Shown here one piece after another: positions 1 through 64,000 of a DNA stretch of 64,000 nt. The stretch is from Geminicoccus roseus DSM 18922 (GTDB lineage Bacteria > Pseudomonadota > Alphaproteobacteria > Geminicoccales > Geminicoccaceae), in NCBI RefSeq assembly GCF_000427665.1, contig NZ_KE386572.1, positions 558,001 through 622,000 on the forward strand. Reading direction: 5' to 3'. The notes under the pieces were generated by a model, which was not told the origin of the DNA, did no database searches, and saw nothing but the letters and a program-made list of their open reading frames with translations. Position 1 is the stretch's first letter. Every line of letters starts with the position of its first letter. The position numbers and the translations under genes are program-made.

Positions 1-589
1 ACCGGCCGAAGGTGGTGAAGGTCAGCACGATCGCGGTGACCACGAAGAAGAACAGCAAGAGCCAGATCTGGGTCGGCACGCCGAACAGCTCGCCCTGGCC
101 GAGCTGGAAGAACCAGTCGGGATAGCCTCGCACCGAACGGGCCTGGCTGATGCCTTCTGCCAACCCACGGTACAACGCCAGCGTCGCCAGGGTCATGATC
201 AGCGGCGGCACCCCGACCTTGGTGATGAACCAGCCGTTCATGAAGCCGGCCATGGCTCCGACGAGGATCGCCATGACGATGGCCAGTTCGAGCGGCAGGC
301 CGACATTCTTCCAGAACACGCCGAGCATGATCGCGCACAGGCCCATGATCGAGCCGACCGACAGGTCGATGCCGCCGGTGATGATGATGAAGGTCATCGG
401 CAGGGCCATCAACCCGACCTCGACCAGCAGACGGCCCTGGTTCAGGAGATTGCCGGTGGTCAGGAACTGCTCGGAGCGGAAGGCCAGGACGGCAACCGCC
501 GCGATCAGGACGAACAGCAGGATCGTCTCGTGGCGCTTCAGTCCGGCATAGCGCTCGTGATTGCCGGTGGCCGCGACGGCGGATGCCAT
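1..589 (-). CDS. Sugar ABC transporter permease, ribose type (partial, C-terminus outside window)
   Basis: Inner-membrane permease of a ribose-type (RbsC/BPD_transp_2) importer. The 196 visible codons carry an N-terminal cytoplasmic stretch, several hydrophobic segments and the family landmark ITGGIDLSVGS near residues 75-85, followed by a second landmark (PPLIMTLATLALYRG). It starts with ATG 589, preceded by an AAAGGTG ribosome site, 15 bp after the stop of the other permease. It is the third gene of a leftward operon ATPase-permease-permease, an order also seen in lsrACDB-like systems; the binding protein is probably beyond the left edge. The substrate cannot be read from the sequence. Confidence 0.9.
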   Translation of the reverse strand, partial: MASAVAATGNHERYAGLKRHETILLFVLIAAVAVLAFRSEQFLTTGNLLNQGRLLVEVGLMALPMTFIIITGGIDLSVGSIMGLCAIMLGVFWKNVGLPLELAIVMAILVGAMAGFMNGWFITKVGVPPLIMTLATLALYRGLAEGISQARSVRGYPDWFFQLGQGELFGVPTQIWLLLFFFVVTAIVLTFTTFGR

Positions 590-604
590 GGGCGTCACCT
601 TTCT

Positions 605-1594
605 CTAGCGATGCCGCGCGCGCTTCTTGCGGCGCGCGAGGTCAGCCAGCACGGTCAGGAGGATCAGCAGACCCTGCACAGCGCGCAGCCAGTAGGGGGA
701 AACATTGATGAACACGAGCGAGGAGCCGATCGCGGCGATCAGGATCGCGGCAAAGGTCGACCCGATGACCGTGCCAGTCCCGCCCAGGATGCTGACCCCG
801 CCCACCACCGAGGCGGTGATGACGGTGAGTTCCAGGTTCGGCGGCACCGTGGACTGGATCACCGAAAGCTGCGTGGCGAACAGGATCGCCGCGATCCCGG
901 CGAAGAAGCCGTGAATGATGAACACGATGAACACCGTGCGCTTGCGGTCGATCCCGGCAAGGCGCGCAGCCTCCGCGTTTCCGCCGACCGCGTAGATCGA
1001 CCGGCCGAACCCGGAATAGCGCATCCAGAAGGCCGCAAGCGCGGTCAGCACGATCATGAACCAGACCGCCATCGGCACGCCCAGCGGGCGGAGCTGTGCC
1101 AGCTGGTAGCCGTCCGGCAGATTGTTGATCCAGGCGCCGGCGGTGACGCTGATCAGGCCGCCTTTCAGGATCGAGAGCATGCCCAGCGTCACGACGATCG
1201 ACGGCACCCTCATATAGGCGACCAGCCAGCCGTTGACCGCCGAGACAGCCATTCCCACCAGGATCGGCAGGGTCCAGGCCAGCCAGAGCGGCCAGCCGTT
1301 GACCGCCAGGGTTCCGGAGATGACCGCGAGGACGCCGATCAGGGAACCCACCGAGACGTCGATGTTGCCGGAGACGATCACCATCGACATCCCGATGGCG
1401 GCCACCGCGATGTAGGCGTTGCCCAGGAAGATCGAGGACAAATTGTTCGCCGACAGAAAGCGCTGGTTGTAGGCGCCCACCGTCAGGAACAGGACCACGA
1501 TCGCGATCAGCAGGATGCCTTCCTGGCTGAACACGAACCGCCGCAGCTTGGTGCTCAAGGTGGGTGATGACGCGAGGGCGACGCTGGCTGCCAT
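605..1594 (-). CDS. Sugar ABC transporter permease, ribose type
   Basis: Second membrane subunit of the same importer, 329 aa from ATG 1594. A longer in-frame start at 1615 exists, but it lies inside the ATPase gene and has no ribosome site, whereas 1594 begins one base after the ATPase stop. About 8-10 hydrophobic segments are visible with the RbsC-type landmarks IVSGNIDVSVGS and PSIVVTLGMLSILKGG, and the loop GGNAEAARLAGI typical of these permeases. It presumably pairs with the permease at 1-589 as a heterodimer. The C-terminus is basic (ARRKKRARHR). Confidence 0.92.
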   Translation of the reverse strand: MAASVALASSPTLSTKLRRFVFSQEGILLIAIVVLFLTVGAYNQRFLSANNLSSIFLGNAYIAVAAIGMSMVIVSGNIDVSVGSLIGVLAVISGTLAVNGWPLWLAWTLPILVGMAVSAVNGWLVAYMRVPSIVVTLGMLSILKGGLISVTAGAWINNLPDGYQLAQLRPLGVPMAVWFMIVLTALAAFWMRYSGFGRSIYAVGGNAEAARLAGIDRKRTVFIVFIIHGFFAGIAAILFATQLSVIQSTVPPNLELTVITASVVGGVSILGGTGTVIGSTFAAILIAAIGSSLVFINVSPYWLRAVQGLLILLTVLADLARRKKRARHR

Positions 1595-1595
1595 C

Positions 1596-3113
1596 TCAGG
1601 CCGCCCGATCGGCATCGTTGATGCGCATCATGGCCCCGGCGATCCTCTCCTGGGTCGCCTCGGCGCGGTCGAAGCCGGCGACGATGCGCCCTTCGCGCAT
1701 CACCAGCACTCGATCGCTCATCCCAAGCACCTCCGGCAGTTCGCTCGAAATCATCAGGACGGCCAAGCCTTCGGCGGCCAGCTCGCTCATGATCCGGTGG
1801 ATCTCCGCCTTGGCACCGACGTCGATGCCGCGGGTCGGCTCGTCCAGGATCAGGATGCGTGGATTGGTGGCCAGCCACTTGGACAGCACCACCTTCTGCT
1901 GGTTGCCGCCGGACAGCTTGCCGACCACCTGCTCCATGCTGCTTGCCCGGATCTTGAGACGGTCGATGTCCCGGCTGGCCAGCTCCTGCTCGCCCTTGCG
2001 GTTCACGAAGAAGAAACGGGCGATGTCGTTCAGGATGGCCAGCGACACGTTCTCGCGGATCCGCATCGGCCGGATCAGCCCCTGGATGCCGCGATCCTCC
2101 GGGACATAGGCGATGCCGTGGCGCTTGGCGTCGGCCGGGCTGCGGATGGTCACCGGCTTGCCATCGATCAGGATCTGCCCGGAGGCCGCCGGGGTGACGC
2201 CGAACAGGATCTGGGCGAGCTCGCTTCGGCCCGAGCCGACCAGGCCGGCAAGGCCGACGATCTCGCCGGCACGCAGGGTCAGGCTGGCTTCCTCGACCGT
2301 TCCGGGGAAGGCGACACTGCGGGCTTCCAACAGAGTGGCGCCGGGGGTCGCCTGCCGATGCGGGTAGAGCTGGTCGATGGTGCGGCCGACCATCAGCGAG
2401 ATCAGCTGCGGTTCGGTGACATCCTGGACGTCATGGGTGCCGACATACTCGCCGTCGCGAAGCACCGTCACCCGGTCAGCCAGATCGAAGATCTCCACCA
2501 GCCGGTGGCTGATATAGATGATCCCCACCCCGCGTTCGCGCAGTCGCCGCACGATTCCGAACAGCCGCTCGACATCGGCCTCGGTCAGGGCGGCCGTCGG
2601 CTCGTCCATGATCAGCACGCGGGCGTTCATCGACAATGCCTTGGCGATCTCGACGCGCTGGCGGTTTCCCACCGACAGCGCACCCACCGGGGCATCAGGA
2701 TCCAGATCGTGGATGTCGAGGGACGTCAGTATCTCGGCGGTACGCTCGCGCATCGAGTCCCAGTCGATGCCGCCCCAGGCCAGGCGCGGGGCGTGCCCCA
2801 TGAACACGTTCTCGGCGACCGAGAGTTCGGGGAAAAGCAGGAGCTCCTGGTAGATCGCAGCGATGCCGGCAGCCTGAGCCTCCTGGGGGCTGGAGAAGCG
2901 CACCGGCCGGCCGTCAACATAGAGGGTGCCCTCATCCGGGGCATGCACACCCGACATCGCCTTGATCAGGGTCGACTTGCCGGCGCCATTCTCCCCAAGC
3001 AACGCATGGACCTCGCCCGGACGCACGTCGAAGCTCACCCCGCGCAGGGCACGCACCCCGGGGAAGGACTTGACGATGTTCTCGAGGCGCAGGACAGGGG
3101 TGACGGTGGCCAT
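1596..3113 (-). CDS. Sugar ABC transporter ATP-binding protein (RbsA/MglA type, two ATPase domains)
   Basis: Double-domain ATPase of about 505 aa, the usual RbsA/MglA length, energising the two downstream permeases. The first half has Walker A GENGAGKST, signature LSVGNRQR and Walker B VLIMDEPTAALTE. The second half has the degenerate P-loop region GLVGSGRSE normal for this family, signature LSGGNQQK and LILDEPTRGIDVGAK. ATG 3113 is chosen because the family N-terminus (VLRLENIVKSFPG) begins just after it; the frame stays open upstream but is not conserved-looking. First visible gene of the leftward operon; 254 bp separate it from the divergent membrane protein gene. Substrate unknown. Confidence 0.93.
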   Translation of the reverse strand: MATVTPVLRLENIVKSFPGVRALRGVSFDVRPGEVHALLGENGAGKSTLIKAMSGVHAPDEGTLYVDGRPVRFSSPQEAQAAGIAAIYQELLLFPELSVAENVFMGHAPRLAWGGIDWDSMRERTAEILTSLDIHDLDPDAPVGALSVGNRQRVEIAKALSMNARVLIMDEPTAALTEADVERLFGIVRRLRERGVGIIYISHRLVEIFDLADRVTVLRDGEYVGTHDVQDVTEPQLISLMVGRTIDQLYPHRQATPGATLLEARSVAFPGTVEEASLTLRAGEIVGLAGLVGSGRSELAQILFGVTPAASGQILIDGKPVTIRSPADAKRHGIAYVPEDRGIQGLIRPMRIRENVSLAILNDIARFFFVNRKGEQELASRDIDRLKIRASSMEQVVGKLSGGNQQKVVLSKWLATNPRILILDEPTRGIDVGAKAEIHRIMSELAAEGLAVLMISSELPEVLGMSDRVLVMREGRIVAGFDRAEATQERIAGAMMRINDADRAA

Positions 3114-3367
3114 CAGGCGCTTCCCGCGATCGGGCGCCACAGGCATCGTTCTACCGGCCCAAATAGTCGGATCATTCCCCCTCCTGATCTTACACAGACC
3201 AATGGGCACCTTGTTCCGTCGGGTCAAGACCGACGATCCTGGGCGCTTTTCGCAGGCACCGCCTCCGCCAGATCCTCCTCCCGGACCGGACAAAATGTGC
3301 GATCGGGAACGATTGCGATGCCTCCCGGTTGCCGATCCGAAAACCCGATCGGGTGGAGTGGAATTTG

Positions 3368-4444
3368 ATGATGTCGCAAGAGCCCCGGGTCGGCCGAAGC
3401 CCCCTGGACCGGCACAAATCCAGAACGGCCACCGCGATCTGGTCGGCCATCGGGATCGCACTGGCGCTGGGGATCGTGGCGCTGGTCCATGAAGCGCTGC
3501 TGCTGTTCTTCGCGGGTGTCCTGCTGGCAGTGTTCCTGCGGGCACTGACCCGTCGGCTGGCCGGCTGGACCAACCTGCCGGAATCGGCCTCGCTCGCGAT
3601 CGTCCTTCTTTTCCTCACCGCCCTTGGCGTTGGGGGCCTCCTGTTCGCTGCGGGCCCGGTGTCCAGCCAGATCCAGGAACTGCTGGAGCAGGCCCCCCGC
3701 AGCTGGGATCGCCTGCAGGATGTCGTCGCCCAGCGACTTCCCGATGAGGGACCGCTGGCCGACGCCCCGCAGAAGCTTGCCGAGGCCGACAGCTCGCGGA
3801 TCGTCGAGTTGATGGGGACTGGTTTCGGCGCCGTCACCCGCGCCCTGGGGGCAGTGGGAAGCGGATTCGTGATCCTGATCCTCGGCATCTATCTGGCGGC
3901 CGACCCGCCTCTCTACCGGCGGGGTGCCGTGCGTCTGCTGCCGTTGCGCTATCGGGGCCGGGCCATCCAGGTCCTGGAGCTGGCCGGAGAGAAGCTGGAG
4001 GGCTGGATTCTCGGCACCCTGATCTCGGCCAGCATCGTCGGCACGCTGACCTGGGCGGGGCTGTGGCTGCTGGGGATCCCGATGGCGCTGATCCTGGCAC
4101 TGATCGCGACCGTGCTCACCTTCGTGCCGAACATCGGCCCGCTGGTGTCGGTCGTCCCTGCGATCCTGGTGGCGCTGGGCGAAGGTTGGGCCATCGCCGC
4201 CGCCGTCCTGGCTCTTTATGTCGTGGTGCAGACCATCGAGAGCTACCTGATCACGCCGGTGATCCAGCAACATACCGTAGACCTGCCGCCGGTCGTCATT
4301 CTGGTCTCGCAGATCGCCATGGGCATCCTGTTCGGAGTACTGGGCGTGGCGATCGCCATGCCGCTGGCCGCCGTCGCGATGGTTGCGATCCAGGAGCTAT
4401 GGGTGAAAGACCAGATCGAGCATCGCCCCGTGCACGAGGGCTGA
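3368..4444 (+). CDS. AI-2E/PerM (UPF0118) family membrane transporter
   Basis: Polytopic inner-membrane protein of about 358 aa, the standard size for the AI-2E transporter/PerM family. Members export or take up small molecules (TqsA exports autoinducer-2) or act as Na+/H+ antiporters, so the substrate is uncertain. Paired hydrophobic segments at the N-terminus, a central soluble region rich in acidic residues and a C-terminal membrane bundle with the family-typical TFVPNIGPLVSVVPAILVAL and a conserved-looking SYLITPVIQ are visible. ATG 3368 follows a GGTGGAG ribosome site 10 bases upstream; a TTG at 3329 is also in frame. Monocistronic. Confidence 0.88.
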   Translation: MMSQEPRVGRSPLDRHKSRTATAIWSAIGIALALGIVALVHEALLLFFAGVLLAVFLRALTRRLAGWTNLPESASLAIVLLFLTALGVGGLLFAAGPVSSQIQELLEQAPRSWDRLQDVVAQRLPDEGPLADAPQKLAEADSSRIVELMGTGFGAVTRALGAVGSGFVILILGIYLAADPPLYRRGAVRLLPLRYRGRAIQVLELAGEKLEGWILGTLISASIVGTLTWAGLWLLGIPMALILALIATVLTFVPNIGPLVSVVPAILVALGEGWAIAAAVLALYVVVQTIESYLITPVIQQHTVDLPPVVILVSQIAMGILFGVLGVAIAMPLAAVAMVAIQELWVKDQIEHRPVHEG

Positions 4445-4800
4445 CTGGCGACCGCCGTCGCTCAAGCCGTCTGTCGAGGTGGGTGTCAGATCAGGCGGCC
4501 TGTCCGGCACGCATCGTTCTGTTGCGTTCCTGCTTTCTTGCGGCCGGGATGACGGAGATTGGAGTCGCGCGAGCCATCCCCGGCTAGAGGCGGAGGTCGT
4601 GAAGCTGCAAGCTGCCCAATGGGGCTGTTGCGCCCGCATGAGCACGGGGAAAGGGGCGTACCAAGCATTCCAGTGCGGCTCCTGCCAAAAAAGCACATCG
4701 CCGAGTCTCACCGGCTGATCCTCAGCCCTGTCCCCACAAGTGACATTGCGGCTTCCTTCGGATTTAGCTCATAATTTATGAAAGTTGTTCGGAGAGCACG
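4445..4800. other. Intergenic stretch, no gene recognised; weak promoter at its right end
   Basis: No protein family, RNA gene or repeat could be recognised in these 356 bases. Short open frames exist on both strands but none has a convincing start or composition. The last 60 bases turn markedly AT-richer; TTGCGG (4746-4751) and CATAAT (4770-4775), 18 bp apart, could be the promoter of the transglycosylase gene, followed by its GGAGAG ribosome site at 4791. Confidence 0.5.
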
Positions 4801-6249
4801 TTGCTGTCCCTGCCGCCACCCCGCCGGCTCCTGTCCCGTCGCCTCCTGCTCACGGCCGCCACCGCGACTGCTCTGCCGTTCCGGCTGAGGGCCAGCGAGG
4901 ACTTCGGCGCACCAAGTGCCGAGATCGATCCCTTGATGCGGGTGGCGCTCGCCCCCTGGACCGGCGACCTGGACGGGATGATCAAGCGTGGCTTTGTCCG
5001 CATAGCCGTGCCGTTCGGGCTGGCGACCTGTTTCTTCGACGGCCCCCATACGATCGGGCCGACCTATGATCTCCTGATGGAGTTCGAGAAGTCGCTGCGT
5101 CAGAGCCTGGGCAAGCGAGGGGCCGGCCTGTCCCTGATGATCCTGCCAACAGCGCGCGACGACCTGTTCCCGGCGCTGCTCGAAGGGCGGGCCGACATCG
5201 CCGCCGGCAACCTGACCCTGACCTCGGAGCGGGCGGCAGTGGTCGATTTTGCCAAGCCGTTCCGGAGCGACGTGCGCGAACTGCCGGTCACCGGCCCGGC
5301 GATGCCGGTCCTGCGCAGCTTCGAGGACCTGCTCGCGACCGAGGTGCATGTGCGCCGCTCGTCGAGCTTCTTCGAGCATCTGAGCGAGTTGAACGCGCAG
5401 CGGGCGGCGGCTGGACAGCGACCAATCCCTGTGGTGGCGGCGGACGAAAACCTTCAGGTCGAGGACCTGCTGGAAATGGTCAATGTCGGCCTGATCCCGG
5501 CCACGATCGCCGACGATCCGGAGGCGCTGTTCCTGGCCCAGGCACTGCACCAGATCAGGGTGCACGAGGATTTTCCGCTGCGGGACAACCAGCAGATCGG
5601 CTGGGCGGTACGCAAGAACAGCCCCAAGCTGCGTCAGCAGATCGATGACTTCATGGAACGCAACGCGAAAGGCACCCTGATCGGCAATGTGATCATCGGC
5701 AGATATCTGGGCGATATCGATTGGATCAGGAACTCGTTATCCGAACAGGATCAGCAGCGCTTGCGGGAGATTTCGAGCTTTATCCAGACCTACGCCACTC
5801 GCTATGCGTTCGACTGGCTGATGATCACCGCCCAGGCCTATCAGGAATCCGGCCTGGACCAGTCCAAGCTCAGCCCCAGGGGTGCGGTAGGGGTCATGCA
5901 GGTTCTGCCGACCACCGCCGCGGATCCGAATGTCGGCATCCCCGAGATCCAGGAACTCGAGCCCAACATCCATGCCGGGGTAAAGTATCTGCGCTTCCTG
6001 AAGGACCGCTATTTCAGCGAGCCCGGCATGACCTCGCTGGACCGGTTGTTGTTCTCGTTCGCCGGATACAATGCCGGCCCGAGCAGCATCAGAACGGCCC
6101 GGACCGAGGCGGCCCGGATGGGCTATGACCCCGATGTCTGGTTCAACAGCGTCGAGATCGCGGCCGGGCGCACCATCAGCCGCGAGCCGGTGACCTATGT
6201 CCGCAACATCTACAAGTACTATGTGGCCTATCGCCTGCTGACCACCTGA
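4801..6249 (+). CDS. Exported transglycosylase: SBP_bac_3 domain fused to SLT (MltF-like)
   Basis: Predicted periplasmic peptidoglycan lytic transglycosylase, 482 aa. The N-terminus has an arginine pair inside SRRLLLT followed by a hydrophobic stretch, a Tat-like or Sec signal without a lipobox. Residues about 60-310 resemble a type-3 amino-acid binding fold (start FVRIAVPFGLATCFFDG). The C-terminal 150 residues are an SLT/GEWL domain with catalytic Glu in AQAYQESGLD (E349), then SPRGAVGVMQVLP and AGYNAGP. MltF has the same domain order but a short signal or lipid anchor. Start is TTG 4801, supported by GGAGAG at 4791-4796. It cleaves murein glycan; the binding domain would sense or regulate. 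Confidence 0.88.
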   Translation: MLSLPPPRRLLSRRLLLTAATATALPFRLRASEDFGAPSAEIDPLMRVALAPWTGDLDGMIKRGFVRIAVPFGLATCFFDGPHTIGPTYDLLMEFEKSLRQSLGKRGAGLSLMILPTARDDLFPALLEGRADIAAGNLTLTSERAAVVDFAKPFRSDVRELPVTGPAMPVLRSFEDLLATEVHVRRSSSFFEHLSELNAQRAAAGQRPIPVVAADENLQVEDLLEMVNVGLIPATIADDPEALFLAQALHQIRVHEDFPLRDNQQIGWAVRKNSPKLRQQIDDFMERNAKGTLIGNVIIGRYLGDIDWIRNSLSEQDQQRLREISSFIQTYATRYAFDWLMITAQAYQESGLDQSKLSPRGAVGVMQVLPTTAADPNVGIPEIQELEPNIHAGVKYLRFLKDRYFSEPGMTSLDRLLFSFAGYNAGPSSIRTARTEAARMGYDPDVWFNSVEIAAGRTISREPVTYVRNIYKYYVAYRLLTT

Positions 6250-6265
6250 GGACGGCAGGAGGAGG

Positions 6266-6301
6266 AAGCCTGCCCACCATCCTCAATGGTGGGCAGGGCT
6301 T
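6266..6301. terminator. Bidirectional terminator between convergent genes
   Basis: A 15-bp stem (6266-6280 with 6286-6301, one bulged G) around a 5-base loop sits exactly between the stop codons of two convergent genes (6249 and 6307). The A-rich left and T-rich right feet are short, as is usual in GC-rich genomes. Confidence 0.8.
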
Positions 6302-6306
6302 TGGCG

Positions 6307-8517
6307 TCAGTTGCTGGCGGGCAGCGCCCCCAGGTCGAGGAAGCGGCTCTCGCCCAGGGAGTCGTCGACCCCGTCATTGTCGGAGACCATCACGAGGCGA
6401 CCGTCCGGCAGCATCGCCAGCCCTTCGATCTTCTCGATGGTCCAACCGTTCAGCCCCTGCAGGACCGGCAGGATATTGACGGCGGTGGTCTTGTCGACGA
6501 CCGGCAGATCCTGGCCAGCGGGCATGGGCGTCACGTCGCTGAGATCGACCAGGGTCACCTTCTTGATCGCCGCTGCCGGGCCGCCCTGATTGTCGCGCTC
6601 GATCAGCGCCAGGCGCTGGTCGTCCAGAGCGGTCACCTCCGACAGGCCCACCCAGCCCTTCCCGGCAGGCGCATCCAACGGATACCGCACGAAGGTCCAC
6701 TCGCCAGTGGCAGGAGCATAAAAGGCGAGCTTGGCGTGGTTCTCGGGATCGTCCTTCCAGCCACGCTGGATGGCGACGACGACACGTTCCTCGTCACCTT
6801 CACCGATGAGGGCGACGCCCTCGAAGCCGAATCGGATCGCCTGGTCCGCGATCTCCTTGGGCAGTTCGATTTCCTTTTCGACCGCACCGTCGGCGGACAC
6901 GGCGAGCAGGATGTTCTGGGTCGGGTTCTTCTCCCGCTCCATGTTGCCTTCAGATGCCAGCCAGAAGCCGCCATCGGCGCGCAGGGCGATGCCTTCCAGA
7001 TCATAGCCGAAGGGTTGACCGTCCTTGGTCACCTGGATGGACCGCACGATCTCGGCAGGCTTCTTCGAGACGTCGACCTCGAAGATCTTCGAGGTGGCAT
7101 AATAGCTGTCGGAGACGGCGAACAGCTTGCCGTCCGACCCCGCGACCATGCCGGACAAGGCACCGAACCCGATCGGCGCACCGTCGTGGTCGGTCGAGAC
7201 AATCGAGGGATAGGAGGGGTTCTCGGTCCCGTACTCGTACACCATCACGTTGGAACGGACAGCGTCCTCGGCCGAATCGACCTCGGCGGCAACCACGAAC
7301 AGGTTGCGCTCCGGGATCGCGAGCAGCCCTTCGGGGGCGACGCCCGTGGGCAGCACCTGCCGGAACTCGGGAGCGGCATCGGCACCCTTATCGGCGAACA
7401 CCGACACCATGTTGGCCCGCTCCGAGCCGACGAAGATCAGTTCCTCGCCGCCGAACGTGCCGACCTCGATGCCTTCCGGCTCCCCGCCCTTCTTCGACGC
7501 GCGGCTGGCCGGGTAGTGGCCGTGCCGGATCGCCAGATGCTCCAGCAGGTTGCCGCTGTCGTAGAGCACCTCGCCGCTCTGGTCGAAGATGGTGAAGCCG
7601 CGCGATCCGCCCTTCCAGTCGCCCTCGTTGGCCGTCACGACCCGGTTCCCGGACAGCCAGCCGATCGCGTCGGGCTCGCGCGCAACGTCCTTCAGGCTGC
7701 CGTTCGGCTCGATCACCTTGTCCTTGGAGGTCGGGATCCGGTCGAGATCCACCGAGCCTGCCGGGAAGTTGCCGGTCACCTCGCCGCTGGCCGCGTCGAC
7801 CAGCACGATGTGGTTGTTCTCCTGCAGCGTCACCGCGACGATGCCGGCCTCGTTGATGTCGACGAATTCCGGCTCCGGATCATCGCCGGCGATCGCAGCC
7901 AGCCCTGTCACGTCGACCTTGCGGGCGCTGTCGCAGTTGGCGGGCATGCCATCGCCGTCGAGGTCCAGGATCGACAGATGGCCGGGCGGCATCTGCGGGA
8001 TGGCACCGTCGTTCAGGTCCTCATCCCGTTCGTTCTCGATCGCGACTGCAAGGTACTTGCCGTCCTTGCTCGCGGCGACCGAATCCGGCTGGCCGCCGAC
8101 ATCACAGCGGGCCGCGACCTTGCGTGAAGCGAGGTCGACCGCCACCACCTCGCCGGAAGGTTTGGTATAGCTCGCCGAGGTGTTGACGCCGACCAGGACC
8201 GTGCTGCCGACCACGGTGACCGAGGTCGGCTCGCCATCCATCTCGATCTCGCCCAGGGGCTTGGGCGCCTTGGGATCGGTGATGTCGATGAAGCCGATCC
8301 GCTCGTTCGGGCTGTTGCTGTAGACCAGCGTCATGCCGTCCGGGCTGGCCGTGATGATCTCCGCACTGGTCTCCGTGGCCGGATCGGCACCGTCCGGAAG
8401 ATTGGTGTAGACGGGGAAGGTCGCGACCCGCTCGAAATACGCGGCCGAGGCGGGTGCTGCCGCCATCACCAGGGCACTTGCCGCGCCCACCATCAGATGC
8501 TGCCTCAGACGCCTCAT
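6307..8517 (-). CDS. Secreted phytase-like / esterase-like beta-propeller protein
   Basis: Exported protein of about 736 aa. The first 27 residues form a Sec signal ending ASA-AY. The body is repetitive in the manner of beta-propellers: an N-terminal half of YVTN/choice-of-anchor-I style repeats (SPDGMTLVYSNSPNERIGFIDI, GQPDSVAASKDGKYLAVAIEN, GVAPEGLLAIPERNLFVVAAE) and a C-terminal half matching the 'esterase-like activity of phytase' family (YDLEGIALRADGGFWLASEGN). Start ATG 8517 has GGGGGAC upstream. Phosphoesterase activity is a family-level inference; no phosphate-binding residues can be proven here. Monocistronic, convergent with the transglycosylase. Confidence 0.8.
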   Translation of the reverse strand: MRRLRQHLMVGAASALVMAAAPASAAYFERVATFPVYTNLPDGADPATETSAEIITASPDGMTLVYSNSPNERIGFIDITDPKAPKPLGEIEMDGEPTSVTVVGSTVLVGVNTSASYTKPSGEVVAVDLASRKVAARCDVGGQPDSVAASKDGKYLAVAIENERDEDLNDGAIPQMPPGHLSILDLDGDGMPANCDSARKVDVTGLAAIAGDDPEPEFVDINEAGIVAVTLQENNHIVLVDAASGEVTGNFPAGSVDLDRIPTSKDKVIEPNGSLKDVAREPDAIGWLSGNRVVTANEGDWKGGSRGFTIFDQSGEVLYDSGNLLEHLAIRHGHYPASRASKKGGEPEGIEVGTFGGEELIFVGSERANMVSVFADKGADAAPEFRQVLPTGVAPEGLLAIPERNLFVVAAEVDSAEDAVRSNVMVYEYGTENPSYPSIVSTDHDGAPIGFGALSGMVAGSDGKLFAVSDSYYATSKIFEVDVSKKPAEIVRSIQVTKDGQPFGYDLEGIALRADGGFWLASEGNMEREKNPTQNILLAVSADGAVEKEIELPKEIADQAIRFGFEGVALIGEGDEERVVVAIQRGWKDDPENHAKLAFYAPATGEWTFVRYPLDAPAGKGWVGLSEVTALDDQRLALIERDNQGGPAAAIKKVTLVDLSDVTPMPAGQDLPVVDKTTAVNILPVLQGLNGWTIEKIEGLAMLPDGRLVMVSDNDGVDDSLGESRFLDLGALPASN

Positions 8518-8702
8518 GCCTCGTCCCCCGCAATGATGCCGTGTTGTCCATCGACTGTGCCGGGGTTTGGAGCCCGTCCGAGACAGTCTCATGATCGTCT
8601 TGCGACAGCTCCATGGCGGGGATGCCTGGCCGGCCTGGACATCGGCGCTGCAGCGGCATAGCCCTTCGAGCTGGCAGTGTGCAGGAAAGCGCGAGAGATC
8701 CG

Positions 8703-9950
8703 ATGAGCCCGAAGCCCAGCAATCTCCACATCGACGGCCGCCGCTTCTGGGACTCGCTCATGGAGATGGCGAAGATCGGCGCCACGCCGAAGGGTGGCTG
8801 CAACCGGCAGACGCTGACCGACCTGGACAAGCAGGGCCGCGAGTTGTTCCAGTCCTGGGTCGAAGCGATCGGCTGCACCGTCGAGGTCGACGAGATGGGC
8901 AACATGTTCGCGCGGCGGGCGGGCAAGCGGGACGACCTGCCCCCGGTGGTGATCGGCAGCCATCTCGATACCCAGCCCACCGGCGGCAAGTTCGACGGGG
9001 TCGCCGGGGTGCTGTGCGGGCTGGAGGTGCTCCGCACCCTGCACGATGCCGGATACGAGACCGACCATCCAGTGATGGTGGTGAACTGGACCAACGAGGA
9101 GGGCTCGCGCTTCTCGCCGGCGATGCTCTCCTCGGGCGTGTGGGCCCAGGCGTTCACCAAGGAATGGGCCTACGGGATCAAGGATCGCGACGGCAAGAGC
9201 TTTGGCGACGAACTGGCGAGGATCGGTTTCAAGGGAGATCGTCCCTGCCAGCCGGCCGACTGGAAGTGCCATTTCGAGTTGCACATCGAGCAGGGCCCGA
9301 TCCTCGAGGCCGAGGACAAGCAGATCGGGGTGGTGACCGGCGTGCAGGGGATCCGCTGGCTGGACGTGACCATCACCGGCAAGGAAAGCCATGCCGGGTC
9401 CACGCCGATGCCCAGGCGCAAGGATGCGCTGGTCGCAGCCTCCAAGGTGATCACCGCCCTGGACGAGATCGCCCGCCGCCATGCGCCGGCTGCGGTTGCG
9501 ACGGTGGGCGAGATCAAGATCGCCAAGCCCTCGCGCAACGTCATTCCGGGCGAGGTCTGGTTCACCGTCGACCTGCGCCACCCGGACAGCGCCACCGTGG
9601 ACGCCATGGAGGAGGAACTGCGCCAGGCTGTCGGATCGGCCTGTGAGCGCGACGGGCTTCCCTCGAATGTCGAACGGCTCTGGGACTCGCCACCTGTGCA
9701 GTTCCATCCGGATTGCATCGACGCGGTCGAGGCCGCCGCGAAGGAAGCCGGCTATGCCTACCGCAAGCTGGTGAGCGGCCCTGGGCACGACAGCGCCTAC
9801 ACGGCGCGCCACGTCCCGACGTCGATGATCTTCATTCCCTGCAAGGATGGCCTGTCGCACAACGAGGAGGAGTCGGCGAAGCCCGAGGATCTGGCGGCAG
9901 GCTGCGAGGTGATGCTGCGGGCGGTGCTCACGATGGCCCAGGCTGGGTAG
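8703..9950 (+). CDS. M20-family amidohydrolase, N-carbamoyl-L-amino-acid hydrolase / allantoate type
   Basis: Zinc-dependent amidase of 415 aa of the HyuC/AllC/beta-ureidopropionase group, which hydrolyses N-carbamoyl groups. Dimetal-site motifs are in order: GSHLDTQPTGGKFDGV (His and bridging Asp), NWTNEEGSRF (Glu pair), FELHIEQGP (His) and GPGHDSAYTARHVPTSMIF near the end. The lid domain carries ITGKESHAGSTPM. ATG 8703 is taken as start because the conserved N-terminus (LHIDGRRFWDSLMEMAKIG) follows directly; the open frame extends upstream. Cytoplasmic. No pyrimidine or hydantoin genes adjoin it, so the true substrate is open. Confidence 0.9.
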   Translation: MSPKPSNLHIDGRRFWDSLMEMAKIGATPKGGCNRQTLTDLDKQGRELFQSWVEAIGCTVEVDEMGNMFARRAGKRDDLPPVVIGSHLDTQPTGGKFDGVAGVLCGLEVLRTLHDAGYETDHPVMVVNWTNEEGSRFSPAMLSSGVWAQAFTKEWAYGIKDRDGKSFGDELARIGFKGDRPCQPADWKCHFELHIEQGPILEAEDKQIGVVTGVQGIRWLDVTITGKESHAGSTPMPRRKDALVAASKVITALDEIARRHAPAAVATVGEIKIAKPSRNVIPGEVWFTVDLRHPDSATVDAMEEELRQAVGSACERDGLPSNVERLWDSPPVQFHPDCIDAVEAAAKEAGYAYRKLVSGPGHDSAYTARHVPTSMIFIPCKDGLSHNEEESAKPEDLAAGCEVMLRAVLTMAQAG

Positions 9951-9974
9951 GTCGGTGGGAACGCAAGTCCCTGC

Positions 9975-10003
9975 GTGACATCGAACGGCAGGTCGGCTAT
10001 GGG
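9975..10003 (+). promoter_or_regulatory. Probable sigma70 promoter of the aro leader transcript
   Basis: GTGACA (9975-9980) and TATGGG (9998-10003) are separated by 17 bp. Counting seven bases beyond the -10 box places transcription start at 10010, which is the A of the leader-peptide ATG. That predicts a leaderless leader mRNA, as known for trpL in Sinorhizobium meliloti. Confidence 0.5.
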
Positions 10004-10009
10004 CGTCTG

Positions 10010-10096
10010 ATGATCGTCATGCGCACCAACCACTACTTTTCGTTTTTTGGCTACCGCAGGCCAAGGGCGGAGGTACGGGTGCGCGCGATCGGATGA
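10010..10096 (+). CDS. Leader peptide with Phe/Tyr control codons (attenuator of DAHP synthase gene)
   Basis: A 28-residue open frame directly upstream of the DAHP synthase gene. Residues 9-15 are Tyr-Phe-Ser-Phe-Phe-Gly-Tyr, a cluster expected of a leader peptide that senses Phe/Tyr charging. All three Phe codons are TTT, although TTC dominates in this GC-rich window. ATG 10010 coincides with the predicted transcription start; an internal ATG at 10019 is the alternative. Ribosome stalling on codons 10034-10054 would mask the 5' arm (10053-10057) of the first hairpin described under the attenuator. It likely has no function other than regulation. Confidence 0.7.
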   Translation: MIVMRTNHYFSFFGYRRPRAEVRVRAIG

Positions 10097-10147
10097 AGTA
10101 AGCGAAGCAGACCCGGAACAGCCGCCAGCCAACCTGGCGGCTTTTTT
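10053..10147 (+). promoter_or_regulatory. Transcription attenuator with mutually exclusive hairpins
   Basis: Three competing pairings can be drawn. Pause hairpin 1:2: CCGC (10054-10057) with GCGG (10067-10070). Antiterminator 2:3: GGCGG (10066-10070) with CCGCC (10122-10126), stacked on CGGGT (10076-10080) with ACCCG (10111-10115). Terminator 3:4: GCCGCCAG (10121-10128) with CTGGCGGC (10134-10141), followed by TTTTTT. Regions 2 and 3 are shared, so the terminator and antiterminator exclude each other. Stalling at the leader's Phe/Tyr codons should favour antitermination and DAHP synthase expression. Confidence 0.72.
10121..10147 (+). terminator. Intrinsic terminator of the attenuator
   Basis: Perfect 8-bp GC stem (10121-10128 / 10134-10141), 5-base loop and a run of T from 10142. 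It lies 39 bases before the GTG of the DAHP synthase gene, so it ends the leader RNA unless antitermination occurs. Confidence 0.85.
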
Positions 10148-10185
10148 GTTGCCGCCGGTATGGCCCGACTTCAGGAGTACATACC

Positions 10186-11271
10186 GTGTCGACGACCACC
10201 GACGATCTACGCATCCGAGAGATCAAGGAACTGAGCAAACCCGCGGACGTGATCCGCGAGCTGCCGCGCAGCGATGCCGCGACCCGCACCGTGGTCGAGG
10301 GACGCCAGGCGCTGCAGGGGATCCTGCATGGCACCGACGACCGGCTGGCGGTGGTGATCGGTCCCTGCTCGATCCATGACCCCAAGGCCGCCCTGGATTA
10401 TGCCGAGCGGCTGGCCACGCAGCGCCGGCGCTTTGCGGGCGAGCTCGAGATCGTCATGCGCGTCTACTTCGAGAAGCCGCGCACCACGGTCGGCTGGAAA
10501 GGTCTGATCAACGACCCCGACCTGGATGGCAGCTTCCGGATCGACAAGGGCCTGCGCCTGGCCCGCGGCGTGCTCTGCGATGTCAACGACCTGGGCATTC
10601 CGGCGGCCTGCGAATTCCTCGACATGACCACCCCTCAGTACATCGCCGATCTGGTCGCCTGGGCGGCGATCGGCGCACGCACGACGGAAAGCCAGGTCCA
10701 TCGCGAACTCGCCTCCGGCCTTTCCTGTCCAGTGGGCTTCAAGAACGGCACCGACGGCAATGTGCGGATCGCGGCGGAAGCGGTGATGTCGGCATCCAGC
10801 CCGCACCACTTCCTGGCGGTCACCAAGGAGGGGCTTTCGGCCATCGCATCGACCGCCGGCAACGAGGACTGCCATATCATCCTCCGTGGCGGCAAGACGC
10901 CCAACTACGATGCGGCCAGCGTGGCGGCAGCCTGCCAGGAGGCGGCCCGCTGCAAGGTCAACCAGCGGCTGATGGTCGATGCCAGCCATGCCAACAGTTC
11001 CAAGAAGCCGGAGAACCAGCCCCTGGTGCTCGAGGACGTGGCCCGGCAGGTGGCAGCCGGCGAAACCCGGATCATGGGCGTCATGATCGAAAGCAACCTG
11101 GTGGCGGGGCGGCAGGAACTGGCCGCCGGCAGGCCGCTGGTCTACGGGCAGAGCGTCACCGACGGCTGCATCGACTGGGACACCTCGGTGGCCGTGCTGG
11201 AAATACTCGCCAAGGGCGTCCAGGCCCGCCGGGCGCGGCAGGCACAGGCGGTGGACCGGCTGGCAAGCTGA
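10186..11271 (+). CDS. 3-deoxy-7-phosphoheptulonate (DAHP) synthase, class I (AroF/G/H type)
   Basis: First enzyme of the shikimate pathway: condenses phosphoenolpyruvate with erythrose 4-phosphate. 361 aa, the usual size of E. coli AroF/G/H-like enzymes. Family landmarks: VVIGPCSIHD, VMRVYFEKPRTTVGWKGLINDP, ARTTESQVHRELASGLSCPVGFKNGTDG, ILRGGKTPNYD, MVDASHANSSK and GVMIESNLVAG. The start is GTG 10186, eight bases after a CAGGAG ribosome site. Control by the upstream Phe/Tyr attenuator suggests repression by phenylalanine and/or tyrosine supply; which one feeds back allosterically cannot be told. Monocistronic; a hairpin follows. Confidence 0.95.
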   Translation: MSTTTDDLRIREIKELSKPADVIRELPRSDAATRTVVEGRQALQGILHGTDDRLAVVIGPCSIHDPKAALDYAERLATQRRRFAGELEIVMRVYFEKPRTTVGWKGLINDPDLDGSFRIDKGLRLARGVLCDVNDLGIPAACEFLDMTTPQYIADLVAWAAIGARTTESQVHRELASGLSCPVGFKNGTDGNVRIAAEAVMSASSPHHFLAVTKEGLSAIASTAGNEDCHIILRGGKTPNYDAASVAAACQEAARCKVNQRLMVDASHANSSKKPENQPLVLEDVARQVAAGETRIMGVMIESNLVAGRQELAAGRPLVYGQSVTDGCIDWDTSVAVLEILAKGVQARRARQAQAVDRLAS

Positions 11272-11285
11272 TCCGGCCCAAGAGA

Positions 11286-11323
11286 CAGGCGCCCGCACCG
11301 GCTCTAGGCGGCGCGGGCGCCTG
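11286..11323 (+). terminator. Hairpin after the DAHP synthase gene
   Basis: Perfect 11-bp stem CAGGCGCCCGC (11286-11296) with its complement at 11313-11323. There is no T run, so it is a probable but not classical terminator. Confidence 0.6.
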
Positions 11324-11363
11324 CCCCTAGGCTTGAAGGGGGGCGACAGCGGGATCGGACAAG

Positions 11364-12179
11364 GTGCAAAGCTCGACCACAACGCGTTCGACGGCGACGG
11401 ACCATCCGGTGGTCGAGGCGCGCGGCCTCGATCTGGTCTTCCAGACAGCCGATGGGCCGGTCCATGCCCTCTCCGACGTGTCGTTGCCGATCGAGAAGGG
11501 CGCATTCGTCTCGCTGATCGGGCCATCCGGCTGCGGCAAGACCACCCTGCTCCGGGTCATTGCCGACCTGGAGCAGCCGACCGGAGGGACGATCTCGGTC
11601 AACGGGGTCAGCCCGGAACGAAATCGACAGGAACGTGGCTACGGCTACGTGTTCCAGGCCCCTGCCCTCTATCCCTGGCGGACGGTCGAGAAGAACGTGA
11701 CCCTGCCGCTCGAGATCATGGGGATCGGCTCGGCCGAGCGTCGGGAGCGGGCGCGGCGCAACCTGCAGCTGGTCAATCTGGAAGGTTTCGAGAAGAAATA
11801 TCCCTGGCAGCTGTCCGGCGGCATGCAGCAGCGGGTCTCCATCGCCCGCGCCCTGGCCTTCGAGCCGCAACTCCTGCTGATGGACGAGCCGTTCGGGGCG
11901 CTCGACGAGATTACCCGCGATCACCTGAACGAGCAGTTGCTTCAACTGTGGCGCAGCACTGGCAAGACCGTCGTGTTCGTGACCCACTCGATTGCCGAGG
12001 CGGCCTTCCTGTCGACGCGGATCGTGGTGATGTCGCCGAGGCCCGGCCGGATCCTGGAGGTCATCGACAGCGACTTCCCAAGGGACCGCACGCTCGACAT
12101 CCGGGAAACCGCCAAGTTCGCCGAGATCTCGAAGCGCATCCGTGATGGCCTGCGTGCCGGCCATTCCTATGACGACTGA
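11364..12179 (+). CDS. ABC transporter ATP-binding protein, NitT/TauT/SsuB type (orphan)
   Basis: Single-domain ATPase of 271 aa from the nitrate/taurine/sulfonate importer branch. Walker A GPSGCGKT, Q-loop YVFQAPALYPWRTV (the PWRTV extension is typical of this branch), signature LSGGMQQR, Walker B LLLMDEPFGALDE and H-loop VTHSIAEA are all intact; the C-terminus has the MSPRPGRI stretch of this group. Start GTG 11364, with no better ATG. No permease or binding-protein gene adjoins it: a hairpin lies before and a broken dinB after. Its partners must be elsewhere, or the system is incomplete. Confidence 0.88.
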   Translation: MQSSTTTRSTATDHPVVEARGLDLVFQTADGPVHALSDVSLPIEKGAFVSLIGPSGCGKTTLLRVIADLEQPTGGTISVNGVSPERNRQERGYGYVFQAPALYPWRTVEKNVTLPLEIMGIGSAERRERARRNLQLVNLEGFEKKYPWQLSGGMQQRVSIARALAFEPQLLLMDEPFGALDEITRDHLNEQLLQLWRSTGKTVVFVTHSIAEAAFLSTRIVVMSPRPGRILEVIDSDFPRDRTLDIRETAKFAEISKRIRDGLRAGHSYDD

Positions 12180-12228
12180 TAGAGCATGCAGACAACCGGC
12201 TCGTCTTGCTCCTTCCACAGATCCGACC

Positions 12229-12629
12229 ATGAGCCTACTGGTTGACCATTTCCGCACCCTTGCCCGTTACAACGAGTAGGCGAACCGGGTGCTGTACAGG
12301 GCGGTGGCGGACCTGCCGGATGAGGACTACCGCAGGGAGCTCGGCGGCTATTTCGATGCAATCCACGCCAAGCTCAACCATCTCCTGTCCATGGACCGGC
12401 CCGGCGCATCACGGTGATCTGCATGTGCCTGGACGATGATCGCTTGGCCGCTCCTCTCGCCTGGACCTCGATGGATGGAGAACAATCGAGCGCGCCTTTG
12501 CGGCACGTGCTGACTCATGCCTTCAACCACCAGACCCATCATCGAGGCCAAGTCCACGCCATGTTCACGAGGCTTAGACGGAGCGAGCCGGTCCTGGACT
12601 ATTACCACACCATGTTTTCCCAGGGTTGA
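12229..12629 (+). pseudogene. DinB-family gene, broken by a nonsense codon and a deletion/frameshift
   Basis: Remnant of a DinB/YfiT-like four-helix metal-binding protein (about 165 aa when intact). The start MSLLVDHFRTLARYNE is followed by TAG at 12277-12279, where the family has Trp (N-x-W-A-N), so a single G-to-A change (TGG to TAG) explains it. The frame resumes as ANRVLYRAVADLPDEDY and LNHLLSMDR, then runs into a second stop near 12417. The C-terminal part (LRHVLTHAFNHQTHHRGQ, with the family His motif) sits in another frame from about 12414 to 12629. Roughly 30-60 codons of the middle appear lost. Confidence 0.8.
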
Positions 12630-12633
12630 ACGC

Positions 12634-13068
12634 ATGGACGAGGATGCGGCGCCGGCCGAGCGCCCGGAATGGTTCTCGACGGTCGGCCGGCGTGGCCGCC
12701 TGTCGTTCCTGATGAACTTCCTGTTCGTGAACATTGGCATCGGAATCATCACCGCGATCGCAGGCTCAATGGAAGGGCTGCTGACCTCCCTCATCGTCGC
12801 CGGCTGCTCGATCGGCGGAGGCTGGGTCAACATTTGCCTGACAGCACAGCGCCTGCACGACATGGACCGAAGCGGCTGGCTTCAGGTCATCCCGTTCCTG
12901 GCAGCCCTGCTCGGGGTGACGCTGCTGGCTTCCGACGATCCGTTGTGGGACGGGTTGGGCGTGGTATTCCTGCTCGCTGGATGCCTGGGCTTCTCCCTCT
13001 GGCTCCTGTTCACGCCGGGAACGGCCGAAAGCAACCGATATGGCCCAAGGCCACCGATAGCCACCTGA
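12634..13068 (+). CDS. DUF805 membrane protein
   Basis: Small inner-membrane protein, 144 aa, with three to four hydrophobic segments. DUF805 hallmarks: an N-terminal GRRGRLSFLMNF, the QRLHDMDRSGWLQ loop in the middle, and a C-terminal FTPGTAESNRYGP. Function of the family is unknown. ATG 12634 begins five bases after the end of the dinB remnant, so the two may once have been cotranscribed. Confidence 0.85.
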   Translation: MDEDAAPAERPEWFSTVGRRGRLSFLMNFLFVNIGIGIITAIAGSMEGLLTSLIVAGCSIGGGWVNICLTAQRLHDMDRSGWLQVIPFLAALLGVTLLASDDPLWDGLGVVFLLAGCLGFSLWLLFTPGTAESNRYGPRPPIAT

Positions 13069-13095
13069 CCTCAAGACGGAGCGCCTGCCTCTACC

Positions 13096-13866
13096 ATGCC
13101 CAACGATGACCATGTCCGCTGGTCCAAGGACGGCGGGATCGGCCGGATCACCTTGCACCGGCCTTCGCGCCGGAACGCGCTGACCGCCGGGATGTGGGAG
13201 ACCCTCGTGCATCTGGCGACCGAGCGGGTGCTGTCAGAGAATGTCCGCGCGCTCGTGCTCACGGGAGCAGACGGCGCGTTCTGCTCGGGCAACGACATCG
13301 AGATGCTGCAGAACTGCCTGGTCGATCAGGCGGCAACCCATCGATTCCACCAGCTGGTGGATACTGCGTTGCAGGCGATCCGCGACCTGCCGATGCCGAC
13401 GATCGCGGCGGTGGACGGACCCTGCTTCGGCGCCGGCTTGATGCTGGCGACCGCTTGCGATCTGCGGGTCGCTTCGCCTAGCGCCCGGTTCTGCGCGCCT
13501 CCGGCCAAGCTCGGCCTCGTCTACGGCATCGGCGAGACGCGCTCCCTGGTGCGGCTGGTGGGCCCGGCACGCGCAAAGGAGATGCTTTTCTCGGCGCGGG
13601 TGGTGGGGTGCGACGAGGCCCTGCGGATCGGATTGGCAGAACGCCAAAGCGATGGACCGGCGGTCGACGCGGCCGAAGCGCTGGCCAGGGAGGTCGCCGA
13701 CCTGTCGCCAATGACCCACCGGGCCAGCAAGCTCCTGGTCGATGCTGCCGCGGCAGAGGTCGCGCAGCAGCCATGGATGGACCAGCTGCGCGATGGTGCG
13801 ACCGCTACCAGCGACTTCCGGGAAGGCTACGCCGCCTTCGTGGCGAAGCGGCGGCCGCGCTTCTAG
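13096..13866 (+). CDS. Enoyl-CoA hydratase/isomerase (crotonase) family protein
   Basis: Crotonase-fold acyl-CoA enzyme, 256 aa. The oxyanion-hole strands are visible as ADGAFCSGNDIEML and VDGPCFGAGLMLATACDLRVAS, and the FCAPPAKLGLVYGIGETRSLVRLVGPARAKEML stretch matches the family. The usual catalytic Glu pair of true hydratases is not obvious, so the reaction (hydratase, isomerase, hydrolase) is unassigned. Start ATG 13096. Its TAG stop and that of the convergent sugar kinase share the palindrome CTAG, so the genes overlap by four bases. Confidence 0.88.
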   Translation: MPNDDHVRWSKDGGIGRITLHRPSRRNALTAGMWETLVHLATERVLSENVRALVLTGADGAFCSGNDIEMLQNCLVDQAATHRFHQLVDTALQAIRDLPMPTIAAVDGPCFGAGLMLATACDLRVASPSARFCAPPAKLGLVYGIGETRSLVRLVGPARAKEMLFSARVVGCDEALRIGLAERQSDGPAVDAAEALAREVADLSPMTHRASKLLVDAAAAEVAQQPWMDQLRDGATATSDFREGYAAFVAKRRPRF

Positions 13867-14801
13867 TCGACCGCTCCGGTCGCCTGGAACTTTTCGACCT
13901 GGGCGCGACGCGGGATCGGCGCAACGGCGCCATGGCCCAGGGTCGACAGTGCTGCTGCCGCATTCGCATAACGGCCCGCAGCGAACGGATCGCGCTCCTT
14001 CAGCCAGCTCGCCAGAAACGCGCCGTCGAACACGTCCCCTGCCCCAGTCGCGTCCACCGCCTCCACCTTGCAGACCGGAATGACCTCGACCCGCTCCGGG
14101 GTAGCAATCATGGTTCCGTTCTTGCCCATGGTCAGCGCCACCACAGCCGGGCCCAGGGCGAGATAGTAGCGGCAGATGGCTTCCGGATCGTCCAGTCCGG
14201 TGAGCTGGCGGGCATCGTCCAGGCCCGGCAGCAGCAGGTCGACCGAACGCGCCGTGGCATCGACAATCGCCCGAGCCCGGTCGAGCGGCCAGAGGCGCAG
14301 GCGCAGGTTCGGGTCGTAGGCAACGATGGTGCCCGCCTCGCGGGCCACACGGATCGCATGGAAGACCGCATCGCAGGCGGATGTGGAGATGGCCTGGCTG
14401 ATCCCGGACACATGCATCGCGGTGGCACGGCGGATCAGGTCCGCCGGCACGTCATCGGCCTTGACCAAGGCCGAGGCTGAGCCTGCGCGCCGGTACGAGA
14501 ACTCGTGCCCGTCCGGCCCATAGGAGATGAAGTAGATTCCGGTCTGGCTGTCCTTGGGGACCGCCACGAAACTGCGATCGACGGCTTCCCGATCCCAGAG
14601 ATCCAGGAACGCGCGGCCGAATGGATCGTCGCCGACGGCTCCCATGAAGGCGGTCCTGGCCCCCTGGCGGGCGGCCGCGACGATGACGTTCGACGTGTCG
14701 CCTCCCAGCCCCGGCAGGAACAGCCGCTCTCCGGCCCGCTCGACCTCCGCGAACTCCATCAGGGGCTCACCAAATCCAACGAGGTCGAATTCGCGCTGCA
14801 T
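13863..14801 (-). CDS. PfkB-family sugar kinase, 2-keto-3-deoxygluconate kinase-like
   Basis: Ribokinase-fold kinase of 312 aa. PfkB signature 1 region (FLPGLGGDTSNVIVAAARQGARTAFMGAVGDDPFG) and signature 2 with the anion hole and catalytic Asp (VDATGAGDVFDGAFLA) are intact. TGIYFISYGPDGHEFSYRRAGSA (substrate-contact loop) and YDPNLRLRLW resemble KdgK, which phosphorylates 2-keto-3-deoxygluconate. Start ATG 14801, with AGGAG six bases upstream; an adjacent ATG at 14807 is too close. No KDG aldolase is next to it, but sugar-acid dehydratase-like genes lie further along the window. Confidence 0.85.
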   Translation of the reverse strand: MQREFDLVGFGEPLMEFAEVERAGERLFLPGLGGDTSNVIVAAARQGARTAFMGAVGDDPFGRAFLDLWDREAVDRSFVAVPKDSQTGIYFISYGPDGHEFSYRRAGSASALVKADDVPADLIRRATAMHVSGISQAISTSACDAVFHAIRVAREAGTIVAYDPNLRLRLWPLDRARAIVDATARSVDLLLPGLDDARQLTGLDDPEAICRYYLALGPAVVALTMGKNGTMIATPERVEVIPVCKVEAVDATGAGDVFDGAFLASWLKERDPFAAGRYANAAAALSTLGHGAVAPIPRRAQVEKFQATGAVD

Positions 14802-14865
14802 CCTCATCTCCTGGGCATGACCGACCCAGGGCTCTTGAGCGGATCGCCGGAAGAAACGCAAGCGT

Positions 14866-14895
14866 CCACGCCCGGCTCGTCATGCCCGGGCGTGG
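14866..14895 (-). terminator. Hairpin between the DUF1127 gene and the sugar kinase gene
   Basis: Perfect 10-bp GC stem (14866-14875 / 14886-14895) with a 10-base loop, between two leftward genes. On the minus strand it is followed by a moderately T-rich stretch. Likely terminator of the DUF1127 gene. Confidence 0.55.
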
Positions 14896-14918
14896 TACGC
14901 TGCACCCTGTGCGGGTCG

Positions 14919-15257
14919 TCAGTAGTAGCGAGGAGACCGGCTCATCGCCGCCCGCCGCCGCTGGGTCTCCAGGGTATCATAGTCGAGAGGCGTCCAGAAC
15001 GGCTGGAGCGTCTCACGCTCGACATCGGCCCGGCTGAGGCCGATGTCGCTCAAGACATGGTCGGGCAGGCGCTGCAGATCGCGTCGGGCGCGCCAGTCCG
15101 ACCAGAGGCGCATGAGGAACGGGATGACGCCGGCCGGTCGGTTGCGGTCGCTGACCCTTGCCTGGCTGACCTTCGGCGCGATCTTCGCAGTCGAAACCAA
15201 CTGCGCGGTCGATGGCAGGGCATGGGACTTCACCTGCCGGCTGCTCTCGGCATACAT
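14919..15257 (-). CDS. DUF1127 (YjiS-like) small basic protein
   Basis: 112 aa from ATG 15257 (a GTG lies just before). The C-terminal half is a clear DUF1127 domain: LWSDWRARRDLQRLPDHVLSDIGLSRADVERE. Short DUF1127 proteins of alphaproteobacteria have been linked to RNA-related roles and phosphate or stress responses; for this longer version the function is unknown. The 50-residue N-terminal extension is low in recognisable features. It is divergent from a LysR gene 122 bp away, the usual arrangement of a regulator and its target. Confidence 0.85.
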   Translation of the reverse strand: MYAESSRQVKSHALPSTAQLVSTAKIAPKVSQARVSDRNRPAGVIPFLMRLWSDWRARRDLQRLPDHVLSDIGLSRADVERETLQPFWTPLDYDTLETQRRRAAMSRSPRYY

Positions 15258-15341
15258 CACTCGTCTCCAGGTGTTCGAGGTCGAGACGACCTCACGCTCC
15301 GAAGATTGGCTTGTCTGAAGCCATCAATCCAACGCATAATT

Positions 15342-15358
15342 TTGATCGTTCAGTTCAA
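15342..15358. promoter_or_regulatory. Candidate LysR-type operator
   Basis: TTGA-N9-TCAA palindrome fitting the T-N11-A LysR consensus. It sits in the AT-rich part of the DUF1127/lysR divergent region, 21 bases before the lysR ATG and next to CATAAT. Confidence 0.45.
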
Positions 15359-15379
15359 TGATGTTGATGCGAGATTGTC

Positions 15380-16258
15380 ATGGACCGTGTGCTCGATCCT
15401 GACCTGCTTGCCACCCTCGTGGCGATCGCGGAGACCGGCAGCTTCACCGGCGCTGCCGAACGTGTGCTGCGCAGCCAGTCGGCGGTCAGCATGCAGATCA
15501 AGCGCCTGGAGGAGATGGTGGGCCGCCCATTGTTCCTCCGGGAAGGACGCACCGTCACCCTGACCGCTGCAGGCGAGGCATTGCTGCTGCACGCCCGCCG
15601 CATCCTGCGCGCGCACCGGGAAGCGATCGCGGAATTCTCGGAGCGCGAACTTGCGGGCGAGGTCAATATCGGCACCCCCGATGACTATGCGGCCACCTAC
15701 CTGCCATCGATCCTGAGCCTGTTCACCGAAGCTCATCCGAAACTCACCCTGAACGTTGTCTGCGAACCTTCCTTGGCGCTTTCGCAGCGGATTCGTGAGG
15801 GCAGTGTGGACATCGCCCTGACCACCCGCGGGAATGGCGAGGTCGGCGGCACGATCGTGCATACCGAACCTTTGATGTGGATGGGTTCCAAGCAGCACTG
15901 CATCCACGAGCGCGATCCGCTGCCCCTTGCCGTGTTCGGCGAGCACTGCTGCTTTCGCCAGGCGATGATGCGCAGCCTGGCCGAGCAGGGACGGCAGGCG
16001 CGCATTGCCCTCGTCTCGGTATCGATCGCGGGAATCTACGCGGCCATGGATGCCGGGCTTGCCGTGTCCTGCCTGGCCGCGAGCAACCTCACGCCCTCTC
16101 TGCGCAGCTTCGGCCGTGCCGATGGCTTTCCGGAGCTGCCGGACGTGCAGATCCTGATCCAGCGTGCGGCGGGTCGCCGGTCCTTGGCCCTGGACGAGCT
16201 GGAGGAGCGCATCGTCGACCACTTCCGACGATGGCATAGGGTGCCCCAGGCCGCTTGA
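15380..16258 (+). CDS. LysR-family transcriptional regulator
   Basis: 292 aa. An N-terminal winged helix-turn-helix (LLATLVAIAETGSFTGAAERVLRSQSAVSMQIKRLEEMVG) is followed by the linker helix and a LysR substrate-binding domain beginning EVNIGTPDDYAATYLPSIL. It starts at ATG 15380, divergent from the DUF1127 gene, which it probably controls together with itself through the TTGA-N9-TCAA box. Effector unknown. Confidence 0.92.
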   Translation: MDRVLDPDLLATLVAIAETGSFTGAAERVLRSQSAVSMQIKRLEEMVGRPLFLREGRTVTLTAAGEALLLHARRILRAHREAIAEFSERELAGEVNIGTPDDYAATYLPSILSLFTEAHPKLTLNVVCEPSLALSQRIREGSVDIALTTRGNGEVGGTIVHTEPLMWMGSKQHCIHERDPLPLAVFGEHCCFRQAMMRSLAEQGRQARIALVSVSIAGIYAAMDAGLAVSCLAASNLTPSLRSFGRADGFPELPDVQILIQRAAGRRSLALDELEERIVDHFRRWHRVPQAA

Positions 16259-16424
16259 TTCTCCGGAAGCGCCCGGCCTTCCCCAGGATGTCGCCAGCCT
16301 CTCCGGCTGAATGCGATCCCCTCGCCCTGTCCGCCCGGATCAGGCAGTCTTCCGGCAGAGCCGGACAAGCGCCAGCACGGCAGGAAGCCGTGGCGATCGG
16401 ACCGGCCGAACCGAGGAGAGCGTC

Positions 16425-17024
16425 ATGCGTCTTGTTCTTGCCGCCGTCGCGGCGGTCTCGCTGCCCCTCGTTGCAGCCTGTAGTCCGGACATGGGCTCAG
16501 GTACACCTGCCGCGACCGCCTCCACCGCTCCGACCACCGTGTCGGAGGTCAGCCAGGAAGTTCTGGCCACGGTGGAAGGCGTCGACATGAGCAGCCGCAT
16601 CCTGACCCTGCGCCGTCCGGATGGCACCAAGGAAGTCGTCTATGCGCCCGCCGAGGTGAAGAACCTCCCGCAGGTCCAGATCGGCGACCAGGTCGTCGTG
16701 ACCTACGTGGCCTCGATCAGCGCAGCCAAGATAGGCAGCGACGCTGTGCCCACGGCTGTCCTGGACGAGGGCGTGATGGCAGCCCCCGAGGGAGGGAAGC
16801 CGGGTGTCGCTGCCGGCAGCACCGTCACCACGACCGTCACCGTCGAGGACTACGACCCGTCGACCCACATCGTCACCTTCACCGGCCCGAACGGTATGCA
16901 GCGTACCGCCGAGATCCAGCGGCCCGAGATGCGAGCCTTGGCTGGCAGCCTGAAGAAGGGCGATCAGGTCGAAGTCATCCTGAGTGAAGCAGCGGCCGTG
17001 ACCATCCAGCGGCCGGAGTCCTGA
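16425..17024 (+). CDS. Lipoprotein with two tandem OB-like repeats
   Basis: 199 aa with a short signal peptide and lipobox LVAAC (cleavage before Cys17), then a Thr/Ala linker. Two repeats of about 60 residues follow, each starting with a V-E-(G/D)-x-D-x-x-x-(R/H)-I-(L/V)-T strand and ending in a G-D-Q-V strand (IGDQVVVTYVAS and KKGDQVEVILSE). This resembles the DUF5666-type beta-barrel; the role is unknown. ATG 16425 follows a GAGGAGAG ribosome site, which rules out the longer upstream frame. Probably anchored in the outer membrane; nothing in the neighbourhood suggests a partner. Confidence 0.75.
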   Translation: MRLVLAAVAAVSLPLVAACSPDMGSGTPAATASTAPTTVSEVSQEVLATVEGVDMSSRILTLRRPDGTKEVVYAPAEVKNLPQVQIGDQVVVTYVASISAAKIGSDAVPTAVLDEGVMAAPEGGKPGVAAGSTVTTTVTVEDYDPSTHIVTFTGPNGMQRTAEIQRPEMRALAGSLKKGDQVEVILSEAAAVTIQRPES

Positions 17025-17029
17025 AATGA

Positions 17030-17065
17030 GGCGGCGCAGCCGGGCAGAACCCAGCTGCGCACGCC
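17030..17065. terminator. Bidirectional hairpin between convergent genes
   Basis: GGCG-GCGCAGC (17030-17040) pairs with GCTGCGC-A-CGCC (17054-17065), an 11-bp stem with one bulged A, exactly between two convergent stop codons. Confidence 0.65.
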
Positions 17066-17069
17066 AAAG

Positions 17070-17456
17070 TCACTCCCGCGCCGCGAACACCTCCTTGGCG
17101 GCGAACAGCCCGTTGAGCGCTGCCGGGAAGCCGGCATAGACTGCCATCTGGATGATGGTCTCGGTGATCTCGTCACGGGTGAGACCAACGTTCAGCCCGG
17201 CTTCGATATGCACCTTCAACTGCGGGGTTGCTGTGCCCATCGCGGTCAATGCCGCGATGGTGGCAATCTCGCGGCTGCGCAGGTCGAGGCCCGGCCGCGT
17301 GTAGACGTCCCCGAACGGGAACTCGATGAGCATCTTCGCGAAATCGGGCGCAATTTCGGCCAGCGCCTCGATCACCCGCTCGCCGGCCTTCCCGTCGATC
17401 TCAGCCAGCGCCCGCGCGCCGCGCGTGTAGCGGTCGTCCACCTGGTTGCTCTGCAT
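17070..17456 (-). CDS. Carboxymuconolactone decarboxylase (CMD/AhpD-fold) family protein
   Basis: 128-aa single CMD domain: FPFGDVYTRPGLDLRSREIATIAALTAMGTATPQLKVHIEAGLNVGLTRDEI, then IIQMAVYAGFPAALNGLFAAKEVF. The family includes 4-carboxymuconolactone decarboxylases and AhpD-like thiol oxidoreductases. The redox CxxC of AhpD is absent, while the His of KVHIEAGLNVG is present, so a decarboxylase- or lyase-like role fits better. Start ATG 17456 follows GGAGGAG and lies inside the merR gene. It is the second gene of the merR operon; such MerR-CMD pairs usually respond to reactive aldehydes or electrophiles, an inference here. Confidence 0.85.
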   Translation of the reverse strand: MQSNQVDDRYTRGARALAEIDGKAGERVIEALAEIAPDFAKMLIEFPFGDVYTRPGLDLRSREIATIAALTAMGTATPQLKVHIEAGLNVGLTRDEITETIIQMAVYAGFPAALNGLFAAKEVFAARE

Positions 17457-17820
17457 CGTCGATCTCCTCCGCATCCAGACCGCCGTAACTGGCGATCTTG
17501 CTGTCGAGGACGCGAAGGCAGGCCTGCTGCTCGGCCACGTGGGCACGCACCCGCTCGCGATGCGCCCGCAGGATGGCCTGGCGCTCGCTTGCGGTTCCGG
17601 CGCCCGCCATACGCAGACGTGCGTAGTGCAGCATCTCGCGGATCGGCATGCCGGTGGTCTTGAGGCGGCCCAGGAACTCGATCCATACCAGGATGGAGGG
17701 GTCATAGTCCCGTTGCTTCGCCTGCGTGCGCACGGCGAACGGCAACAGCCCGATCCGCTCATAGTAGCGGATCGTATGGGCGCTGAGGCCGCTCCTCCGT
17801 GCCAGCTCACCGATCCTCAT
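17401..17820 (-). CDS. MerR-family regulator
   Basis: 139 aa. The MerR DNA-binding domain is complete (MRIGELARRSGLSAHTIRYYERIGLLP), followed by the wing and a long dimerisation helix. There is no metal-binding Cys pair of the CueR/MerR kind; a single Cys (QQACLRV) near residue 109 could be a sensor, as in the NmlR/AdhR branch. The last about 20 residues overlap the downstream CMD gene by 56 bases and look unstructured. Autoregulation through the dyad at 17861-17876 is likely. Confidence 0.88.
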   Translation of the reverse strand: MRIGELARRSGLSAHTIRYYERIGLLPFAVRTQAKQRDYDPSILVWIEFLGRLKTTGMPIREMLHYARLRMAGAGTASERQAILRAHRERVRAHVAEQQACLRVLDSKIASYGGLDAEEIDDAEQPGGRPLHARRAGAG

Positions 17821-17850
17821 CGCCTGCCTTCGACGTCATGGACGATCAGG

Positions 17851-17881
17851 CTCATACGAGTTCGAGCGCACTCGAAGTCAA
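17851..17881 (-). promoter_or_regulatory. MerR-type promoter and operator
   Basis: On the minus strand TTGACT (17881-17876) and TATGAG (17856-17851) are separated by 19 bp, the over-long spacer characteristic of MerR-activated promoters. A perfect dyad TTCGAG-N4-CTCGAA (17861-17876) fills the spacer. It precedes merR and the CMD gene. A short 6-bp stem (17881-17886 / 17900-17905) just upstream may end the dhaL transcript. Confidence 0.75.
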
Positions 17882-17923
17882 CCGCCAATGCAGGCTTCCG
17901 GCGGTGGTCCCGTCAGGTCCGAC

Positions 17924-18553
17924 CTATGCCTCGGTGGCGGTCGCGAACGCGTCCAGGATGATGCTGACCGAGATCGCGCCGGGATCGGGATGGCCCAGGG
18001 CACGCTCGCCCAGGGTCCGCGCCCGGCCGAACTGGGCCACCATGTCCTTGGTCTTCTCCACTCCTTCCTCGGCGGCCTTGGCAGCTGCCCGGGCGGCTGC
18101 GGGAAGGCCGGCTTCGGCATAGGAGCGCGCTGCCTGGGCCGCCGGCGCCAGCGCGTCGAGCATGGTCTTGTGACCGGGCTCGGCCTTGCCGCGCGCCTGG
18201 ACCGCCTTCTGTCCCTCTTCCAGCGCCGTGGCATAGGCCGGGGCATCCAGCCCGTCCTCCGGCAGCACCTTGCCGGCCCCGGTGAAGAAGGTGCCGAACA
18301 CCGCGCCGGAGGCGCCGCCGCTGGTGCTGACGATCGCCATGCCGACCGTCTTGAATAGGTCGCCCACCGTAGCGGCAGGCTTCTTGTCGAGCGCCTCCTT
18401 GGCCGCCTTGAAGCCCCGCGCCATGCCGAGGCCATGGTCGCCGTCGCCGATCGCCTGGTCGGCCTTGGTCAGGCGCTCGGTGCTGGCGATGATGGCGTCG
18501 GCGGCGGCCAGGAGCGCGGCCTTGGTCTGGTCGACGGTGAGGCGGTCGGACAT
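17924..18553 (-). CDS. dhaL: Dihydroxyacetone kinase subunit DhaL-like
   Basis: 209 aa, the nucleotide-binding subunit of a split dihydroxyacetone-type kinase. ADQAIGDGDHGLGMARG supplies the three Mg-ADP aspartates (D32, D37, D39), and the TSGGASGAVFGTFFTGAG loop matches the lid and phosphate contacts. Last gene of a leftward operon, eight bases after dhaK. In E. coli the phosphoryl group comes from PEP through DhaM; no dhaM, EI or HPr gene is present in the window, so ATP dependence or a remote PTS partner is possible. The substrate may be dihydroxyacetone or a tetrulose such as erythrulose. Confidence 0.92.
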   Translation of the reverse strand: MSDRLTVDQTKAALLAAADAIIASTERLTKADQAIGDGDHGLGMARGFKAAKEALDKKPAATVGDLFKTVGMAIVSTSGGASGAVFGTFFTGAGKVLPEDGLDAPAYATALEEGQKAVQARGKAEPGHKTMLDALAPAAQAARSYAEAGLPAAARAAAKAAEEGVEKTKDMVAQFGRARTLGERALGHPDPGAISVSIILDAFATATEA

Positions 18554-18561
18554 CGGGAACC

Positions 18562-19557
18562 TCAGTGCTGGGTGAACGGAAGCGACTGGCAGGGCGCCTC
18601 GATCAGGCGCTCCAGCTCGTCGTCGAGACGGACCAGGGTAATCGAGAAGCCGGCCATCTCCTGGGACGTGAAGTACGCGCCCATGTCGGTGCGCGCCACC
18701 TCGATCCCGTACCCGGCCAGGAGGGCGCGAGCCCTGCGGTTGACGATCAGAAGCTCCATCTGGGTGGTGGCGCCCAGGTTGTTGAGCAGCATGGCGACCC
18801 GGTCGCCCTTCTGGAATGGCAGGTCGCGCACCAGCCGGTCGATCATCTTGGTGGTCAGTTCGTCGGCGGGCATCAGGTCCGAGCGCTCCACCCCGGCCTC
18901 GCCGTGAACGCCCAGGCCGATCTCGATCTCGCCCTCTCCCAGCTCGAAGGTCGGCTCGCCGGTCTCGGGCAGCGAGCCTGCCCGTACCGCGACCCCGATC
19001 GTGCGGACGTTGGCCTGGGCCTTGCGCACCACCGCCTCGGCTTCCTCCAGGGTCTTCGCCTCGGCGCAGGCCGCACCGGCGATCTTGACCATGTAGAAGG
19101 CACCGCCGATGCCGCGCCGCCCCTCGAGGTCCGGCGTGGCCACATCGTCGGTGACCAGGACGGTCCGCACCTCGATCCCGTCCTCGGCCGCCATCTCCGC
19201 GGCCATGTCGAAGTTCAGCACGTCCCCGGCATAGTTGCCGTAGAGATAGAGGACCCCCTTGCCACGGTCGGCGGCCTTGGTGGCTTCGTGGATGAAGTTC
19301 GGTGGCGGCGAGGCGAAGATGTTGCCGGCCACGCTGACATCGGCCAGCCCCTTGCCGACATAGGCGGAGTACATCGGCTCGTGGCCGGACCCGCCACCGA
19401 CCAGGAGCGCCACCTTGCCCTCCTCGATCTCGGACCGGATCAGGACGGGCACGTCGTCGAGCTTGCGCAGCCTGCCATGCGACGCCAGCACCAGCCCGTC
19501 GAGCACCTCGGCAACGATGTTTTCGGGGTCGTTGATGATCTTCTGGATCTTGGACAT
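18562..19557 (-). CDS. dhaK: Dihydroxyacetone/tetrulose kinase subunit DhaK-like
   Basis: 331 aa. The substrate-binding subunit carries the covalent hemiaminal His in GLGVHGEAGVER; it falls at residue 218, the same number as in E. coli DhaK. GGGSGHEP (54-61) and NYAGDVLNF (108-116) hold the other active-site His and Asp. Together with DhaL it phosphorylates the terminal hydroxyl of a short ketose. Related DhaK/L pairs next to ABC importers have been shown elsewhere to be erythrulose kinases, so the annotation 'dihydroxyacetone' is not certain. It follows the importer genes directly (seven bases after the small membrane protein). Confidence 0.93.
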   Translation of the reverse strand: MSKIQKIINDPENIVAEVLDGLVLASHGRLRKLDDVPVLIRSEIEEGKVALLVGGGSGHEPMYSAYVGKGLADVSVAGNIFASPPPNFIHEATKAADRGKGVLYLYGNYAGDVLNFDMAAEMAAEDGIEVRTVLVTDDVATPDLEGRRGIGGAFYMVKIAGAACAEAKTLEEAEAVVRKAQANVRTIGVAVRAGSLPETGEPTFELGEGEIEIGLGVHGEAGVERSDLMPADELTTKMIDRLVRDLPFQKGDRVAMLLNNLGATTQMELLIVNRRARALLAGYGIEVARTDMGAYFTSQEMAGFSITLVRLDDELERLIEAPCQSLPFTQH

Positions 19558-19564
19558 GGAGGCC

Positions 19565-19750
19565 TCAGGAATTCGGGTCGGAGGTGGGCTTGGGCGGCGA
19601 GAGGTGATCCAGCACGATGAACAGGATCACGCCGGCCAGGATGACCGGAAAGCCGGAGCTGTACAGCAGCTCGGAGAAGGGCTGGCACATCATCACGACG
19701 CCCAGCAGGATCGCGGCCGTGGCGACGTGATACCAGGTCTGGCGGGTCAT
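19565..19750 (-). CDS. Small two-helix membrane protein of the sugar-importer operon
   Basis: 61 aa with two hydrophobic segments (about residues 6-24 and 34-50) and a Pro/Asp-rich tail. Its ATG overlaps the TGA of the ATPase gene by four bases (ATGA), showing translational coupling. Glycerol importer operons of rhizobia carry a similar small membrane gene (DUF2160 type) between transporter and enzyme genes. This one is shorter, so family membership is not claimed. It may be an accessory subunit of the importer. Confidence 0.7.
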   Translation of the reverse strand: MTRQTWYHVATAAILLGVVMMCQPFSELLYSSGFPVILAGVILFIVLDHLSPPKPTSDPNS

Positions 19751-20835
19751 GCGGCTCTCCTGCCTTCGGGCGGGCCGACACGCTTGCCGGTGCCGGCATC
19801 GAAATGGAACTCCTTGCCCGGCGGCAGGCGGAACCAGATCGAATCGCCCTGCTGCACCGACAGGTCGAGTTCGACCACCTTGCGGAAGCGATGGCCGCCG
19901 GCACGGATCTCGATGGCCTTGTCCCGGCCGCGGAAATCGGTGGCCCAGACCTTGCCCTCGACAAAGCCGTGGGCGGCCTTCACCGACAGTTCCAGGTCCT
20001 CCGGCCAGATGCCCACGATCAGTTCCTGCCCTTGCGGGCCAACCGGCGGCAGCACGATCGGCAATCCCTCGATGCCGGTGCCGTCGCGGCCGGTCCGGGC
20101 CGGGAACTGCGCCATGGACGGGCTGCCGACGAGCTTGCCCACCGAGGCATGCTGCGGGTCCTCGATGATCTGGCCGATCGTGGCGCACTGCAGGATGCTG
20201 CCGTTCTCGATCAGCGCCATGCGGGTCGCAATCGCGGCGGCGCTGGGATAGTCGTGAGAGGCATAGACCACCGTCGCACCGGTCGCCTGGTACATCGCCT
20301 TGATCTCGCCCTGCAGGCTTTCCCGCAGCTTCAGGTCGAGGGCCGAGAGCGGCTCGTCCAGCAGATAGACGCGCGGCCGGCGCACCAAGGCACGGGCAAT
20401 CGCGACCCGCTGCTTCTCCCCGCCGGACAACTGTTCGATCCGCCGGTCCAAGAGGTGGGCGATGCGCAGCGTCCGGGCAGCCTGATCGACCTCGCGCTTC
20501 ACCTCGTCCTCGGGCCGCCGATAGATCGGCGAGCGCAGCGGGAAGGCGATGTTGTCGAACACCGGCAGAGTCGGCAGCAGGTTGAACCCTTCGAACACCA
20601 CCGCCACGTCGCGCTCGCGCGGCGAGGTGTGGGTGACGTCCTGGTTGTCCAGATGAACGGAGCCCTTGTCCGGCTTCTCCAGGCCCGAGATGCAGCGCAG
20701 GGTCGTGGTCTTGCCGGCGCCGGTCGGGCCAAGAAGAGCCAGGACCTCGCCTTCTTCCAGGTCGAAGCTGATGTCGCGCAGCGCCTGCTTGATGCCGAAG
20801 GACTTGGACAGGCCGTTCAGTCGGAGCACCGTCAT
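19747..20835 (-). CDS. ABC transporter ATP-binding protein (MalK/UgpC type), ATPase A of an unequal pair
   Basis: 362 aa: an ATPase domain followed by a C-terminal OB/TOBE domain (IVGIWPEDLELSV onwards). Walker A GPTGAGKT (36-43), signature LSGGEKQ (134-140), Walker B VYLLDEP (154-160) and H-loop YASHD are intact. The Q-loop residue is Glu (VVFEGFNLLP, E82) instead of Gln. It forms a probable heterodimer with the ATPase at 20839-21918, as in the GlpS/GlpT glycerol importer of rhizobia. The gene lies three bases after that ATPase gene. Confidence 0.92.
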   Translation of the reverse strand: MTVLRLNGLSKSFGIKQALRDISFDLEEGEVLALLGPTGAGKTTTLRCISGLEKPDKGSVHLDNQDVTHTSPRERDVAVVFEGFNLLPTLPVFDNIAFPLRSPIYRRPEDEVKREVDQAARTLRIAHLLDRRIEQLSGGEKQRVAIARALVRRPRVYLLDEPLSALDLKLRESLQGEIKAMYQATGATVVYASHDYPSAAAIATRMALIENGSILQCATIGQIIEDPQHASVGKLVGSPSMAQFPARTGRDGTGIEGLPIVLPPVGPQGQELIVGIWPEDLELSVKAAHGFVEGKVWATDFRGRDKAIEIRAGGHRFRKVVELDLSVQQGDSIWFRLPPGKEFHFDAGTGKRVGPPEGRRAA

Positions 20836-20838
20836 TGT

Positions 20839-21918
20839 TCAGGCCACCGGCAGTCGCACGCCATCCGGCGTGAAGTAGAAGATCTTGGCGGGATCGAGAT
20901 GCATCGTATCAGGCACCTGATCTTCCGGACCGGGCGGCAGCACGCCCTTCCAGACCTGTCCGGACAGCTCGAAGTCGACGAAGCGCTCCCGGCCGATGGC
21001 GTAGCTCGTAGGACGATGCACCGGGATGGCGCCATAGTCACCCTGGGATGCGGGGGTGAGCGAATGGGGCCGGATGCCGACCTTGCCGCGCGGCAGCCCG
21101 CTCCTGCGCAGGGCAGCCAGGTGCCGGTCCGGCAGGCGAATCGGGACCTGGGCATCGCCGAGCACGACCCCCTCATCGGTGAAGGCCGCATCGATCAGGT
21201 TGACGCTGGGCGAGCCGATGAAATGGGCGGCGAACTCGTCGACCGGATCGTCGAACAGCTCGGCGGGCGGACCGGCTTGGACGATCTTGCCGTTGCGCAT
21301 CAGAACGACCCGGTCGGCCAGCGACATCGCCTCACGCTGGTCGTGGGTGACGTGGATCGTCGTCATGCCCAGCTCCTTCTGAAGGTGGCGGAGCTCCCAG
21401 CGCATCTCCTCGCGGAACTGCTCGTCGATCGCCGACAGAGGCTCATCCAGGAGCAGGACGCGCGGCTCGCGGACGACTGCCCGGGCGAGCGCCGCCTTCT
21501 GCCTGGCGCCTGGCGGCAGCGTGCCCGGGCGGCGGTCGAGGATCTCGTCCAGGTCGAAGATCTTGTTCATCCACGCGATCTTGCGGGTGATGTCAGCCTT
21601 GCTCTCCCCCCTCGCCCGCAACGGGAAGGCGATGTTGTCGCGCACCCTGAGATGCGGGTAGAGCGAGACGAACTGGAAGACCATCGCCACCTGACGGACA
21701 CGGGGCGGCAGGTGAGAGACCTCGTCCTGGTCGAACAGGATCTTGCCGGAGGTCGGCTGCTCCAGGCCCGCGATGCAGCGCAGGGTGGTGGTCTTGCCGC
21801 ATCCCGAAGGGCCGAGCAGCACCACGAACTCGCCCTGCTCGAAGGCGATCGAGATGTCGTCGACCGCCGCGACGGCGCCGAAGCGGACCGACAGGTTCTC
21901 CAGTGCTACGCGCGCCAT
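20839..21918 (-). CDS. ABC transporter ATP-binding protein (MalK/UgpC type), ATPase B with degenerate signature
   Basis: 359 aa with ATPase and TOBE domains. Walker A GPSGCGKT (36-43), a normal Q-loop (MVFQFVSLYP), Walker B VLLLDEP (154-160) and H-loop VTHDQREA are present. The ABC signature, however, reads LPPGARQ (134-140) instead of LSGGQ(R/Q)Q. In a heterodimer this defective signature faces the Walker A of the partner ATPase, whose Q-loop is also altered, so one composite ATP site is probably inactive. One base separates it from the upstream permease gene. Confidence 0.92.
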   Translation of the reverse strand: MARVALENLSVRFGAVAAVDDISIAFEQGEFVVLLGPSGCGKTTTLRCIAGLEQPTSGKILFDQDEVSHLPPRVRQVAMVFQFVSLYPHLRVRDNIAFPLRARGESKADITRKIAWMNKIFDLDEILDRRPGTLPPGARQKAALARAVVREPRVLLLDEPLSAIDEQFREEMRWELRHLQKELGMTTIHVTHDQREAMSLADRVVLMRNGKIVQAGPPAELFDDPVDEFAAHFIGSPSVNLIDAAFTDEGVVLGDAQVPIRLPDRHLAALRRSGLPRGKVGIRPHSLTPASQGDYGAIPVHRPTSYAIGRERFVDFELSGQVWKGVLPPGPEDQVPDTMHLDPAKIFYFTPDGVRLPVA

Positions 21919-21919
21919 G

Positions 21920-22846
21920 TCAGTCCTGCCTGCCCTGCTGGGTGAGAAGCCGCACGAAGATCAGGGACAGCCCGGTGATGATCACCAGGATGATCACCGC
22001 GAACGCCGAAGCCTGGCCGGTATAGAAATGGCTGAACGCGATCTTGCCCAGGCGGAAGGCGACGGTCTCAGTGTCCGAGCCGGGCCCGCCCCCGGTCATC
22101 GCGAAGAACAGGTCGGACTGCTTGAAGGCGTCGATCAGGCGCAGGAGGAAGGCGATCAGGAGGATCGGCATCGACATCGGCAAGGTGACGCGGGTGAAGC
22201 GGAAGAACGGCGAGGCGCCGTCGATCTCGGCCGCCTCGTTGATGTCGGTGGGGATGCCGCGGAAGGCCGCGGTCGCCAGCAGGATCACGAACGGCGTCCA
22301 CATCCAGGCATCGGCGATGACCACGGCCCAGAGCGCGTTGGTCGGCACGCCCAGCCAGTCGATCTTCTCGAAGCCCAGGAGGGTGACGAGATAGTTCATC
22401 ACGCCCCACTCGGAGTTGAACATGTAGCGCCAGAGAAAGCCCACCACGATCGGGCAGAGCATCATCGGCAGCATGGCGACCGTGAACAGCAGGTCGCGGC
22501 CCCTGAAATTGCGCTGGAAGGCATAGGCGACCGCGACGCCGAGCAGGAACTGCACCACCACGGTGGCCAGCACGAACTGCCCGGTGAAGATGAAGCGCTC
22601 CCAGATCGAATCCCGCGACAGGAGCCGGATGTAATTGTCCAGGCCGATGAACTCCGAACCCTTGGCCGGGTTCAGGATCGAGAAGTTCAGGGTCGAGTAG
22701 TAGAGCAGCGAGATGAACGGGTAGGCCACCATCAGGATCAGGATGGCCAGCGCCGGCAGCATGAACAGGCCGCAGATGGTGCGGTCGGAAACCGCCTTGG
22801 GGATCTTCTTGCCGGGCGTCGCGGCCATGGGGATAGCCTGCCTCAT
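21920..22846 (-). CDS. Sugar ABC transporter permease (MalF/UgpA type)
   Basis: 308 aa with about six membrane segments. The ATPase-coupling EAA loop reads INEAAEIDGASPFFRFTRVTLPMSMP. Start ATG 22846 follows GGAGGAG and overlaps the previous permease's stop by four bases; the frame is open further upstream but that part lies inside the neighbouring gene. Partner of the permease at 22843-23703 in the DeoR-controlled polyol/ketose importer. Confidence 0.93.
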   Translation of the reverse strand: MRQAIPMAATPGKKIPKAVSDRTICGLFMLPALAILILMVAYPFISLLYYSTLNFSILNPAKGSEFIGLDNYIRLLSRDSIWERFIFTGQFVLATVVVQFLLGVAVAYAFQRNFRGRDLLFTVAMLPMMLCPIVVGFLWRYMFNSEWGVMNYLVTLLGFEKIDWLGVPTNALWAVVIADAWMWTPFVILLATAAFRGIPTDINEAAEIDGASPFFRFTRVTLPMSMPILLIAFLLRLIDAFKQSDLFFAMTGGGPGSDTETVAFRLGKIAFSHFYTGQASAFAVIILVIITGLSLIFVRLLTQQGRQD

Positions 22847-23703
22847 GTCCGGCTCCTCCCCAGCACGCCGAACGTCATGCCCATCAACAGGTACTTGCGG
22901 ATCATCCAGAAGAAGATCGCCACCGGGATTACCAGCACCACGCCGGCCGCACAGATCTGCGCCCACTCGATCCCGGTGGCGCCGGTCGCCGAGGAGATCT
23001 TGACCGGCAGGGTCTTGGCCTGGGTGGTGGCCAGGATCGTGGAGAAGGCGAACTCGTTCCAGGCGAAGATGAAGCAGAAGCCCGCGGTAGCGGCGATCCC
23101 GCCGCGCACCATCGGCAGGACCAGGTGCCAGAACGCGTAGAGACGGGTGTAGCCGTTCACCAGGGCGATGTTCTCGATCTCCTCCGGCACCCCGTCGAAG
23201 AAGCCCTTCATGATCCAGGTGGCGAGACCGAGATTGATGAAGATCATCACCAGGATCAGGCCGGTGCGGGTATCCGACAGGCCCAGGCGCGAGAACATCA
23301 CGTGGTAGAACACCAGGACCGCCACCGGCGGGATCATCCGGGTGGAGAGCGCAAAGAACATGAAGTCGTCGCGACCGCGAAAGGCGAAGCGCGAGCAGGC
23401 ATAGCCGGCCAAGGTACCGAACGCGACGGCCAGCGCCGTTCCGACCACCGAGATCACCACTGAATTGATCAGCGCGTCGGTCAGTCCCATGGCCGTCGCG
23501 GTCTGCGCGGCCTCGCCCAGGCCGAACACCGCGCGATAGCCGGTGAGATCAGGCGAGAAGATCAAGCTGGGCGGCCAGGTGAACAGTTCCTGGCGATCCT
23601 TCAGGGACGAGAGCACCAGCCACAGCAGCGGCCCGCAGGCGTAGAGCATGTAGATGCCGATGACGATCGCCGGCAGCACGATCGGTTGGCGATGAAGCGA
23701 CAT
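22843..23703 (-). CDS. Sugar ABC transporter permease (MalG/UgpE type)
   Basis: 286 aa, six predicted membrane segments. EAA loop: EEIENIALVNGYTRLYAFWHLVLPM; the usual EAA is replaced by ENIA. The C-terminal part (FCFIFAWNEFAFSTIL) is typical of MalG-like subunits. It is separated from the binding-protein gene by 68 bases containing a very strong hairpin. Confidence 0.92.
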   Translation of the reverse strand: MSLHRQPIVLPAIVIGIYMLYACGPLLWLVLSSLKDRQELFTWPPSLIFSPDLTGYRAVFGLGEAAQTATAMGLTDALINSVVISVVGTALAVAFGTLAGYACSRFAFRGRDDFMFFALSTRMIPPVAVLVFYHVMFSRLGLSDTRTGLILVMIFINLGLATWIMKGFFDGVPEEIENIALVNGYTRLYAFWHLVLPMVRGGIAATAGFCFIFAWNEFAFSTILATTQAKTLPVKISSATGATGIEWAQICAAGVVLVIPVAIFFWMIRKYLLMGMTFGVLGRSRT

Positions 23704-23733
23704 GGGCTAGGATCTCGTCCGTGGCTTGGGTCA

Positions 23734-23763
23734 GGACGACGCCCACCTCGGTGGGCGTCGTCC
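23734..23763 (-). terminator. Strong intra-operon hairpin downstream of the binding-protein gene
   Basis: A perfect 14-bp inverted repeat (23734-23747 / 23750-23763) with only two bases between the arms, directly after the binding-protein stop codon and without a T run. It probably acts as a partial terminator or 3' stabiliser that keeps binding-protein mRNA above that of the permeases, as in malE-malF. Confidence 0.7.
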
Positions 23764-23771
23764 CCGGTCGG

Positions 23772-25202
23772 TCACTCGGTCGGAAGTTCCTCGACCTCGT
23801 CCTTGCCGACCGGTGCGATCACCGTATCCGGCACTTCCGGCGTCTCGTCCGAGCGGACGATCTCATAGCCGGCATCCTCGAAGACCTCCTCATGGCGCTC
23901 GGCCGCCTCGTCGAGCGCTTCCTGGACGGTCTTCTTGCCCGAGATCGCGTTGGAGACCTCCTCCTGCAGGATATCGAGCAGGACGTTGTACTCGGGCAGA
24001 TGCCAGTAGTCGTTGGTGTACTCCAGCGCCTGGGCGAACTGCTTGTTGTAGCTGTTCAGATCCTGCCACTCGGGACTGTCCAGCACCGATTTCAGGCCGG
24101 TCTGGCAGACCGCGGCGTAGCGCTTCTGCTGCTCGGGCTGGAAGTACCACTCCATGAACTTGACCAGCTGCGGGATCTTCTTGGAGTAGGTGTTGATGCC
24201 CATCCCCTGCCCGCCGACCGAATACTGCCGGCGGAACTTGCCGTCCCGACCGATGGCGCCCGGCAGGTTGCCGAAACCGGTCACGTCGGCATACTTGTTG
24301 ATCTTCGGGTCGGAATTGGAGCCGTTGAAGTAGTACCACTGCATCGCCATGGCGAGCTTGCCCTGCTGGAACGCAGCGCTGACCTCGTCATAGCCCCAGT
24401 TCTGGCTGCCGGGCGGGCCGTAGTCGAACATGTCGACATAGAACTGCACGCCATCCACGGATGCCGGGGAATTCAGGTAGCCTTCCGCCTCGAACGTCTC
24501 CGGGTTGTAGAGCTCGCCGCCGAACGACCACATGAACGAGTTCGAGGCGGTGGTGGCGAAATCGTATTCGCGGCCCCCCATCTGCCCCCAGCCGAACAGG
24601 CCCTCGTCCGGACGCGTGAAGAACTCGGCGATCTCCTTGGCATCCTGGTAGGTCTGGGGGACCTTTAGATCCTTGCCGTACTTTTCCTTGAAGGCCGCCT
24701 GCTCCTCCGGATCCTCGAACAGGTCCTTGCGCCACATGAAGCCGTAGGCGTCCTGGTTGATCGGCAGCCCCCAGTATTTGCCGGAGCCATCCGGATACTC
24801 GCCATAGCGCGAGAGGGACGCCGGATCGAACAGCTCCGGCTTGAGGACCTCAGAATCCTCAAAGACCTTGTTGATCGAATAGGCATGGCCGCCGCCGGCG
24901 AACTCGGCGGTGGACTGGCTGTCCCACATGGCAAAGTCGAAGCCGTCGCCCTGGATCGCGAACTCCGACGCGATCTTGTTGTGCCATTCTGGCCCATAGG
25001 GGACCAGCGCCGGCACGATGGTGACGTTCTTGTCCGGGTAGTCCTTGGCGATGTCGACCACGGCATCCGCGCAGGTGCCGGCATGCCAGATGAAGGTCAG
25101 CGTCTCGGCGGCGGATGCCGGGCTGCTCAGGCCGGCCACCGCCAGCATGACAGCGGCACTGGCGCCGCTCCAATTCCTGCTGATCCGTCGTTTCGTCTTC
25201 AT
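23772..25202 (-). CDS. Sugar/polyol ABC transporter substrate-binding protein (family 1)
   Basis: Periplasmic binding protein, 476 aa. Sec signal MKTKRRISRNW...SPASAAE cleaved near residue 30. The mature part starts TLTFIWHAGTCADAVVDIAKDYP and shows the family-1 hinge features (GKYWGLPINQDAYGFMWRKDLF; QQGKLAMAMQWYYF). Tryptophan and tyrosine residues (WHAG, WYYFNGSN) could line a sugar pocket. The C-terminal 60 residues are acidic. Start ATG 25202 has GGGAGGAAA upstream. It follows deoR by 31 bases in the same operon. Given DhaK/DhaL, a glycerol-, dihydroxyacetone- or tetritol-like ligand is inferred. Confidence 0.92.
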   Translation of the reverse strand: MKTKRRISRNWSGASAAVMLAVAGLSSPASAAETLTFIWHAGTCADAVVDIAKDYPDKNVTIVPALVPYGPEWHNKIASEFAIQGDGFDFAMWDSQSTAEFAGGGHAYSINKVFEDSEVLKPELFDPASLSRYGEYPDGSGKYWGLPINQDAYGFMWRKDLFEDPEEQAAFKEKYGKDLKVPQTYQDAKEIAEFFTRPDEGLFGWGQMGGREYDFATTASNSFMWSFGGELYNPETFEAEGYLNSPASVDGVQFYVDMFDYGPPGSQNWGYDEVSAAFQQGKLAMAMQWYYFNGSNSDPKINKYADVTGFGNLPGAIGRDGKFRRQYSVGGQGMGINTYSKKIPQLVKFMEWYFQPEQQKRYAAVCQTGLKSVLDSPEWQDLNSYNKQFAQALEYTNDYWHLPEYNVLLDILQEEVSNAISGKKTVQEALDEAAERHEEVFEDAGYEIVRSDETPEVPDTVIAPVGKDEVEELPTE

Positions 25203-25233
25203 TATATTTCCTCCCTCGAACACTCGCTGAAAT

Positions 25234-26010
25234 CTAGGGATCGGCCTGCCACGGAACCGGCTCGAGCCGCACCCCGTCCCTCTGCAGCGCCTGATGCACA
25301 TCCGGCGCAAGGCCTTCGGTGACCAGCACACTATCGAAGTCGCGCAGCGGGGCGAACAGGTTCAGCGCCGAACGACCGACTTTGGATCGATCGAAGGCAA
25401 GCACCGAGCGTTCGGCCACCGCCTTCATCGCCAGCTTGGCCCGGATGATGTCGGGATCGTGCAGATAGGCGCTGGTGCCGCGGACCGCCGAGGTCGAGAA
25501 GACGGCAAGATCGGCGCGCAGGCGGCCGACCCCGGCCTCGCAGATCAATCCGAAGAAGGCGTTCCCAACGGGATCATAGGTGCCGCCGAGCGAGATCAGG
25601 GTCACCTCGTCGACCCGGCGGAAACTCTCGATCACCTTCAGGCCATTGGTGATCACGGTGAGCGGGCGCTTGCTGTCCAGGAATGGAACGATGCTGGCGG
25701 CGGTCGACGAATCGTCCAGGATGATCGCCATGCCGGGCTCGACCTGGTCGGCGATCCGGGCAGCGAGCGCCGCCTTTTCTTCGCGGTTCTGCCGCTCGCG
25801 GTAGGCGTAGTCCCCCTCGAACACGATGCTGGTGGTCAGGGTGACGCCGCCACGGACCTTTCGGACCAGACGCTGCTCCACCAGCCGGTCAAGGTCGCGA
25901 TGCACCGTCATCTTGCTGACGCGCATCTCGGCGACGAGATCCTCCACCGAGGCATTCTCATGGATGCGCAGGTATTGAAGCAGCGCCTCCCGGCGCACCT
26001 CGCCACGCAT
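25234..26010 (-). CDS. DeoR-family regulator of the polyol/ketose operon
   Basis: 258 aa. Winged helix at residues 5-55 (REALLQYLRIHENASVEDLVAEMRVSKMTVHRDLDRLVEQ) and a sugar-phosphate-sensing DeoRC domain (IILDDSSTAASIVPFLDSKRPLTVITNG; LISLGGTYDP; VFSTSAVRG). DeoR proteins are normally repressors released by a phosphorylated sugar, here perhaps the product of DhaK/L. First gene of the operon, so it is autoregulated; two direct repeats lie in its promoter region. Confidence 0.92.
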   Translation of the reverse strand: MRGEVRREALLQYLRIHENASVEDLVAEMRVSKMTVHRDLDRLVEQRLVRKVRGGVTLTTSIVFEGDYAYRERQNREEKAALAARIADQVEPGMAIILDDSSTAASIVPFLDSKRPLTVITNGLKVIESFRRVDEVTLISLGGTYDPVGNAFFGLICEAGVGRLRADLAVFSTSAVRGTSAYLHDPDIIRAKLAMKAVAERSVLAFDRSKVGRSALNLFAPLRDFDSVLVTEGLAPDVHQALQRDGVRLEPVPWQADP

Positions 26011-26049
26011 CCCGCCTCCCAGTTCATGATGTTATCTGCGCCTGGATGT

Positions 26050-26084
26050 AACAGCCGAATCTGGGATCGCAACAGTTTAATCTG
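26050..26084 (-). promoter_or_regulatory. Pair of direct repeats, candidate DeoR operator
   Basis: AACAG-NNN-AATCTG occurs twice on the plus strand, at 26050-26063 and 26071-26084. The copies are 21 bp apart, two helical turns, so they face the same side of the DNA. They lie between the two deoR genes, in the AT-rich promoter region of the leftward importer/dhaKL operon. Confidence 0.6.
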
Positions 26085-26101
26085 ATATATTCCGCAATGG
26101 A

Positions 26102-26836
26102 TCAGGGTGCGGTCCATTTGCTCGGGTTGCTGATGCCCGCTTCCGTCACGATGGCCGCGAAGGCGGAGAGTTCCGCAAAATAGGCAGGGGTCAGCCGGCC
26201 GAATTTGCTGCTGTCGGCCACCAGGTAGGACGTCAGGGCGTTCTCCATCGCCGCCTGCTTGGCAAGCACCTCATGGAAGTTCGTGCAACTCACGCCGCGA
26301 GTCGGATGGATGCCTCCCGCCGAGATGAAAGCCTTGTTCAGCCGGACCGAGCACAGGGTCGCCAAGCCGCTGTCGCCCTCGAACGACCCGGAATCCTCAT
26401 GGTAGAGGCCGCCCATCAGCACCATGCGGATGCCAGGACGACGGGCCACTGCTTCGGCAATGTTCAACGCATAGCAGACGACGGTGAGGCGGCGGTCCTG
26501 GGGAAGCTGCCTGGCCAGATGGGCCAAGGTCGTCCCGCAATCCACGAACAGGGTATCCTCGTGCTCGATCAGGCTGCAGGCCCAGTCGCACGCCTTGATC
26601 TTTGCGGTCCGGGCGTCCTCCTGCACCGGCTGGATGCCGTTCACCGGCGGGATCGCCCGTTCGGGCATGATGTAGCCGCCCAGGATCGACAGGCGGCCAT
26701 CCGTGGCCGCGACATCGCGGCGGACCGTCATTTCGGAAACGCCCAGACGGTCCCCCGCCTCCTTGAGGCCGAGCATGCCCTGTCGCGCGACCTGCTCCAT
26801 GAGAGCGGCGATCCGCTGCTGCTTTCCGATAGCCAT
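26102..26836 (-). CDS. Second DeoR-family regulator
   Basis: 244 aa from ATG 26836; the longer open frame upstream lacks family similarity. Winged helix (KQQRIAALMEQVARQGMLGLKEAGDRLGVSEMTVRRDVAA) and a DeoRC sensor domain (DTLFVDCGTTLAHLARQLP, MVLMGGLYHEDSGSFEG, FISAGGIHPTRGVSC, YLVADSSKFGR). It is divergent from the ribose-type importer operon at 27123-33662, its most likely target. 91 bases separate it from the other deoR gene downstream. Confidence 0.9.
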   Translation of the reverse strand: MAIGKQQRIAALMEQVARQGMLGLKEAGDRLGVSEMTVRRDVAATDGRLSILGGYIMPERAIPPVNGIQPVQEDARTAKIKACDWACSLIEHEDTLFVDCGTTLAHLARQLPQDRRLTVVCYALNIAEAVARRPGIRMVLMGGLYHEDSGSFEGDSGLATLCSVRLNKAFISAGGIHPTRGVSCTNFHEVLAKQAAMENALTSYLVADSSKFGRLTPAYFAELSAFAAIVTEAGISNPSKWTAP

Positions 26837-26892
26837 CGCCAAGACCGCTCCAGCACCGAGTTGCCGGCAGAGATACAGACCTGTTACCGCCG

Positions 26893-26904
26893 TGACAATT
26901 GTTA
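26893..26904. promoter_or_regulatory. Palindrome in the deoR/importer divergent region
   Basis: TGACAATTGTTA is a near-perfect 12-bp palindrome with the core ACAATTGT, 57 bases upstream of the deoR start. It is a candidate binding site for that regulator; no second copy was noticed in the divergent region. Confidence 0.35.
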
Positions 26905-27028
26905 GAATAAGCGCACTCGGTCGCAGCAGATGCGGAGCACCTCCTGCTTCAGGAAGCAGCATCCATCCCAATGAAGAGGCAGCCAATTAACCAGATAAGG
27001 GTTCTGCCGCTCGAGACTCGATCCTGTG

Positions 27029-27056
27029 TTGACAGCCTCATGGGTGTTACTACCCT
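27029..27056 (+). promoter_or_regulatory. Probable promoter of the ribose-type importer operon
   Basis: TTGACA (27029-27034) is a consensus -35 box; TACCCT (27051-27056) follows after 16 bp as a weak -10. The site is about 65 bases before the binding-protein start. A weak -10 behind a perfect -35 would fit a regulated promoter. Confidence 0.5.
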
Positions 27057-27122
27057 GACACAAATGCCGGTACGGAGCCCTCACCAGTAACATCCTCCGG
27101 CCCCTGCGTGGGAGAACGCGCC

Positions 27123-28226
27123 ATGCTGAAACGTCTCTGCCTGCTGACCTCGGCAATCGTGATGCTGCCGCTGGCGGCCGTGTCGGCGCAGGAGCGCCAG
27201 CCGATCACCAACGCCACCTGTGACGAACTGGCGGCGCGCTATGACAAGCTGCCGTTCACCGACATCCTGCCCCTGGAGGCAGGTCCGGTGCTGGTGGACG
27301 GTGAGGAGAAGTCGATCACGGTGGGCTTCTCGCAGACCGGCTTCAACCACCCCTGGCGTGTCTCCATGCTGGAGTCGCTGCAGGCCGAAGCCTGCCGGCA
27401 TCCGAACGTCGAACTGATCGTGCTGGACGGCAATGTCGACGTAGCCAAGCAGAACAACGACGTGCGCGACCTGATCGCCCGCGGTGTCGATGCGGTGATC
27501 ATGAGCCCGGTGGAGTCCGCCGCCCTGGTGCCGGCCAGCCGAGCCGTGATGAGCGAGGGGCTGCCGCTTGTCGTGCTCGACCGCGACGTGCCCACCGACA
27601 AGACCCTGTTCATCGGCCAGAGCAACGTCACCATGGCCGAGGGTGTCGCCGAGAAGATGGCCGAGGACCTGGGCGGCAAGGGCAAGATCGTGGTGATCAC
27701 CGGCCTGCAGGGCTCCTCGCCCGCGGTCGACCGCAACCAGGGCATGCTGAACGTGCTTGCCGATTATCCTGACATCGAGGTCCTGGTGACGGGCGACGGC
27801 CAGTGGATCCGCGAGCCGTCCGTGCCGCTGATGGAGGACTGGCTGACCGCGTACCCGGAGATCGACGCGGTGTTCTCCCATGCCGAAGAGTCGTCCTGGG
27901 GCGCTCAGCTGGCGATCGCCCGGGCGAACCGCTGCAAGGACGGGATCAAGCACTACACGTTCGACGGCTCCAACGCGGGCTTCAAGGCGGTCAAGGCCGG
28001 CACGTTCGGCGCGGACGGCAACTACACACCGTTCATCGGCGACATCGGCCTGCGCGCGGTCCTCTACGAGTTGACCGGCAAGGAGATCCCGGATGCGGAG
28101 GATTATGCGCAGCCTGGGAAAAACCTGGCCCTGCCGGACTCGCCGGTGGTGACCGCCGCCAACGCCGACGAGTGGATCGGCCGGGGCTGGGGTGACTTCG
28201 AGCCGACGCCGGACCCGTGCCTCTGA
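27123..28226 (+). CDS. Sugar ABC transporter substrate-binding protein (RbsB/periplasmic binding protein family)
   Basis: 367 aa with a signal peptide (LTSAIVMLPLAAVSAQ). The mature domain is a type-I periplasmic fold: ITVGFSQTGFNHPWRVSMLESLQAEA, DGNVDVAKQNNDVRDLIARGVDAVIMSPVES, VLDRDVPTDKTLFIGQSN and YPEIDAVFSHAEESSWGAQLAI. Start ATG 27123 with GGAG eight bases upstream is preferred over GTG 27108. First gene of the operon divergent from deoR. The ligand is probably a sugar or nucleoside-like molecule that the downstream PfkB kinase can phosphorylate. Confidence 0.92.
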   Translation: MLKRLCLLTSAIVMLPLAAVSAQERQPITNATCDELAARYDKLPFTDILPLEAGPVLVDGEEKSITVGFSQTGFNHPWRVSMLESLQAEACRHPNVELIVLDGNVDVAKQNNDVRDLIARGVDAVIMSPVESAALVPASRAVMSEGLPLVVLDRDVPTDKTLFIGQSNVTMAEGVAEKMAEDLGGKGKIVVITGLQGSSPAVDRNQGMLNVLADYPDIEVLVTGDGQWIREPSVPLMEDWLTAYPEIDAVFSHAEESSWGAQLAIARANRCKDGIKHYTFDGSNAGFKAVKAGTFGADGNYTPFIGDIGLRAVLYELTGKEIPDAEDYAQPGKNLALPDSPVVTAANADEWIGRGWGDFEPTPDPCL

Positions 28227-29728
28227 CCGCTGCCGGCAGGCCGGGAGCGCCGCTCCTGGCCGTCCGCGGGCTGAGTAAATCGTTCTCCGGCAACATCGTC
28301 TTGCGGGACCTGGACTTCGCGGTACATGCCGGCGAAGTCCAGGCGCTGATAGGCGAGAACGGTGCGGGCAAGTCGACGCTCATCAAGGTGCTGGGCGGCG
28401 TCTACCAGCCGGATCGCGGCGAGGTCCTGGTCGACGGAAAGCCTGTCCGCCTGCGCTCGCCGCGGGACGCCCTGGCGCGCGGCATCGTGGTGATTCAGCA
28501 GGAACTGTCGCTGGCGCCGCATCTCTCGGTGGCCGAGAACATCTTTCTCGGCCATTTCCCCACGACGCGGCTGGGCACGGTCGATACGGCCCAGATGCGC
28601 CGCCGGTCGGCGGAACTCCTGGACAGCCTCTCGATCGAGATCGATCCGGCCGTGCTGGTCGGCCGTCTCAGCATCGCCCAGCAGCAGATGGTCGAGATCG
28701 CCAAGGCGATCTCGCTCCAGGCCAAGGTCCTGATCCTGGACGAGCCCACCGCGGTGCTCGACGAGAAGCGGGTCGCGACCCTGTTCGACCTGGTCGCCCG
28801 CCTCAAGGACCAGGGCCTCGGCATCGTGTTCATCTCCCATCACCTGGAAGAGGTCTTCCGGATCTGCGATCGGGTGACGGTGCTCCGCGACGGTCAGAAG
28901 ACCGGCGAGGCCGCCATTGGCGAGATCGACCAGGAATGGCTGGTCGGCCGGATGATCGGCCGGGAGTTCCCCGCCCATGCCCGCCAGGAGCGCAGTTCCG
29001 GCAAGCCTGCGCTGGAACTGCACGGCCTGACCCGGGACGGCGAGTTCGAGGACGTGTCCTTTGCCGTGCACGAAGGCGAGATCGTTGGTCTTGCCGGGCT
29101 GGTCGGTGCTGGCCGTACCGAGGTTGCGCGCGCGATCGTGGGCCTGAGCCGCCCAGGCGCCGGATCGATCCGGGTCGCCGGCCAGGAAGTGCGGATCAAT
29201 GATCCAGGTGCTGCAGCCCGTCTGGGGATCAGCTACCTGACGGAGGATCGCAAGGCGCAGGGCCTCCTGCCGAACCGGCCGGTGCGGGAGAACGCCACCA
29301 TCTCCAACCTGCGACGCTTCACCAGGATGGGGGTGCTGAACCTCCTCGCCGAGCGGACCTACGTCCAGGAAATGATCGGCCGGCTGGATGTCCGTTCCGC
29401 CGGCATGGCCACCGAGATCCGGTTCCTGAGCGGCGGCAACCAGCAGAAGGTGCTGATCGGACGCGCCCTGGCCGTCGATCCCAGGATCCTGATCGTCGAC
29501 GAGCCGACCAGGGGCGTCGACATCGGCGCCAAGCAGGAAATCTATGCTCTCATCGAGCAGCTTGTCGCCCGGGGCGTGGCGATCGTGCTGATCTCCTCGG
29601 AGATGGAAGAGGTCCTGCGCCTGTCCGACCGCATCGTCGTCCTGCGCCGTGGCCGGGTGGCGGCCACCCTTTCCCGTGACGAAGCCAGCGAGGCCACCAT
29701 CATGAGGTCAGCAGCACTTGCCGCGTGA
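28217..29728 (+). CDS. Sugar ABC transporter ATP-binding protein (RbsA/MglA type)
   Basis: 503 aa, two ATPase domains. N-terminal: GENGAGKST, LSIAQQQM, LILDEPTAVLDE. C-terminal: GLVGAGRTE, LSGGNQQK, LIVDEPTRGVDIGAK. Starts with GTG 28217, inside the last ten bases of the binding-protein gene, so translation is coupled. Energises the permease at 29718-30680. Confidence 0.93.
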   Translation: MPLTAAGRPGAPLLAVRGLSKSFSGNIVLRDLDFAVHAGEVQALIGENGAGKSTLIKVLGGVYQPDRGEVLVDGKPVRLRSPRDALARGIVVIQQELSLAPHLSVAENIFLGHFPTTRLGTVDTAQMRRRSAELLDSLSIEIDPAVLVGRLSIAQQQMVEIAKAISLQAKVLILDEPTAVLDEKRVATLFDLVARLKDQGLGIVFISHHLEEVFRICDRVTVLRDGQKTGEAAIGEIDQEWLVGRMIGREFPAHARQERSSGKPALELHGLTRDGEFEDVSFAVHEGEIVGLAGLVGAGRTEVARAIVGLSRPGAGSIRVAGQEVRINDPGAAARLGISYLTEDRKAQGLLPNRPVRENATISNLRRFTRMGVLNLLAERTYVQEMIGRLDVRSAGMATEIRFLSGGNQQKVLIGRALAVDPRILIVDEPTRGVDIGAKQEIYALIEQLVARGVAIVLISSEMEEVLRLSDRIVVLRRGRVAATLSRDEASEATIMRSAALAA

Positions 29729-30680
29729 CACCACCCTTCCCGGACTTGGATCGAAGCTGCGGGCGGTAGGCGCCGGCCGGCTCGGCGGCCTGATCGCGCT
29801 GATCGTGCTGATCGTCATCGCCTCGTTCCTGTCGGACCGGTTCCTGACCGTCCCCAACCTCCTGAACGTGCTCCGCCAGGTCTCGATCGTCGGGATCCTG
29901 GCGCTCGGCATGACCTTCGTGATCCTGACCGCCGGGATCGACCTGTCGATCGGCTCGGTGCTCGGGTTGTCGGTGGTGCTGTATGCGGGCCTGCTTGAGA
30001 GCTTCGGGCTTCCGGCAGCGATCACGCTCGGCATGGTGGCCGGCGCGGGAGCCGGCCTCGTGAACGGCATCGGCGTCGCCTATGCCGGAATCCCCGCCTT
30101 CATCATGACCCTGGGCATGCTGTCCTTCGCCCGTGGCCTGGCCTTCATCTATACGGGTGGCACCCCCGTCCCGATCCTGGACGAGACCTTCTACAACTTT
30201 GGCAACGGCTACGTCCTGGGCGTGCCTATCCCGGCCCTGGTGCTGATCGCCACGCTGCTGGCGAGTGCCTTCGTCCTCGGCATGACCCCGTTCGGCCGCT
30301 CGGTCTATGGCATCGGCTCCAATGAGGAAGCAGCCCGGATGTCGGGCGTCCCGGTGCGCCAGTACAAGGCCCTGGTCTACGTGATCTCCGGCACGCTCGC
30401 CGCGCTCGCCGGCGTCGTCTACGCCTCGCAGCTTGGCATCGGCACTCCCATTGCCGGCCAGGGCTACGAGCTGGACGCCATCGCCGCGGTGGTGGTCGGC
30501 GGCACCTCGCTGTTCGGCGGGCGCGGCTCCGTCTGGGGCACGTTCATCGGTACGCTCATCATCGGCGTGCTCGCCAACACACTGAACCTGAACGGGGTCG
30601 ATCCGTTCGTACAGCAGCTCGTGAAGGGTGCCCTGATCGTGGTCGCGGTCTTTGGCATGAGCCGGGCCAGCCGGAGCTGA
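29718..30680 (+). CDS. Sugar ABC transporter permease (RbsC type)
   Basis: 320 aa with about ten hydrophobic segments. Landmarks: FVILTAGIDLSIGSVLGLS, IPAFIMTLGMLSFARGLAFIYTGG, YGIGSNEEAARMSGVPV and VVVGGTSLFGGRGSVWGT. Starts at TTG 29718, overlapping the ATPase gene by 11 bases; no ATG is available before the first membrane segment. As only one permease gene is present, the importer should use a homodimer. Confidence 0.92.
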   Translation: MPRDTTLPGLGSKLRAVGAGRLGGLIALIVLIVIASFLSDRFLTVPNLLNVLRQVSIVGILALGMTFVILTAGIDLSIGSVLGLSVVLYAGLLESFGLPAAITLGMVAGAGAGLVNGIGVAYAGIPAFIMTLGMLSFARGLAFIYTGGTPVPILDETFYNFGNGYVLGVPIPALVLIATLLASAFVLGMTPFGRSVYGIGSNEEAARMSGVPVRQYKALVYVISGTLAALAGVVYASQLGIGTPIAGQGYELDAIAAVVVGGTSLFGGRGSVWGTFIGTLIIGVLANTLNLNGVDPFVQQLVKGALIVVAVFGMSRASRS

Positions 30681-30692
30681 GGAAGCGCATCC

Positions 30693-31880
30693 ATGGACAT
30701 GGTCAGAGAACGGATCCTGCCGGTGCTGGAGGCGCTGCGGCCGAGCGTGGACGCGCACATCACCCTGGAGCGGGTCCGTCGCTACTGCTTCGCCATCGCC
30801 GACACGCCGGCCCCTTCCACGGCCGCCGCCGCCATGCGCACGCCGGTGCTGAAGCGCCTGCTCTCGGGCGACGGAGCGCTGCCCCAGGCCGGGCTGCACC
30901 TGAAGGAGAATTTCGAGAACACCGGCAGCACGGTGATCCTCACCGGGGACGACCGGCTGGCAAAGCCGGTCTGGTACTTTGCTCACCTGGATACGATCAG
31001 CTACCTGATCCAGCCGCGCCAGGGCGATCGCCATCCGCTGGTGCCGTTCTGCTATCACCTGATCGAGGAAGGCAGCCGCCCGGCCGAAGTCTATCGCTAT
31101 GACCTGGCGGGCAATGGCTACCGGAGGGTCGGCACCGGTCAGCTCGTGACCAGCGACGGCGAGCCGTTCTTCCATCCCGACGATCCCGGCCAGCCGATCC
31201 GGGTCGGCGACCGGGTCGTGATGGTGGCGCCCTGCCGAGACCTCAACGAGCAGGGTGACTTTGTGGGCCATGTCGACAACGCCGGCGCGGTCGCGGCACT
31301 TGCCGTGGCGGCGCCGGTCATGGCCGCGGCCGGGATCGAGGCGATGCTCGCCTTCCCCGACGAGGAAGAGGGGCCACGTGGCACCGGCAGCCAGGTGATG
31401 GGCCGGGGCGGGACCCGGATCGTCAATCTTCTGCCGGTGCCCGAGATAGCGATCATCGCCGACGTGCAGCAGGCTGGCGGCGATGCGCATGCCGACACCC
31501 GGGGCGGGGTGGAGAACAGCACGAGGCTGGGGCAAGGCGCCGTGCTGGCAGAGTTCTCCAGCCTGGCGCGCGGCGCGGTCACACCACCGCATCTCTACGT
31601 TCTGGCCCAGGCCTTCATCGAGATCCTGGATGGGCTGGGCGTGCCCGTGCAGGAGTCCAACAACGCCTACACGTCGCGCAGCGACGACGTCAGCGTGCTC
31701 CTGAAGACCCCGAACATTCTCCTGCTGGGCTTTGCCGGGTTCAACCGGCACCTGGACAAGGGCGAGCCCCGTGCCAACCTGCACGACCTTGTCAGCCTGT
31801 CCAAGGCGCTCGTCTACTACTCGGCGATCGCACCGCTGTACCGGGAGTTGAGCGCCATGCTGCACGGACGAACCGCATGA
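30693..31880 (+). CDS. M42/M20-like dinuclear metallohydrolase (putative)
   Basis: 395 aa, cytoplasmic. The ligand pattern of co-catalytic zinc peptidases can be traced: H98 and D100 in YFAHLDTISY, D195 in GHVDNAGAVAAL, Glu pair 224-225 in PDEEEGPRGTGSQ, D257 in IIADVQQAGG and a late His in ANLHDLVSLSKAL. The order and spacing resemble M42 aminopeptidases (the HVDNAG and EEGPRGTG stretches correspond to D(D/N)xxG and EExGxRG). A sugar-catabolic operon is an odd place for a peptidase, so it may be a deacylase or amidohydrolase acting on the imported compound. It overlaps the kinase gene by four bases. Confidence 0.7.
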   Translation: MDMVRERILPVLEALRPSVDAHITLERVRRYCFAIADTPAPSTAAAAMRTPVLKRLLSGDGALPQAGLHLKENFENTGSTVILTGDDRLAKPVWYFAHLDTISYLIQPRQGDRHPLVPFCYHLIEEGSRPAEVYRYDLAGNGYRRVGTGQLVTSDGEPFFHPDDPGQPIRVGDRVVMVAPCRDLNEQGDFVGHVDNAGAVAALAVAAPVMAAAGIEAMLAFPDEEEGPRGTGSQVMGRGGTRIVNLLPVPEIAIIADVQQAGGDAHADTRGGVENSTRLGQGAVLAEFSSLARGAVTPPHLYVLAQAFIEILDGLGVPVQESNNAYTSRSDDVSVLLKTPNILLLGFAGFNRHLDKGEPRANLHDLVSLSKALVYYSAIAPLYRELSAMLHGRTA

Positions 31881-32800
31881 CCGAGCTCGTGACCATCGGC
31901 TGGCTGACGATCGACGACATCATCCTGGGCGATGTCGTACGACGTGACGTGCTGGGCGGCGGCGCGCTCTACTCGGCCGTCGGCGCCCATATATGGAATG
32001 GCTCGACCGGGATTCACTCCATCACCGGACGGCGTCACCTGGACCTGGTCCGCAGCGACATCGAGAAACGCGGCCTGGACAGCCGGGGAATCGGCACGAT
32101 CGAGGGCAACGGGCTGCAACTCTGGCTGCTTCACGAGAACGATCGCGACAAGCAGCAGGTCCCCAAATTGTCCTCTTCCACGGCCGCCGAGATGGATGCC
32201 GGCCGAGGACCGCTTCCTGCCTGCTACGAAGCTGCGAGTGGCTTCCATATCGCTCCTCAAGGTCCGGAGAGCGCGCTGGCCAACGCCGCGCTGTTGAGCA
32301 CGCTGCCATCGAGGCCGGTGGTGACCATGGACCTGCTCGCCGACGATTATGTTGACGCCAGCCTCTACCGGGATCTCGGCTTCCTGACGAAGCTGTCGGC
32401 GTTCCTGCCGAGCGAGGCCGAGATCCTGCGCATCTGGCGTCCCGATGACGTCGAGGACTGGGCGCGGCAGCAGGCTCTGGCGCATGGCTGCCCGATTGCG
32501 GTGAAGCTTGGCGAGCAGGGCTCGCTCCTGTGCGTTCCCGACCGACGGCAGTGCTTCCGCGTCCCGGTGTTCCCCGCCCGGGTCGTCGACACCACCGGCG
32601 CTGGGGATTCCTACTGCGGCGGATTCCTCGCCGGCCTGGCCGAAGGCCGCCCCTTCGAGGTTTGCGCCGCGATGGGCACGGTTGCCGCCTCGTATGTGGT
32701 GGAGGCCTGCGGCGCGCTGAACACGGCTATCCCGGACAAGGCGGAGCGTGATGCCCGGCTGGCCCGGGTCATGGCGAGCATCACTTCGACCGAATTCTGA
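31877..32800 (+). CDS. PfkB-family carbohydrate/nucleoside kinase
   Basis: 307 aa ribokinase-fold enzyme. GGGALYSAVGAHIW is a variant of PfkB signature 1, and VVDTTGAGDSYCGGFLAGL is a perfect signature 2 with anion hole and catalytic Asp. Overlap ATGA with the upstream metallohydrolase gene and 22 bases to the BtpA-like gene show one operon. It should phosphorylate the sugar released or imported by this system; the substrate is unknown. Confidence 0.9.
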   Translation: MTELVTIGWLTIDDIILGDVVRRDVLGGGALYSAVGAHIWNGSTGIHSITGRRHLDLVRSDIEKRGLDSRGIGTIEGNGLQLWLLHENDRDKQQVPKLSSSTAAEMDAGRGPLPACYEAASGFHIAPQGPESALANAALLSTLPSRPVVTMDLLADDYVDASLYRDLGFLTKLSAFLPSEAEILRIWRPDDVEDWARQQALAHGCPIAVKLGEQGSLLCVPDRRQCFRVPVFPARVVDTTGAGDSYCGGFLAGLAEGRPFEVCAAMGTVAASYVVEACGALNTAIPDKAERDARLARVMASITSTEF

Positions 32801-32822
32801 TCATTCCCTTCTGGATCCGACC

Positions 32823-33662
32823 ATGCACGTGGCTCCCGCCCGCCCCTCGCCGCTCGACGCGATCTTCAAGGTGCGCAAACCGCTGATCGGCAACGTTCAC
32901 TGCGCGCCGCTGCCCGGAACGCCCCGCTACAAGGGCGAGCCGATGGCGGTGATCGTGAAGCGTGCGGTCGAGGATGCACAAGCCTATGCCAAAGGCGGCA
33001 TGAACGGTCTTCTGATCGAGAATCACGGGGACATCCCGTTCCTGCCGCCTGGCGAGATCGGACCGGAGATCGTGGCGGCAATGGCCGTGGTGGTGAGGGC
33101 GGTGGCCGATGCGGTCGACCTGCCGTTCGGAATCGACCTGCTCGCCAATGGCGCGATTGGGGCGCTGGCAATCGCCAAGGCCACCGATGCGCGGTTCGTC
33201 CGGGTGAACCAGTGGGTCAACGCCTATGTCGCCAACGAGGGGCTGGTCCAGGGCGAGAGCGGCCGCGCGCTGCGGTTCCGCCGGATGATCGGCGCAGAGC
33301 ATGTCGCCATTTTTGCCGACGTCCACGTCAAGCATGGCGCGCATGCGATCACCGGCGACCGCGGGGTGGCGGAGCTTGCCCGGGATACCGAGTTCTATGA
33401 TGCCGACGTGGCGATCGCGACCGGCAACCGGACCGGTGATTCGGTGCCGGCCGACGAGATTGCCGCCGTGCGAGCGGGCACCAGCCTGCCGGTCATCGCC
33501 GGCAGCGGCATTGCCCGTGACAACGCCGCCCGGCTGATGGCCGACCTGGATGGCGCCATCGTCGGCTCGAGCCTCAAGCGGGACGGCGTGTGGTGGAACC
33601 AGGTGGACCCGGCCGGGGTCGCCGCCTTCGTCGAAGAGGTGCGCCGTCACCATCCCGCCTGA
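32823..33662 (+). CDS. BtpA/SgcQ-family protein (probable TIM barrel)
   Basis: 279 aa. The N-terminus KPLIGNVHCAPLPGTPRYKGEPMAVIVKRAVEDA, the GMNGLLIENHGDIPF strand and the C-terminal PVIAGSGIARDNAARLMADLDGAIVGSSLKRDGVWWNQVD (a phosphate-binding GSG...GSS pattern) define the BtpA/SgcQ family. Cyanobacterial BtpA is tied to photosystem I assembly; in heterotrophs the genes sit with sugar transporters and kinases (E. coli sgcQ), so a phosphosugar lyase, epimerase or hydrolase is a reasonable guess. Start ATG 32823. Last gene of the operon. Confidence 0.85.
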   Translation: MHVAPARPSPLDAIFKVRKPLIGNVHCAPLPGTPRYKGEPMAVIVKRAVEDAQAYAKGGMNGLLIENHGDIPFLPPGEIGPEIVAAMAVVVRAVADAVDLPFGIDLLANGAIGALAIAKATDARFVRVNQWVNAYVANEGLVQGESGRALRFRRMIGAEHVAIFADVHVKHGAHAITGDRGVAELARDTEFYDADVAIATGNRTGDSVPADEIAAVRAGTSLPVIAGSGIARDNAARLMADLDGAIVGSSLKRDGVWWNQVDPAGVAAFVEEVRRHHPA

Positions 33663-33712
33663 CGCCGCCGTTCACAGGTAGACGGTGGAGAGGTTACAGA
33701 TGGACGCCCCGG

Positions 33713-33729
33713 CGCTGCCTCAGGCAGCG
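33713..33729 (+). terminator. Hairpin between the BtpA-like gene and the HdeD-like gene
   Basis: Perfect 7-bp stem CGCTGCC/GGCAGCG with a 3-base loop, then TGAATTT. Possibly the terminator of the importer operon; no real T run. Confidence 0.4.
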
Positions 33730-33751
33730 TGAATTTCCTGCGAGGACGCCC

Positions 33752-34360
33752 ATGAACCCGCTCGCCCCCTCCATGCACGACCGTCATGAGGCTATGAACG
33801 CCATCCTGGCGCAGAACTGGTGGGCGATGGCGCTGCGGGGTGCGTTCGCGGTCCTGTTCGGCATCCTGGCGTTCGTGCTGCCCGGGGCGACCATCCTGTC
33901 GCTGGTGCTGATCTTTGCTGCGTTCAGCCTGGTGGACGGCATCTTCACCATCGTCGCGGCGATCCGGGGAGCCCGCGCGGGGGAGCGCTGGGGCCTGCTG
34001 CTGGCCCACGGCATCGCGAGCGTGGCGATCGGCGTCATCGCCTTCGTCTGGCCAGGCATCACGGTGGTCGCATTCGTGCTGCTGATCGCCGCCTGGGCCC
34101 TGATCTCGGGGATCACCATGCTGGTCTCCGCGTTCAAGCTGAAGACCAGCCATGGACGTGGCTGGCTGCTATTCGGCGGGATCGCCTCGACGCTTTACGG
34201 CATCCTGCTGGTGGTAAGCCCGCTGATCGGCGCCCTGGTGCTGGCATGGTGGATCGGGGCCTATGCCGTCGTGATCGGCGTTGTCCTGCTGGTCCTGGCG
34301 TTTCGGTTGAAGAGCCATAGCGGCCGCCATCCGTCCCGCTCCGCCCGCTCGGGCATCTGA
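33752..34360 (+). CDS. HdeD-family (DUF308) membrane protein
   Basis: 202 aa with six membrane segments arranged as three similar hairpins, each starting near a Trp/Gly motif (ALRGAFAVLFGILAFVLPG, LAHGIASVAIGVIAFVWPGIT, LFGGIASTLYGILLVVSPL), the internal repeat typical of HdeD/DUF308. E. coli HdeD belongs to acid resistance; for this homologue the role is unknown. ATG 33752 is preceded by GAGGACG. Monocistronic. Confidence 0.85.
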   Translation: MNPLAPSMHDRHEAMNAILAQNWWAMALRGAFAVLFGILAFVLPGATILSLVLIFAAFSLVDGIFTIVAAIRGARAGERWGLLLAHGIASVAIGVIAFVWPGITVVAFVLLIAAWALISGITMLVSAFKLKTSHGRGWLLFGGIASTLYGILLVVSPLIGALVLAWWIGAYAVVIGVVLLVLAFRLKSHSGRHPSRSARSGI

Positions 34361-34404
34361 TCCGGCAACAGGGCTGGCGGCGGCCGATGGGGCAGCGAAC
34401 CTAG

Positions 34405-35313
34405 ATGGACCTTCGCCAGCTCAACTATTTCCTGAAGATCGCCGAGCGGCGGAACATGACGCTCGCCGCGGCGGAACTGCACGTCACCCAGCCCACGCTG
34501 ACAAAGAGCATCAAGCTCCTGGAGCAGGAACTGGGGGTGCCGCTCTTCCAGCGGCTGCCCCGGGGCATGGAGCTCACCGAGTTCGGCCGCAGGCTGGTGC
34601 GCCACGCCGAGGCGATGCAGGTGCAGGTCGGCGACGCGATCGGCGAACTGGAAAGCCTGAAGGGCGGCGCCGGCGCACGGGTCAACATCGGTGCCGGCCC
34701 CTCCTGGCAGCGCAGCCATCTTCCGAGCGCCATCGCGCTGGCGCTGGCCCAGAACCCGAGGCTGCGGCTCCGGGTCGTGGGCGGCTTTGACGACGCGCTG
34801 ATGCGGGGGCTGCGGCGGGGTGATCTCGATTTCGTGGTGGCGGAACTGCCGTTCGCCGACACGTCCAGCGACCTGAAGCTGGAAATGCTGACCTCGGACC
34901 AGCTGGTCGTGTTCTGCCGGGCGGACCATCCGCTGACCGCGCTGGAGCGGCCATCCCTGGAACAGACGCTGCACTATCCTTGGGTCCTGCCGGTCGCCCG
35001 CGTCACCCGGGCGCGTCGACGTCTGGAAGCCCTGTTCGTGGCACACAACCTGGCGCCGCCGGAAGCAACCATCGAAGCGGATTCGATCACGTTCCTTCTC
35101 GCGATCGTCAAGGAAACCGACGCCCTCAGCTACACCAACAAGGAAACGCTGGTAACGCCGCAAGGTCACGGGCTGACCATGCTGGACATCGACATCCTGA
35201 CCACCGCGCGTGCTGCGGGGCTCTGGACCAGACGGGATGCCTGGCTTTCCTCGGATGCGCTGGCTATCATGGAGGCGCTGCGCGAGGTCTGCCGGGAACG
35301 GCCCAGCAACTGA
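34405..35313 (+). CDS. LysR-family regulator at the head of the organosulfate locus
   Basis: 302 aa. Winged helix MDLRQLNYFLKIAERRNMTLAAAELHVTQPTLTKSIKLLEQELGVPLFQRLPRG, then a substrate-binding domain (NIGAGPSWQRSHLPSAIALALAQNP). It is codirectional with the importer and sulfatase genes and lies 112 bases before them, so it is the likely activator. The gap contains a loose direct repeat ATAGC (35324-35342 region) of uncertain meaning. Confidence 0.92.
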   Translation: MDLRQLNYFLKIAERRNMTLAAAELHVTQPTLTKSIKLLEQELGVPLFQRLPRGMELTEFGRRLVRHAEAMQVQVGDAIGELESLKGGAGARVNIGAGPSWQRSHLPSAIALALAQNPRLRLRVVGGFDDALMRGLRRGDLDFVVAELPFADTSSDLKLEMLTSDQLVVFCRADHPLTALERPSLEQTLHYPWVLPVARVTRARRRLEALFVAHNLAPPEATIEADSITFLLAIVKETDALSYTNKETLVTPQGHGLTMLDIDILTTARAAGLWTRRDAWLSSDALAIMEALREVCRERPSN

Positions 35314-35425
35314 CGAAAGAACGATAGCTTTTCGGAATAGCGCGCCTCCTCAAAGTGTTTGGTAGGAATGACTGCGTCGTGACAATCTCCGTCATGGCCG
35401 CGATCGGTCCAAAGGGGAGGCATCC

Positions 35426-36784
35426 ATGAACAACCCGGAACGGGTACGCTCGATGTGGGCGCGATGCGGCGCACTTGCGTCCGTCGCGAGCACGGCTCTG
35501 TTCGTCGCCGCATCGCCCGCATGGGCGGCGGACGAAGCGCCGATCACCATCGTCATCAACCAGTCGCCCTGGTTCGCGGGCTTCGAGAAGACCGTCGAAC
35601 TGTATGAGGAAGAGACCGGCAACTCCGTTGATCTCGACGTCAACCCGTTCGCCGGGAGCCTGGAAAAGCAGCGTTCCGCCGTCCGGGCGGCTGAGAGCCC
35701 CTTCGACATCCTGGTGATCAATGCCGGGTTCTTCGTCGAGATGTACGCAGGCGGCTTTCTGAAGCCCCTCAAGGAGATTGCGCCTGACTTCAGCCTCGAT
35801 CCGGCGATCTACACCTTTGACGATTCGGTCTATTGGAACGCCGAGACCAAGCTGCCGGATGCAAAGGACGGCAGGCTGATGACGGTGCCGATCAATCCCT
35901 TCATCCCGCTGCTGCATTATCGCAGCGACCTCTATGAGGAAAAGGGCCTGCAGGTTCCGGAGACCTGGGACCAACTCCTAGCCAACGCCAAGGCGCTCAA
36001 CGAGCCGCCCCAGATGTATGGCATCGTGCAGCGCGGCGCGCGCGGCGCGTTCGACGTCACCTTCGACATGCTGCCCTACATTACCAGTCACGGCGGCGGC
36101 ATCTTCCGCGACCAGAAGAACGGCGACTTCACCGTCATCATCAACAGCCCGGAGACCCTGGCGGGGCTGGAGACCTATCTGAAGATCGCCAAGGAAGCCG
36201 GCCACCCGTCGACTGCCGGCCAGTCGCAGGCGAACGTCATCCAGAACATGGCGACCGGTCATGCCGGCCACATCCTGGCGGTGCTGGCCGCATCGACCTT
36301 CGACGATCCCAACCAGTCGATCGTCGTCGACAAGGTCGGCTTCGCGCCGCCGCCTCATGCCGAAGGCTACCCTTCATCGCCACCGCTCGGGCACTGGCTG
36401 GGCGGCATCCCGAAGAACATCCCCGAGGACCGACAGAAGGCCGCCCTCGCCTTCCTCGACTGGTTCCAGAGCGAACCGGCGCAGAAGGCCTATGCCGAGG
36501 CCGGCTCACCGCCGGTAAGCCGGGCCGTGCTGGAATCCGACATGGCCAAGGAGGAGAAGTATCGCTGGATGGAGGCGCTCGCCAATGCCCTTCCGACGGC
36601 GCAACTCACCTTCGTGATTCCGCAGTCCGCCGAGGTGCTGGCGATCACCGAGCTTGGCTTCAACCAGGCGATCTCCGGCGAGATCCCGCCGGCGCAGGCG
36701 CTGAACCGGATGGCGGAGGAAATCGCTGCCGTCATGACCAAGGCGGGCTACGAGGCTCCGACCCTCGATCCGCTGCCCGAGTAA
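35426..36784 (+). CDS. Carbohydrate ABC transporter substrate-binding protein (family 1)
   Basis: 452 aa with a clear signal peptide ending in SPAWAADE. The mature protein begins APITIVINQSPWFAGFEKTVELYEEETGNSV and has the usual DILVINAGFFVEMYAGGFLKPL and LLHYRSDLYEEKGLQVPETWDQLLANAKAL stretches. ATG 35426 follows AGGGGAGG. It heads a set SBP-permease-permease-sulfatase, so the ligand is probably a sulfated sugar or glycan fragment. No ATPase gene is included. Confidence 0.92.
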   Translation: MNNPERVRSMWARCGALASVASTALFVAASPAWAADEAPITIVINQSPWFAGFEKTVELYEEETGNSVDLDVNPFAGSLEKQRSAVRAAESPFDILVINAGFFVEMYAGGFLKPLKEIAPDFSLDPAIYTFDDSVYWNAETKLPDAKDGRLMTVPINPFIPLLHYRSDLYEEKGLQVPETWDQLLANAKALNEPPQMYGIVQRGARGAFDVTFDMLPYITSHGGGIFRDQKNGDFTVIINSPETLAGLETYLKIAKEAGHPSTAGQSQANVIQNMATGHAGHILAVLAASTFDDPNQSIVVDKVGFAPPPHAEGYPSSPPLGHWLGGIPKNIPEDRQKAALAFLDWFQSEPAQKAYAEAGSPPVSRAVLESDMAKEEKYRWMEALANALPTAQLTFVIPQSAEVLAITELGFNQAISGEIPPAQALNRMAEEIAAVMTKAGYEAPTLDPLPE

Positions 36785-36790
36785 CAGGCC

Positions 36791-37729
36791 ATGGCCACCG
36801 AGACCGGTGCCATCTCCCAGGGTGCCCCCGTCGGCCTTTCCAGGCCGGCAGGGGCCGCCCGCGAGCGCGGATGGCGTTTCCTGACCCTGGCACCGGCTCT
36901 CGTGGTGTTCCTGGGCCTGACCTTGCTGCCGATGCTCAACCTGCTGGCGCTGAGCTTCCACGAGGTCACCTGGGCGGATCGAGCCTCGACCTGGCGCTTC
37001 GTCGGCCTGGACCACTTCCGTGCGCTGTTGGGCGACAACCTGTTCCGGGCCGGCATCGTCAACACACTGATCTTTGCGGTGGTGGCGGTGGCGCTGCAGA
37101 TGGTGCTGGGCTTCGGCCTGGCCCTGCTGACCAGTGCCGTCGTCCACGGCAAGGTCGTCTACCGGACGATCTTCCTCCTGCCGATCCTGATCCCGGGCAT
37201 CGTGATCGGCGCGATCTGGAAGCTAATGTACAGCTTCGATTTCGGGATCATCAACACCATCATCGGGACGTTCGGCCTGAGCCCGCAGGACTGGCTGGGC
37301 CAGGGCCATCTGGCGCTGGCATCGGTGATCGTGGTCGATGTCTGGCACTGGACGCCGTTCTGCTTCCTCCTGCTGCTGGCCGGGATCGAATCGCTGCCCC
37401 AGGATGTCTACGAGGCGGCCGCCATCGACGGTGCGTCGGCCTGGCAGAGGCTCGTCCACATCACCCTGCCCCTGATGATCCCGACGCTGGTGGTCACCTT
37501 CGTCTTCCGGATGATCCTGGCCTTCAAGGTGTTCGACGAGGTCTACCTGCTCACCGGGGGCGGCCCGGGCACGGCCACCGAAGTGATCAGCTTCTCGATC
37601 TATCGCCGGTTCTTCACCGAAGACCGTGCCGGGTACGGCTCCGCCATGTCGATCGTGACCTTCTTCGGCATCGCCCTCCTCATCATCCTGGCAACGGCTC
37701 TCCTGCGCCGAAGGGAGACCCGGTCATGA
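36791..37729 (+). CDS. Sugar ABC transporter permease (MalF/UgpA type)
   Basis: 312 aa, six membrane segments; EAA loop VYEAAAIDGASAWQRLVHITLPLMIP. Begins six bases after the binding-protein stop and overlaps the next permease by four bases (ATGA). Confidence 0.93.
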   Translation: MATETGAISQGAPVGLSRPAGAARERGWRFLTLAPALVVFLGLTLLPMLNLLALSFHEVTWADRASTWRFVGLDHFRALLGDNLFRAGIVNTLIFAVVAVALQMVLGFGLALLTSAVVHGKVVYRTIFLLPILIPGIVIGAIWKLMYSFDFGIINTIIGTFGLSPQDWLGQGHLALASVIVVDVWHWTPFCFLLLLAGIESLPQDVYEAAAIDGASAWQRLVHITLPLMIPTLVVTFVFRMILAFKVFDEVYLLTGGGPGTATEVISFSIYRRFFTEDRAGYGSAMSIVTFFGIALLIILATALLRRRETRS

Positions 37730-38565
37730 ACGCGCTGGAAGCAAACGGGCGCAGCGCCGCCATGCTGCGGCACGTCCTGCTGGTCCTGGCTTCGCTGGTC
37801 GTGCTGTTTCCCTTCGCCTGGATCGCCGCCGCGGCCTTCAAGACCCAGATCTCGCTCCTGCTCGGACAAGTTTGGTTCCAGCCGGTGCTGCTCAACTTCG
37901 ACGCGGTCCTGTCCGGACGCAGCTCCGACTATCTCCGCAACTTCACCAACAGCCTGGTTGTCGGGCTGATCAGCACGGCGCTGGTCCTGGTGGTGGCGAC
38001 GCTCGCTGCCTATTCGCTGAACCGGATGCGCTGGCCGCGTTGGGTCGGCCACAGCATGCTCGGCTGGTCGGTCCTGTTCCACATGGTCCCGCCGATCACC
38101 CTGGCCGGAGCCTGGTACTCGATGTTCCGGCCGATCGGGCTGGACAACAGCTATCTGGGCCTGATCCTCGCCCATACGACGCTCAACCTGCCGATGGCGC
38201 TGTGGATGATGAGCGTCTTCGTCAACGACGTGCCCGAGGAACTGCTGGAAGCCGCCCGCATCGACGGCGCGCGCACGCCGCGCATCCTCTGGAGCGTGAT
38301 CGTGCCCCTGGTGGCTCCAGGGCTCGCCGCCGCCGGCGTGCTCTCCTTCATCTTCAGCTGGAACGAGTTCGCGGTCGCCCTGACGCTCACCCAGCGGGAG
38401 ACAGCCACCGTTCCGGTGGGCATCGGCAAGTACGCCCAGGAAAACACCATCGCCTATACCGAGATGGCCGCGGCATCGATGCTCTCGATCGTGCCGGCCG
38501 TCGTCCTCCTCCTCGTCGCCCAGCGCTTCATCGTGCGCGGGCTGACGAACGGCGCGGTCAAATGA
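37726..38565 (+). CDS. Sugar ABC transporter permease (MalG/UgpE type)
   Basis: 279 aa, six membrane segments; EAA loop LLEAARIDGARTPRILWSVIVPLVAPG and the MalG-like FSWNEFAVALTL. It is followed after 25 bases by a sulfatase gene instead of an ATPase gene, so an ATPase encoded elsewhere must drive this importer. Confidence 0.93.
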   Translation: MNALEANGRSAAMLRHVLLVLASLVVLFPFAWIAAAAFKTQISLLLGQVWFQPVLLNFDAVLSGRSSDYLRNFTNSLVVGLISTALVLVVATLAAYSLNRMRWPRWVGHSMLGWSVLFHMVPPITLAGAWYSMFRPIGLDNSYLGLILAHTTLNLPMALWMMSVFVNDVPEELLEAARIDGARTPRILWSVIVPLVAPGLAAAGVLSFIFSWNEFAVALTLTQRETATVPVGIGKYAQENTIAYTEMAAASMLSIVPAVVLLLVAQRFIVRGLTNGAVK

Positions 38566-38590
38566 CCCCCGCAAGCCTGAAGGTCGGAAC

Positions 38591-40123
38591 ATGAAGGTCG
38601 TCTTCGTCCTGTTCGATTCGCTGAACAGGCACATGCTGGCCCCCTATGGCGGTACCCGCATCCCCACCCCGAACTTCGACCGGCTGGCCAGGCACAGCGC
38701 CACCTTCGACCGGCACTATGTCGGCAGCCTGCCCTGCATGCCGGCCAGGCGCGACATGCAGACCGGACGGCTCAGCTTCCTGCATCGCAGCTGGGGGCCG
38801 ATGGAGCCGTTCGACAACTCCTTCCCGGAACTGCTGGCCAAGGCGGGGGTCTACAGCCACCTGATCACCGACCACTTCCATTACTGGGAAGATGGCGGGG
38901 CGACCTACCACAACCGCTACGACAGCTACGACTTCGTGCGGGGCCAGGAAGGCGATCCCTGGAAAGCGATGGTCCAGCCGCACTGGGAGCGGCTACGCGA
39001 GAAGTATCACGCCCGCCAGTTCACCACCGAGCGCCGCGAATACTTCTCCCAGAACATCATCAACCGCGAATTCATCCGCGACGAGAAGGATTTCCCGTCG
39101 GTCCAGTGCTTCGACGCCGGCTTCGAGTTCCTGGAGCGCAACCGGGACGCCGACAACTGGCTGCTGCAGATCGAGACCTTCGACCCGCACGAGCCGTTCC
39201 ATGCGCCCGAGCGCTTCAAGGAGGCCTTCAAGACCGGCTGGGACGGGCCGATCCGCGACTGGCCGCGCTATGGCCGGGTCGATGAGCTGCCGGAGGAATG
39301 CGAGGAGCTGCGGGCGAACTACTACAGCGTGGTGGCCTTGTGCGACTTCCTGCTGGGCCAGCTCCTGGACGAGTTCGACCGCCACGACATGTGGAAGGAT
39401 ACCGCCCTGGTCGTCACCACCGATCACGGCTTCCTCCTGGGCGAGCATGATTTCTGGGCGAAGAACCGGATGAACATGTACGAGGAGATCGTACACATCC
39501 CGCTGTTCATCCACGATCCGCGCCGGCCGGAGGCGGCCGGCCAGCGCCGCGCGGCACTCACCCAGACCATCGACCTCGCTCCGACCTTCCTCGATTTCTT
39601 CGGCGTGGCGCCGGCTCCGGAGATGGAGGCGCACTCCCTCCTGCCCGTGCTCGGGCAGGACCAGACGCTGCGCGAAGGAGCCCTGTTCGGCTATTTCGGC
39701 GGTGCGGTGAACGTCACCGACGGGCGCTTCACCTATCATCGCTTCCCGTCCGATCTCTCCAAGCAGGAGATCTACCAGTACACCCTGATGCCGACCCACA
39801 TCTTCGAGCCGTTCAGCCCGGAGGAACTGGCCGGGGCCAGCCTCGCCGAGCCGTTCGGCTTCACCAAGGGTGCGCCGCTGCTGAAGGTGCCGGTGACCGA
39901 ACGTTCGGTGATGTACAACGTGTACGGGCCTGGCGCCTTCATCGAGAACGACACGCGCCTCTACGATCTCACCACCGATCCCGGACAGGAGCGTCCCATC
40001 GCCGATGCCGAGGTCGAGCGCCGGCTGACCAGCCTCATGCTGGACCTGATGCATGCCAATCAGGCGCCGCCGGAAGCGTTCCGGCGCCTCGAGATCGAGC
40101 AGGCGGGCCAGGCGGCCGAGTGA
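38591..40123 (+). CDS. Sulfatase 1 (Cys-type, cytoplasmic)
   Basis: 510 aa, alkaline-phosphatase superfamily sulfatase. Catalytic motif LPCMPARRDMQTGR: Cys49 would be converted to formylglycine, with Pro51 and Arg53 completing C-x-P-x-R. Metal ligands: FDSLN at the N-terminus (D9) and TTDHGFLLGEH (about D278-H279), followed by the sulfate-contact Lys region AKNRMNMYEE. There is no signal peptide, so it works in the cytosol on imported substrate. It follows its importer genes directly and precedes the DUF4432 gene. Substrate unknown; the same fold includes phosphonate monoester hydrolases, but the nearby maturase favours sulfatase. Confidence 0.9.
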   Translation: MKVVFVLFDSLNRHMLAPYGGTRIPTPNFDRLARHSATFDRHYVGSLPCMPARRDMQTGRLSFLHRSWGPMEPFDNSFPELLAKAGVYSHLITDHFHYWEDGGATYHNRYDSYDFVRGQEGDPWKAMVQPHWERLREKYHARQFTTERREYFSQNIINREFIRDEKDFPSVQCFDAGFEFLERNRDADNWLLQIETFDPHEPFHAPERFKEAFKTGWDGPIRDWPRYGRVDELPEECEELRANYYSVVALCDFLLGQLLDEFDRHDMWKDTALVVTTDHGFLLGEHDFWAKNRMNMYEEIVHIPLFIHDPRRPEAAGQRRAALTQTIDLAPTFLDFFGVAPAPEMEAHSLLPVLGQDQTLREGALFGYFGGAVNVTDGRFTYHRFPSDLSKQEIYQYTLMPTHIFEPFSPEELAGASLAEPFGFTKGAPLLKVPVTERSVMYNVYGPGAFIENDTRLYDLTTDPGQERPIADAEVERRLTSLMLDLMHANQAPPEAFRRLEIEQAGQAAE

Positions 40124-40139
40124 GCCGGTGAACCTTCCC

Positions 40140-41108
40140 ATGAAGTCGCGCGAGGAACTGGCGCCGGAACTCGGCGACCTGCGCCAGTTCGCCAGCGTCC
40201 GCCGCATCATGCTGGACGACGGGCCGGAACGGGGCGTGCGCGCCCTGGCCTTCTCCACCGGCGGCGGCCTGGACTTCTGGGCACTGGCCGACCGCTCGCT
40301 CGACATCGGCCCTTTGTGGTGGCGGGGGGCCCAGATCGCCTGGCAGGGGCCGAACGGCTTCCGGTCGCCGCAGCTGCACGCGCGGGAGGAGGATGGCGGT
40401 CGCGGGTTCGAACGGAGCCTGTCGGGTCTCCTGGTGACCTGCGGCCTCACCCATATCCGCCAGCCTTCCGGTCATCACCCTCTGCACGGGCAGCTGCCGC
40501 TGACCCCGGCCCGGCTTCTCTCCTATGGCGAGGACTGGAAGCGTCCCGATCCGGTGCTGTTCTGCGAGGGCGAGGTCACCGAGGCCACCTTCCACGGCGC
40601 CAACCTGCGCCTGCATCGCCGGATCGAAGCGCCGATCGGCGGGCGCATGCTGCGGATCATCGATACGGTCGAGAATCTCGACCTGACGCCTCAACCGCTG
40701 GCCGTCCTGTACCACTTCAACCTGGGCTACCCGCTCGTCCGCCCCGGTACGACCGTCCGTCACGGCGGCGTGGAACTCCTGCGGCTCGGGGAGAAGGGCC
40801 TGCCCCCGATCGCCTGCCATGACGTGGCCGAGCAGGCAGAGGCGACCTGCCGCATCGAGCAGCCGAAGGCTGATGGCGAGGAATCCGTATCCCTTTCTCT
40901 GAGCTTCGGGACGGCCTGGCTGAGCCATCTGCAGACCTGGCAGGACATGCGCCCCCACCGGCGCATCCTCGGGATCGAGCCGGCAACCAGCCGCCGCCTG
41001 CCGGACGGGAGCAGCGGCCCGGCACCGGTTCTCGCGGGCCGTGCAAGTGCCGATATCCGGCTGAGCCTGACCCTCGCCACCTCCCGCACCGGAGAAGGAT
41101 CTTGCTGA
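40140..41108 (+). CDS. DUF4432 / aldose-1-epimerase-like protein
   Basis: 322 aa from ATG 40140 (GTG 40128 is an alternative; neither has a strong ribosome site). Galactose-mutarotase-like beta-sandwich: RGVRALAFSTGGGLDFWALADRSLDIGPLWWRGAQIAWQGPNGF near the N-terminus, GLLVTCGLTHIRQPSG...HPLHGQLPLTPA in the centre and LAVLYHFNLGYPLV. HGQLPLTPA with its His resembles the family's sugar site. It may interconvert anomers of the desulfated sugar. Overlaps the next gene by seven bases. Confidence 0.78.
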   Translation: MKSREELAPELGDLRQFASVRRIMLDDGPERGVRALAFSTGGGLDFWALADRSLDIGPLWWRGAQIAWQGPNGFRSPQLHAREEDGGRGFERSLSGLLVTCGLTHIRQPSGHHPLHGQLPLTPARLLSYGEDWKRPDPVLFCEGEVTEATFHGANLRLHRRIEAPIGGRMLRIIDTVENLDLTPQPLAVLYHFNLGYPLVRPGTTVRHGGVELLRLGEKGLPPIACHDVAEQAEATCRIEQPKADGEESVSLSLSFGTAWLSHLQTWQDMRPHRRILGIEPATSRRLPDGSSGPAPVLAGRASADIRLSLTLATSRTGEGSC

Positions 41109-42652
41109 AGGCCCGCCTGCCTCCTCGCCTCACGCCGCTGGCGGCTTCGCTTGGCCTCCGCCCGTTCTACGGCGACCTGCACAACCATTGCGGCCTGTCC
41201 TATGGCCATGGCCGCCTGGAGGATGCCCTGGAACGGGCCAGGCGCCAGCTGGACTTCGTCTCCGTCACCGGCCACGCCCACTGGCCGGACATGCCGGTGG
41301 ACGATCCGGAAGCCGCGCATATCGTAAGCTTTCATGTCGAAGGATTTGCCCGGCTGGCGCGGCTGTGGCCGGGACATTTCGAGACGCTGCGCCGCTTCCA
41401 CCAGCACGGCAGCTTCACCGTGTTTCCGGGCTACGAGATCCATTCCGGCGCCCATGGCGACTACACGATCCTCTACAAGGACCTCACCCAGCGGGAGATG
41501 GTCCTGCAGGACTGTCCCTCTGCGCTCCGGGCGGAACTGGAGCGGCGGTATCCCGGAGCCGCTATGGGCTTTCCGCATCATATCGGCTATCGCCTGGGCG
41601 CCCGTGGCGTGAACTGGGCATCGCTGGATCCCAGGTTCGCGCCGGTGCTCGAGATGCTCTCGATGCATGGCTGCTCGGAGACCTCGCTTGGGGAGCGGCC
41701 GTTCCTTCATTCGATGGGACCGTCCGACGGCCACGGCACGGTCCGCCACGGCCTGGCGCTGGGCCATGTCTTCGGCGTGCTCGGCAACACCGATCACCAT
41801 AGCGGCTATCCTGGCTCCTATGGCCATGGGCGCAGCTGCATCTATGCCGCTGCCAACACCTCCCAGGAGATCTGGGACGCCTTGTGGCAGCGTCGCAGCA
41901 ACGCGTTGACCGGGGACTGCAGCCATCTGTTCCTCCGGTCGGGAGACGTCATCCAGGGGGGCATCCTGCCGCCGGGCGACCGGAAGCTCAGCATCGAGGC
42001 GGTGGGCGGCAGCTTCATCGACACCATCGACGTCATTCGCAGCGGCCGGCTGGCCGCCCGGATCTCGCCCGAGCTCCAGCCATCGCCCGTCGCCGGCTCC
42101 GACGACCCCTTCGAGACGATCCTGGTCCTGGAGCTCGGCTGGGGGGCACGCGGGAGCGCGCATTGCTGGGAAGGCTCGCTTGAGGTGACGGGTGGCGAGA
42201 TCCTGGCGGTCGAGCCGCGCCTGCGCGGCAGCGAGGTGGTGTCGCCACTGGAAGGCGAGGAGCAGATCAGCGAGCCGGACCGGATCGACGCCAGCCGGGA
42301 CCGGCTCCTCTTTGCGGTCACCGCCCAGGCCAACCCGAACAACATGACCCCGGCGACCCAGGCGATCGCCGTCCGGCTCAGGATGACGCCCGGGGCGGTG
42401 TTCCAGGCGAGCTTCCACGATCGCACCATCCGCATGGAGGCAAGCCGGCTTCTCGAATCGGCCCTGTCCGGCAATCTGCGCGGCATCGACAGCCCTGCCT
42501 TCCGCTTCCATCCGCTGCCGCGGCCAGACCAGTGGCAATGGCAGGGCTCCCTGACGCTGGACGATTTTCGTGATGGCGAGAACGTCTATCTCCGGATGCG
42601 ACAGGCGAACGGCCAGTCGAGCTGGACCAGCCCGATCTTCTGCCGCGCCTGA
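41102..42652 (+). CDS. PHP-domain metal-dependent hydrolase (DUF3604-like)
   Basis: 516 aa, cytoplasmic. The N-terminal PHP fold shows YGDLHNHCGLSYG (H27, H29), TGHAHWPD, YEIHSG, GFPHHIGY and GNTDHHSG, i.e. the four or more His/Asp clusters binding a trinuclear metal site. The C-terminal 200 residues are beta-rich, without a recognised domain (GGSFIDTIDVIRSGRLAARI). PHP proteins are phosphoesterases or lactonases; its place between a mutarotase-like gene and the sulfatase maturase suggests action on a sulfated or desulfated sugar derivative. Start TTG 41102, with GGAG seven bases upstream. Confidence 0.75.
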   Translation: MLKARLPPRLTPLAASLGLRPFYGDLHNHCGLSYGHGRLEDALERARRQLDFVSVTGHAHWPDMPVDDPEAAHIVSFHVEGFARLARLWPGHFETLRRFHQHGSFTVFPGYEIHSGAHGDYTILYKDLTQREMVLQDCPSALRAELERRYPGAAMGFPHHIGYRLGARGVNWASLDPRFAPVLEMLSMHGCSETSLGERPFLHSMGPSDGHGTVRHGLALGHVFGVLGNTDHHSGYPGSYGHGRSCIYAAANTSQEIWDALWQRRSNALTGDCSHLFLRSGDVIQGGILPPGDRKLSIEAVGGSFIDTIDVIRSGRLAARISPELQPSPVAGSDDPFETILVLELGWGARGSAHCWEGSLEVTGGEILAVEPRLRGSEVVSPLEGEEQISEPDRIDASRDRLLFAVTAQANPNNMTPATQAIAVRLRMTPGAVFQASFHDRTIRMEASRLLESALSGNLRGIDSPAFRFHPLPRPDQWQWQGSLTLDDFRDGENVYLRMRQANGQSSWTSPIFCRA

Positions 42653-42715
42653 CCGCTCCGGCTGGACAAGACGGGCCGTCGCGCCAGACTCGGTCCAGAG
42701 CAGTTTGAGGATATC

Positions 42716-43696
42716 GTGGCAGCGACCGTATCGATCGAAGAGGCCCCTCCCCCTGTTTCCGCTCCGCCGGGCATGCGATGGATCCCGGGCGGCAGGTTCA
42801 GGATGGGGTCGGAACGGCATTATCCCGAGGAGGGGCCCGTCCGCGAGGTGACCGTCGGCGGGTTCTGGATCGACGCCTGCGCGGTAACCAACGCGGAGTT
42901 CTCGCGCTTCGTGGCAGAGACGGGCTACCAGACCGTCGCTGAACGCCCACTGGATCCCGTGCGCTATCCTGGCGTCCAGGCGGAGATGCTCATCCCGGGA
43001 TCGCTGGTGTTCCGGAAGGCCGCCGGCCCGGTCGACCGCAAGGACCTGCGCAACTGGTGGAGCTATGTCCCCGGCGCATCCTGGCGGCATCCGGAGGGTC
43101 CGGGCACGTCGACCGAGGGCCTGGAGGAGCACCCGGTCGTCCATGTCGCCTATGCCGATGCCAAGGCCTATGCCCGCTGGGCGGGCAAGGACCTGCCGAC
43201 CGAGGCGGAGTGGGAGTTCGCGGCCCGGGGCGGGCTGGACCAGGCCGCCTATTGCTGGGGCGAGGCGTTCATGCCGGACGGCCGGCACATGGCCAATACC
43301 TGGCAGGGGAACTTTCCCTACGAGAACCTGGCCGAGGACGGGTTCGAGCGGACCGCACCGGTCGGTTCCTATCCCGCCAACAGCCACGGCCTCTACGACA
43401 TGGCCGGCAATGTCTGGGAGTGGACCAGCGACTGGTTCGCGACGCGGCATCCGCTCAAGAAGGCGGGAACCTGCTGCACGCTGGACAACCCGCGAGGCCC
43501 CGGCAAGGAAGGCAGCTTCGATCCGGCCCAGCCGGAGATCGAGATCCCCCGCAAGGTGGTCAAGGGCGGCTCGTTTCTTTGCGCTCCCAGCTACTGTCTG
43601 CGCTATCGTCCAGCTGCCCGCCAGCCGCAGATGATCGACAGCGCGATGTCCCATGTCGGGTTCCGCTGCATCCGGCGTGACTCCAGCCAGATCTGA
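42716..43696 (+). CDS. Formylglycine-generating enzyme (sulfatase maturase)
   Basis: 326 aa, FGE-sulfatase fold. It oxidises the active-site Cys of sulfatases to formylglycine in an O2- and copper-dependent way. Landmarks: MRWIPGGRFRMGSERHYPEEGPVREV, VTNAEFSRFVAETGY, HPVVHVAYADAKAYARWAGKDLPTEAEWEFAARGG, YDMAGNVWEWTSDW and the active site GGSFLCAPSYC, with Cys289 and Cys294 five apart as in human FGE (336/341). Without a signal peptide it stays in the cytosol, where the four sulfatases are. Start GTG 42716. It is the only maturase in the locus and should serve all four. Confidence 0.93.
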   Translation: MAATVSIEEAPPPVSAPPGMRWIPGGRFRMGSERHYPEEGPVREVTVGGFWIDACAVTNAEFSRFVAETGYQTVAERPLDPVRYPGVQAEMLIPGSLVFRKAAGPVDRKDLRNWWSYVPGASWRHPEGPGTSTEGLEEHPVVHVAYADAKAYARWAGKDLPTEAEWEFAARGGLDQAAYCWGEAFMPDGRHMANTWQGNFPYENLAEDGFERTAPVGSYPANSHGLYDMAGNVWEWTSDWFATRHPLKKAGTCCTLDNPRGPGKEGSFDPAQPEIEIPRKVVKGGSFLCAPSYCLRYRPAARQPQMIDSAMSHVGFRCIRRDSSQI

Positions 43697-43735
43697 TCCG
43701 ATTCATGCCGGCAACGTGTGGAAGCGTTCTTGAGT

Positions 43736-44464
43736 ATGGCCCAGAACATCTATGATCAGCCCGAATTCTTCATGGGCTACAGCAAGCTCCCCCGTTCAAT
43801 CCATGGTCTGGGCGGCGCACCGGAGTGGCCGGCGATCCAGGAACTGCTTCCACCCCTTGCCGGCAGGCGCGTCGTCGATCTCGGCTGCGGCTTTGGCTGG
43901 TTCGCGCGGTGGGCGACGGAGCAGGGTGCGGCATCCGTCCTGGGCCTGGATCTTTCCCAGCGCATGATTGAACGGGCGAAGGCCGAGACCGGCCATCCAG
44001 CCATCGAGTACCGGATTGCCGATCTGGAGCATCTCGAACTGCCCAAGGCGTCCTTCGATCTCGCCTACAGCTCCCTGGTCTTCCACTACATCGAAGACTT
44101 CGACAGGCTGGCAAAGACGGTCCACCACGCGATCGTCCGCAACGGGCATTTCGTCTTTTCAATCGAGCACCCGATCTACATGGCCGCAGAACAGCCTGGC
44201 TGGCTGGACGACGGCAGCGGCCGCATGACATGGCCGGTCCGTCGCTATGCCGCCGAAGGTCCACGCCGGACCGACTGGCTCGCGAGGGATGTCCTGAAAT
44301 ACCACCGGACGATCGGCACGACGCTGAATGCGCTGATCGGGGCTGGCTTCACGATCCGTCATGTCCAGGAATGGGCGCCGACCGCCGGACAGGTTGCGGC
44401 CAGTCCGGCCCTGGCCGAGGAACTGGAGCGACCGATGATCCTGCTGGTAGCTTGTCAGCGCTGA
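43736..44464 (+). CDS. SAM-dependent methyltransferase (class I, Methyltransf_11 type)
   Basis: 242 aa. Motif I VVDLGCGFGWFARWA, motif II acidic VLGLDLSQRMIERAKAE and motif post-II FDLAYSSLVFHYIEDFDRLAKTVHHAIVRNGHFVFSIEHP. It resembles UbiE/Tam-like small-molecule methyltransferases. Start ATG 43736, with GGAAG about ten bases upstream; a GTG at 43718 is also in frame. Whether it belongs to the sulfatase locus functionally is uncertain; it lies 39 bases after the maturase and convergent with lacI. Confidence 0.88.
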   Translation: MAQNIYDQPEFFMGYSKLPRSIHGLGGAPEWPAIQELLPPLAGRRVVDLGCGFGWFARWATEQGAASVLGLDLSQRMIERAKAETGHPAIEYRIADLEHLELPKASFDLAYSSLVFHYIEDFDRLAKTVHHAIVRNGHFVFSIEHPIYMAAEQPGWLDDGSGRMTWPVRRYAAEGPRRTDWLARDVLKYHRTIGTTLNALIGAGFTIRHVQEWAPTAGQVAASPALAEELERPMILLVACQR

Positions 44465-44500
44465 GAGAATTCGGCGCGATTGCAACGAGAGTGACAGCTT

Positions 44501-45535
44501 CTAGCTGCTCTGCCGCTCGACCAGCTCGAAGCCGACGTCGATCGCCCGGCTCTCCAGGGGCAGGCCTCGCAGGATCCGGCGCAGCATCCTGCCGGCCTGC
44601 TGGCCCATGTCGTGGCGCCGCACGCGGATCGTGCTGAGGGTGGGAACGCACTGCGAGGCCATCTCATGGTCGTCGAACCCCGCGATCGCCAGCCTGCCCG
44701 GGACGTCGATGTCGCGCCGCTGCGCTTCATAGAGAGCACCCAGCGCCAGGATGTCGTTGGAGCAGCAGACGCCGTCGATCTCGGGATCCTGCCGCAACAG
44801 GTCGGCCAGCCCGGCTGCGCCGCCGCGGACGTTCAAGTCGACCTCGACATAGCGGACAGGAAAGTCCGGCAGGCCTGCCGCGAGCCTTGCCATGCGATGC
44901 CCCTCGCGCCGGTCGCGGGTACGGTCGTTGCCAGCCGAGCTGCCATGCATGATGTAGCCGATCCGCCGTCGTCCCTTCGCGATCATCGCCTGGGTGATGG
45001 TCCGGGCAGCCTCCACGTTCGAGTACCCGACCACCATGTCGATCGGCCGGTCGGTCAGGTTGCCGAGTTCGATGACCGGGATGCCGGCGATCTCCAGCAT
45101 CCGCCGGGTCGCGTCGGTATGGGTGATACCCATGAGCAGCATGGCGTCGGGACGCCGCGCCAGGAAGGCCGCGACCAGGTCCTCCTCCTCTTCCGGCGAG
45201 AACCCGCTCTCGGCCATCAGCAGGTGGAGCCCTTCCGCGCGCAGATGCTCGCCCAGGCCGCGCACGATCTCGGCGACCATGGAATGCTCGACGCTTGGAA
45301 TGACGTAGGCGACGATGTCGGTACGGGCTGATTTCAGGCTGCCGGCGACCAGGTTCGGCACGTAGCCGGTCTGCAGGATCGCCGCCTGGACCCGCTCGCG
45401 CGTCAACTGGGCAACCCGTTGCGGCTCCCGCAGGACGCGCGACACCGTGATCAGCGAGACCCCGGCCAGATGCGCGACATCCTGCATGCGGGCTCCGGCC
45501 CGTCTTTCCCGTATCGGTCTCATCGGCGTGTTCAT
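44501..45535 (-). CDS. LacI-family regulator
   Basis: 344 aa from ATG 45535. HTH: ARMQDVAHLAGVSLITVSRVLREPQRVAQLTRERVQAAILQTGYVPN, then the hinge helix NLVAGSLKSARTDIVAYVIPS and a periplasmic-binding-like sensor (GITHTDATRRMLEIAGIPVIELGNL; GVCCSNDILALGALYEAQRRDIDVPGRLAIAGFDDHE). Divergent from the second importer/sulfatase operon; a LacI-type palindrome overlaps that promoter, so it is almost certainly its repressor. The inducer is probably the imported or desulfated sugar. Confidence 0.92.
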   Translation of the reverse strand: MNTPMRPIRERRAGARMQDVAHLAGVSLITVSRVLREPQRVAQLTRERVQAAILQTGYVPNLVAGSLKSARTDIVAYVIPSVEHSMVAEIVRGLGEHLRAEGLHLLMAESGFSPEEEEDLVAAFLARRPDAMLLMGITHTDATRRMLEIAGIPVIELGNLTDRPIDMVVGYSNVEAARTITQAMIAKGRRRIGYIMHGSSAGNDRTRDRREGHRMARLAAGLPDFPVRYVEVDLNVRGGAAGLADLLRQDPEIDGVCCSNDILALGALYEAQRRDIDVPGRLAIAGFDDHEMASQCVPTLSTIRVRRHDMGQQAGRMLRRILRGLPLESRAIDVGFELVERQSS

Positions 45536-45562
45536 TGACCGGTTCTTATCGTGCGCCCAGCG

Positions 45563-45591
45563 TTGACGCATCTGAGTGTTAACGTTAGCAT
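45563..45591 (+). promoter_or_regulatory. Promoter with overlapping LacI-type operator
   Basis: TTGACG (45563-45568), 17-bp spacer, TAGCAT (45586-45591). The operator TGTTAACGTTAGCA (45577-45590) is a 14-bp near-perfect palindrome around the central CG required by LacI-family hinge helices. It covers the spacer and -10 box, so binding would block RNA polymerase. Confidence 0.72.
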
Positions 45592-45647
45592 CCATGAAAA
45601 TCAAACATGGCCATCCATGGCGGACGGGCCATCCGGGGAGGTCGACC

Positions 45648-46940
45648 ATGAGATCATCGACACGCGTGTTGCTGGCGTTTGGCACCGGCTTGATGCTGGC
45701 GGGCGCAGTTGCCCCGGCTTGGGCCCAGGAAGCGACCCTGACGTTCCGGTTCAATGATCCGGACCAGGAGCAGATGCGCGCTGCGCTCGACCAGTTCGAG
45801 AAAGCGAACCCGGACATCAAGGTCGAGTTGGAGCGGATGGCGTGGAAGGACGCGCGCGACCAGTTCCTGCGTGAAGCTGCGGTGAGCACCGGGCCGGACG
45901 TCGTTCACATCGCGTTCGTGTGGGCCAAGGAGTTCGGGGAGGCCGGCGCAGTCCTGCCGCTTGCCGATTCGCTGGAGCAGAGCCCGCCGCCCAACGGCCT
46001 CGACGACTTCATCGCCATGGATCTCGCCACCGGGAACGATGGCAGCATCTATGCCCTGCCCTGGACGACCGACACCTGGGCGATGGTCTATCGGACCGAC
46101 CTCCTCGAAGAGGCCGGGATCGACAAGCTTCCGGAGACCTGGGAGGAACTGAAGGACACGAGCGCCAAGATCCACGAGGCCACCGGCAAATCCGGGTTCA
46201 TGTTCCCGGCCGGCAGCTCGGCGAGCGGCACGCTCTGGTTCCTCGCCAACTACTACTGGTGGTCGAACGGCGAAGCCCTGGTCGAGCGCAAGGAGGATGG
46301 CTCCTTCGGCATGGACCTGACAGCCGCCGACGTCACCGAAGCGATGGATTACTTCAAGAGCTATCTCGACGATGGTGAGATGCCGACCTCGATGCTGGGG
46401 GTGAGCGACTGGGCGGATCCGGCGATCATCCGCGGACTGGTCGAGGGGCAGAATGCCATCGGGATCATGCCGCCCAACACGTTCCAGGCAGTGCTCGACG
46501 CCTATGCGGCCGCTCATCCGGGGGAGAAGCTGCCGTTCGTCTCCGGCCCGGTGCCGAAGGGCAGCGAGACCCGCGCCACCCATCTGGGCGGGCGGATGCT
46601 CGCCATCAACGCCAACACCGAGAATCCCGAGGCAGCCTGGAAGCTGGTGCGGTTCCTGGCGGAAGAGGAGATCTTCACCGACTACTACACCACGCAGTTC
46701 CCGGCGCAGCGCAGCCTGCTGGAGGAGATCGAGTTCGCTCCTGAGATGGAGGGCTATGCCGAGCAGCTGATGCATGCCCGCTCCTGGGGCGCCTATGCGG
46801 ATGGCCCGGCTCCGATCGGTGCCATGTGGAACGCCGTCGGCCGCGGTTTCGGCGCCGCCCTGTCTGGACAGCGCACCACTGCGGAAGCCGGCGAGGAAGT
46901 CGTCGAAACGGTCGGCAAGATGCTGGCGGACGGCCAGTAG
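45648..46940 (+). CDS. Carbohydrate ABC transporter substrate-binding protein (family 1)
   Basis: 430 aa from ATG 45648 (ribosome site GGGGAGG). Signal peptide ends VAPAWAQE. The mature part has the family pattern LTFRFNDPDQEQMRAALDQFEKANPDIKVE, YALPWTTDTWAMVYRTDLLEEAGIDKLPETWEEL and GGRMLAINANTENPEAAWKLVRFLAEEE. First gene of the LacI-controlled operon SBP-permease-permease-sulfatase. Aromatic residues NYYWWSNGE probably stack on a sugar ring. Confidence 0.93.
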   Translation: MRSSTRVLLAFGTGLMLAGAVAPAWAQEATLTFRFNDPDQEQMRAALDQFEKANPDIKVELERMAWKDARDQFLREAAVSTGPDVVHIAFVWAKEFGEAGAVLPLADSLEQSPPPNGLDDFIAMDLATGNDGSIYALPWTTDTWAMVYRTDLLEEAGIDKLPETWEELKDTSAKIHEATGKSGFMFPAGSSASGTLWFLANYYWWSNGEALVERKEDGSFGMDLTAADVTEAMDYFKSYLDDGEMPTSMLGVSDWADPAIIRGLVEGQNAIGIMPPNTFQAVLDAYAAAHPGEKLPFVSGPVPKGSETRATHLGGRMLAINANTENPEAAWKLVRFLAEEEIFTDYYTTQFPAQRSLLEEIEFAPEMEGYAEQLMHARSWGAYADGPAPIGAMWNAVGRGFGAALSGQRTTAEAGEEVVETVGKMLADGQ

Positions 46941-46972
46941 GCCCCTTTTCTTCAAAGCGAAAGCGGCCGCAC

Positions 46973-47875
46973 ATGCGCAACGACCGACTGTTCATCGGGC
47001 TGATGCTCGCCCCGGCGCTCCTGATCCTGGCAGCCTTCTACGGCTACCCGATGGTCGAGAACGTCCGGATCAGCTTCACCGACCTGACCCTGCTCAAGCT
47101 GAAGAAGGGGGGCGACTGGGTCGGGCTCGAGAACTTTCGCGAGTTCCTGGGCGGCCGCGAGTTCGGGCACCTGCTGTTCAACACCTTCGTCTGGCTGACC
47201 GCGCTGTCGGTCGTCCTCCGCCTGGTGATCGGCATCGGCATCGCCGTGCTGCTGAACTCGCCGGTGCTCAAGCGCTTCAACATCGCCACCCTCGCCAAGC
47301 TCGCGATCCTGGTGCCGTGGGCGACGCCGCCCATCGTGGCGGTGATCGTCTGGCGCTGGATGCTCGACCCGCAGAACGGGATCATCAACCAGCTGCTTCT
47401 GTCGCTGGGCGTGATCGACGACCCGGTGGCGTTCCTGTCCGACCTGCGCACGGTATGGCCGGCGGTTGTCACCATAATTGTCTGGAACACCGTGCCGCTG
47501 GTGACGCTGGCGATCCTGGCCTCGCTGCAGTCGATCCCGGCGGAACTCCACGAAGCCGCCGGCCTGGACGGCGCCACGCGCCGTCAGCAGTTCCGCTACA
47601 TCACCCTGCCGCTGCTCAGGCCCACCATCATCGTGCTGGGGCTGACCTCGGTGTTCTGGACCTTCAACAACTTCGTCTATGTCTGGCTGGCCACCGGCGC
47701 CGGCCCCGGCACCTACACCAACGTCCTGGCGACCGAGACCTACATCCGCAGCTTCGTCGACTTCCAGCTGGGCTACGGCGCTGCCATCGGCGTGGTGATG
47801 GCCTTGATGATGGCGCTGTTCGGGGTCGTCTACTTCTGGATCGTCGGCAACAAGATGGCGGGAGAAGAAGCATGA
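46973..47875 (+). CDS. Sugar ABC transporter permease (MalF/UgpA type)
   Basis: 300 aa from ATG 46973, six membrane segments starting RLFIGLMLAPALLILAAFYGYPM. EAA loop LHEAAGLDGATRRQQFRYITLPLLRP. The longer upstream frame lies in the binding-protein gene and is rejected. Overlaps the next permease by four bases. Confidence 0.92.
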   Translation: MRNDRLFIGLMLAPALLILAAFYGYPMVENVRISFTDLTLLKLKKGGDWVGLENFREFLGGREFGHLLFNTFVWLTALSVVLRLVIGIGIAVLLNSPVLKRFNIATLAKLAILVPWATPPIVAVIVWRWMLDPQNGIINQLLLSLGVIDDPVAFLSDLRTVWPAVVTIIVWNTVPLVTLAILASLQSIPAELHEAAGLDGATRRQQFRYITLPLLRPTIIVLGLTSVFWTFNNFVYVWLATGAGPGTYTNVLATETYIRSFVDFQLGYGAAIGVVMALMMALFGVVYFWIVGNKMAGEEA

Positions 47876-48762
47876 GCGGTCTGACTTCCGCCCGCGACGC
47901 TGCGCTGCCAGCTGACAATGCGCCCGGCATGGGGAGACGTCGCCGGTTCTGGCGCGATCCGTCTGCCACCGAGATCACGGTCGTGCTGCTGCTGACCATC
48001 CTGGTGCTGTTCGGGATGGTCTATCCCGCGATCTACATCTTCTACGGCTCGGTGAAGGTGGCTGGCGGCGTGCTCGCCGACACGGCAGGCTTCACCTTCG
48101 AGAACTATGTCCGGATCTTCCAGAGCGGCTTTGGCCAGTTTGTCGTCAACAGCCTGTTCATCTGCATCACCGCTACGCTGATCTCGACGGCGGTGTCGGT
48201 CTCGGCCGCCTATGCGTTCTCGCGCTTCGTGTTCCGCGGCAAGCGGCTCCTGTTCGGCGCCATCCTGTTCGGCCAGATGTTCCCCTGGATCGTCCTGGTG
48301 AACCCTTTGTTCGTCCTGTTCGCGCGCGGCGGCCTCACCAACAGCTATGCCGGGATGATCTTCTGCTACGTGGCGATCAGCATCCCGTTCTCGGTCTACA
48401 TGCTGACCGGCTACCTCGCCACCGTGCCCAAGGACCTGGACGAGGCCGCGATCATCGACGGCGCGTCCCGGTTGCAGATCGTCTGGCGGATCATCTTTCC
48501 GGTGATGATGCCCGGCATCGTCGCCACCGCCACCTATGCCTTTCTGCTCTGCTGGACCGAGTATCTGTTCGCGCTGGCCTTCCTGACCAAGCCCGACATG
48601 AAGACGCTGCCCCTGGGGCTCTACCAGTTCTTCGGCGACGACAGCGTCGACTGGGGAGCGGTCATGGCCGCCTCGGCGGTGACCACGCTGCCGACGCTGA
48701 TCCTGTTCCTGCCCCTGCAGTCGAAGCTCAGCGCCGGGCTCACCGCAGGCGCGGTCAAGTAG
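47872..48762 (+). CDS. Sugar ABC transporter permease (MalG/UgpE type)
   Basis: 296 aa, six membrane segments after a 35-residue basic N-terminus. EAA loop LDEAAIIDGASRLQIVWRIIFPVMMPG and the LCWTEYLFALAFL stretch of MalG-like subunits. As in the first set, the next gene is a sulfatase and no ATPase is encoded. Confidence 0.92.
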   Translation: MSGLTSARDAALPADNAPGMGRRRRFWRDPSATEITVVLLLTILVLFGMVYPAIYIFYGSVKVAGGVLADTAGFTFENYVRIFQSGFGQFVVNSLFICITATLISTAVSVSAAYAFSRFVFRGKRLLFGAILFGQMFPWIVLVNPLFVLFARGGLTNSYAGMIFCYVAISIPFSVYMLTGYLATVPKDLDEAAIIDGASRLQIVWRIIFPVMMPGIVATATYAFLLCWTEYLFALAFLTKPDMKTLPLGLYQFFGDDSVDWGAVMAASAVTTLPTLILFLPLQSKLSAGLTAGAVK

Positions 48763-48811
48763 CGCCGCCTCGGCTCCCTCCTGCCAATCTTTCCAAGGAA
48801 ACCGACCGACC

Positions 48812-50212
48812 ATGAGCCAGCGGCCGAACATCGTCGTGCTGATCGCGGACGACCACCGTCATCAATCCATCGGCGCCAACGGCAACGACGAGGTTCGCAG
48901 CCCGAACCTGGATGCCCTGGCCAGGCGCGGGACCGTGTTCGATGGCGCTCACTGCCAGGGCGGGATGCATCCGGCGATCTGCGTGCCGAGCCGTGCCTCG
49001 CTGATGACCGGACGCAATGTCTTCACCTCGTCGGTCGATCCGGCCGGAGCCGACTACGAGGGCACCGCCTTCGCGATCCCCGCCGATCTGCAGACCTTTC
49101 CGGAACGGCTGCGCGCCCATGGCTACCACACCCATGGCATCGGCAAGTGGCACAACGACATTCCCTCCTTCGCGCGCTCGTTCGCGAGCGGCGAGCGGCT
49201 GATGTTCGGCGGCATGAGCGACCATGACCGGGTGCCGATGCGGCACTACGACGAGACTGGCCAATTTCCTGCCGAGGACATTCATTTCGAGGAAGGCTTC
49301 TCGACCGATCTGTTCGCCGAATCGGCGATCCGGTTCCTGCGCGAGTACCAGGCCGACGATCCGTTCTGCCTCTACGTGGCGTTCACCGCGCCGCACGACC
49401 CGCGCACTCCTCCGGCAGCCTTCGCGGTCGATCCAGAAGCGGTCACCCTGCCCCCCAACCTCCTGCCAATGCATCCGTTCGACAATGGCGAGATGCTGGT
49501 GCGCGACGAGATGCTGGAGGCGTTCCCACGCACATCGGATGCGATCCGCCGCCATCTGGCAGACTATTACGGGATGATCGCCCATCTGGACGATGCGATC
49601 GGCAACATCCTGGCGACACTTGCCGAGACCGGCCGGGCGGAGAACACGCTGGTCGTCTATACCGCCGACCACGGCATCGCGATCGGCCAGCACGGGCTGA
49701 TGGGCAAGCAGAACCTCTACGAGCACAGCATCCATGTGCCCCTGATGCTGGCGGGCCCGGGGATCCCGTCCGGCCGGCGCCTGCCGCATCTGGTCTGGCA
49801 TGCCGATACCCATGCGACCCTGCTGGATGCGGCCGGCATCGCACCCGATCCCGCCAGCGAGGGTGAGAGCCTTCTGCCCGTCATCGACGGCCAGGCCGAT
49901 GCGCCCAGATCGACGTTCGCCGCAGCCTACCGCTTCGGCCAGCGCATGATCCGCGACGAGCGCTACAAGCTGATCCGGTATGTGCGGAACCCCGAGGCCG
50001 ACCTCGAGCCCTCCGGCAACACCCCGCCGGTGACTGCCGGATCGGAAACCGAGCAGCTGTTCGACCTGGCAGTTGATCCGTGGGAGATGGCGAACCTCGC
50101 CTGCCTTCCGGAAATGCAGCCGATCCGGGCCCGTCTGGGCGAAGCTCTCGACGCCTGGCAGCGCGAGGTCGGCGATCCGATGCTGGAACGGGCGCCTGCC
50201 GGCGCCCGCTAG
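48812..50212 (+). CDS. Sulfatase 2 (Cys-type, cytoplasmic)
   Basis: 466 aa. N-terminal metal motif VVLIADDHRH (D13, D14); catalytic CVPSRASLMTGR with Cys57, the canonical C-x-P-S-R...TGR form. KWHND follows from residue about 112; YTADHGIAIGQHGLMGKQNLYEHSIHVPL gives the second metal Asp-His and the Lys/His that bind sulfate. No signal peptide. Last gene of the LacI-controlled operon. Its stop is three bases from the stop of the convergent sulfatase 3 gene. Substrate unknown, probably released by the importer upstream. Confidence 0.92.
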   Translation: MSQRPNIVVLIADDHRHQSIGANGNDEVRSPNLDALARRGTVFDGAHCQGGMHPAICVPSRASLMTGRNVFTSSVDPAGADYEGTAFAIPADLQTFPERLRAHGYHTHGIGKWHNDIPSFARSFASGERLMFGGMSDHDRVPMRHYDETGQFPAEDIHFEEGFSTDLFAESAIRFLREYQADDPFCLYVAFTAPHDPRTPPAAFAVDPEAVTLPPNLLPMHPFDNGEMLVRDEMLEAFPRTSDAIRRHLADYYGMIAHLDDAIGNILATLAETGRAENTLVVYTADHGIAIGQHGLMGKQNLYEHSIHVPLMLAGPGIPSGRRLPHLVWHADTHATLLDAAGIAPDPASEGESLLPVIDGQADAPRSTFAAAYRFGQRMIRDERYKLIRYVRNPEADLEPSGNTPPVTAGSETEQLFDLAVDPWEMANLACLPEMQPIRARLGEALDAWQREVGDPMLERAPAGAR

Positions 50213-50215
50213 GAG

Positions 50216-51712
50216 CTACTCCTCCTCGTCGCCGGCAAGCCCCAGATAGTTGTCCTCCGGCCGCATCTCCCAGAGGTGCTCGCTCCGGGGGCCGACCGAA
50301 CGAGCCCAGCCGGCGAGCAGTTCCTTGTCCTGCACCCGCCTGGTCATGATCCGGTCGATCTCGACCGGATCCCAGTCCGCAAGCAGCCGGCCAAGGAGAG
50401 CGTGGCGCACGGAAGTGTGCGCCGGCGAGGCAGCCAAGTCGTTCTGCTCCAGCGGATCCTCGTCGAGATCGAAGAGCTGCGGCGCCATCCCGTCATAGTA
50501 GTTGAGCTTGTAGTGACCGCTTCGGATCATGCGGTGGCGGGTGGCCTGTCCGCCGGTCCAGGCAGGCGCCGCATCGGTGCAGTATTCGGCGAAGGTCTCG
50601 TCAATCCACGGTGCACCGGCGTCTCGGGCGACCGCCAGGAAGCTGCGCCCGTCGGCATTCGGCAGGGCGGGTGCGCCCAACGCTTCCAGGACGGTGGGCG
50701 CCAGGTCGATCAGGTTGACCACCGCCGAACGCCGTTCGTTCTGCGGCAGTCGCCCGGGCCAGGAGAGCACCAGCGGGACCTTGACGCTCTCGTCATAGAG
50801 CGTGTGCTTCCACCATAGCCCCCGGTCGCCGACATGATCGCCATGGTCTGAGGTATAGACGATGAGGGTGTCGTCGCGGAGGCCGAGTTCGTCCAGCCGC
50901 GCCAGGATCTCGCCAACCATCCCGTCCAGGCGCGAGGTCAGCGCATAATAGGCGGTGCGGGCGCGCAAGGCGTCTTCCGGCGATACCTCGCGGATGTCCC
51001 GGTTGTCCCGCCACCAGGCGATCCAGGGATGCTCGACCTCGGGGGACGGCGCCGGGATCGCGGGCAGCGGCACCCGCCCCTCATAGCGCCGGTAGTCCTG
51101 CGCGCGCGCGACATAGGGAGGATGGGGCAGCATGTAGCCGACCGTGAGCGCGAAGGGCTCGGCATCGCCTTTCGCGCGCCTGGCTGCGACCTCTTCCAGG
51201 GCAGCGATTGCCGCCGCGGTCACGTCGACATCCTTGCGCTCATAGGCGCTCTGGCCTTCGCCGGAGCGCTCCAGGCTCACCCGGTAGGGATCATTGGTGT
51301 TCGCGAGCGGTCCCATGTCGTGCCGCGGGATCCCGGCCCAGTTCGGGCTATGGTCACCGACCTCGCGGCGGACATAACCATGGAGCTGGTCCGGCCCGAG
51401 CGCATGCATGCGGCCGACCAGCACCGGCCGGTAGCCTCCGGCTCCAAGAGCATGCGCCATCGTGGGGATGTCGGAAGCCAGGTAGTCGGTGTTGGTCCAG
51501 CAGTTCTGGCGGACCGGGTAGCGCGCGGAGAGCGCCGACATCCGTGCCGGCAGGCAGATGGGCGAGGGGCAGTAGGCATTGTCGAACACGACACCCGACT
51601 TCGCCAACCGGTCGATGTTGGGCGTCTCGACCACGCTGTCCCCGTAGCATCCGGCAATGCGCTGCGCGTGCTGGTCCGACATGATGAACAGGAGATTGGG
51701 ACGGCGGGTCAT
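50216..51712 (-). CDS. Sulfatase 3 (Cys-type, cytoplasmic)
   Basis: 498 aa. FIMSDQHAQRIAGCYGD at the start; catalytic PICLPARMSALSARYP with Cys53. The Gly of the usual (T/S)GR(Y/F)P is Ala here, a mild departure. HPPY contacts, YTSDHGDHVGDRGLWWKHTLYDESVKVPL holds the second metal pair and the Lys. No signal peptide. Single leftward gene, divergent from iclR across 168 bases that contain the inverted repeat GTTC-N7-GAAC, so IclR probably controls it. Confidence 0.9.
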   Translation of the reverse strand: MTRRPNLLFIMSDQHAQRIAGCYGDSVVETPNIDRLAKSGVVFDNAYCPSPICLPARMSALSARYPVRQNCWTNTDYLASDIPTMAHALGAGGYRPVLVGRMHALGPDQLHGYVRREVGDHSPNWAGIPRHDMGPLANTNDPYRVSLERSGEGQSAYERKDVDVTAAAIAALEEVAARRAKGDAEPFALTVGYMLPHPPYVARAQDYRRYEGRVPLPAIPAPSPEVEHPWIAWWRDNRDIREVSPEDALRARTAYYALTSRLDGMVGEILARLDELGLRDDTLIVYTSDHGDHVGDRGLWWKHTLYDESVKVPLVLSWPGRLPQNERRSAVVNLIDLAPTVLEALGAPALPNADGRSFLAVARDAGAPWIDETFAEYCTDAAPAWTGGQATRHRMIRSGHYKLNYYDGMAPQLFDLDEDPLEQNDLAASPAHTSVRHALLGRLLADWDPVEIDRIMTRRVQDKELLAGWARSVGPRSEHLWEMRPEDNYLGLAGDEEE

Positions 51713-51784
51713 GGGCAGGCTCGCTGCGCCTGACGCGCGGCTACTCGCCAGCCGGCATCAAGCGTGTTTCATTGACAAAACGAT

Positions 51785-51799
51785 GTTCCACACAAGAAC
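51785..51799. promoter_or_regulatory. Candidate IclR operator between sulfatase 3 and iclR
   Basis: GTTC-CACACAA-GAAC, a 15-bp inverted repeat of the size and symmetry bound by IclR-family proteins, with TTGACA (51772-51777) and TTGACG (51801-51806) on either side. Matching -10 boxes are poor on both strands. Confidence 0.4.
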
Positions 51800-51880
51800 G
51801 TTGACGGGAGAGTGTGTCAAGCTGGAGTTGGGCCGCCCCGCCCCTGGAACGGCCGTTTTCCCCATGGCATCAGGATCCAC

Positions 51881-52657
51881 ATGGACAAGACCCCGCGCTA
51901 CACCGCACCTGCACTCGAGAAAGGGCTCGACATCATCGAGCTCCTGGCGCGTACCCGTGTGCCGATGACCATGACCGAGATCGGCGCGCGGCTCGGCCGC
52001 TCCAAGAACGAGATCTTCCGCAACCTGCGGATCCTGGAGGAGCGGGGCTATCTGGAGCGCAGGGATGGAGGGGACCGGTTTCGCCTGACCAACAGGCTGT
52101 TCGAGATGGGGATGAGCAACCCGCCGGTAGCCAACCTCATCGAGGCTGCCTACCCGGTCATGGCCGAAACTGCGCGGACGATCAGCCAGTCGATCCACTT
52201 GGCCGTGGCCAGCCGGGACCAGATGGTCGTGGTCGCTCGGGCGGAAAGCCCTGGCGAGGTTGGTTTCACGGTCCCGATCGGCCATCGCCGGATCCTGTCG
52301 GAGGCCTCCTCAGGACGGGTTCTGCTGGCATTCCAGCATCCGCCCATTCAGGACCAGTGGATCGAGCTGGTCCGGGCCGCACTCGGAGAAGCGGAACTGG
52401 ACGAGGCGGCTCTTCGCGCCCGTCTGGCGGAGATCAGGGACCAGGGCTGCGAGGTCGCCGACAGCGCCACCGTGCTGGGCGTCAAGGATATCGGCTTTCC
52501 GATCTTCGCTCCGGGTGGCGAAGCCATGGCGGCGATCACCGCTCCATTCGTGCATCGCCGCAGCGGGCGCGACGATCTCCAGGTGGGAATTGCGGCCCTG
52601 CGCCTGGCAGCGCATCGCATCAATATGGCCCTTGCTGCCCCTCGACGCAGCATCTGA
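51881..52657 (+). CDS. IclR-family regulator
   Basis: 258 aa from ATG 51881. Winged helix APALEKGLDIIELLARTRVPMTMTEIGARLGRSKNEIFRNLRILEERGYLERR and an IclR effector domain (GFTVPIGHRRILSEASSGRVLLAF; DQGCEVADSATVLGVKDIGFPIF). Sits between sulfatase 3 (divergent) and the 52764-60996 gene set (codirectional) and may control both. An imperfect GGGCGA/TCGCCC hairpin (52692-52704) with a T run some ten bases later follows. Confidence 0.92.
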   Translation: MDKTPRYTAPALEKGLDIIELLARTRVPMTMTEIGARLGRSKNEIFRNLRILEERGYLERRDGGDRFRLTNRLFEMGMSNPPVANLIEAAYPVMAETARTISQSIHLAVASRDQMVVVARAESPGEVGFTVPIGHRRILSEASSGRVLLAFQHPPIQDQWIELVRAALGEAELDEAALRARLAEIRDQGCEVADSATVLGVKDIGFPIFAPGGEAMAAITAPFVHRRSGRDDLQVGIAALRLAAHRINMALAAPRRSI

Positions 52658-52763
52658 CCGGGGGCCTCACCTCGATCCCAACGTCCTGCTGGGGCGATTC
52701 GCCCTTGCATTCAGTTTTTTTGGTGAAATGATGGCTCCTACCTGAAACGCAGTGGAACCAACC

Positions 52764-54173
52764 ATGCGCGACGTCGGCATCACGATCCTGCCCGAGTTCT
52801 TCCAGAACGAAGGAGTCGAGGCGGTGCTCGACAACGTGGTTGCGCGTGCCGGGGCCACCGCGATCGCGACATCACCCTACGTCATGGAGCCTTCGCCGGA
52901 AGGCCAGGGGAGCCGCGAGCCGCCGGCGGATGCTGGCGCAGGAAAGGTACGGCTTCTCGATCGGCCGCTCTGGGGCCGTCGCGAACTCTGGGTGCGTACG
53001 GCGCCGAGTTATGCGCCGGACGACCGGCTCTATGCGGGGCTGCGCTATCAACCAGCCGCTCCCACTGCCCTGACGGAGCGTGAGGGCGGCGTCGTCGCCG
53101 CAGCCATCCGGGCCGCCCGGCAGCGCGGCCTGCAGACCCAGCTTCAGGTCCAGGCGGCGATCCCTCCCGGCTATCGCGTCCAGTTCGGCGGGCCCGTCGA
53201 GGAGGACCGGCCAGCCCTGCCCGATGGTCAGAGCCCAGGTGGCCGGGTCGACAACAATGGCTCGCTCGCAAGTCCGCACGTGCTGGCTTACACCCAGGCG
53301 CTCCTGCGCGATCTGGCGCGCGCCTATCCCGAGGTGGATGCGATCCGGATCGACTGGCCGGAATACCCGCCCTACTCGTTCGACTCGGTCTTCTTCGATT
53401 TTTCCGGCCATGCCGCCACGGCGATGACGGCGATGGGCTTTGACGTGGAACGGATGCGCAGGGACGTTGCTGCGCTGCGCATCCGCTTGGCCCGCCATGC
53501 CGCCGAAGGCAGGCTTGGCGGCGGCGACGCCTGGTCGCTCCTGGTGCGCGACATGGCGGACCTGCCCGGCAGCCTCGACTGGCTGAATGCCAAGGCGCGG
53601 ATCGTCACCCAGTTCATCGCGTCCTGCCAGGAGGCGCTGCGGGAGGAGAGCGGTGGCCGGATCGCGCTGATGCCGCAGGCATTCCCCCATCCGTTCGCGC
53701 TCCTGTCCGGCTTCGACTATGCGGCAGTTGCGCGTCTGGGGGTCCCGGCGATCGGCTCGAAGCTCTACACGATGCACTGGCCGATGATGGTGCGGGTCCA
53801 TGGCGAAGAGATCGCCGCGCTGGCCCAGGATGCCGACCGGAACCGGCTCGGCGCGGACATCGGCAGCTTCTTCGACCTGTCAGAGCGGCCGGGCGACTAC
53901 GGCGCCCTTGACGGGGTGAACTATCCCGAGCCGGACGAGCGCCATCCCGCCGGCGCAAAGAGCCAGGCCCGCAAGATCCGAACCGCCCAGGCTCAGGCCG
54001 GCGACGTGCCGGTCTATGCTTTTGCACACGGCTACGGCCCGCTCGACGACATGCGGGAGCGCTGCGCCATCGCCTTCGAAGCGGCTCGCGGCCGGATCTG
54101 GATGAACCGCTACGCCTACCTCTCCGACGCCAAGCTCGATGCGATCGGCAGCGTCACGGGGGCCGGCCGATGA
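52764..54173 (+). CDS. Unrecognised cytoplasmic protein, possibly a TIM-barrel glycoside hydrolase-like enzyme
   Basis: 469 aa from ATG 52764 (GTG 52752 also in frame). No family is recognised with certainty. The sequence alternates hydrophobic strands and helices: ITILPEFFQNEGVEAVLDNVVARAGATAIATSPY near the start, LQTQLQVQAAIPPGY, VDAIRIDWPEYPPY (a D-x-R-x-D-W-x-E pattern reminiscent of sugar-binding barrels), RIALMPQAFPHPF, and VPVYAFAHGYGPLDDMRERCAIAFEAARGRIWMNRYAYLSD near the end. This suggests a (beta/alpha)8 barrel acting on a sugar. No signal peptide. It overlaps the enolase-family gene by four bases, so the two are translationally coupled and likely act in one pathway. Confidence 0.7.
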   Translation: MRDVGITILPEFFQNEGVEAVLDNVVARAGATAIATSPYVMEPSPEGQGSREPPADAGAGKVRLLDRPLWGRRELWVRTAPSYAPDDRLYAGLRYQPAAPTALTEREGGVVAAAIRAARQRGLQTQLQVQAAIPPGYRVQFGGPVEEDRPALPDGQSPGGRVDNNGSLASPHVLAYTQALLRDLARAYPEVDAIRIDWPEYPPYSFDSVFFDFSGHAATAMTAMGFDVERMRRDVAALRIRLARHAAEGRLGGGDAWSLLVRDMADLPGSLDWLNAKARIVTQFIASCQEALREESGGRIALMPQAFPHPFALLSGFDYAAVARLGVPAIGSKLYTMHWPMMVRVHGEEIAALAQDADRNRLGADIGSFFDLSERPGDYGALDGVNYPEPDERHPAGAKSQARKIRTAQAQAGDVPVYAFAHGYGPLDDMRERCAIAFEAARGRIWMNRYAYLSDAKLDAIGSVTGAGR

Positions 54174-55267
54174 AGATCAAGGACATTCATGTCCGCGCCT
54201 TCGAGAAGCCACTGGACGGTACCGCCCGCAACCCGCGCTACCGCTGGACCGTGAAGCGTACCCTTCTGGTTCTGGTCGAAACCGAGAACGGGATCGTCGG
54301 CTCCGGGGAAACCTGGGTGGATGGCGGCAGCCCTGGTTCGCTCACCGCCTTCATCGAGGAGGATCTGAAGCCCGTCCTGCTCGGCGAGGACGCGCTGATG
54401 CCCGAGCGCCATTTCAAGAAGGCGCTGGACCTGACCGCCGTTTCCACCCGGCGCAGCCAGACCTTCGCCGCGATGAGCGCCATCGACATCGCCTTGTGGG
54501 ACATCAAGGGCCAGGCGGCCAGGGAACCTCTCTGGCGCATGCTGGGCGGCCACGACCCGCAGGTGCTGCCCTACGCAAGCGGCGGCCTCTACAAGAACGG
54601 CCAGAGCGCCGACGCCTTCGCCGAGGAGTACGCTGCTTATGCAAAGCAGGGCTTCCAGGCGGTGAAGATCAAGGTCGGCGGCGCCTCGCTGGCGGTCGAC
54701 CTGGAACGGGTCGCCAAGCTCCGCGCAGCCCTCGGACCTGGGCCGCGCCTGATGGTCGATGCCGTCTCCAATTACGACGTGCCGACTGCGGTAAAGTTCG
54801 CCAAGGCCGCCGCACCGCATGACATCTACTGGTTCGAGCAGCCGCTTCCGGTCGAGGACATCGACGGGCTGGTCCGTATCCAGGTGCAGGGCGGGATCCC
54901 CCTCTGCGGCCTGGAGAACGAGTACGGCCTGGCGACCTTCCGCCGGTTGATGGAGACCGACGCCGTCCACTTCGTCCAGTTCGATCCGGTGATCTCCGGC
55001 GGCATCACGCATGGACGGAAGATCGCCGCGATGGCGGAAGCGTTCTTCAAGCCCGTGACGCTGCACCATTCCAATTCGATCGTGTCCATGATGGCGAACA
55101 TCCATCTGGCCGCCGCGGTGCCGAATGCCGACAGCATCGAGTACCACGTGTTTCACCAGCCTCTCTTCGACCAGGCGCCACCGCATACCTTTGATCTGAC
55201 CAACGGCCGCCTCACGGCGCCGGAGAAGTCGGGACTGGGGATCGACCTGTCGCACCTGATCAGATAG
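54170..55267 (+). CDS. Enolase-superfamily enzyme, mandelate racemase/dehydratase type (first copy)
   Basis: 365 aa. Capping domain with the GSGETWVDG loop, then the barrel: KIKVGG (K166, K168), metal ligands D197 (MVDAVSNYD), E223 (WFEQPLP) and E249 (GLENEYG), and LHHSNS (H299/H300) as the opposing acid/base. This is the layout of sugar-acid dehydratases, cycloisomerases and racemases. Sugar-acid dehydration to a 2-keto-3-deoxy acid is inferred from the neighbouring sulfatases and carboxylate transporter. 117 bases separate it from the TctC gene. Confidence 0.88.
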   Translation: MKIKDIHVRAFEKPLDGTARNPRYRWTVKRTLLVLVETENGIVGSGETWVDGGSPGSLTAFIEEDLKPVLLGEDALMPERHFKKALDLTAVSTRRSQTFAAMSAIDIALWDIKGQAAREPLWRMLGGHDPQVLPYASGGLYKNGQSADAFAEEYAAYAKQGFQAVKIKVGGASLAVDLERVAKLRAALGPGPRLMVDAVSNYDVPTAVKFAKAAAPHDIYWFEQPLPVEDIDGLVRIQVQGGIPLCGLENEYGLATFRRLMETDAVHFVQFDPVISGGITHGRKIAAMAEAFFKPVTLHHSNSIVSMMANIHLAAAVPNADSIEYHVFHQPLFDQAPPHTFDLTNGRLTAPEKSGLGIDLSHLIR

Positions 55268-55384
55268 GCCGAAGGATGCTCCAGAAACCCGACAAGAGGA
55301 TTTCTGCGGGACAGGAAAACCAGTTCTGACTAGTGAACAAAGGAAGCCGGCAGGCACAGACCGGCAGTCTTCAGGGAGTTGACC

Positions 55385-56347
55385 ATGCATCGTCGTCTAC
55401 TTGGCGCCCTCCTCTGCACGGGTGCGTTGTTCGGACTGTCGCCAGCCACGGCCGATGCAGCGTGGCCGGAGAAGCCGGTCGAGGTCATCGTGCCCTTCGG
55501 ACCGGGCGGCAGTTCGGATCTTCTGGCGCGGCTCGTCCAGCAGTCGGCCCTGGAGAACGAACTCATCCCGCAGCCGATTACCGTGATCAACCAGAAGGGC
55601 CATTTCTCCGTCGGCGCCACACAGGTGAAGAATGCCGAGCCCGACGGCTACACCTTCCTGGTCCTGCACATCGCGCTGCTGGCCGGCGAGGTCATCGATC
55701 CGGGCAAGGGCCTGAGCTATCGCGACTTCGAGCCGGTGGCGCTCACCGGCGGGTTCTGCCTGTATCCGGTCGTTCCGGACAACTCGAAGTACCAGTCCCT
55801 CGATGAACTGATGGCGGATGCCCAGGAGAACCCGAACTCGATCCTTCTGGGCGTGAACATCGGCGCCATCAACCACATGGCCGGCGTCATGCTCGAGCAG
55901 ACCCGCCCGGGCGCCAAATTCCGCTTCGTCCAGATCGGCGGCGGTGCGGAGAACTATGCGGCGCTGAAGGGCGAGCAGACCCAGGTCGCGGTGCTTTCCG
56001 ATTCCGAATATCAGAATTTCAAGAGCGGCGGCGTGCGGGCCCTGGGCTACACCGGCCCGGAGCGGTCCACCGGCTCCCCCGACGTGCCGACCGTGCGCGA
56101 GCTCGGCTATGAATTCGACTTCTGCGTCGACAGCTACTGGTTCGCCCCCAAGGGCACGCCGGCCGAAGCGGTCGAGGGCATGGCCGACATGCTCGAGAAG
56201 GCCATGGCCACCGATACGGTCAAGCAGGGCATGGAGCGGCTCAACCTCTCGACCAACTACATGCGCGGCGAAGAGTTCGAGGCCCGGCTCAACGAAACCT
56301 TCGAGCGGATCGAGCCGGTCGCCGAAGCGGCCCGGCCGCAGCAGTGA
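55385..56347 (+). CDS. Tripartite tricarboxylate transporter binding protein (TctC/Bug family)
   Basis: 320 aa from ATG 55385 (GGGAG upstream; a TTG two codons earlier is in frame). Signal peptide ends TADAAWPEKP. The Bug-type fold begins VEVIVPFGPGGSSDLLARLVQQ, a carboxylate-binding loop region, and continues INQKGHFSVGATQVKNAEPDGYTFLV and PTVRELGYEFDFCVDSYWFAPKGTPAEAVEGM. It captures an organic or sugar acid in the periplasm and delivers it to TctBA. Followed by tctB with a four-base overlap. Confidence 0.92.
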   Translation: MHRRLLGALLCTGALFGLSPATADAAWPEKPVEVIVPFGPGGSSDLLARLVQQSALENELIPQPITVINQKGHFSVGATQVKNAEPDGYTFLVLHIALLAGEVIDPGKGLSYRDFEPVALTGGFCLYPVVPDNSKYQSLDELMADAQENPNSILLGVNIGAINHMAGVMLEQTRPGAKFRFVQIGGGAENYAALKGEQTQVAVLSDSEYQNFKSGGVRALGYTGPERSTGSPDVPTVRELGYEFDFCVDSYWFAPKGTPAEAVEGMADMLEKAMATDTVKQGMERLNLSTNYMRGEEFEARLNETFERIEPVAEAARPQQ

Positions 56348-56817
56348 GCCCGAGGGAAAGACTGGCGGCCGCCTCACCCGAGCTGGTCGCGGGCCTTGTG
56401 ACGCTCGTGATCGGCGGTCTGTTCATCGCGGAGGCGCGGGGTCTTCCCCCGCCCTTCTTCGAGCCGATCGGTTCGGCGGCGGTACCGCGGGCCACGGCAT
56501 GGATCGTCGTGGCCCTTTCCATCGCCATGATGGCGAAAGCCGTCCTGATCGGGACCAGCCGGAAGATCCATTTCGAAACCCGTGCAGACGTCTGGCGGAC
56601 GATCGCGTTCGCCGCGCTCGTGATCGCCTATGTGGTCGGACTGGCCCTAACCCGGATCGGCTTCGCTTCGCTCACCATCGCCTTTCTGACCATCGCGATC
56701 CCGCTGCTGGGCGGTTTCTCGCGGCGGATGTTCCTGCAGGCGCTGGCCCTTGGCGTCGTGCTGGGATTTGCCCTCCAGTATCTCTTCACCCGCGTCCTGG
56801 TCACCGACCTGCCCTGA
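56344..56817 (+). CDS. Tripartite tricarboxylate transporter small membrane subunit (TctB family)
   Basis: 157 aa, four membrane segments (about residues 13-32, 48-70, 86-104, and a split last pair from 110-150), the usual TctB size and pattern. Start GTG 56344 overlaps the tctC stop by four bases; tctA begins nine bases after its stop. Confidence 0.9.
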   Translation: MSPRERLAAASPELVAGLVTLVIGGLFIAEARGLPPPFFEPIGSAAVPRATAWIVVALSIAMMAKAVLIGTSRKIHFETRADVWRTIAFAALVIAYVVGLALTRIGFASLTIAFLTIAIPLLGGFSRRMFLQALALGVVLGFALQYLFTRVLVTDLP

Positions 56818-56826
56818 GGGCCCTTC

Positions 56827-58344
56827 ATGACCGAGCTTTTCGGCGCCATCGCGCATGTGCTCACGCCCTGGCCGTTGTTTCTGACCGTGTTCGGAACCGG
56901 GCTCGGGATCGTGGTCGGCGCCATCCCAGGGCTGACCGGCTCGATGCTGATCGCGCTGTCCCTGCCGATCACGTTCCACATGCAGCCCACCGATGCCATG
57001 GTGCTGCTGATCTCGATGTACACTGGATCCATCAGCGGCGGCCTGGTCTCGGCCACCCTGCTGCGCATGCCGGGCACGCCGGCCAGCGTGATGACGACGT
57101 TCGACGGCTTTCCCATGGCCAAGCGCGGCGAGGGCGGCCGCGCCTTGGGCCTCGGCGTCGGATCTTCCGTGATCGGGGGACTGGTCGCCTGGATCGCGCT
57201 GATCACGGTGACGCGGCCCCTCTCCGACCTGGCGACCCGCTTCTCGCCGTTCGACTATTTTGCTCTGGTCGTGATGGCGCTCGTCCTGATCTCCGCGGTC
57301 AGCGAGGGATCCCTGCTCAAGGGGCTGCTCAGCGGTGCGCTGGGTGCGCTGTTCGCCTTTCCCGGCAGCGACGAGAACACCGGGACGATGCGGTTCACCT
57401 TCGACTACTGGCAGCTCCAGGGCGGTCTCGACGCGCTGCCGGTCCTGGTCGGGGTGTTCGCGGTCGGCACGATCCTGGCGGATATCGCTGGCCTGGGGCG
57501 CAAAGGAGAGGAAGCGAGGTTCACCTCCAAGGGCATCCTTTCCAGCTTCCGGGAGGTGCTGGGCGACTGGGTGAACGTTCTGCGCTCCTCGGTGATCGGC
57601 ACCTGGATCGGCATCCTGCCCGGCATCGGCGCCAATATCGGCTCCCTGGTCGCCTATACGGTGGCCAAGAACACCTCGCGGCGGCCTGAACTGTTCGGCA
57701 AGGGTTCACCGGAGGGCATCGTCGCCTCGGAATCGGCCAACAACGCCACGGTCGGAGGGGCGCTGATCCCGCTGATCGCCATGGGCATTCCCGGCAGCGT
57801 CATCGACGTGTTCCTGATGAGCGCGCTGCTCATCCACGGCATCCAGCCGGGGCCGCTGCTGTTCGTCAACAACGCCGACCTGGTCTACATCATCCTGGCC
57901 GCCTGCCTGCTCTCGACCCTGGCGATGGGCGCGCTGATGGTCGGCATGGTCGGCCAGCTGCGCCGGCTGATGGAGGTGCCCAAGGCCATCGTGCTGCCGG
58001 TTGTGCTGGTGTTCTGCGTGATCGGGGTGTTCGCTTCCAACAGCCGGATGTTCGAGGTCGTGGTGATGCTGTGCTTCGGCGCGCTCGGCTTCGTCCTGGA
58101 GCGGGCCCGCATTCCGCTGGGGCCGTTCGTGATCGGCTTCATCCTGGCCCCGCTCGCCGAAGCGAAGCTGCGCTCTGGCCTGATGATGACCGCGGGCGAC
58201 ATCACCCCGCTGTTCACCCGGCCGCTGTCGGCCTTCTTCCTCCTCTGCGCCGTGGCTCTTCTGGCCTGGCCTGCCATTGCCGAGCGCCGGCGTCGGGCCA
58301 AGCGGCTGGGACAGGCCCGGCTGGACGAGCCCGGCAAGCCATGA
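56827..58344 (+). CDS. Tripartite tricarboxylate transporter large permease (TctA family)
   Basis: 505 aa with about twelve membrane segments. Signature loops: GIVVGAIPGLTGSMLIALSLPITF near the N-terminus, RMPGTPASVMTTFDGFPMAKRGEGGRALGLG, and the second-half repeat GILPGIGANIGSLVAYTVAK and GSPEGIVASESANNATVGGALIPLIAMGIPGS. Driven by an ion gradient, it imports the carboxylate bound by TctC. With the sulfatase and dehydratase genes on either side, a sulfated or plain sugar acid is a reasonable cargo. Confidence 0.93.
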   Translation: MTELFGAIAHVLTPWPLFLTVFGTGLGIVVGAIPGLTGSMLIALSLPITFHMQPTDAMVLLISMYTGSISGGLVSATLLRMPGTPASVMTTFDGFPMAKRGEGGRALGLGVGSSVIGGLVAWIALITVTRPLSDLATRFSPFDYFALVVMALVLISAVSEGSLLKGLLSGALGALFAFPGSDENTGTMRFTFDYWQLQGGLDALPVLVGVFAVGTILADIAGLGRKGEEARFTSKGILSSFREVLGDWVNVLRSSVIGTWIGILPGIGANIGSLVAYTVAKNTSRRPELFGKGSPEGIVASESANNATVGGALIPLIAMGIPGSVIDVFLMSALLIHGIQPGPLLFVNNADLVYIILAACLLSTLAMGALMVGMVGQLRRLMEVPKAIVLPVVLVFCVIGVFASNSRMFEVVVMLCFGALGFVLERARIPLGPFVIGFILAPLAEAKLRSGLMMTAGDITPLFTRPLSAFFLLCAVALLAWPAIAERRRRAKRLGQARLDEPGKP

Positions 58345-58366
58345 TCCTGACCGAGGCGATCCCATC

Positions 58367-59845
58367 ATGAGCGGCAGGCCCAACATCCTCTTCGTCACCG
58401 TGGACCAGTGGCCGGGGCACCTGCTCGGGATCGAGGGACATCCGGTGGTCGAGACGCCCACGCTCGACCAGCTGGCGCGCAACGGCACCCGGTTTACCCG
58501 CGCCTACGCGGAATGCCCGATCTGCATTCCGGCCAGGCGCTCGATCATGACCGGCACCGACCCGCGCACCCATGGCGACCGGGTGTTCCAGCCGGACCTG
58601 CCGATGCCGGACCTGCCGACCCTGGCCGGGAGCTTCCGGAACGCCGGCTATCAGGCGACGGCGGTGGGCAAGCTCCACGTCTACCCGCCACGCGACCGCA
58701 TCGGCTTCGACGAGGTGATCCTGTCCGAGGAGGGTCGCCCCCATCTCGGCACGGTCGACGACTATGACCAGTTCCTTGCCGACAAGGGCTATCCCGGCCA
58801 GCAGTACCTGCACGGCATGAGCAACAACGGCTATGTCTGGCGCAGCTGGCACCTGCCGGAGGACTGCCACGTCACCAACTGGGCGACGATGGCGATGTGC
58901 CGGACGATCAAGCGGCGCGATCCCACCCGTCCGGCGCTTTGGCATCTCTCCTATACTCACCCGCACCCGCCGCTGGTGCCGCTCGCGTCCTATGTGGAGC
59001 GCTATGCCAGGCGCGCCATGGACGAGCCGGTGATGGGAGACTGGGCCACCGAGGAAGCCGACCTGCCGGTGGCGCTGCAGATCGTGCGCGGGTTCTGGCC
59101 GAACCTCTCTCCGGATGCGCTGGCCGATGTGAAGCGCGCCTTCTATGCGCTGTGCACCCATATCGACCACCAGCTTCGGATCGTGATCGGGACCCTGCGC
59201 GAGGAGGGCATCCTCGACGACACGATCATCCTGTTCACCAGCGACCATGGCGACCTGCTGGGCGATCACGGCCTCTATGCCAAGCGCTACCTCTACGAAG
59301 GTTCGGCGCGGGTGCCGATGATCCTGATCGACCGGGCGAAACAGCCGCGGCTGGGCCAGGGCATGGTGGACGACCGGCTGGTCGGCCTTCAGGACGTGAT
59401 GCCGACCCTTCTTGATCTGGCAGGCATCGACATCCCGGCCAGTTGCACCGGCCGCTCGATGCTGGATCCCATCCCTCGCCGCCACCTCTATGCCGAGGCC
59501 CTGGAGGGGCAGAAGGCTACCCGGATGGTCACCGATGGCCGCCACAAGCTGATCTGGTACCCGGCCGGCAACCACCTGCAATTGTTCGACCTGGAGTTGG
59601 ACCCACGCGAACTCCAGGACCGGAAGGACGATCCCGGTTACGCCGCGGTCCGGGACCAGCTGGAACAGGCGTTGGTCGGCGCGCTGCATGGCGGCGACGA
59701 GGCCTGGGTGCGGGATGGACGACTAGAGGGCTTTCCCGCGGCCCCCATCGCCGCCGTGACCGATCGCGGTCTGTCGGGGCAGCGCGGCCTGCATTACCCG
59801 CAGCCACCCATGACCGATCCCGGGCTGGTGGTCGGAACGCCCTGA
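58367..59845 (+). CDS. Sulfatase 4 (Cys-type, cytoplasmic)
   Basis: 492 aa from ATG 58367; the longer frame upstream runs inside tctA and is rejected. FVTVDQWPGHLLGIEGHPVVETPTLDQLARNG at the start, catalytic CPICIPARRSIMTGTDPRTHGD with Cys53, GKLHVYPP, HPHPPL and FTSDHGDLLGDHGLYAKRYLYEGSARVPM as the second metal/sulfate site. The TGR is TGT. No signal peptide. It lies between the TctA gene (22 bases) and the second enolase-family gene (17 bases), so its substrate probably carries both a sulfate and a carboxylate. Confidence 0.92.
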   Translation: MSGRPNILFVTVDQWPGHLLGIEGHPVVETPTLDQLARNGTRFTRAYAECPICIPARRSIMTGTDPRTHGDRVFQPDLPMPDLPTLAGSFRNAGYQATAVGKLHVYPPRDRIGFDEVILSEEGRPHLGTVDDYDQFLADKGYPGQQYLHGMSNNGYVWRSWHLPEDCHVTNWATMAMCRTIKRRDPTRPALWHLSYTHPHPPLVPLASYVERYARRAMDEPVMGDWATEEADLPVALQIVRGFWPNLSPDALADVKRAFYALCTHIDHQLRIVIGTLREEGILDDTIILFTSDHGDLLGDHGLYAKRYLYEGSARVPMILIDRAKQPRLGQGMVDDRLVGLQDVMPTLLDLAGIDIPASCTGRSMLDPIPRRHLYAEALEGQKATRMVTDGRHKLIWYPAGNHLQLFDLELDPRELQDRKDDPGYAAVRDQLEQALVGALHGGDEAWVRDGRLEGFPAAPIAAVTDRGLSGQRGLHYPQPPMTDPGLVVGTP

Positions 59846-59862
59846 GCCGAGGAGAGCCATCC

Positions 59863-60996
59863 ATGACCACCCCACCTCGGATCCGGGACGTCCGGATCCA
59901 TCTGGTTCGCGCGCCCCTGGATGAGCCCATCATCGCGCCCTTCGGCCGGGTCGAGATGCGCCACAACCTGCTGGTCGCGGTCCATCTGGACGATGGCGCG
60001 GTGGGCCTGGGCGAAACGTGGGCGAACTTCCCGCCCTGGGGATGCGAGGAACGGGTGGCGATCCTGCGCCACGTGGTCCGTCCTGCCCTGCTGGGCGAGA
60101 GCCTGGACGACCCGGTCCGCCTCTACGACCGCCTGCTGGCCCGGATGCGTCCCCTGGCGAACCAAATGGGTGCGCCGGGCCCCTTCCATCAGGCTCTGGC
60201 TGGCGCCGACCTGGCGGTCTGGGACGCCCTTGCCCGCTCGCGCGGCCTGCCGCTGGCGGACCTGATCCGCGGCGGATCATCCCCGCGCCATGCGGAGGTC
60301 TATGCCACCAACCTGCCGATCCATCGGCCGGAGATGATCGAGCAGATGGCCAGGCTGGGCCATACCCGCTTCAAGGTGAAGCTGCCCCAGGACATGGAAG
60401 TGGCGAAGACAGGCTTCCCCGCCTGCCGGACCGTGGCAGGAAAGCGGGCGCTGATGACCGACGCCAGCCAGGGCTACGATGTCGAGCGTCTGACGGAACT
60501 ACTTCCGGTGCTCCAGGCTGCGGAGCTGACCTGGCTGGAGGAGCCTTTTCCGGTGGATGACACGGCCGCCTACCGGGCCTGGCGGAATTGCTCCGGCCGG
60601 CCGCCGCTGGCGATGGGCGAGAACAGCATCGGCCTCTCGGGCTTCCGGACGCTGATGGCGGAGATCTCTCCGGAGGTCGTGCAGCCCGACATCACCAAGA
60701 CCGGCGGGATCAGTGGCGGCCGCACGATCTGCGCGGAGGTAGCGGGTCCTGGCCAGATGGTCTGCCTGCACATGTATGGGGGGCCGGTGGGCCTGTATGC
60801 GAGCGCCCATCTGGCGGCGGCAATCGGCACGGTCGCGTGGGTGGAGATGGATTCGAAGCGCAACCCGCTGTTCGAGCAGCTGCTGCCCTCGCCCCCGCAG
60901 GTGGTCGAGGGGCGCCTTCATCTCGGCGAGGTTGCGGGGCTCGGGTTCGATGTGCCGGAACGTGTCCTGCTCGATTCCGATGTAACCGAGTCCTGA
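59863..60996 (+). CDS. Enolase-superfamily enzyme, mandelate racemase/sugar-acid dehydratase type (second copy)
   Basis: 377 aa from ATG 59863 (GAGGAG upstream). Barrel residues: KVK (K171, K173), D200 (MTDASQGYD), E226 (WLEEPFP), E253 (MGENS), D276 (QPDITKTGG) and H303 (CLHMYGG). The D276-H303 pair and KxK motif are those of mandelate-racemase-group acid-sugar dehydratases. Only distantly similar to the copy at 54170, so they are not a recent duplication and may act on different epimers. Last intact gene of the organosulfate region. Confidence 0.9.
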   Translation: MTTPPRIRDVRIHLVRAPLDEPIIAPFGRVEMRHNLLVAVHLDDGAVGLGETWANFPPWGCEERVAILRHVVRPALLGESLDDPVRLYDRLLARMRPLANQMGAPGPFHQALAGADLAVWDALARSRGLPLADLIRGGSSPRHAEVYATNLPIHRPEMIEQMARLGHTRFKVKLPQDMEVAKTGFPACRTVAGKRALMTDASQGYDVERLTELLPVLQAAELTWLEEPFPVDDTAAYRAWRNCSGRPPLAMGENSIGLSGFRTLMAEISPEVVQPDITKTGGISGGRTICAEVAGPGQMVCLHMYGGPVGLYASAHLAAAIGTVAWVEMDSKRNPLFEQLLPSPPQVVEGRLHLGEVAGLGFDVPERVLLDSDVTES

Positions 60997-61015
60997 GCAG
61001 TCGAACTGCTCTCGG
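60986..61015 (+). terminator. Hairpin at the end of the organosulfate operon
   Basis: GAGCAGT (60995-61001) pairs with ACTGCTC (61005-61011) around CGA; outer CCGAG/CTCGG can extend it. It overlaps the stop codon of the last gene and has no T run. Confidence 0.5.
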
Positions 61016-61054
61016 TCGAACGCAGCAAGGCCATGCCGTTTTCCGTCGCGGCCT

Positions 61055-61543
61055 GTGATTCATTCTCGATCCGCGGGACCGCTCGCACAGTCGGATGTGG
61101 ATGACATGGAGCGGATGATCGCCGGCAGCGTCACGGCAGTGATAGGCTTGTCCTACGTCGCCGCGCCGGCCTTCGCCGCGCGCGGACGCGGCACGATCAT
61201 CAACATCGCCTCCATCGCCGCGATCGCGCCGGAGCTTCTGAACGGCGCCTGCGGCGGGACCAAGACCCTCGCGTTGGCTTTCAGTCGGTCGCTGAAGAAG
61301 GACCTGGACGGCAACGGCGTCGACGTTCAGGCGGGCCCGCCGCCTTCGAACTTCTTGGCAGATCGGATGATGACGCCCGAGGTGCTGGCCGATCTGGAGG
61401 CGGGCAGGTTCGCGTCGATCCCTTCGCTGCAGGACGAAAGCCAGTGGAAGGCTGCATGCAAGGAGATCCTGCCAACCTGTCGTCACGTACGGCGAGGCCC
61501 CGCTGCGCGATGGCTTAGAGTCGAGGGCATGGGCGGCGCATGA
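61055..61543 (+). pseudogene. Decayed short-chain dehydrogenase (SDR) gene
   Basis: The reading frame matches only the middle and end of an SDR. The Rossmann N-terminus with GxxxGxG is missing. ARGRGTIINIASIAAIAPELLNGACGGTKTLALAFSRSLKKDL corresponds to the strand with the catalytic Ser and the YxxxK helix, but Tyr is replaced by Cys (CGGTK). The following VQAVLPG region is altered to VQAGPPP, with residues missing after it, and the tail (IPSLQDESQWKAA) is recognisable. The last codons are unrelated. No start with a ribosome site is seen. Confidence 0.72.
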
Positions 61544-61558
61544 TGCGCCGCCCTCCAA

Positions 61559-62269
61559 TCATGCGATGACACCGCCGCCATCGACCCGGACCACCGATCC
61601 GGTCGCGAAACCGGTGGTCATCAGATAGATCGCGGCATTGGCGATGTCGTCGGGCAATCCAACCCGCCCCACCGGAAGGTGCGACCCCACGCGGGCGAAC
61701 ATCTCAAGCCGGGCGTCATCTTCCATTCTGGACCACAACGGTGTGTCGATGAGCCCCGGCGAAATCGTGTTCACCCGAACCGGGGCCAGTTCCAGCGCAA
61801 GACCTCGTGCCAACGCTTCCAGGGCAGCGTTGATGGCGCCTTGAAGCACCGATCTGGACGAGGGGCGCTCGGCAAGGAAGCCCGAGACGAAGGTGAGACT
61901 GCCGCGCTCGGCAATCCTCGCCAATCGCGCGACCGTGTAGGCACCCCAGAACTTGCTGTCCATCGCCGCTCGGGCGTCCTCGGGCGCCAGCTTGCGAACC
62001 GGCCCCGTGGGTGTCTGCGCGGCCGAGATCAGGACATGATCGAACTCCACCTCAGCCTGGAAAATGCTGGCCACCCTGTCAGCATCGGCAGTGTCGACCT
62101 GGACTGCACGCACGTTGCCCAGGATGCCTGCGGCCTTTTCCAGCCGCTCAGCGCTGCGACCTGCGATGGTGACCTGTGCCCCCTCGGCCAACGCCGCGGC
62201 CGCCACGGCCTGCCCGATGCCCGAGCTTCCGCCCACCACCAGAACACGTTTGCCCGCCAGTTTGATCAT
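61559..62269 (-). CDS. SDR-family oxidoreductase lacking the usual Tyr/Lys
   Basis: 236 aa from ATG 62269. The NAD(P)-binding GGSSGIGQA is intact, and the C-terminus has VNTISPGLIDTPLW and ATGSVVRVDGGG. Where SDRs have S...YxxxK, this one reads FVSGFLAERPSSRSVLQGAINAALEAL: Tyr and Lys are absent, so it is an atypical, possibly non-catalytic or differently working SDR. First of three closely packed leftward genes counted from the left (SDR, ABM protein, quinone oxidoreductase). Confidence 0.85.
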   Translation of the reverse strand: MIKLAGKRVLVVGGSSGIGQAVAAAALAEGAQVTIAGRSAERLEKAAGILGNVRAVQVDTADADRVASIFQAEVEFDHVLISAAQTPTGPVRKLAPEDARAAMDSKFWGAYTVARLARIAERGSLTFVSGFLAERPSSRSVLQGAINAALEALARGLALELAPVRVNTISPGLIDTPLWSRMEDDARLEMFARVGSHLPVGRVGLPDDIANAAIYLMTTGFATGSVVRVDGGGVIA

Positions 62270-62278
62270 CACTACCCC

Positions 62279-62575
62279 TTAGGCCAGATGTTCCAGCCGC
62301 CGCAGATCGGGCGGCGAAGCCAGCAGATCATCGAAGCGCGCGGCAAGCGCGGTGAAAGGCGCGGCGCGGCCATGCGCCTCCAGCGCCGCCGCATCGCTCC
62401 ACGCTTCCAGCATCACGAAGCGTGCGGGGTCCTCTCGGTCGCGGTGAAGGTCATAGCGCAGGCAGCCGGGCTCGGCGCGGACGTCGCTCAAGATGCCGGT
62501 CAGCGCGGCCTCCAAGGCTGTTTCCTGTCCCAGTTTCGCGACCAGCGTCGCGACTAGATGGATGGTGCCCGACAT
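62279..62575 (-). CDS. ABM-domain protein (antibiotic biosynthesis monooxygenase / YgiN-like)
   Basis: 98 aa, one ferredoxin-like ABM domain: IHLVATLVAKLGQETALEAALTGILSDVRAEPGCLRYDLHRDREDPARFVMLEAWSDAAALEAH. YgiN-like members are quinol monooxygenases, which suits the adjacent quinone oxidoreductase-like gene. Overlaps that gene by one base and is followed nine bases later by the SDR gene. Confidence 0.88.
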   Translation of the reverse strand: MSGTIHLVATLVAKLGQETALEAALTGILSDVRAEPGCLRYDLHRDREDPARFVMLEAWSDAAALEAHGRAAPFTALAARFDDLLASPPDLRRLEHLA

Positions 62576-63588
62576 CAGAACCCCTCCAGCACGATCTTGC
62601 CTTTGGCGGTATTCGTTTCGATCAGGGCATGAGCCTTTTTCAGGGTTTCCGCGTTGATCGGCGACAGTGTCTCGGTCAGCGTCGTGCGAATGCGCCCGGC
62701 CTCGATCAGCGCGGCCACTTCATTCAGAAGTTTGCCCTGTTCGGCGATGTCGGGCGTGCCGAAGATCGCGCGCGTGAACATCAGCTCCCAGTGGATCGAA
62801 GCCGCCTTGCGCTTGAAACCGAGCACGTCCAGCGTTTCGGGGTCGTCGATCAACCCGAAGCGACCCTGCGGCGCGATCAGGGCCTGAATGCCCTTTACAT
62901 GCCGGTCGCTCTGGTTGGTGGAAAAGACGAAACCGGGCGCGCCGATAGCGAGCGCCTCGACCTGAGCGGCCAGATCGCCGTGGTGGTCGATGACGTGATG
63001 GGCGCCAAGTTCGCGCACCCAATCCTGCGTTTCCGGGCGCGAGGCGGTCGCGATCACGGTCAGGTCGGTCAGAGCGCGGACAAGCTGGATGGCGATCGAC
63101 CCGACGCCGCCCGCGCCGCCGATAATGAGAATGGCGTTGGCAGCTCCCGGAACGGCATGGCGGATGTTGAGCCGGTCGAACAGCATTTCCCATGCGGTGA
63201 TGGCAGTCAGCGGTAGGGCTGCCGCTTCGGCGTTCGACAGTGTCTTTGGCTTGCGACCGACGATCCGGGCATCGACCAGGTGGAACTGGCTGTTGGCACC
63301 GGGCCGGGTGATCGAGCCTGCATAGTAGACCTCGTCCCCAGCGGAGTAACCCTTTGCCTCCGGGCCGACTTCGACGACTCGGCCCACGGCGTCCCAGCCG
63401 AGCACCTTCCAGTCGCCTTCAGACGGTGAGGCGCTGCGTCGGACCTTGGTGTCGACCGGGTTGACCGAGATCGCCGCGACCTCGACCAGCAAATCATGTC
63501 CGGTGGCTGCGGGGCGCGGCAAGTCGATATCCTGCAGCGAGTCCGCGCGATCGATGGGGCCGGGGCTCTTGTAGCCGATGGCTTTCAT
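62575..63588 (-). CDS. Zinc-type alcohol dehydrogenase-like / quinone oxidoreductase
   Basis: 337 aa of the MDR superfamily. GroES-like part LVEVAAISVNPVDTKVRR, WDAVGRVVEVG; nucleotide site ILIIGGAGGVGSIAIQLVRAL. The catalytic-zinc Cys/His pattern of true alcohol dehydrogenases is absent, as in QOR/ZADH-like NADPH:quinone reductases. First gene of the leftward trio, divergent from hxlR, which probably represses it in response to quinones or electrophiles. Start ATG 63588, with GGAGGAAG upstream. Confidence 0.9.
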   Translation of the reverse strand: MKAIGYKSPGPIDRADSLQDIDLPRPAATGHDLLVEVAAISVNPVDTKVRRSASPSEGDWKVLGWDAVGRVVEVGPEAKGYSAGDEVYYAGSITRPGANSQFHLVDARIVGRKPKTLSNAEAAALPLTAITAWEMLFDRLNIRHAVPGAANAILIIGGAGGVGSIAIQLVRALTDLTVIATASRPETQDWVRELGAHHVIDHHGDLAAQVEALAIGAPGFVFSTNQSDRHVKGIQALIAPQGRFGLIDDPETLDVLGFKRKAASIHWELMFTRAIFGTPDIAEQGKLLNEVAALIEAGRIRTTLTETLSPINAETLKKAHALIETNTAKGKIVLEGF

Positions 63589-63670
63589 GGGCTTCCTCCG
63601 TTGTTCGATTGCGTCGGAGCGAACCTGGGCCTATGCTCAAATGTCAGCAATACGCACAACGAATGCATAT

Positions 63671-63688
63671 AGTATCTGAAAGGATACT
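63671..63688. promoter_or_regulatory. Candidate HxlR operator
   Basis: Perfect inverted repeat AGTATC-TGAAAG-GATACT, three bases before the hxlR ATG and overlapping TATAGT (63668-63673), a possible -10 box for hxlR. It suggests autorepression and shared control of the divergent oxidoreductase genes. Confidence 0.6.
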
Positions 63689-63691
63689 GTG

Positions 63692-64000
63692 ATGGCCAAG
63701 GCCCGTCACTCCCGGTTCGACTGTACGCCGGGCTGTTCGGTAGAGGCAGCGATCGGCCTGATCGACGGCAAGTGGAAATCAATCATTCTCTGGCATCTGC
63801 TGTCGGGCACGCTGCGCTTCAACCAGATCCGCCAGCATGTCGAAAATTGTACTCCGCGCATGCTGACCAACCAGTTGCGCGAGATGGAGGCAGACGGCCT
63901 GATCACGCGCAAGGTCTACGCCCAGGTGCCGCCCAAGGTGGAATATTCACTCTCGGATCTAGGCCGAACGATGGAGCCGATCCTGCGGGCCCTGAAGGAA
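63692..64000 (+). CDS. HxlR-family regulator (partial, C-terminus outside window)
   Basis: 103 codons visible. Winged helix of the HxlR type: CSVEAAIGLIDGKWKSIILWHLLSGTLRFNQIRQHVENCTPRMLTNQLREMEADGLITRKVYAQVPPKVEYSLSDLGRTMEPIL. The Cys near residue 11 corresponds to the redox-sensing Cys of YodB/QorR-like members, which fits control of the divergent quinone reductase-like gene. Start ATG 63692. Confidence 0.92.
   Translation, partial: MAKARHSRFDCTPGCSVEAAIGLIDGKWKSIILWHLLSGTLRFNQIRQHVENCTPRMLTNQLREMEADGLITRKVYAQVPPKVEYSLSDLGRTMEPILRALKE

Follow-up and report, generated by a model that had tools for sequence, protein, structure and literature searches.

A predicted Phe/Tyr-responsive attenuator upstream of class I DAHP synthase genes in Geminicoccus roseus and related Proteobacteria

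The region preceding the class I DAHP synthase gene of Geminicoccus roseus has the anatomy of a transcription attenuator. With a probability of about 90%, we read it as a ribosome-dependent attenuator that would set expression of the enzyme according to how much charged tRNA-Phe and tRNA-Tyr is available. The leader, its spacing, the terminator, the alternative pairing and the linkage to the gene are read from the sequence of the window, by which we mean the whole 64-kb stretch analyzed (G000:C5:558001–622000; 66% G+C), and its features are collected in Table 1. A short ORF containing codons for end products of the pathway precedes the gene, and an intrinsic terminator stands between the two. 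An antiterminator that excludes this terminator is predicted from pairing and spacing, positioned so that a waiting ribosome would free it. An attenuator before the DAHP synthase gene had been proposed from the sequence-only reading, and it is now strongly supported, since relatives conserve the leader, the spacings, the pairing of the core and the neighborhood of the gene.

The element follows classical attenuation in both mechanism and anatomy. Transcription would begin on the leader ATG or no more than about two bases from it, with translation of the leader as a leaderless message. When aromatic amino acids are ample, the ribosome would pass over segment 2, segments 3 and 4 would pair, and RNA polymerase would stop at the T6 tract. 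Under a shortage of Phe or Tyr, the ribosome would wait on the control codons, leaving segment 2 free to pair with segment 3 and allowing transcription into the gene. We infer the start site, the translation of the leader and the starvation response from this arrangement.

Table 1. Features of the attenuator region and its flanking genes (window coordinates)
Feature	Position	Strand	Basis or remark
Allantoate-amidohydrolase-type gene	ends 9950		upstream of attenuator; NF006769, 643 bits (cut-off 452)
−35 box GTGACA	9975–9980	+	sequence; comparison with alphaproteobacterial leaders
−10 box TATGGG	9998–10003	+	17 nt after −35 box, 6 nt before leader ATG
Expected transcription start, A of leader ATG	10010	+	inferred from promoter spacing, about ±2 nt
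Leader ORF, 28 codons, MIVMRTNHYFSFFGYRRPRAEVRVRAIG	10010–10096	+	TGA at 10094–10096; aligned with relatives
Control codons Tyr-Phe-Ser-Phe-Phe-Gly-Tyr (TAC TTT TCG TTT TTT GGC TAC)	10034–10054	+	sequence
Segment 1	10034–10052	+	pairs with 10059–10075 in predicted 1:2 hairpin; weakly supported
Segment 2	10059–10075	+	core GGCGG 10066–10070, nearly invariant among aligned leaders
Segment 3, AGCCGCCAG	10120–10128	+	terminator 5′ arm; partner of segment 2
Segment 4, CTGGCGGCT	10134–10142	+	terminator 3′ arm
T6 of intrinsic terminator	10142–10147	+	sequence
AGGAG Shine-Dalgarno of DAHP synthase gene	10173–10177	+	sequence
Class I DAHP synthase gene	10186–11271	+	361 aa, GTG start; TIGR00034, 510 bits (cut-off 173.2)
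ABC transporter ATPase gene	downstream of DAHP synthase gene		best model under its cut-off

Distribution of the leader and its gene

The leader recurs upstream of related genes. The loci compared were the best 80 of at least 590 relatives from a scan of genome contigs, together with four from whole genomes, so the set represents only the closest relatives. Of 82 loci, counting that of the window, 62 have a leader (at least four aromatic codons in eight) and a terminator in front of the gene, compared with one of 1694 flank segments, taken from loci found on genome contigs, and one of 1680 Markov-resampled upstream regions under the same scan. Relaxing the threshold to three aromatic codons in eight again gave 62 of 82 loci, with 13 of 1694 flank segments and 16 of 1680 resampled regions. 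Two loci left out of this count, L003 and L004, are both leader-positive by model search, which brings the figure to 64 of 84. By the criteria used, leader and terminator are absent from 20 of 84 loci, including those of Rhodocyclus, Azoarcus, Pantoea and Enterovibrio. L082, with just 49 nt of upstream sequence, was scored negative by default, as were L058, L064 and L070, where aromatic-rich ORFs are seen by eye and no terminator is found by these criteria. The contig of L070 is binned as Anaerolineae (Chloroflexota), and its leader-like ORF, MSRYFSFFSWYGYFAAGQ, is separated from the DAHP synthase gene downstream by about 200 nt.

A leader model built from 29 leaders was searched against 385 genomes of the class; eight candidates were scored per genome and strict filters applied, so weak leaders may be missed. 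Full-length matches with E < 1e-8 occur in 14 of the 385 genomes, and a close class I gene is present in the same 14. The leader adjoins the gene in 13 of these, the own genome included; in the other, G216, the leader is at a contig end and the gene is on another contig. The 14 genomes are not independent cases, since the sequences of the model include, or lie close to, those of at least the own genome (G000) and G388. Among the matches listed, the weaker ones (E ≥ 2.5e-6) mostly cover just the terminator end of the model and a few are full length, and the 16 that were fetched (L102–L117) have no class I gene within the 2.3 to 3.1 kb covered. The sequence-only reading had made conservation of the leader in relatives a test of the proposal, and the locus and genome counts together bear it out. 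In four genomes (G305, G382, G189 and G059), the matched span of the class I gene contains one or two stop codons.

In a gene tree of 95 rows, eight changes of leader presence are needed, at least five of them by well-supported branches. One row, L119, is labeled leader-bearing with its leader sitting on another contig of that assembly. G388, a member of the same class, groups inside Bradyrhizobium. Of 31 genomes of the family, just two, both of the same genus, have the class I gene, and gene and leader therefore look like a unit that was acquired or kept together. The own genome also has one copy of a class II DAHP synthase elsewhere, with no comparable leader in its upstream stretch. The class I gene scores 539.2 bits against the AroG model NF006723, under the cut-off of that model (568). 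Just 3′ of it, at 11286–11323, is a very strong GC-rich hairpin lacking a T run, possibly the terminator of the DAHP synthase gene.

Control codons and the start of the leader

The Phe codons of the window leader are TTT in three of three cases, whereas TTT accounts for two of the 28 Phe codons in three neighboring genes; the earlier remark that the three TTT codons of the control run are unusual here thus holds. The same bias is seen across the 62 leaders, in which 161 Phe codons are TTT and 49 are TTC, compared with 53 TTT and 327 TTC in the downstream genes (Fisher p = 3e-53, relatedness ignored). Phe occurs somewhere in all 62 leaders, Tyr in 61 and Trp in 45, so the steady signals appear to be Phe and Tyr, often joined by Trp. 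The window leader itself lacks Trp. Sensing of Phe and Tyr, as first proposed, fits the window, but it seems too narrow for the wider set: Trp codons are found in those 45 leaders and in six of 13 further leaders, and the congener has TGG at the position of the window's TCG. In one locus, L026 (Candidatus Burkholderia humilis), the leader ORF past the control codons is off the usual frame and runs through the terminator.

Promoters were scored in 61 of the 62 leaders with a simple self-made matrix, an approximation; L060, where the contig is cut, was dropped from these and the Shine-Dalgarno counts. The −35 box of the alphaproteobacterial leaders is GTGACA in 15 of 22 and NNGACA or NNGACT in all 22. 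By this matrix, 20 of the 22 have a best promoter that ends 6–8 nt short of the leader ATG. The two exceptions are L014, where the distance is 7 nt to another ATG, six bases further upstream, and L055, at 10 nt. A gap of 7–8 nt from −10 box to ATG is found in six of eight Xanthomonadales leaders, some with low scores. Thirteen further loci were scored, two of them belonging to the L003 and L004 genomes, and 11 have a gap of 6–7 nt. The remaining leaders are mostly betaproteobacterial, and 22 of 31 have a gap of 25–39 nt. Pairing to the anti-Shine-Dalgarno of −5 kcal/mol or lower is predicted before three of 61 leaders versus 55 of 61 genes. L031, L039 and L045 (Burkholderia and related) have their best promoter 37–38 nt before the ATG, with the leader still devoid of a Shine-Dalgarno.

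The window promoter, taken alone, is weak, and its −10 box is poor. A scan with the sigma-70 consensus found no promoter at the window leader, and in 1000 Markov resamplings a promoter scoring as well turns up somewhere in 5.9% and at 5–9 nt before the ATG in 1.0%. The spacing that the earlier reading took to set initiation at the first base of the leader ATG is present (GTGACA-N17-TATGGG, then 6 nt). Because the gap is 6–8 nt in 20 of 22 alphaproteobacterial leaders, the window mRNA likely starts leaderless. This part of the original proposal is supported, at the level of sequence, by the gap in Alphaproteobacteria and in most Xanthomonadales leaders and by the missing Shine-Dalgarno.

Terminator and competing helices

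The terminator helix 3:4 comprises 9 bp (−17.2 kcal/mol, z = −5.48), and a terminator scan of positions 9500–10600 found one terminator, where shuffled sequences average 0.4. The antiterminator would pair GGCGG at 10066–10070 with CCGCC at 10122–10126, and the predicted fold of the window with control codons occupied is the 2:3 pairing (−29.1 kcal/mol, z = −2.65). The bare 2:3 duplex of the window is within chance compared with shuffled leaders (p = 0.135), and so is that of the congener (p = 0.48), while 41 of the 62 leaders reach p ≤ 0.05. When the stretch left free by a stalled ribosome is folded, 2:3 results in 60 of 62 leaders, a count in which the core was located by motif and which thereby favors 2:3. 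The 1:2 hairpin is present in the predicted fold and does not rise above shuffles, 176 of 200 of which fold equally well (z = +1.05); it is, by this score, the least supported of the three pairings. Three mutually exclusive pairings had been described in the sequence-only reading: 3:4 with its T6 tract is well founded and 2:3 is favored in the stalled fold, subject to the chance-level bare duplex, but 1:2 does not stand out.

Two alignments were used to compare the helices. A1 comprises 21 of 22 alphaproteobacterial leaders (without L010) and the eight of Xanthomonadales, and A2 comprises 36 of the 40 other leaders (without L034, L044, L048 and L050). The terminator helix is paired in 96.5% of cells in A1 and 96.0% in A2, values reached by none of 500 shuffles in either. 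The antiterminator is paired in 84.5% of cells in A2 (0 of 500 shuffles) and in 77.0% in A1, which holds the window and in which the core hardly varies; there, 202 of 500 shuffles reach the same value and no 2:3 covariation beyond shuffles was detected. Joint changes in segments 2, 3 and 4 beside the core are present in L032, L035, L065 and L079, and six of 36 leaders in A2 break a 2:3 pair beside the core. Compensatory changes in relatives, which had been suggested as a check, are thus found for 3:4 in both alignments and for 2:3 in A2, where the helices stay paired through changes on both sides, but not for 2:3 in A1.

The distance from the control codons to the core is the strongest structural test. 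GGCGG follows the last clustered aromatic codon by 7–19 nt in 55 of 62 leaders, compared with 95 of 3100 Markov shuffles. In the window, the last control codon ends 11 nt before GGCGG, and the median gap to a looser motif among the leaders is also 11 nt.

Alternative readings and relation to known attenuators

Other explanations of the region were weighed against charged-tRNA attenuation. A conventional 5′ untranslated region, with the promoter further upstream or a start at the ATG at 10019, would agree with the weak −10 box, with the lack of a consensus promoter in the window and with the 25–39-nt gap of 22 of the 31 leaders outside Alphaproteobacteria and Xanthomonadales, which indicates that the system can do without a leaderless start. 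We consider it quite unlikely for the window, given the short alphaproteobacterial gap, the alignment of ATGATC between window and congener, and the absence of Shine-Dalgarno-like pairing (−5 kcal/mol or lower) before 58 of 61 leaders. Arrest of the ribosome by the leader peptide itself, a TnaC-like mechanism in which the nascent chain would sense a free aromatic compound rather than the ribosome waiting for charged tRNA, could draw on the aromatic-rich hydrophobic run and on the fairly conserved stretch past it. Arrest peptides, however, usually require a fixed sequence, whereas the order and number of aromatic residues differ among leaders (YFSFFGY, YFWYFSY, FYFYFFW and FWYFFY) and the conserved stretch encodes the GGCGG pairing segment; this makes peptide arrest very unlikely.

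That the hairpin and ORF are decayed or due to chance, with no function in the own genome, is extremely improbable: the −10 box and bare 2:3 duplex of the window are unremarkable alone, and the genome has its class II enzyme without such a leader, but the congener and relatives from three classes retain the elements and their spacings. If the released RNA, some 138 nt long, or its peptide acted in trans as rnTrpL and peTrpL of Sinorhizobium do, attenuation in cis would be only a part of the function. The anatomy is the same as that of rnTrpL, for which trans functions are published (PMC7298713), but a function in cis explains the conservation of the leader, and we regard trans action as unlikely. 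The wider proposal is of an attenuator family that accompanies class I DAHP synthase across three proteobacterial classes, its leaders nearly always without a Shine-Dalgarno and leaderless in Alphaproteobacteria and most Xanthomonadales, with a released RNA of about 130–140 nt and an aromatic-rich peptide that would also act in trans to report aromatic supply to other genes; taken as a whole, it is improbable.

Charged-tRNA attenuation, the preferred reading, has several known parallels. In Corynebacterium glutamicum, the AroR leader encodes a Phe-Tyr-Phe peptide before aroF, a DAHP synthase gene whose expression is said to rise under Phe limitation (PMC11802643, PMC4046766). The present system shares with it an aromatic leader peptide before a DAHP synthase gene. 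The likeness is one of description; unlike in that actinobacterium, the RNA design here is common to Alpha-, Beta- and Gammaproteobacteria and often includes Trp codons. The trpL attenuator of Sinorhizobium meliloti is ribosome-dependent and its transcript begins with the leader ATG (PMC7298713, PMC10117765). It too serves aromatic metabolism, and the promoter spacing and missing Shine-Dalgarno described here fit a similar start; it differs in its Trp codons, its trpE(G) target and the trans functions shown for rnTrpL there.

The pheL-pheA attenuator has a Phe-rich leader peptide, mutually exclusive hairpins and a terminator (PMC11802643). The window resembles this arrangement, represented in Rfam by Phe_leader (RF01859), but at 16.6 bits it stays well under the gathering score (55), and its gene encodes DAHP synthase rather than being pheA. 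For aroF of E. coli and Shewanella, an attenuator sensing Tyr-tRNA is listed as a prediction in a table (PMC2659441). This gammaproteobacterial case is likened by description, and the Pantoea and Enterovibrio loci compared here lack leader and terminator. At gathering score, Rfam 15 has no match for an attenuator RNA in the window or in 20 related loci, where one tRNA was matched. A permissive scan of 9900–10250 returned five weak matches, the best being sroD (20.4 bits, E = 0.098), with Phe_leader at E = 2.9, and none was accepted. We found no description of the present leader in Proteobacteria in the literature searched, although a prior prediction may exist. In Burkholderia anthina, two glyphosate-adapted mutants have expanded an 11-bp repeat in front of a DAHP synthase gene (PMC10667639), which might fall within a related attenuator; the best match to the repeat unit in 13 related upstream regions is 9 of 11.

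The attenuator would represent a conserved and testable control point at the entry to the shikimate pathway in many Proteobacteria, one without a match in Rfam 15 at gathering score. Its probable leaderless starts in Alphaproteobacteria and most Xanthomonadales, set against longer leaders without a Shine-Dalgarno in most others, would make the role of initiation in attenuation open to experiment. For the engineering of aromatic products, the attenuator would be a switch that needs to be removed.
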